Shown here piece after piece: positions 1 through 20,876 of a DNA stretch of 20,876 bases. The notes below the pieces were generated by a model, which ran no database searches, was not told where the DNA came from, and saw nothing but the letters and a program-made list of their open reading frames with translations. Source of the DNA: an uncultured Pseudomonadota bacterium (GTDB lineage Bacteria > Pseudomonadota > Gammaproteobacteria > Burkholderiales > SG8-41); assembly GCA_946885605.1 (NCBI GenBank), contig CAMPGR010000058.1, positions 1-20,876 on the forward strand, given 5' to 3'. A program made the position numbers and the translations under genes. How positions within the stretch are numbered: position 1 is the first letter of the stretch; every line of letters starts with the position of its first letter.

Positions 1-90
1 GCGCATGCCCTGGAATCGCCAGCGCGCATTCCAGCCCGGTCCGCACTGATTCTCTCCGTTCGCCGCAGACGACGATCTCGCCCCTTCGAA

Positions 91-774
91 ATGTCGATTT
101 CCATCATCATCCCGTGTTTGAACGAGGCGGACGCCATCGCGGCGACGCTGGAAGCGCTGCAGCCGCTGCGCGAGCGCGGTGCAGAAGTGATCGTCGTCGA
201 TGGCGGGAGCAGCGACGACACGGCGGTGCGCGCCCGCTACGCTGACCGCGTGCTGGTTGCCCCGCGCGGCCGCGCGCTGCAGATGAACGCCGGCGCCGAG
301 CAGGCGTCGGGCACTATACTGCTCTTCCTCCATGCCGATTGCCGGCTGCCCGATGGTGCCGACGCACTCATACTGGACGGCTTGCGGCGCACGGGAAAAA
401 CGTGGGGCCGCTTTGACGTGCGTATCGCGGGCCGCTCGCCGCTCCTGCGCGTCGTCGAAACGCTCATGAATGCGCGCTCGCGTCTTACCGGAATCGCGAC
501 GGGCGATCAGGCGATATTCGTCACCCGCACGCTCTTCGAGGCGGCGGGCAGATATCCGCAGATCGCGTTGATGGAGGATATCGAGCTTTCGCGCCGGCTC
601 AAGCGCTGCGGATACCCGCTGTGCCTGAGACACCCGGTTCGGGTCTCGGCCCGCCGCTGGGAGACGCACGGCATTCTGCGCACCATATTGCTCATGTGGC
701 GCCTGCGGCTCGCCTACTGGCTGGGCGCCGACCCGGAGCGACTCGCACCCCGCTATGCCCCGCACAAGCAGTGA
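91..774 (+). CDS. TIGR04283-type family 2 glycosyltransferase (rSAM/selenodomain-associated transferase 2)
   Basis: A 227-residue GT-A fold glycosyltransferase. It opens with the family 2 start SISIIIPCLNEADAIAATL and then has VIVVDGGSSDDT, the nucleotide-sugar binding segment. LLFLHADCRLP (about residues 76-86) carries the D-x-D-like site, here HAD. TGDQAIF and LMEDIELSRRL (the ED acceptor/base motif) follow. Length and motif order fit the TIGR04283 family, which genomically accompanies TIGR04282 proteins and a radical SAM/selenodomain protein. The true substrate is unknown, although arsenosugar-type chemistry has been linked to these neighbourhoods. The frame is open upstream to the window edge, but the Met at 91 precedes the conserved first beta strand, so I take it as the start. 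The gene overlaps the next one by 20 bases, which suggests translational coupling. Family membership is well supported; the role is inferred. Confidence 0.88.
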   Translation: MSISIIIPCLNEADAIAATLEALQPLRERGAEVIVVDGGSSDDTAVRARYADRVLVAPRGRALQMNAGAEQASGTILLFLHADCRLPDGADALILDGLRRTGKTWGRFDVRIAGRSPLLRVVETLMNARSRLTGIATGDQAIFVTRTLFEAAGRYPQIALMEDIELSRRLKRCGYPLCLRHPVRVSARRWETHGILRTILLMWRLRLAYWLGADPERLAPRYAPHKQ

Positions 775-1408
775 CACGCGCCTTATCGTCTTCACCAAGG
801 CGCCAAACCCGGGCGCAGTAAAGACGCGGCTCATTCCCTTGCTCGGTGAGGCGGGTGCGGCAGCACTGCACCGCCGGCTCATCGAGCGCACCCTCGCCAT
901 GGCGCGCGCTGCCGCGGTCGGCCCGGTGGAGCTGCACGGCGCACCCGATGCGAGCGATCCGTTCCTTGGCGAGTGCGCACAGCGCTACGGTGCGCTGCTC
1001 ACCTCCCAGGTTCCGGGCAACCTCGGCGCCCGCATGGCGGCGGCGATGGAGCAGACGCTCTCCAGTGCGCGCTACGCGATCCTCATCGGCACCGATTGCC
1101 CGGTCCTGAACGCCGGGCATATACGGGAGGCGCGCGACGCGCTCGCGGCCGGAGCGCACGCCGTGTTCGCGCCGGCCGAAGACGGCGGCTACGCGCTCAT
1201 CGCACTCGCGCGCTGCGACCGCCGGCTCTTCCGCCGAGTCGCGTGGGGAGAAGCTTCGGTGATGAACCAAACACGAAAACGCCTATCCCAGCTGGGGTGG
1301 CGCTGGCGCGAGCTGGAGACCGTCTGGGACGTGGACCGCCCCGAGGACTACCAGCGGCTCGCGGCGTTACATCTGCTACGCAAGGACAACGCCCTCATTC
1401 CTGGATAG
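755..1408 (+). CDS. TIGR04282/DUF2064 glycosyltransferase-like protein (rSAM/selenodomain-associated transferase 1)
   Basis: A 217-residue nucleotidyl/glycosyl transferase of the DUF2064 family. N-terminal RLIVFTKAPNPGAVKTRL is the family signature. LIGTDCPVL (about residues 109-117) supplies the metal-binding acidic site. FAPAEDGGYALIAL and the C-terminal WDVDRPEDYQRL are also typical. It starts inside the end of the upstream transferase, in another frame, so the two are co-translated. In other bacteria this pair sits beside a radical SAM protein (ArsS/selenodomain type), which may lie left of this window. Sequence shows the family clearly; involvement in arsenosugar or other modified-sugar synthesis is inference from known neighbourhoods. 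Confidence 0.9.
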   Translation: MPRTSSDTRLIVFTKAPNPGAVKTRLIPLLGEAGAAALHRRLIERTLAMARAAAVGPVELHGAPDASDPFLGECAQRYGALLTSQVPGNLGARMAAAMEQTLSSARYAILIGTDCPVLNAGHIREARDALAAGAHAVFAPAEDGGYALIALARCDRRLFRRVAWGEASVMNQTRKRLSQLGWRWRELETVWDVDRPEDYQRLAALHLLRKDNALIPG

Positions 1409-1587
1409 TTCTGCATAAACCGGCGCTTAGCCGCGCACGTGCGGCGCGGCGGCGATGCTGCCGCGCAAAATTCGTTTGCCTTTTTTACCGGCTTCGGGAA
1501 GAATAGCGCCTCTTTTTCAGGGGCTTACTGGAATTCGATGTCTTCGAAGCGCCGCCAACGACCCCAATAACTTCCGCGTTCCATTGC

Positions 1588-2691
1588 ATGTCAGATCTTT
1601 CGACGCTTTCCGTTATTCAAACCGCTTCTCCGCAGCTCCCCGTTCACTGGTATTTCGACCCGCTTGTCTACGAACTCGAAAAGCGGCTGCTGTTCGACGC
1701 GGGGCCGGGCTACGTCGGCCACGAGCTCATGGTGCCGAACGTCGGCGACTACCAGACGCTCGACTGGCTCGCCCATTCGAAAGCGCTCGTGCACGGCGAG
1801 ATGGGCGTACAGCTCCTTTCGAACGTGTGCCGCCACCGGCAGGCCATTATCCTGAAGGGGCGCGGCACCGCGCGCAACATCGTCTGCCCGCTGCACCGCT
1901 GGACCTATGACCTTGGCGGGAAGCTCCTCGGGGCGCCCAGGTTTCCAGGCAACCCCTGCCTAGATCTAGCGAAATCGCCGCTTACCCGCTGGAACGGGCT
2001 GCTTTTCGCGGGGCGACGCGACGTTGCGCGCGACCTCGCATCGCTCGGTGTCACAGGGCACCTCGAATTTTCGGGCTTCATGTTCGACCGCGTGGAGGTC
2101 GAGGAGTACGCCTGCAACTGGAAAACGTTCATCGAAGTCTATCTCGAGGACTACCACGTCGAGCCGTTTCATCCGGGACTCGGAAACTTCGTGAACGTCT
2201 CGGATCTCCACTGGGAGTTCGGCGAGTGGTACAGCGTTCAGACGTGCGGAGTGAAGTCGGCCCTCGCCCGCCCCGGCAGCGCGGTCTATCGGCGCTGGCA
2301 CGAGCAGGTGCTGCGCTACGGGGAAGGCAGCATGCCGAACTACGGCGCGATCTGGCTCACGTACTTCCCGAACATCATGGTGGAGTGGTATCCGCATTCG
2401 CTGGTGGTGAGTACGATCATTCCGCGTGGTCCCGAAGCGTGCACGAACGTGGTCGAGTTCTATTACCCCGAAGACATCGTGCTCTTCGAGCGCGAGTTCG
2501 TGGAAGCGGAGCAGGCGGCGTATCGGGAGACCGCCGTCGAGGACGCGGAGATCTGCGAGCGCATGACTACGGGGCGCAGGGCGCTCATGCAGCAGCGGTT
2601 GAACGAGACCGGGCCCTACCAGTCTCCGCTCGAGGACGGCATGGCCCACTTCCACCAGTTCCTGCGGCGACACATCGAGCCGCATCTCTGA
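1588..2691 (+). CDS. Rieske [2Fe-2S] aromatic-ring-hydroxylating oxygenase alpha-subunit-like protein
   Basis: A 367-residue protein with a complete Rieske cluster motif: Cys81-x-His83, then Cys100-x-x-His103 (within CPLHRWTYD). A C-terminal catalytic domain carries EDYHVEPFHPGL, where His190 and His195 are the expected mononuclear Fe(II) ligands. This is the layout of RHO alpha subunits, including choline-monooxygenase and demethylase types. The substrate cannot be told from sequence. No beta subunit or reductase gene is adjacent. The sulfurtransferase follows after 18 bases, so the two are probably co-transcribed. I see no strong Shine-Dalgarno sequence before the ATG at 1588, so the exact start is slightly uncertain, but the protein does begin at a plausible distance from the Rieske domain. 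Confidence 0.88.
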   Translation: MSDLSTLSVIQTASPQLPVHWYFDPLVYELEKRLLFDAGPGYVGHELMVPNVGDYQTLDWLAHSKALVHGEMGVQLLSNVCRHRQAIILKGRGTARNIVCPLHRWTYDLGGKLLGAPRFPGNPCLDLAKSPLTRWNGLLFAGRRDVARDLASLGVTGHLEFSGFMFDRVEVEEYACNWKTFIEVYLEDYHVEPFHPGLGNFVNVSDLHWEFGEWYSVQTCGVKSALARPGSAVYRRWHEQVLRYGEGSMPNYGAIWLTYFPNIMVEWYPHSLVVSTIIPRGPEACTNVVEFYYPEDIVLFEREFVEAEQAAYRETAVEDAEICERMTTGRRALMQQRLNETGPYQSPLEDGMAHFHQFLRRHIEPHL

Positions 2692-2709
2692 TCTAGCGCA
2701 ACGCGGCGC

Positions 2710-3570
2710 ATGGCACACGATACCCTGGTCAGCGTCGAGGATCTGGCGGCTCATCTCGATGACCCGGCCTGGGTCGTTTGCGACTGCCGGCACGACCTTG
2801 CCGCTTACGAAGCCGGGCGCCGCGCCTACGCCGAAGCGCACATACCAGGCGCGCGCTTTCTGCATCTCGACGAGGATCTCTCGGGCCCCAAGACAGGCGT
2901 GAATGGCCGTCATCCTTTGCCGCATCCAATCAGCTTTACGCTGAGGCTGGGCGCGCTCGGGATCGACAATACGACGCAGGTGGTCGCCTACGACGCGAGC
3001 GGCGGCTGCTACGCCGCTCGGCTGTGGTGGATGCTGCGCTGGGTGGGCCACGAGCGCGCAGCCGTGCTCGACGGCGGCTGGGGGGCGTGGGCGAAAGCTG
3101 GACTGCCGGCCACCTCAGCGTTACCGGAATACCGTCCGACGACGTTCAATCCCAGCCTGCAGCCCGCCCGGGCGACCGAGTCTCGCTACATCGCGGCCCA
3201 CCTCAACGACGTGCTGATCGTGGACGCTCGCAGCCCGGATCGTTTCCGCGGGGAAAACGAGACGCTCGACCCGATGGCGGGTCATATTCCGGGCGCGGTG
3301 AATCGTTTCTTCCGCCTGAATCTCGCGCAAGACGGGCGATTCAAAGCGCCCTCCGAGCTGAAAGGGGAATTCGCAGCCGTCCTCGGCACGCGCTCACCCG
3401 CGCGCACCATCCATCAGTGCGGGTCCGGTGTGACCGCCTGCCACAATCTGCTCGCGATGGAAATCGCTGGCTTGCGCGGATCCATTCTCTATCCCGGCTC
3501 GTGGAGCGAGTGGTGCAGCGACCCCGCGCGACCGGTAGCGCGCGGGAACGCGGAGCAGGGGCCCCATTAG
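2710..3570 (+). CDS. sseA: Two-domain sulfurtransferase (3-mercaptopyruvate/thiosulfate sulfurtransferase)
   Basis: A 286-residue tandem rhodanese. The inactive N-terminal repeat has VVCDCRHDL, AYAEAHIPGARFLHLDEDLS and LDGGWGAWAKAGLP. The catalytic C-terminal repeat has IVDARSPDRFRG and GHIPGAVNR. The active loop QCGSGVTACHN carries the persulfide-forming Cys237; CGSGVTA is typical of 3-mercaptopyruvate sulfurtransferases, while classical rhodaneses usually have CRxGx(R/T). It would transfer sulfane sulfur to cyanide or thiols in the cytoplasm. Its last codons and TAG stop lie within the first unit of a 109-bp tandem duplication, so the C-terminal tail after about residue 276 may have been reshaped. 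Likely co-transcribed with the Rieske gene upstream. Confidence 0.92.
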   Translation: MAHDTLVSVEDLAAHLDDPAWVVCDCRHDLAAYEAGRRAYAEAHIPGARFLHLDEDLSGPKTGVNGRHPLPHPISFTLRLGALGIDNTTQVVAYDASGGCYAARLWWMLRWVGHERAAVLDGGWGAWAKAGLPATSALPEYRPTTFNPSLQPARATESRYIAAHLNDVLIVDARSPDRFRGENETLDPMAGHIPGAVNRFFRLNLAQDGRFKAPSELKGEFAAVLGTRSPARTIHQCGSGVTACHNLLAMEIAGLRGSILYPGSWSEWCSDPARPVARGNAEQGPH

Positions 3571-3775
3571 AATGGGGATGCGACCGTGGACGTGCGCCGG
3601 CGGCCGACGCCGATATGTTGTAGCTTCACGCTGTGGTTCGGAGGCTGCGCGCGGGAACGCGGAGCAGGGGCCCCATTAGAATGGGGATGCGACCGTGGAC
3701 GTGCGCCGGCGGCCGACGCCGATATGTTGTAGCTTCACGCTGTGGTTCGGAGGCTGCGCGCGGGAACGCGGAGCA
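3538..3775. repeat. 109-bp direct tandem repeat, about 2.2 copies
   Basis: The unit starting at 3538 recurs exactly at 3647 and again, for 20 bases or so, at 3756 (period 109). Identity breaks at 3537/3646 on the left and at 3667/3776 on the right. Each full copy holds the perfect palindrome CCCCATTAGAATGGGG (3562-3577 and 3671-3686), whose centre contains the TAG stop of the upstream sulfurtransferase in copy one. The rest of the gap up to the next gene (3776-3861) has no gene I can support; GAATTC occurs there twice, two bases apart. Likely a recent slippage or recombination duplication, or an assembly artefact. Confidence 0.95.
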
Positions 3776-3861
3776 TGCCGGACAACGCCCGAATTCCTGA
3801 ATTCGCTGCGGCTGCGATATAGCGCGCTGCGGTGTTGTAAGCGCCTGCGCGCTTTCCACTC

Positions 3862-4242
3862 GTGAACCTCTTACTCGCAGACGCCGTCCTGATCGTTCAC
3901 TTCGCGTTCGTGCTGTTCGTCACGGGCGGCCTCGCCGCGATCTGGCTTGGCGCAGCGGCCGGCTGGCGCTGGGTGCGCAATCGGTGGTTCCGCATTGCAC
4001 ACCTCGGCGCCATCGTCTTTGTCGCGCTCGAAGCGATCGTGGGAGTATGGTGTCCGCTGACCGTGTGGGAGGCGCAACTGCGCGGTGTGCGGGCCGAGCA
4101 AGGCTTCGTCGCGCAGTGGATCCACAATCTGATGTTCTACGATTTCCCGGCGTGGGCGTTCACGATCGCGTACGTGACATTTGCGCTCGCCGTGGCGTTG
4201 ACCTTCTGGCTGGTGCCGCCCCTGCCGCGCCGCGCGAAGTAA
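3862..4242 (+). CDS. DUF2784 family small integral membrane protein
   Basis: A 126-residue protein starting with GTG at 3862. Hydrophobic stretches at about residues 5-32, 44-65 and 95-120 suggest three or four membrane helices. The conserved core ADAVLIVHFAFVLFVTGG, followed by RIAHLGAIVFVALEAIVGVWCPLTVWE, is the DUF2784 signature, including the Cys-Pro-Leu-Thr-x-Trp-Glu element. Function is unknown for the family. It converges on the flavocytochrome gene, with 18 bases between the stop codons. Upstream lies the tandem repeat, so its promoter may sit within or after the repeat. Confidence 0.88.
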   Translation: MNLLLADAVLIVHFAFVLFVTGGLAAIWLGAAAGWRWVRNRWFRIAHLGAIVFVALEAIVGVWCPLTVWEAQLRGVRAEQGFVAQWIHNLMFYDFPAWAFTIAYVTFALAVALTFWLVPPLPRRAK

Positions 4243-4260
4243 CGACGGCGCGCCGCGCAG

Positions 4261-5529
4261 CTACGCCAGGCTGTCGGCCCAGATGTTCCGGGCCCAGCCC
4301 CAGGCGTAAGTGCCTTCCAGCTCGCTCGCCTTGGGGGAAACGCCGCCCGCGCCCTTCACGGCGATCATCGTCTTCTGCGCCGGATCGTACTTGTGGATCG
4401 ACGTGACGTGCATCGCGCTACGGCCGTCCACCATGCTGTAGCAGGTGTTCATGATGACCGGATTGGTCGGCACCGCGCCGCCCTTGAGGAGGGCTATGAC
4501 GGCGGCCGCGCAAATCTTGCCGTGCTGATTCGCCATGCTGCCTGATTTCGGCATGGCCGACGCGGACAATGTCGCGTCGCCCAGCACGTGTATGCCCTTA
4601 ACCGCGGTCGATTCGCAGGTGAGCCAGTCGATGGCGCACCACCTCTGGTTGGCGTTGATGAGCCCCGCCTTCTGCGCGATGTCCCCCGCCCGGTGTGGCG
4701 GGACTACGTTCAGTACATCGCCCTTTACGTCGTCGAAAGTGAGCTTCAGCGTCATGGTTTTCACGTCCACGTCCTGCAGCTCGCTGTTCGGGCGGTAATC
4801 GATCATGCCCTTGTACGGACCCTCCCACGACTGCAGAAAGAGCCCCTTCTTCGAAGTGATGTCGGGATTGGAATCGAGCACGATGATCTTCGAGCGCGGC
4901 TTGGCGCGCCTGAAATAGTCCGCGACCTGGCACACACGCTCGTAAGGGCCCGGCGGGCAGCGATACGGGGCCATCGGTATGTGGAACACGAAGACACTGC
5001 CGTCGCGCATTGCCTCGAGCTGTCTGCGCAATGCGACGGTCTGCGGACCCGCTTTCCACGCGTGCAGCACGCGGCTCTGCGCCTCGGGGCTCCTCAATCC
5101 TGGAATCGTATCCAGGAAATCGACGCCCGGCGCGACGATCAGCCGGTCGTATTCGAGGGTTGTCCCGCTCGCGAGCCGCACCTGGCGCTTGGCGGGGTCG
5201 ATCTCGAGCGCCTCGTCGCGCATCAACTTCACCCCGCGATTGCGCAGGCCGTCGTAGCTCACCGTGAGGTCCTCGATGCGGGCGTTGCCGCCCAGCACGA
5301 GGTTGCTCATGGGGCACGAGATGAACATCGGCTCGCGTTCGACCAGCGTGACCGCGATGTCGGGCGACCACAACCGGATGTACTTCGCCGCCGTCGCACC
5401 CGCGTAGCCGCCGCCGATCACCACCACGCGGCCCGCGCTTCCGCCTTCCTCGGTCGTGGCACAACCTGCCACGGTGGCGAGGCCGGCGCTCGCGGAGAAC
5501 TGTATGAATTCGCGTCGGGATATTGCCAT
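4261..5529 (-). CDS. fccB: Flavocytochrome c sulfide dehydrogenase flavin subunit (FccB/SoxF-like), Tat-exported
   Basis: A 422-residue FAD-dependent pyridine-nucleotide-disulfide-type oxidoreductase. The N-terminus SRREFIQ (Arg5-Arg6) is a twin-arginine signal. TVAGC ending at Cys23 could also be a lipobox, so the mature protein may be a periplasmic lipoprotein. A Rossmann loop VVVIGGGYAG (about 36-44), GIHVLGDAT (about 312-320) for FAD, and a C-terminal FCSD flavin-binding domain with TCYSMVDGRSAMHVTSIHKYD follow. Cys191 (RCPPGPYERVC) and Cys298/Cys305 (RWCAIDWLTCES) lie where the family's redox-active disulfide is expected. It would oxidise sulfide to sulfane sulfur and pass electrons to a c-type cytochrome. 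The cytochrome gene lies directly upstream; a good ribosome site (AGGAG) precedes the ATG. Confidence 0.9.
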   Translation of the reverse strand: MAISRREFIQFSASAGLATVAGCATTEEGGSAGRVVVIGGGYAGATAAKYIRLWSPDIAVTLVEREPMFISCPMSNLVLGGNARIEDLTVSYDGLRNRGVKLMRDEALEIDPAKRQVRLASGTTLEYDRLIVAPGVDFLDTIPGLRSPEAQSRVLHAWKAGPQTVALRRQLEAMRDGSVFVFHIPMAPYRCPPGPYERVCQVADYFRRAKPRSKIIVLDSNPDITSKKGLFLQSWEGPYKGMIDYRPNSELQDVDVKTMTLKLTFDDVKGDVLNVVPPHRAGDIAQKAGLINANQRWCAIDWLTCESTAVKGIHVLGDATLSASAMPKSGSMANQHGKICAAAVIALLKGGAVPTNPVIMNTCYSMVDGRSAMHVTSIHKYDPAQKTMIAVKGAGGVSPKASELEGTYAWGWARNIWADSLA

Positions 5530-5541
5530 GGCTCGCTCCTA

Positions 5542-5886
5542 TTAGTAGCGGGGTGCCGGCGCGCGCGCTGCGGGTCCCGCCGGCACAGCGGCGAAATAAC
5601 GGGCGATGATTTCGAGTTCTTCGTCGGTGTAGCCCTTCGCCTGCTGATGCATGATGGTGGCCGGACGCTTTCCGGTTTTGAAGTCCTTCAGGGTCTGCAG
5701 CAGATAGTTCCGGTCGAGCCCCGCAATGCTGGGCGGCACACCGCCTACACTGCGACCATCGGTCCCGTGGCAGGTGAAGCAGGCGGCAACGAGGCTGCGG
5801 ACATTGTCCTGACACCAGGCGGGCGAGACCGTGCCTGAGGCGATTACGGGAATGACGACCCAGTGGAATAAGCTTGCGCGCTTCAT
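5542..5886 (-). CDS. Monoheme cytochrome c (sulfide dehydrogenase cytochrome subunit-like)
   Basis: A 114-residue class I cytochrome c with a signal peptide (MKRASLF..., hydrophobic core residues 9-20, cleavage probably near residues 25-26). One heme-attachment motif CFTCH lies at residues 36-40, and a likely distal Met79 lies in ATIMHQQAKGYTDEE. The C-terminal helix EIIARYFAAV is typical. The gene is 12 bases upstream of the flavoprotein gene on the same strand, an FccA-FccB arrangement, so it should accept electrons from the flavin subunit in the periplasm. Some FccA proteins are diheme; this one carries a single heme. The open frame extends upstream to 6000, but the Met at 5886 gives the clean signal peptide and has a G-rich site before it. 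Confidence 0.88.
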   Translation of the reverse strand: MKRASLFHWVVIPVIASGTVSPAWCQDNVRSLVAACFTCHGTDGRSVGGVPPSIAGLDRNYLLQTLKDFKTGKRPATIMHQQAKGYTDEELEIIARYFAAVPAGPAARAPAPRY

Positions 5887-6009
5887 TGCTGCCCCCGCTG
5901 TGAGGTGCGGCGCGGTGCGCCGCTTGGGAATATGCCGTCGTGCTAGTGTGTGACGTGCTGCAGAACGCGTCAAGGGCGTGGAGTACCGGAGGCACGGCAT
6001 CCGCCGACC

Positions 6010-6039
6010 AAAAAAAACCCGGTCTCACCGGACCGGGTT
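6010..6039 (-). terminator. Rho-independent terminator after clpA
   Basis: On the minus strand a perfect 9-bp stem AACCCGGTC / GACCGGGTT with a 6-base loop is followed by eight T residues. It begins about 27 bases past the clpA stop, as expected for an intrinsic terminator. Confidence 0.92.
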
Positions 6040-6065
6040 GGAGAACGAAAATATGCGCCGACCGC

Positions 6066-8321
6066 TCAGGCTACGCCAGCGACCTCCTCCGCGAAGATGA
6101 GCCGCACCTTCTCGGCCTCGTCGATATCGACGGTCACCTTGCCGCCGTTCGCGAGCCGGCCGAAGAGCAACTCGTCGGCGAGCGCGGAGCGGATCGTATC
6201 CTGGATCAGGCGCGCCATCGGCCGGGCGCCCATGAGCGGATCGAAACCCTTCCTCGCCAGGTAGTCCTTGAGCGCGGGGGTAAAGGAGATCTCCACCTTC
6301 TTTTCCTCGAGCTGCGCTTCGAGCTGCATCAGGAACTTGTCCACCACCCGCAGGATGATCTCGTGGTCGAGCGCGGCGAACGAAATGATCGCGTCGAGCC
6401 GGTTGCGGAATTCCGGCGTGAAGAGGCGCTTGATCTCCGCCATCTCGTCGCCCGCCTGGCGGCTCGGTGTAAACCCGATCGAGACCTTCGAGAGCTCCGA
6501 CGCGCCGGCATTGGTGGTCATCACGATCACCACGTTGCGGAAGTCCGCCTTGCGGCCGTTGTTGTCGGTGAGCGTCCCGTGATCCATCACTTGGAGCAGG
6601 ATGTTGAAGATGTCGGGGTGCGCCTTTTCGATCTCGTCGAGGAGCAGCACCGAGTACGGATGCTTGGTGATCGCCTCGGTGAGGAGCCCGCCCTGGTCGA
6701 ATCCGATATAGCCCGGCGGCGCGCCGATGAGCCGTGATACCGCGTGTCGCTCCATGTACTCCGACATGTCGAAGCGGATCAGCTCGACGCCCATCACGTA
6801 GGCGAGCTGGCGCGCAACCTCGGTTTTCCCGACCCCGGTAGGCCCGCTGAAGAGGAACGAGCCGATCGGCTTCTGGGGATTGCCCAGGCCGCTCCGCGCC
6901 ATCTTGATGGCCGCGGCGAGCGCATCGATCGCGCGATCCTGCCCGAACACCACGGCCTTCAGATCGCGGTCGAGGTTCCTGAGCGCATTGCGGTCGTCCG
7001 TCGATACGGTTTGCGGCGGGATGCGCGTGATCTTGGCGATGATCTCCTCGATCTCGTGCTTGCCGATGATCCGCTTCTGCTTGGACTTCGGCAGGATCTT
7101 CTGGGCGGCGCCCGCTTCGTCGATGACGTCGATCGCCTTGTCCGGGAGGTGCCGGTCGTTGATAAAGCGCGCGGAAAGCTCGGCCGCCGCGGTCAGCGCA
7201 GCCGCCATGTACTTCACGCCGTGGTGCGCTTCGAAGCGCGACTTCAGGCCGCGGAGAATCGCGACGGTCTCGGGCACGGAGGGCTCGACCACATCGATCT
7301 TCTGGAAGCGCCGCGCCAGGGCATGGTCCTTCTCGAAGACGCCGCGGTACTCGTTGTAGGTCGTCGCGCCGATGCACTTGAGCTGCCCGGTCTGCAGCAC
7401 GGGCTTCAGCAGGTTCGAGGCATCGAGCGTGCCGCCGGAAGCGGCACCGGCGCCGATCAGCGTATGGATCTCGTCGATGAAGAGGATCGCGTTCGGGTTG
7501 TCGACGAGCTGCTTCAGCACCGCCTTGAGGCGCTGCTCGAAGTCACCGCGATACTTGGTGCCGGCGAGGAGCGCGCCCATATCGAGCGCGTAGACCTGGC
7601 AACGCTTGAGAATGTCGGGAACGCCGCCTTCGACGATACGCCGGGCGAGACCTTCGGCAATGGCGGTCTTGCCCACGCCTGCTTCGCCGACGAGCAGCGG
7701 GTTGTTCTTGCGGCGGCGGCACAGCGTCTGCACCACGCGCTCCAGTTCCTTCTCGCGGCCGATCAGCGGGTCGATCTTGCCCGCGAGCGCCATCGCGTTA
7801 AGGTTGAGGGTGTAGTTTTCCAGCGCGCCGGCCGGCTGGGCTTCCTGCTCGCCTTCGCTGTCCGACTCGGCCTTCGAGGGCGCCGCCTGCGGCACCTTGC
7901 TGATGCCGTGCGAAATGTAGTTCACGACGTCGAGACGCGTCACGCCTTTCTGGTGCAGGAAATAGACGGCGTGCGAGTCCTTCTCGCCGAAGATCGCCAC
8001 CAGCACGTTGGCGCCGGTGACCTCCTTCTTCCCGGAGGACTGGACATGGAGGATCGCGCGCTGGATCACCCGCTGAAAGCCGAGCGTCGGCTGCGTGTCC
8101 ACTTCTTCCCCCGTCAGAATGGGGGTGTGCTCCGTGACGAAGTCCGTCAGGAGCTTCCTCAGCTCGTCGATGTCCGCCGCGCACGCGCGCAGCACTTCGG
8201 AGGCCGAGGGGTTGTCGAGCAAAGCCAGCAGCAGATGCTCCACGGTGATGAATTCGTGGCGCTTCTGACGCGCTTCCATGAACGCCATGTGCAAGCTGAC
8301 TTCGAGTTCCTGTGCAATCAT
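6066..8321 (-). CDS. clpA: ATP-dependent Clp protease ATP-binding subunit ClpA
   Basis: A 751-residue AAA+ unfoldase, close to the usual ClpA length. The Clp N-terminal double repeat occupies about residues 1-145. AAA domain 1 has Walker A GEAGVGKT and Walker [18 protein letters not shown] domain 2 has Walker A GPTGVGKT and Walker [16 protein letters not shown] after TTNAG corresponds to the ClpP-docking IGF/L loop. There is no M-domain coiled coil, which separates it from ClpB/ClpC. It unfolds N-degron and other substrates and threads them into ClpP in the cytoplasm. clpS lies 13 bases upstream on the same strand. The start ATG lacks a strong Shine-Dalgarno sequence, so translation may be coupled to clpS. 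Confidence 0.97.
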
Positions 8322-8334
8322 TTCAGTCTGTTTC

Positions 8335-8643
8335 TCAGTTCTCTTCCATTACGCACTGTAATGGATGTTGATGCTGCTTCGCGTACGACTTTACCTGTTC
8401 GACTTTGGTTGCAGCCACGTCCTTGGGGTAGATACCGCACACACCTATGCCTTCGCGGTGCACTTTGAGCATGATCTGCGTCGCCTTTTCCCGGCTCAAC
8501 GCGAAAAACTTCTGCAGCACGGCAACGACGAAGTCCATCGGAGTGTAATCGTCGTTCAGCAGCAACACCTTGAACATCGGCGGCGGCTTGACCTTGCTCT
8601 TTTTCGCCTCCAGAACCGTGTCTTCGCGTTGCCGTGTTGCCAT
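8335..8643 (-). CDS. clpS: ATP-dependent Clp protease adaptor ClpS
   Basis: A 102-residue N-recognin adaptor. The core [22 protein letters not shown] contains the conserved Asn-Asp-Asp substrate-pocket edge. [31 protein letters not shown] follows, with the His and surrounding hydrophobic residues that bind N-terminal Leu/Phe/Tyr/Trp. A charged, flexible N-terminal tail of about 25 residues should engage ClpA. It hands N-end-rule substrates to ClpAP. It is the first gene of the clpS-clpA pair and is divergent from the cold-shock gene, the same order as cspD-clpS-clpA in E. coli. Confidence 0.97.
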
Positions 8644-8739
8644 GCCGAAAGAGCGCGCCTAGTCCCGCACGTCAGTTGTTATTTTCGCCATACTGGGGGA
8701 AATTTCAAGTAGGTTTTTCGCACCATTTCAGGAGTATAC

Positions 8740-8768
8740 TTGACTTCCACCCCCAAATAGCCTAGAAA
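8740..8768 (+). promoter_or_regulatory. Candidate sigma70-type promoter for the cold-shock gene
   Basis: TTGACT (8740-8745) and TAGAAA (8763-8768) are separated by 17 bases in the clpS/csp intergenic region. This would give a 5' leader of roughly 105 bases, in keeping with the long leaders of csp mRNAs. The -10 box is a weak match, so this is tentative. A TATACT overlapping it at 8735-8740 is an alternative -10 box without a good -35. Confidence 0.4.
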
Positions 8769-8882
8769 GCAAGCGGGTGTTTGGCTTCAAGTTTTTCGCA
8801 GCACCGTCGGGCCGTTTGCGATCCTTGAAACTCAAACAAGTTGCGGGCTCCAGGACCCGCTTTTTCAGCGAAGGTAGGAAAT

Positions 8883-9089
8883 ATGGCAACAGGTACGGTG
8901 AAATGGTTCAACGACGCAAAAGGCTACGGCTTCATCACGCCGGATGACGGAAGCGAGGATCTCTTCGCGCACTTCTCGGCCATCCAGATGGGCGGGTTCA
9001 AGACGCTCAAGGAAGGCCAGAAAGTGTCTTTCGAAGTCACTCAGGGCCCCAAGGGCAAGCAGGCGTCGAACATCCAGGCCGTTTCCTGA
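8883..9089 (+). CDS. Cold-shock domain protein (CspA/CspD family)
   Basis: A 68-residue single OB-fold protein. It has [16 protein letters not shown] (RNP1) and DLFAHFSAI (RNP2), followed by [15 protein letters not shown] and [11 protein letters not shown]. It binds single-stranded RNA or DNA and should melt RNA secondary structure or act as a growth-phase regulator. I chose the ATG at 8883 over an in-frame upstream start at 8841 because an AGGA site lies just before it and the family starts with Met-(Ala)-Thr-Gly-Thr-Val-Lys-Trp. Its position divergent to clpS matches cspD of E. coli, but the sequence alone does not decide between paralogues. Confidence 0.96.
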
Positions 9090-9120
9090 GCGCGTGCCGG
9101 GTCGCCCGGTGAGCGCAATC

Positions 9121-9176
9121 CCCAAGAATTAGCAAGCCCACGCACCCCACAGGATCGCGTGGGCTTCGTTCTTGGG
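9121..9176. terminator. Nested inverted repeat between convergent genes (probable terminator structure)
   Basis: Inner stem AAGCCCACGC (9134-9143) pairs perfectly with GCGTGGGCTT (9157-9166). An outer stem CCCAAGAA (9121-9128) pairs with TTCTTGGG (9169-9176). It lies 32 bases after the cold-shock stop codon and about 50 bases past the end of the convergent minus-strand gene, so it could serve both. A clean T-tract is missing, so strength as an intrinsic terminator is uncertain. Confidence 0.6.
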
Positions 9177-9226
9177 CGTCCCTGTGCGGGTGCGGCGTGC
9201 TGCGCATCCGACCACAGAAGCGGGCC

Positions 9227-10600
9227 TCACGAGCCCCAAGGCCGGATCGCGTCTTTGAGCTTGTTGTAGCCCTCGATGTAGCGGGGACGCTTCCCGCTGT
9301 AGACGCGGTCAAAGGTGGCGAGCTGCTCGTCGAGCCACTTGTGGAGCCTGGTGTTGGCGGGGTTGGCCGCTTTGTACGCCTCGTTGATCAGCACGAAATG
9401 AATCCTCGGATCGTACGGCTGCTTCTCGCCGCCCACCGTCTCGTCCCCCGCCAGCAGTCGCGCCAGCATCGCATCGGCTGAGCCGAGCGTCTGCTCGAAG
9501 ATCGGCTCGCCCTGCATGCGGTACATCACGCTCGTCATGTCCTTCCCGTTGGTCATGGTGAAGCCCATCTCGCGCCAGACCTTGTGGATGTCCGCGCCGG
9601 ACTTGACATGGTCGAGCACCGTCTGCCCCCAGCCGCGGAAGACGTCCGCCGCATCGGCCATGAGGTCAGTCAGCCGGTCGCCGTCGAGGTCGGTCGCGTA
9701 GACGATGACGTTGCGCTGCTGATACAAGTCGTGCAGCAGAATGCCGAAGTTGGTGTCCGAGATGTGTTCGTGGATTTCCCCGCCCCAGTTCTCCATGCCG
9801 GCTTTGAAATCCTTCGGCAGAAGCGCCACGATCGCATCCACGTTGTCCTTGTGCTCCGCGTACGCGTCCACGGCATAGCGGCGCTTGAGCTGGAACTTCG
9901 TGCCCTGTAGCAGCCAGCGCAGGATCCCCGCGTTCACCGCATCTTCCTGTGCCTGCGTGGGTTTCGTGGCGACCCGACCGATCTGCCCGGTTTCGTGCAC
10001 CATCTTCAGAAACAGCCGGACGGCGTACGCCATCCGGACGCCCGGAGTGTTCATCTCCGAATGGATGTTGCCGGTATCGCGGTCGACGCGGAATTTCTTC
10101 CCGTCCTGGGAGTACGGCAGACCCGGCATGAAGCGCACGCTCGTCACCGTCCCATAGGGGCGGACGTTACAGTAGACGCCCGCGTGGGTGCGCAGCGGCG
10201 CGTTGGCCGACTTGCCAAGCACCACGACCTTCTTCCCGTTCTCGTTCACCAGCGCATCGCCGGCGGTGGACCACTTGATCGCGGTGTACTCGAGCTTTCC
10301 GAACCACTCCAGCGATTTCAACCGGGTATCGTGCCGGAACTGCGCCATCATCGGCACGCCGAGGAACGGCAGGCCCAGCACATCGAGCGCCATGAGCGTT
10401 CCGTTCAGGGCAAACTTGTCCGTAAAGGCGTGGGCGACCGGCTTCACGTCGCCGGAGGTGTTTCCGCCCTCCCAGATGACGGCATCGGAAATCCCGCGGG
10501 GCTGGACCTTCGAACGCTTGTAAATGCTGTCCAGCAGCTTGAAGAGATCTCCGCTCTCTTCCTCCTGTGCGATCTTGAGCAGATCGACTCGATCGGTCAT
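9227..10600 (-). CDS. Conserved-looking hypothetical protein, 457 residues, family not recognised
   Basis: An apparently intact cytoplasmic protein with no signal peptide or membrane segment and a good GGGAG ribosome site before the ATG at 10600. Composition and codon use match the neighbours and the hydrophobic/charged pattern looks like a globular enzyme, so I believe it is real. Visible landmarks are AVIWEGGNTSGDVKPVAHAF (about 41-60), NAPLRTHAGVYCNVRPYGTV (about 134-153), HSEMNTPGVRMAYAVRLFLK (about 181-200), WGGEIHEHISDTNFGILLHD (about 273-292) and VIYATDLDGDRLTDL-like VYATDLDGDRL (about 301-311). I do not recognise a Walker, Rossmann or metalloprotease signature. It is monocistronic and divergent from the small exported-protein genes. 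In other betaproteobacteria icd is common near csp-clpS, but this is not isocitrate dehydrogenase. Confidence 0.8.
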   Translation of the reverse strand: MTDRVDLLKIAQEEESGDLFKLLDSIYKRSKVQPRGISDAVIWEGGNTSGDVKPVAHAFTDKFALNGTLMALDVLGLPFLGVPMMAQFRHDTRLKSLEWFGKLEYTAIKWSTAGDALVNENGKKVVVLGKSANAPLRTHAGVYCNVRPYGTVTSVRFMPGLPYSQDGKKFRVDRDTGNIHSEMNTPGVRMAYAVRLFLKMVHETGQIGRVATKPTQAQEDAVNAGILRWLLQGTKFQLKRRYAVDAYAEHKDNVDAIVALLPKDFKAGMENWGGEIHEHISDTNFGILLHDLYQQRNVIVYATDLDGDRLTDLMADAADVFRGWGQTVLDHVKSGADIHKVWREMGFTMTNGKDMTSVMYRMQGEPIFEQTLGSADAMLARLLAGDETVGGEKQPYDPRIHFVLINEAYKAANPANTRLHKWLDEQLATFDRVYSGKRPRYIEGYNKLKDAIRPWGS

Positions 10601-11044
10601 GGCGCGCGCTCCCTCTGAAATGGGTAATCGGTGATCTGGCGGTTCAAGTGATCGTTGCGGCGGCGGTGTCTCGCATGCCGCCTGTGGACTGCTTGATCCT
10701 GCCCGGCGCCGGCACGCTGCGCGTTGGAGGCGCGGCCGGCCTGAAAGGAGCGAAGTATAGCAGAGGAAGCTTGCTCATTCGGGCACCCGAGACGCGTATC
10801 GGGTGCGCCCATGCAGGGCGGATTTCGGCCACCACAATGTGGATTGCAGCCGCTGGCGGCATGGTGGGCTTAGGGCACCCTGGCGGCCCGATTCAATAGC
10901 TTGTTTGCGCGCGCCTTTCCCGTTGCGGGGCGCCGCGCCGGCCGTCTACGCCGGAGAGGCGTGTCAACCGATGCGCGGCCTCTTCCGTTATTGGCTCTGA
11001 CCGATCACAACCGGTCACATCATTTAACCTCAAGAGGAAGAAAC
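10601..11044. other. 444-base intergenic region with divergent regulatory potential
   Basis: No gene here can be supported. A plus-strand open frame at 10648-10899 has no ribosome site and no recognisable fold. AGTATA at 10754-10759 reads TATACT on the minus strand and could be a -10 box for the 457-residue gene, but I see no matching -35 box. GACCG and CGGTC flank an 8-base spacer shortly before the small exported-protein gene, and CAAGAGGAAGAAAC supplies its ribosome site. Confidence 0.5.
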
Positions 11045-11197
11045 ATGAGCAAGCTGCTATCCGCGCTGTTGGCCGCCGTTTTTGCTGCGGTGACGATCAC
11101 CCCGGTGGCCTTCGCGGCCGAGAAGAAGGACGAGAAGAAGGAGCAAACCAAGAAAGACGGCAAGAAGAAAGCCGAGAAGAAGGAAGACAAGAAGTAA
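11045..11197 (+). CDS. Small exported Lys/Glu-rich protein, copy 1 (50 residues)
   Basis: Encodes a clear signal peptide (MSKLLSALLAAVFAAV..., cleavage expected after AFA at residues 22-24) followed by a 26-residue tail made almost entirely of Lys, Glu and Asp with a few Thr, Gln, Ala and Gly (AEKKDEKKEQTKKDGK...). The mature peptide should be highly charged and disordered, in the periplasm or outside. The AGAGGAAG ribosome site lies 6 bases before the ATG, and a strong terminator follows. It is paralogous to the next gene (shared leader pattern and AEKKDEKK start of the mature part). Function unknown; cation or polyanion binding is a guess. The longer frame from 10901 lacks a ribosome site. 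Confidence 0.85.
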   Translation: MSKLLSALLAAVFAAVTITPVAFAAEKKDEKKEQTKKDGKKKAEKKEDKK

Positions 11198-11213
11198 TTC
11201 CGGTTTCGCTCGG

Positions 11214-11246
11214 AAAAAGGCAGGGCTCGGTCCCTGCCTTTTTTTT
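11214..11246 (+). terminator. Rho-independent terminator after small exported protein 1
   Basis: AAAAAGGCAGGG pairs with CCCTGCCTTTTT around a 6-base loop (CTCGGT) and is followed by T residues up to 11246. It starts 16 bases after the stop codon. Confidence 0.95.
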
Positions 11247-11364
11247 GCCTCCTCAAATTGCCAATGTCATTTTTTTCGGATAGGCTACCGCTGCTCTAAA
11301 GAGCTTGCGGCGCGGGGTAGGCGCCGCAAAAATTTCAATCACCCACTTCCAGGGAGGAAGTACC

Positions 11365-11505
11365 ATGAAGAAGTTGCTGGCCGCGCTCGTCGCGGGTGCG
11401 TTTGCTGTGACCTCGGCTTCGGCAGTCATCGCGGCCGAGAAGAAAGACGAGAAGAAAACGGAGAAGAAGGCCGATAAGAAAGATAAGAAGGACAAGAAGA
11501 AATAA
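11365..11505 (+). CDS. Small exported Lys/Glu/Asp-rich protein, copy 2 (46 residues)
   Basis: A signal peptide MKKLLAALVAGAFAVTSASAVIA followed by AEKKDEKKTEKKADKKDKK and a short Lys run. It has the same architecture as the gene 170 bases upstream: hydrophobic leader, Ala-x-Ala-type cleavage, then AEKKDEKK and a Lys-rich polyampholyte tail. An excellent AGGGAGGA ribosome site (11351-11358) precedes the ATG at 11365, and a terminator follows directly. Each copy having its own terminator suggests two separate transcripts that can be expressed at different levels. Function unknown. Confidence 0.88.
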   Translation: MKKLLAALVAGAFAVTSASAVIAAEKKDEKKTEKKADKKDKKDKKK

Positions 11506-11527
11506 CAACAATTTCGATGCATCGCTG

Positions 11528-11554
11528 AGGGCAGGCACCAGCCTGCCCTTTTTT
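11528..11554 (+). terminator. Rho-independent terminator after small exported protein 2
   Basis: AGGGCAGGC and GCCTGCCCT form a perfect stem around an ACCA tetraloop, followed by a run of T residues. It separates the small-protein gene from nudJ. Confidence 0.95.
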
Positions 11555-11600
11555 GTTTCCGCGCTGCGGGATGCCCGGTGCCCTGCGCTAAAATGGCGCA

Positions 11601-12062
11601 ATGGACACCGATATGCAGGTATGGAAGCCGACCGTTACCGTGGCGGCGATTGTGGAACGCGATGGCAGGTTCCTGCTGGTCGAAGAGCAGAGCGCGCGCG
11701 GCGCGGTGTACAACCAGCCGGCCGGTCATCTCGAGCCCGGGGAGTCTCTGCTCGAGGGCGCGGCGCGTGAAGCGCTGGAGGAAACCGGATATTCGATGGC
11801 GCCCACGGCGCTGCTCGGCGTCTACCACCTCCACGACCCTCGCACCGATGTGACCTATCTGCGCTTTGCCTTCGTCGCCCGGATCGTGGCGCACCACGCG
11901 GAGCGCAAGCTCGACGAGGGCATCATTGGCTGTGCATGGATGACGTTGGAAGAAATCCGCGGCACCCGTGAAAGGCATCGCTCGCCGCTCGTCTCGCGGT
12001 GTGTCGAGGACTACGTCGCAGGCAAACGCTATCCCCTGGACGTCCTCGTCCGGCACGGGTAG
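11601..12062 (+). CDS. nudJ: NUDIX hydrolase, NudJ-like phosphatase
   Basis: A 153-residue NUDIX protein. The NUDIX box [23 protein letters not shown] (about residues 43-65) fits G-x5-E-x7-R-E-x-x-E-E-x-G-U completely, so the Mg2+-binding glutamates are present. NQPAGHLE before the box and [24 protein letters not shown] at the C-terminus match the E. coli NudJ (YmfB) pattern, an enzyme acting on thiamin pyrophosphates and nucleoside di/triphosphates. It sits 5 bases before mnmA, the same neighbour as in E. coli. The start is uncertain: the Met at 11613 is an alternative, and neither has a strong ribosome site. Confidence 0.92.
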
Positions 12063-12067
12063 GAAGC

Positions 12068-13219
12068 ATGGGCAAGCAGCACGTCGTCGTCGGCATGTCG
12101 GGCGGTGTGGACTCGTCCGTTGCGGCGCTCCTCCTCAAGCAGCAGGGGTTCGAAGTGACCGGGCTCTTCATGAAGAACTGGGAGGACGACGACACCGACG
12201 AGTATTGCTCCTCGCGCGAGGATCTCGTGGACGCCGTGTCCGTCGCCGACCGCATCGGCATCGACATCGACACGGTCAATTTCTCTGCCGAATACAAGGA
12301 ACGGGTGTTCAGCGAATTCCTGCGTGAGTATCGCGCAGGACGCACGCCGAACCCCGATGTGCTGTGCAACGCGGAGATCAAGTTCCGAGCCTTTCTCGAC
12401 CACGCGCTCGCGCTCGGCGCGGACCACATCGCAACCGGGCACTACGCCCGCATCCGGGAAGTGGAGGGTGGGTATCAGCTGCTGAAAGCCGAGGACGGCA
12501 CCAAGGACCAGAGCTACTTCCTCTACCGGCTGAACCAGGCGCAGCTCGCGAAGACGCTGTTCCCGCTTGGCCGGCTCTACAAGAGGGAGGTGCGCGACAT
12601 CGCGCGGCGCGAAGGCTTGGCCGTCCACGACAAGAAGGATTCGACCGGGATCTGCTTCATCGGCGAGCGGCCGTTCCGCGAGTTTCTGAACCGCTACCTC
12701 CCCGCCAACCCCGGCGAGATCTGCACGCCGCAGGGCGATGTGGTCGGCCGCCATCTGGGGCTCATGTACTACACGATGGGCCAGCGTCAGGGGCTCGGTA
12801 TCGGCGGGCGGCGCGAAGGGGATGGGGACGCGTGGTACGTCGCGGGCAAGGACCTCGCGCGCAACCGTCTGATCGTCGTGCAGGGCCACGAGCATGCCGC
12901 GCTTCTCTCCGAACGGCTCACCGCGACCGACCTCCACTGGATCAGTGGAGAAGCGCCGCACTGCGACTGGGTCTATGCCGCGAAGACGCGTTACCGTCAA
13001 AAGGACGCGCCCTGCACGCTCACCCGCGTCGACGCCGAGCACTGCACCATCGAGTTCGCCGAACCGCAGTGGGCCGTGACGCCCGGACAGTCGGTCGTCG
13101 TGTACGAAAGCCAGGTCTGTCTCGGCGGCGGCATCATCGAACGCGGCGAGCCGATGAGCGCAACGGGCAAGTCCACCGAACAAACCGCATGTCCGCCTGA
13201 CACCATCGAATCCAGATGA
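12068..13219 (+). CDS. mnmA: tRNA-specific 2-thiouridylase MnmA
   Basis: A 383-residue enzyme that adds sulfur to U34 of tRNA Lys, Glu and Gln. The PP-loop GMSGGVDSS (about residues 9-17) binds [15 protein letters not shown] contains the first catalytic Cys and [16 protein letters not shown] the second, persulfide-receiving Cys. The C-terminal beta-barrel ends near [19 protein letters not shown]-type landmarks such as [28 protein letters not shown] and [15 protein letters not shown] are all in place. The ATG at 12068 follows a GGAAG site that overlaps the nudJ stop codon, so the two genes are coupled. A longer frame from 11999 adds unrelated residues overlapping nudJ and is rejected. Confidence 0.97.
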
Positions 13220-13290
13220 TGAAAGCGGCCTTGACGGCATTTCGATCTGCGGGGTAGCCTCCTCGCCTCCAACCTGAAGGAAATCATCCC

Positions 13291-14064
13291 ATGGACGCGG
13301 TAGCGGAAAAATTCGTCCTCTTCACCCAGCCCGGGTGAAGCTCCTGCCTCAGAGCGAAAGAGTTTCTTTCGAAAAAAGGCATCGACTTCGAGGTCGTCGA
13401 TGTGTTGAACGACCCGGGCGGGCGGGAGCGTCTCACGCAGCTCGGCATTCGCAAGATACCTGCCGTCGCAAAGGGCAAGGAATACGTCTTCGGCCAGAAT
13501 CTGGAGGACGTCGCCCAGTTCGTCGGCCTGTCGGGAACCGGCCACAAGCCGCTGCCGCCCGCGGAGCTCGTCAGACGATGGATCATCGTGCTGCGCGCCG
13601 CGCAGCGCTACATACGCCAGATCCCCGATGATCGCCTCGCGGAACGCGTCATCCCGAACCGCGACCGTCCGATACGGCTCCTGGCGCATCACGTGTTCCG
13701 CATCGGGGAAGCGTTCGTGGAGACGATGACCGAAGGCAAGGAATACGCGGAGTATCACGCGCAGCAGCCGCCCGCCGAAGGCACCATGCTGAACGGCGGG
13801 GAAATCGTCGAATACGGCGATCGCGTGATTCAGCGCATCGAAGAATGGTGGCGCACTTCGAAAGGCGCCGCGCCGCAGCAGCCGGTGAAAACCTACTACG
13901 GCGATCAGCCGCTGCACGAATTGCTCGAGCGCTCCACGTGGCACTCGGCGCAGCACGGGCGGCAGCTGATGGCGCTGCTCGAACGTTTCGGCATCGAGCC
14001 CGACGCGCCGCTCACGCCCGGCGAGCTTGCCGGCCTGCCCCTGCCCGAGCGGCTTTGGGAATAG
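13291..14064 (+). CDS. Selenoprotein: glutaredoxin-like domain (Sec-Ser-Ser-Cys) fused to a DinB-like domain
   Basis: Read through the in-frame TGA at 13336-13338, this is one 257-residue protein. Residues 1-75 form a glutaredoxin-like domain: KFVLFTQPG, then Sec16-Ser-Ser-Cys19, helix LRAKEFLSKKG, strand IDFEVVDVLN, and IRKIPAVAKG holding the cis-Pro loop. The TGA occupies exactly the N-terminal redox position, where homologous folds carry Cys. Residues about 90-250 look like a DinB four-helix bundle with candidate metal ligands in LLAHHVFRIGEAF and STWHSAQHGRQLMALL. AAGGAA before the ATG at 13291 gives a ribosome site. A SECIS-like hairpin follows the TGA, and selA, selB and selC lie downstream. 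Standard calling would give only 13402-14064 from a GTG, without the active site. A thiol-selenol reductase or transferase role is inferred. Confidence 0.9.
13336..13338 (+). other. In-frame TGA selenocysteine codon
   Basis: Codon 16 of the glutaredoxin-DinB gene. The frame is open on both sides (45 bases before, more than 720 after), and both sides translate to one continuous thioredoxin-fold start. The codon falls at the first position of the CxxC-type motif, giving UxxC, the commonest selenoprotein redox arrangement. The local presence of selA, selB and tRNA-Sec supports decoding as Sec and argues against a nonsense mutation. Confidence 0.9.
13346..13380 (+). promoter_or_regulatory. Bacterial SECIS element candidate
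   Basis: A perfect 7-bp upper stem CGAAAGA (13355-13361) / TCTTTCG (13365-13371) closes a GTT apical loop. A lower stem GCCT (13346-13349) / AGGC (13377-13380) is joined by a symmetric 5x5 internal loop. The loop starts with G, 23 bases after the TGA. That agrees with the bacterial SECIS pattern: a small loop with G in its first two positions, about 16-37 bases from the UGA. It would bind the C-terminal winged helices of SelB. The hairpin lies in the coding sequence of the first helix after the redox motif. Confidence 0.8.
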
Positions 14065-14081
14065 GCCGGCGGCTTCTTTTC

Positions 14082-14114
14082 AAAAAGCCGCGATGCGTCG
14101 CGGCTTTTTGTTTT
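14082..14114 (+). terminator. Rho-independent terminator after the selenoprotein gene
   Basis: AAAAAGCCGCGA pairs perfectly (12 bp) with TCGCGGCTTTTT around a TGCG tetraloop, and further T residues follow. It begins 18 bases after the TAG stop, so the selenoprotein gene is transcriptionally separated from selA. Confidence 0.95.
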
Positions 14115-14225
14115 CCCGCCGCCGCTTGAGCTAAACTTAAGCCTCCGGACCATTTTCGACCTCGGCATGTTTCCTCGCCATCTCGCGCGGCGCAGTATGC
14201 GCTACCCTCTGCTCGGGCCGCCGCC

Positions 14226-15650
14226 ATGCTGAATTCGGCGCCAGCCGCGCGTCGCGCGCTGCCCTCGGTCGATCGCCTGCTCAACGCTGAACCGATCGCC
14301 GCGCTCGTTTCCCGATACGGTCGTCCGCTTGTCGTAGAAACCGTGCGCCGGCTGCTGGAGGCGCACCGCTCCGTGCTCGCGTCGGACGATGGCGCGAGGC
14401 CGTTCGACGAGTCCGCTTTCGCCACGGCGTGCAGCGCGGACCTTGCATCGCAGGCCGAGCCGTCGCTGCGCAGGGTCTTCAATCTGACCGGCACGGTGCT
14501 CCATACGAATCTCGGCCGGGCACCGATGCCGCAAAGCGCTGTGCGCGCGGTCGCCGAAGCCATGACGCATGCCGTCAATCTCGAGTTCGATCTGGCCGGC
14601 GGCGCACGCGGGGAGCGCGACGCGCATGTCGAACGCCGGCTCATGCGGCTCACGGGTGCGGAAGCGGCGCTCGTGGTCAATAACAATGCCGCCGCGGTGT
14701 ACCTCGTTCTCAATACGCTCGCGACGCGTAAGGAAGTGCTCGTTTCGCGCGGCGAGCTGATCGAAATCGGTGGCTCCTTCCGCATGCCCGATATCATGGC
14801 GCGTTCCGGCTGCAAGCTCGTCGAAGTCGGAACGACGAACCGCACGCATCCCGGCGATTTCGCCGCGGCGATCTCGCCACGCACCGCTGCCATCATGAAG
14901 GTCCACACCAGCAACTATTCGATCCAGGGGTTCACGGCGGCCGTGCCCGAGCAAGAGCTTGCGAGAATCGCGCACGACAACGACCTGCCCTTCATCGTGG
15001 ACCTCGGAAGCGGGATGCTCCTGGATCTCGACCGCTATGGACTGCCGCACGAGCCCACCCCGCGCGAGACGCTCGCCAGCGGCGCGGACCTCGTCACGTT
15101 CAGCGGCGACAAGCTGCTGGGCGGCCCGCAGGCGGGAATGATCGTAGGCAGGAAGGATCTCGTCACGCGCCTCAGGAAGAACCCGCTCAAGCGCGCGTTG
15201 CGGGTCGACAAGATGACGCTCGCCGCACTCGAAGCGGTGCTGCGCCTTTATATGGATCCGGATCGGGTTGCCTCGGAGCTGCCTACACTCAGGTGGCTGC
15301 TGCGGCCGCTTGCCGATATCGAGGCGCAGGCCGAGCGCCTGCTGCCGCACGTGGCGGCGGCCGTGAAGGGCGCGGCCGAGGTATCGGTCGTCTCCTGTGC
15401 GAGCCAGATCGGCAGCGGTTCACTGCCCGTCGATTCTCTGCCGAGCGCGGGCATCGCGATCGCAGGCGGCAAGCGCCGCGGCTCGCTGGCGGAAAGGACC
15501 GCAGCCGCATTCCGTGCGTTGCCGATTCCGGTGGTCGGCCGCATCAAGGACGGCGCCTACCTCATGGATCTGCGCTGCCTCGACGACGAAGCCGCATTCG
15601 TCGCCCAGCTCGGGGCTCTCAAGCTCGCGGCTGCCGGCGAGCACAAGTGA
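14226..15650 (+). CDS. selA: L-seryl-tRNA(Sec) selenium transferase SelA
   Basis: A 474-residue PLP enzyme that converts Ser-tRNA(Sec) to Sec-tRNA(Sec) using selenophosphate. The N-terminal region [22 protein letters not shown] is the tRNA-binding start of the family. [54 protein letters not shown] and [15 protein letters not shown] are all characteristic; Lys296 in SGDK is the PLP-binding lysine (Lys295 in E. coli). Length is close to the usual 463 or so. The ATG at 14226 lacks a strong ribosome site. selB follows 13 bases downstream. The 110-base upstream gap holds an imperfect palindrome near 14124-14142 and a TTGAGC at 14126 that could be a -35 box, with no convincing -10. Confidence 0.97.
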
Positions 15651-15663
15651 AAGGGATTGCGCG

Positions 15664-17679
15664 GTGATCGTCGCAACCGCAGGACACATCGACCACGGCA
15701 AAACGCTGCTCGTCAAGCGCCTGACCGGCGTCGATACCGACCGCCTGCCCGAGGAAAAGGCGCGCGGCATCTCGATCGATCTCGGCTTCGCCTACCTCGC
15801 GCTCGCGGGGGGCGGAACGATCGGCTTCGTGGACGTTCCGGGGCATGAGCGCTTCATACGCAACATGCTGGCGGGCGTATGCGGGATCGATTTTGCGCTG
15901 CTGGTGGTGGCTGCCGACGACGGCATCATGCCCCAGACCATCGAGCACTTGAATATCCTGGATCTCTTGAACGTGCGGCGCGGCGCGGCGGTCATCACGA
16001 AAATCGATCGCGTCGATGACAACCGCGTGCGCGAGGTGAGCGACAGCGTCCAGGCGTTCCTCGCGACGACGAAGCTCGAGTCGGCGCCGGTGCTTCCCGT
16101 GTCCGCATTGACCGGCGCTGGCATCGAAGCGCTGCAGACGCTGCTCAAGGCGGAAGCTGCATCGTTGACGGTGCGGCGCTCCGAGGGGCAGCGTTTCCGG
16201 CTCGCGATCGACCGCGCCTTCACCGTGGCGGGCAGCGGAACCGTGGTGACCGGGACAGTGTTCAACGGTGTCGTAAAAACGGGAGACAAGCTCATGCTTT
16301 CTCCCGCCGGCGTGCCGGTACGGGTGCGAGCGCTGCAAATCCGCGGCGAAACGGCTTCCGAGGCGCGCGCGGGCGAGCGCTGTGCGCTCAACCTGAGCGG
16401 GGCGGGTCTCGATTCGGTGCGCCGCGGCGACTGGGTGCTCGACGAAGCGCTGCATGAGGCGACGCAGCGCATCGATGCGCGGGTGACGGTGCTCGGCGCC
16501 GAGCAGGAGGGCCTGCGGCACTGGACACCGGTTCATCTGCACCTTGCTACGGCTGACGTGCTGGCGCGCATCGCGATCCGGCGGGGCGAGTCGATCGGGC
16601 CGGGGAGCACCGCGCTCGCGACGCTCGTGCTCGAAAAACCGGTCAGCACGCTTCACGGCGACCGCTTCATACTGCGCGACCAGTCGGGAAACCGCACGCT
16701 GGGCGGCGGCATTGTGCTCGATCCATTTTCGCCATCGGGTCGTGCGCGGGGCTCCGTCCGGTTTGCAATGCTCGCCGCCTACGAAGAGGAATCGCTCGAA
16801 GACACGCTCGCTGCGCTCGCCAGAGTGTCGATCACAGGCATCGATCTCACGCGCTTCGAGAAAATGTTCAACCTCACGCCGGAGCGCGCGTCCGGGCTTT
16901 ACGCAGCCGCTGGCATCGTCGCAGTGGGTAAGGAATTGCGGGTCGGCATCACCCGCGCGCAACACGAAGCGCTGCGGGAAAAGATCCCTGCGGCGCTGGC
17001 GGCGTTTCATGCCGAAACACCTCAGGCACTCGGGAAGGAGATCGAGGCGTTGCGCGCGGAACTTGCGGCACAGTTGCCGGCGGACGTGTTCGCCGCGCTC
17101 GTGCGCGGCCTTGCCGACGAGCGCAAAGTCGAAGTGAGCGGTGCGCTCGTCCGGTTGCCCGGCCACAATCCCACATCCAATCCCGAGGACGACCGGTTGT
17201 GGCAAATGGTACGGCCCGCGCTGGAATCCGCGGGGTTCGCGGTCCCACCGATCCGCGAGCTGGCGGCGAACCTCAAGTTGAAGGAGCCGGTGCTGAAGGA
17301 TTTCCTGCATCGCAAGGCACGCGGCCGCGAAGTGATGAGAGTGACCGGAGACCGGTTCTACCCGCGCGCTACGCTCGCCACGCTGGCGGCGATCGCCAAG
17401 GCGACGTCCGAGGCGCAGGCAAACGGCATGTTCACCGCGGCACAGTTCCGTGACGTGACCGGCATCGGGCGGACGCTTGCGATCGAGATCCTCGAATTTT
17501 TCGACACGCTGGGCATCACGCAGCGCATCGGCGACGCCCGGAAGATGCGCAAGGATTACATCCCCATACTGGGTGCCGCCGCCGGACCGGCGAGCCCTCC
17601 TCGCGCCGTAAAGGCGGCTGCCAACGTGCCGCATGCGAAGGCGAGATCACCGCGTCCGACGCATCCGGTCAAACGCTGA
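15664..17679 (+). CDS. selB: Selenocysteine-specific translation elongation factor SelB
   Basis: A 671-residue EF-Tu paralogue that delivers Sec-tRNA(Sec) to UGA codons marked by a SECIS. G1 GHIDHGKT (residues 7-14), G3 DVPGHE (57-62) and G4 TKID (112-115) give a complete GTPase. Domains II/III follow ([22 protein letters not shown]), then the C-terminal winged-helix repeats that bind SECIS RNA, ending near [25 protein letters not shown]. About 35 further residues form a basic, Pro/Ala-rich tail ([16 protein letters not shown]...), making it longer than E. coli SelB (614). The start is the GTG at 15664, preceded by AAAGGGA; the upstream in-frame sequence overlaps selA in another frame. The trxB-like gene follows 20 bases later. 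Confidence 0.97.
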
Positions 17680-17699
17680 AATGAAGTAAAGGAGACACT

Positions 17700-18614
17700 G
17701 TGGCGCAAGCAAGCTATGACGTTCTGGTTGTCGGTGAAGGCATAAGCGGACTCACCGCCGCGCACGCCCTCGCGCAGTTCGGCATCAAGACCGCGACGCT
17801 GGAGGCGCAGCTCTTCGGCGGGCTGGTGCTCAACGTGAACGAGCTGGAACCGGCGCCCGACCCTTCGCACACGGTTTCCGGTGCGGAAATCGCCTCGGAG
17901 CTCATGCAGGCGAACGCGGATCTCGGCGTGACGAGCATTCAGGAAGCCGTCACGGCCATCAAGGACCGCGGCGCGACAAAGCAGTTAACGACGGCCGCGG
18001 CCACTTACGAAGCGCGCCACATCGTCCTCGCCTCCGGCGCGCGGTTGAAAAAGCTCGGCATTCCGGGCGAGTCCGAATTCGAAGGGCGCGGCGTGTCGCA
18101 GTGCGCCGATTGCGACGGCCCGATGTACCAGGATGAGGACGTGGTGGTCGTGGGCGGCGGAGACTCGGCGCTGCAGGAAGCGCTCGTGCTCGCGAAGTAT
18201 TGCCGCAATGTACGCATCGTGCACCGCGGCGCCGCTTTTCGCGCGCAGCCGCTTTTCGTCGATCAGGTGCGTTCGAATCCGCGCATTACGACCGTCTGGA
18301 ATGCGCGGGTGACGGCGATCGACGGGGGGCAGATGGTCGAGCGCGTGCGGATCGCCTACGCCGACAGCCGCAGCGAGGACATTCCGTGCGCCGGGGTCTT
18401 TGCCTATATCGGGCTTGCCCCGAACAACGAATTTGTGCCGCAGGAAATCGAACGGGATAGCGCGGGATTCGTCGTGACCGGGGAGACTCTGGAGACGGCG
18501 TTGCCCGGCCTATGGGCGGTCGGCGCTCTGCGCAGCCGCTACAGCGGTCTCCTGCCGGACGCGGTGTCGGAAGCAAAGCAAGCTGCGCGCGCGATAGCCG
18601 AGCGGCTCGCATGA
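17700..18614 (+). CDS. Thioredoxin-reductase-like FAD-dependent oxidoreductase
   Basis: A 304-residue low-molecular-weight TrxB-like flavoprotein. FAD loop VVGEGISGLTAA (GxGxxG, about 11-16), redox pair Cys135-Ala-Asp-Cys138 in SQCADCDGPMY, NAD(P)H loop VVVVGGGDSALQEALVLAKY, and C-terminal GLWAVGALRSRYSG, where the usual GD of the FAD site is replaced by GA. The N-terminal FAD segment is also less standard (GEGISG instead of GGGPAG). GTG start at 17700 with a strong AAAGGAG site. Being the third gene of a selA-selB operon suggests a role in reducing the Sec protein, a thioredoxin or selenium compounds; that is inference. The stop TGA sits in the loop of CTCGCA-TGA-TGCGAG, see findings. Confidence 0.9.
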   Translation: MAQASYDVLVVGEGISGLTAAHALAQFGIKTATLEAQLFGGLVLNVNELEPAPDPSHTVSGAEIASELMQANADLGVTSIQEAVTAIKDRGATKQLTTAAATYEARHIVLASGARLKKLGIPGESEFEGRGVSQCADCDGPMYQDEDVVVVGGGDSALQEALVLAKYCRNVRIVHRGAAFRAQPLFVDQVRSNPRITTVWNARVTAIDGGQMVERVRIAYADSRSEDIPCAGVFAYIGLAPNNEFVPQEIERDSAGFVVTGETLETALPGLWAVGALRSRYSGLLPDAVSEAKQAARAIAERLA

Positions 18615-18669
18615 TGCGAGCTGTGCTGCGGGAGTGAAGGTAAACTGCCCGGCATGCGCCGGCACAGCG

Positions 18670-19071
18670 TCATGCGCGGCCGTTCGGCGCGCGCCGGCAA
18701 TCCTTGAAAATGCGCTCCAGCAGGCATCGCGCGTCGTCGGTCTTCGTAAGCCCGCCGTCGCGGGGAACGCTCTCCGTGCACAGGTCGAGTTCCCAGCATC
18801 CGTCGCGTTCCGCCGAGAACTGACTCAAGTGAAAGGCTTCGCCGAGCGAGCTTTCTCCGTACGCCGAGGTTGATTCTCTCGCCGTGAGCATTTCGTCCGT
18901 GACGAGGCCGGCATTCCGAAGGTCGGCAAGGGGCGCGCGATAGCGAACGATCTGCTGCACGAAACCGTCGTCCCAAACGGTCCTGCGCGCCTCGACGACA
19001 TGTACCTGCGGATACCGTGCGCGCAGTTTCTCCACCAGCGGCCGCAGTGCGCGGTCGACGTGGTCGTCCAT
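18670..19071 (-). CDS. Hypothetical protein, 133 residues
   Basis: I do not recognise a family. The gene has a strong ribosome site (GGGAGGG) just before the ATG at 19071 and composition like its neighbours, so it is probably real. The product is soluble and acidic-to-neutral, with an amphipathic start MDDHVDRALRPLVEKLRARYP, a central FVQQIVRYRAPLADLRNAGLVTDEML and a Cys-containing C-terminal half (DGCWELDLCTESV, ARCLLERIFKDCRR). It converges on the thioredoxin-reductase-like gene, 55 bases between ends, and lies between it and tRNA-Sec, but any selenium link is only positional. Confidence 0.72.
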   Translation of the reverse strand: MDDHVDRALRPLVEKLRARYPQVHVVEARRTVWDDGFVQQIVRYRAPLADLRNAGLVTDEMLTARESTSAYGESSLGEAFHLSQFSAERDGCWELDLCTESVPRDGGLTKTDDARCLLERIFKDCRRAPNGRA

Positions 19072-19224
19072 TTTTCCCTCCCTAAGATCCCGGTGATGTT
19101 TATCGATCCCCGCGCGCCGTCTGCATCACTCGCGCGCCGATACGGTGCAATTGTGCCACGGCTCGGCCCGTACGCCAGGAAAAACTTAACGGCGACATCG
19201 CCCCATCATGGCGTCTGCGCCGTG

Positions 19225-19230
19225 TAAAAT
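19225..19230 (+). promoter_or_regulatory. Possible -10 box upstream of tRNA-Sec
   Basis: TAAAAT lies 86 bases before the tRNA start in the 244-base gap 19072-19315, which otherwise holds no gene I can support. No convincing -35 box is found 16-18 bases upstream, so the true selC promoter may differ. Confidence 0.25.
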
Positions 19231-19315
19231 ACGGCCTGCGACATGAAGCCGGTCATACGTGAACGCAGGAACGGTCACGTAGCCGGCCGGCGCATTTCAA
19301 GATTGCTCTCGCTAC

Positions 19316-19410
19316 GGAAGGGAATCGCTCCCGGTGGGGCGGCCGGACTTCAAACCCGGTAGGGGCCGCTGGCGGTCCTGTGTGGGTTCGACTCCCACTC
19401 TCTTCCGCCA
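19316..19410 (+). tRNA. selC: Selenocysteine tRNA (anticodon TCA)
   Basis: A 95-base tRNA-Sec including encoded CCA. The 8-bp acceptor stem GGAAGGGA / TCTCTTCC (one G-T pair), a long variable arm (about 19361-19380) and T arm GTGGG-TTCGACT-CCCAC give the 8+5 acceptor/T helix of bacterial tRNA-Sec. Discriminator G is followed by CCA. The anticodon loop CTTCAAA carries TCA at 19350-19352, which reads UGA. The anticodon stem CCGGA/CCCGG has an A-C mismatch next to the loop. The sequence closely follows E. coli selC in the loop and variable arm. Substrate of SelA and ligand of SelB, both encoded upstream. Confidence 0.97.
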
Positions 19411-19412
19411 TC

Positions 19413-20399
19413 CTATTTCTTCGCGAGCCCCTTCGCCATGCCGAGCTCGGTGAGGATCTGCGCGTTCACTTTCATTTCCTCGTCGAGGTCCTTGCGGAAG
19501 GTCGCAGAGCTCGCGTAGGCATCGAACCAGCCGTGCTTCTCGAGCATCTTCTTCCACGCGTCGGTCTTCACCATCTTGCCGAGCGCGTTGTCCCAGTACT
19601 TCACGGCCTCGGCCGGTATTCCGGGCGGGCCAAAAAGTCCGCGCCAGTGCAGGATGCTGACATCGATGCCGACCGAGCGCCACGTCGGCACCTGCGACAA
19701 ATCACCGGCGAGCGGCTTCGGCGAGGAGACGGCGATCACGCGCACTTTTCCGGCCTTGACCTGCTCGATCGCCTCGGAGAGCCCGGTGGAAATCACGGCG
19801 ACGTGCCCGCCGAGCAGCTGAACCATGAGATCGCCGCCCGCCTTGAACGAGACGATCTGCACTTTCTTCGGGTCGACGCCGGAGGCCATGGCCGGGCGCA
19901 GGATGTTCATCTGATCGTTGCTGGGCACGGTGCCTACGCCGAACACAACGGAAGACGGATCCGCTTTCAGCTTTGCGAGGACTTCCTTTGGCGACTTGTA
20001 CGGTGAATCCGCGCGCACGACCCACGCAAGATACTCGGTAATGAGCCGGCCGAGCGGCGCCACATCGCGGTGGTCGAGCTCGGTGGTGCCGACGATCTTG
20101 TTGACGTAGATCCTGTTCGACTCGACGTAGACCACGTGCGCATCGCCTTTTTTCTGATTGACGTAGGTCTTGGCGATGTTGCCGCCCGCACCGCCCATAT
20201 TCTTGATGACGAAGGTCTGATTGAAGAGCTTGGCCTCGCGCAGCGCGCTGTCGAGCGCACGGCCGGTCAGGTCGAGGCCGCCGCCCGCCGCGCCGGCGAC
20301 AACCATCTCAATGGGCTTGGACGGATAGGACGCTGCAGCCGCCAAACCGGTGGCCGCGCCGAGCATCGCAAGACCGACAATCGCACCGATACGCTTCAT
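19413..20399 (-). CDS. Bug-family (TctC-like) tripartite tricarboxylate transporter substrate-binding protein
   Basis: A 328-residue periplasmic solute receptor. Signal peptide MKRIGAIVGLAMLGAATGLAAA, then YPSKPIEMVVAGAAGGGLDLTGRAL, the family's first beta strand and ligand-binding loop, AGGNIAKTYVNQKKGD, and LLGGHVAVISTGLSEAIEQVKAGKVRVIAV, the second-lobe hallmark. LHWRGLFGPPGIPAEAVKYW is also typical. The usual PF-PPGG segment after the signal is diverged. It binds a carboxylate or similar solute for a TctAB-type permease not present here; many family members are orphans. It ends 2 bases from tRNA-Sec on the opposite strand. The start is embedded in a duplicated ribosome-site/ATG leader. 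Confidence 0.92.
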   Translation of the reverse strand: MKRIGAIVGLAMLGAATGLAAAASYPSKPIEMVVAGAAGGGLDLTGRALDSALREAKLFNQTFVIKNMGGAGGNIAKTYVNQKKGDAHVVYVESNRIYVNKIVGTTELDHRDVAPLGRLITEYLAWVVRADSPYKSPKEVLAKLKADPSSVVFGVGTVPSNDQMNILRPAMASGVDPKKVQIVSFKAGGDLMVQLLGGHVAVISTGLSEAIEQVKAGKVRVIAVSSPKPLAGDLSQVPTWRSVGIDVSILHWRGLFGPPGIPAEAVKYWDNALGKMVKTDAWKKMLEKHGWFDAYASSATFRKDLDEEMKVNAQILTELGMAKGLAKK

Positions 20400-20430
20400 C
20401 TGCTCCTCCGTTTCATCTGCTCCTCCTCAT
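20396..20430 (-). promoter_or_regulatory. Leader with two mini-ORFs joined by ATGA overlaps (17-bp duplication)
   Basis: TTCATCTGCTCCTCC occurs at 20395-20409 and at 20412-20426, period 17. On the minus strand this yields mini-ORF 1 (20430-20413, Met-Arg-Arg-Ser-Arg) and mini-ORF 2 (20416-20396, Met-Lys-Arg-Arg-Ser-Arg). The stop of each overlaps the next ATG as ATGA, and the second leads into the receptor start at 20399. AGAGGGG before mini-ORF 1 is a plausible ribosome site. Confidence 0.65.
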
Positions 20431-20453
20431 GTATCCCCTCTTTGGGTACCGGT

Positions 20454-20461
20454 ATTATACT
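20454..20461. promoter_or_regulatory. Overlapping divergent -10 boxes
   Basis: ATTATACT reads TATAAT on the minus strand (20459-20454), giving a leader that starts just before the mini-ORFs. On the plus strand it reads TATACT (20456-20461), about 32 bases before the AtuA-like start. Neither strand has a clear -35 box, so this is tentative. Confidence 0.4.
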
Positions 20462-20492
20462 GCGCCCATTTCCTTCACACCGCCGCACACGA

Positions 20493-20876
20493 ATGGACGA
20501 AATCAGAATACTGTCGCCCACCGGCGTGTGCGGGTCGGGCTTTCTCGAGTCGTCCTTCGAAGCCGCGCTTGCCCGGAAGCCGCACTTCATCGGTTGCGAC
20601 GCAGGCTCGACCGATCCGGGTCCCGAGTATCTTGGTTCCGGCCGCACCGCCTTTCCGAAAGACGCCATACGCCGTGACCTCAAGTTGATGCTGCTCGGCG
20701 CCCGGCGCCTGAGGATTCCGCTGCTGATCGGCTCGGCGGGCACGGGCGGCAATGACATGCAGCTCGCGCTCGTGCATCAGCTCGTGCGCGAAATCGCTGC
20801 AGCCGAAGCTCTCGATTTCCGGCTGGCATTGATACACGCGGAGCAGGATAAGGCGTACTTAAGGAAGCGGCTGCGG
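20493..20876 (+). CDS. AtuA-like (DUF1446, acyclic terpene utilisation) protein, 5' part only
   Basis: 128 codons are visible before the window ends. The N-terminus IRILSPTGVCGSGFLESSFEAAL, then KPHFIGCDAGSTDPGPEYLGSG and LLIGSAGTGGND, are the recognisable opening motifs of the AtuA/DUF1446 family; the CDAGSTDPGP segment is especially conserved. The family includes AtuA of acyclic terpene degradation, but many members sit beside Bug receptors and DUF4387 proteins in carboxylate catabolism. Here it is divergent from a Bug receptor, which fits that second context. No clear ribosome site precedes the ATG at 20493, so a leaderless or short-leader transcript is possible. The 3' part is off the window. 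Confidence 0.85.
   Translation, partial: MDEIRILSPTGVCGSGFLESSFEAALARKPHFIGCDAGSTDPGPEYLGSGRTAFPKDAIRRDLKLMLLGARRLRIPLLIGSAGTGGNDMQLALVHQLVREIAAAEALDFRLALIHAEQDKAYLRKRLR

Follow-up and report, generated by a model that had tools for sequence, protein, structure and literature searches.

The window, that is, the whole stretch of 20,876 nucleotides analysed here, carries a gene at 13291..14064 (stop codon TAG included) for a fusion of a glutaredoxin-like and a DinB-like domain, abbreviated Grx-DinB. All features of the window given with coordinates below lie on the plus strand. The initial annotation had read the frame 13291-14064 as open apart from a TGA at 13336, and the reading of open frames confirms this codon (codon 16, 13336..13338) as its sole interruption. 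GAAGGA is present 5' of the ATG, and the product comprises 257 residues if the TGA stands for selenocysteine (Sec). When the TGA is read through, the motif becomes Sec-Ser-Ser-Cys (U16-Ser-Ser-C19), with the TGA at the N-terminal position of the CxxC motif, as had been proposed; the second redox residue, Cys19, is encoded at 13345..13347. The earlier assignment of the two domains also holds. The glutaredoxin-like domain covers residues 9-65 (13315..13485; PF00462, 51.7 bits, cut-off 22.9) and the DinB_2 domain residues 105-226 (13603..13968; PF12867, 25.9 bits, cut-off 24.8), and the confident structure model agrees with the Pfam match in giving the second part the four-helix DinB fold.

The gene mnmA precedes the Grx-DinB gene. 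The genes selA, selB, and selC, which were said to be close by, are all found downstream on the same strand: selA for selenocysteine synthase (14226..15650; TIGR00474), selB for the Sec-specific elongation factor (GTG start, 15664..17679; TIGR00475), and selC for tRNA-Sec with the anticodon tca (19316..19410; RF01852, 75.8 bits). Between selB and selC lies a gene for a thioredoxin-reductase-like flavoprotein (17700..18614), a candidate electron donor, whose product scores 245.9 bits against the thioredoxin reductase equivalog cut-off of 343.45. Besides the window, 14 other TGA loci have such a gene after selB, and its product may be a dedicated selenoprotein reductase. An inverted repeat with 12-base arms, a 4-base loop, and a T5 end (14082..14109) is located between the Grx-DinB gene and selA; it looks terminator-like by eye and is absent from the list of a simple terminator scan. 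The terminator-like repeat before selA makes a common transcript with Grx-DinB doubtful, and thus the linkage need not equal one transcript.

In a scan of related genome contigs, 14 of 14 loci had the TGA at this codon and Ser-Ser-Cys directly after it, which is not a matter of chance. Over 65 entries (64 loci and the window), codon 16 is TGA in 57, TGC in seven, and TGT in one. Removal of seven duplicates (L015-L019, L024, L025) gives 58 distinct genes, window included, of which 50 have TGA and 8 have Cys; one further row, the 63-residue fragment G302:C51, was left out. The alignment that underlies the term invariant and the structure model comprises 41 of these 58, near copies being omitted. 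The divergent copy L112 is in the tree described below but outside the 58 genes and the alignment, and L123 is outside all three. The initial annotation had named homologues without Cys or Sec at codon 16 as a refutation; the relatives read carry either Cys or TGA there and do not refute it. A sequencing error as the source of the TGA was rejected as very unlikely, the same codon being TGA in 35 related genomes.

At E 1e-20 or lower, relatives were found in 36 of 399 genomes from the same order; several of these genomes carry two copies and one carries four. The nearest relatives are mostly metagenome-assembled Burkholderiales. A phylum-wide search at E 1e-30 detected Grx-DinB in at least 2 of 398 genomes, namely the centre genome and G541, which carries the copy L123; this search scored at most six candidates per genome, and misses are possible. 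Plasmid records gave 14 matches, 13 of them over at least 80% of the length. Six of these 13 were read (three from Caballeronia and one each from Variovorax, Roseomonas, and Rhizobium), each with Cys at the site; the fourteenth, from Nocardia, covers residues 5-130 only and also has Cys at the site. With a Cys-form query, all 120 listed matches (of 1385) are full-length with Cys-x-Ser-Cys, under the database names 'glutaredoxin' or 'DinB family protein'. In contrast, the best 120 of 3216 protein records matching the window protein are 219-238 residues long and all start past the TGA position. Judged by these records, the Grx-DinB fusion is real and, in its Cys form, common, and the short records that match the window protein, beside the full-length Cys-type ones, make it likely that gene finders, stopping at the TGA, cut such proteins short.

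In bacteria, SECIS elements take the form of short hairpins that follow the UGA closely. In the window, a SECIS-like hairpin, CGAAAG-AGTTT-CTTTCG (13355..13371), lies 16 nt after the TGA within the codons for Ala-Lys-Glu-Phe-Leu-Ser. The stem pairs at six of six positions in all 50 TGA genes, three of which have a CGAAGG arm with one G-U pair, whereas the 8 Cys genes compared pair at 2-4 of 6 positions and have not retained the hairpin. Third-base diversity at codons +6 to +11 is 0.019 in the TGA genes versus 0.512 in the Cys genes; within the TGA genes it is 0.386 in the 5 codons before these and 0.560 in the 25 after them. Leu is CTT in the hairpin of all 50 TGA genes, compared with 7.6% of Leu codons elsewhere in the same genes, and Phe is TTT in all 50, compared with 13.7% elsewhere. 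Across the 399 genomes of the order, the exact 17-mer was counted 41 times, in 29 genomes, and 40 of these occurrences are within Grx-DinB genes; the single copy outside them, in G109, belongs to a terminator-like repeat. The same 17-mer read backward, as a control, occurs twice in the 399 genomes. Folding energy compared with protein-preserving codon shuffles did not separate the TGA and Cys genes (mean z -0.91 for the 50 and -0.92 for the 8). The hairpin stretch of the window has a z of -1.69, with 15 of 200 shuffles equally stable, and the Cys gene L032 reaches -4.67 with a strong fold of another kind. Covariation in the stem is next to none in the 50 TGA genes because the stem hardly varies. 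The hairpin reading is one of sequence constraint and not of energy.

The Sec machinery was followed through the same genomes. For tRNA-Sec, a threshold of at least 66 bits was set at the gap between 52 and 66 in the score list, and the genomes above it were counted by hand; the tool cut-off of 47 bits would admit 204 of the 399 genomes, and many matches near 50 bits were taken for other tRNAs. At this threshold, tRNA-Sec is present in 107 of the 399 genomes, in 26 of the 28 with a TGA form, and in three of the eight with a Cys form only. The enrichment in TGA-form genomes has a hypergeometric probability of 3e-14, kinship being ignored. SelD is over its cut-off in 27 of the 28 related TGA-form genomes. 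In 29 of 50 TGA loci (30 of 50 with the longer L028 flank), selA follows on the same strand at a distance of 14 to 5053 bases; in 20 of the 50 it is not in the available flank, which is short for some. It was found in none of the 8 Cys loci, of which only three have 6 kb of downstream sequence; selA and selB are absent from the examined flanks of these eight and of the plasmid loci. Two of the 28 genomes, G065 and G366, both assembled in many contigs, lack a SelB above the cut-off as well as a clear tRNA-Sec. In G366, selA adjoins the Grx-DinB gene, so an assembly gap likely explains what is missing there. G065 has a TGA-form gene and a SelD without TGA; its assembly may be incomplete, the contig a stray one, or the trait broken.

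A simpler reading of the TGA is that of a true stop after a dead fragment, the real product being a DinB-like protein of ~220 residues from the GTG at 13402, the start that gene finders choose. The best-matching database proteins noted above, which have this length and start beyond the TGA, are what such a reading would predict. Against it, the eight codons before the TGA (-8 to -1) vary more at third bases (0.466) than at first and second bases (0.253) in the TGA forms; coding constraint extends up to the TGA, at a codon where TGA and Cys alternate. The listed Cys-type relatives, 120 of 120, keep the glutaredoxin part in a full-length protein, and the hairpin is retained in TGA forms and not in Cys forms. 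Moreover, the short product would lack the active site of the glutaredoxin domain and the opening strand-helix-strand segment of its fold. The upstream constraint, the full-length Cys relatives, and the TGA-only hairpin led to the rejection of a short DinB product, which is left with a negligible probability. The claim of the initial annotation that this is a true selenoprotein is instead supported by the TGA/Cys alternation, the hairpin constraint, and the Sec machinery. The TGA at codon 16 is almost certainly decoded as selenocysteine, a reading that, as far as sequence can tell, is strongly supported.

A quick tree of 75 sequences (51 TGA and 24 Cys) has one branch that divides the TGA from the Cys forms, with a support of 93 that is not starred. 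L123 (1501-2229, minus strand, genome G541), the copy from the phylum-wide search, has TGA, yet the residues around it read VFWQPG as in the Cys clade, and the hairpin predicted for it is a different one; SelB is present in its genome, and the copy, judged from its sequence, may be a second gain of Sec. L112 (4546-5271) is a fourth, divergent TGA copy in G152, in which the exact hairpin is kept and His218 and His222 are lost. Among the Cys types, L117 (4309-7376) is found on a Roseomonas plasmid between an isochorismatase-family gene and AtzG-like/amidase genes, in an ABC-transporter cluster. This setting hints at a catabolic role of the Cys-type Grx-DinB. The neighbours of the paralogues, taken from open reading frame lists with many shadow frames, are a loose pointer to transport and catabolism.

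Several relatives contain further candidate selenoprotein genes. Of the 28 genomes with a TGA-form Grx-DinB, 26 have a TGA within the SelD frame as well. The UGSC family (NF041046) has at least 24 matches in one genome (G068, G152), most of them below the family cut-off, and the matches listed have one TGA each in all but one case. Twelve UGSC-like loci of G152 were read, and 11 have the TGA before GSC or GAC, with a hairpin visible by eye in many. A rough count for G152 comes to ~30 when the UGSC-like genes are taken together with SelD, the TGA-bearing peroxiredoxin-like genes, and four copies of Grx-DinB; the largest prokaryotic selenoprotein set reported by 2022 is given as 39 in PMC9312934. 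From the sequences of the loci concerned (L128-L135 and L137-L139 in G152; L142, L143, L146, and L147 in G001), relatives of the window genome look very rich in selenoproteins. The idea that the Sec machinery mainly serves Grx-DinB was rejected, since related genomes have TGA-bearing SelD, peroxiredoxin-like, and UGSC-like genes. A molybdopterin search gave a TGA in one match only (G013:C94) among the matches listed.

Invariant in the 41 aligned relatives are position 16, read as Sec or Cys, together with Cys19, His134, His218, and His222. His134 (13690..13692) is on the model helix 128-148, and His218-x3-His222 (13942..13956) is on the model helix 208-232; the three would form a metal triad. 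All 240 listed proteins, the best matches to the window protein and to a Cys form, have a WHxxQH motif. For the glutaredoxin part, the best match among PDB sequences is the glutaredoxin 7c10, 'Dithiol cGrx1' (E 1e-13), and the NrdH profile matches weakly (36.7 bits versus a cut-off of 85.75), which makes thioredoxin reductase also a candidate reductant. When the DinB part was searched as a profile against the PDB, no DinB entry was listed; the best match was a 'DHT03' protein, followed by myosins. Taken over its full length, Grx-DinB resembles GST too weakly for a conclusion.

Bacterial selenoprotein glutaredoxins (PF00462, UxxC), such as that of Clostridium oremlandii, share with Grx-DinB the glutaredoxin fold and a Sec as the N-terminal residue of the active site, and the cGrx1 of 7c10 is presumably the C. 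oremlandii selenoprotein. These glutaredoxins are single-domain proteins, whereas the window protein has an added DinB domain. UXX-star (NF041212) is a weakly similar glutaredoxin-like selenoprotein domain with 35.2 bits versus a cut-off of 66, and the HUGP/GUXX-star fusion (NF045501) is also weakly similar, with 22.2 bits versus 325; membership in the UXX-star families was rejected because both scores fall far short. The four-helix bundle is shared with the DinB/YfiT superfamily, which includes mycothiol S-transferase, the bacillithiol transferase BstA, and mycothiol-dependent maleylpyruvate isomerase. The invariant three-His set of Grx-DinB, placed by the model on the second and fourth long helices, may be a further likeness. 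In DinB members other than mycothiol S-transferase, the metal is held by three conserved His, according to PMC10950700. The DinB/YfiT enzymes use a free small thiol; in contrast, Grx-DinB has a Sec redoxin in the same chain.

Closest in architecture are the Cys-type Grx-DinB proteins, which have the WHxxQH motif and a Cys where the window protein has Sec; they come from Paraburkholderia, Caballeronia, Variovorax, Roseomonas, Rhizobium, and other genera. For the Sec form, neither NCBIfam nor Pfam has a named family, and no NCBIfam model of June 2026 scores over its cut-off with the Grx-DinB protein. Table 1 of a 2026 review on prokaryotic selenoproteins has 119 families or subfamilies, none of which is a Grx-DinB fusion, and the word 'DinB' is absent from the main text (PMC13188914). 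PubMed Central, searched by titles and the beginnings of abstracts with subscription journals and preprints outside its range, gave no such selenoprotein. The initial annotation had considered the union of the two domains as possibly new. This stands for the Sec form with its own SECIS-like hairpin, which is new as far as searched, but not for the fusion, which is an existing though unnamed family with common full-length Cys forms.

What the two domains do together can be read in more than one way. The DinB part could be a structural or docking domain only, leaving an ordinary Sec thiol-disulphide reductase; the stronger Pfam match of the glutaredoxin part (51.7 versus 25.9 bits) and the TGA copy L112, in which two of the three His are gone, are in line with this. 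The invariance of His134, His218, and His222 in the 41 sequences and the WHxxQH motif in all 240 listed proteins speak for more than a scaffold and render such a role of the DinB part somewhat unlikely. Still less probable, and to be regarded as a distant alternative, is a detoxification selenoprotein whose Sec and DinB site bind a metal or metalloid such as mercury or arsenic. The Sec of UXX-star and Sao proteins may be a metal ligand, as stated in PMC13188914. However, the four annotated Cys-form neighbourhoods have no gene named for mercury or arsenic, and the annotated neighbours of Cys forms are transport, catabolic, and regulatory genes.

The best overall explanation, held as very probable, is a Sec-decoded Grx-DinB with a predicted selenol redoxin coupled to a metal-dependent, S-transferase-like site; the catalytic role within it, that of the coupled site itself, is a tentative proposal. 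In the proposed mechanism, SelB and tRNA-Sec would decode the TGA at codon 16 via the hairpin behind it. The resulting protein of 257 residues would have its Sec-Ser-Ser-Cys glutaredoxin-like domain joined to the DinB-like four-helix domain, in which His134, His218, and His222 would bind a metal. As in the S-transferases for mycothiol and bacillithiol, a thiol or its adduct would sit at the metal site, and the Sec-Cys pair would resolve or reduce it. Glutathione, or the thioredoxin-reductase-like product of the gene after selB, could return the pair to its reduced state. A bolder form of this proposal, rather unlikely at present, is that Grx-DinB is a self-contained S-transferase, in which its own selenol faces the DinB metal site and replaces free mycothiol, bacillithiol, or glutathione.

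The Sec form would add a selenoprotein family with an architecture outside the 119-entry table of 2026. Grx-DinB is located beside Sec genes in many loci and reaches up to four copies per genome, and it is apparently cut in the 120 closest listed records. The DinB enzymes would gain a selenium member, and Grx-DinB would offer a test of whether a protein-borne selenol can substitute for a small thiol. If the self-contained S-transferase is true, a built-in, rechargeable selenol performs the chemistry.
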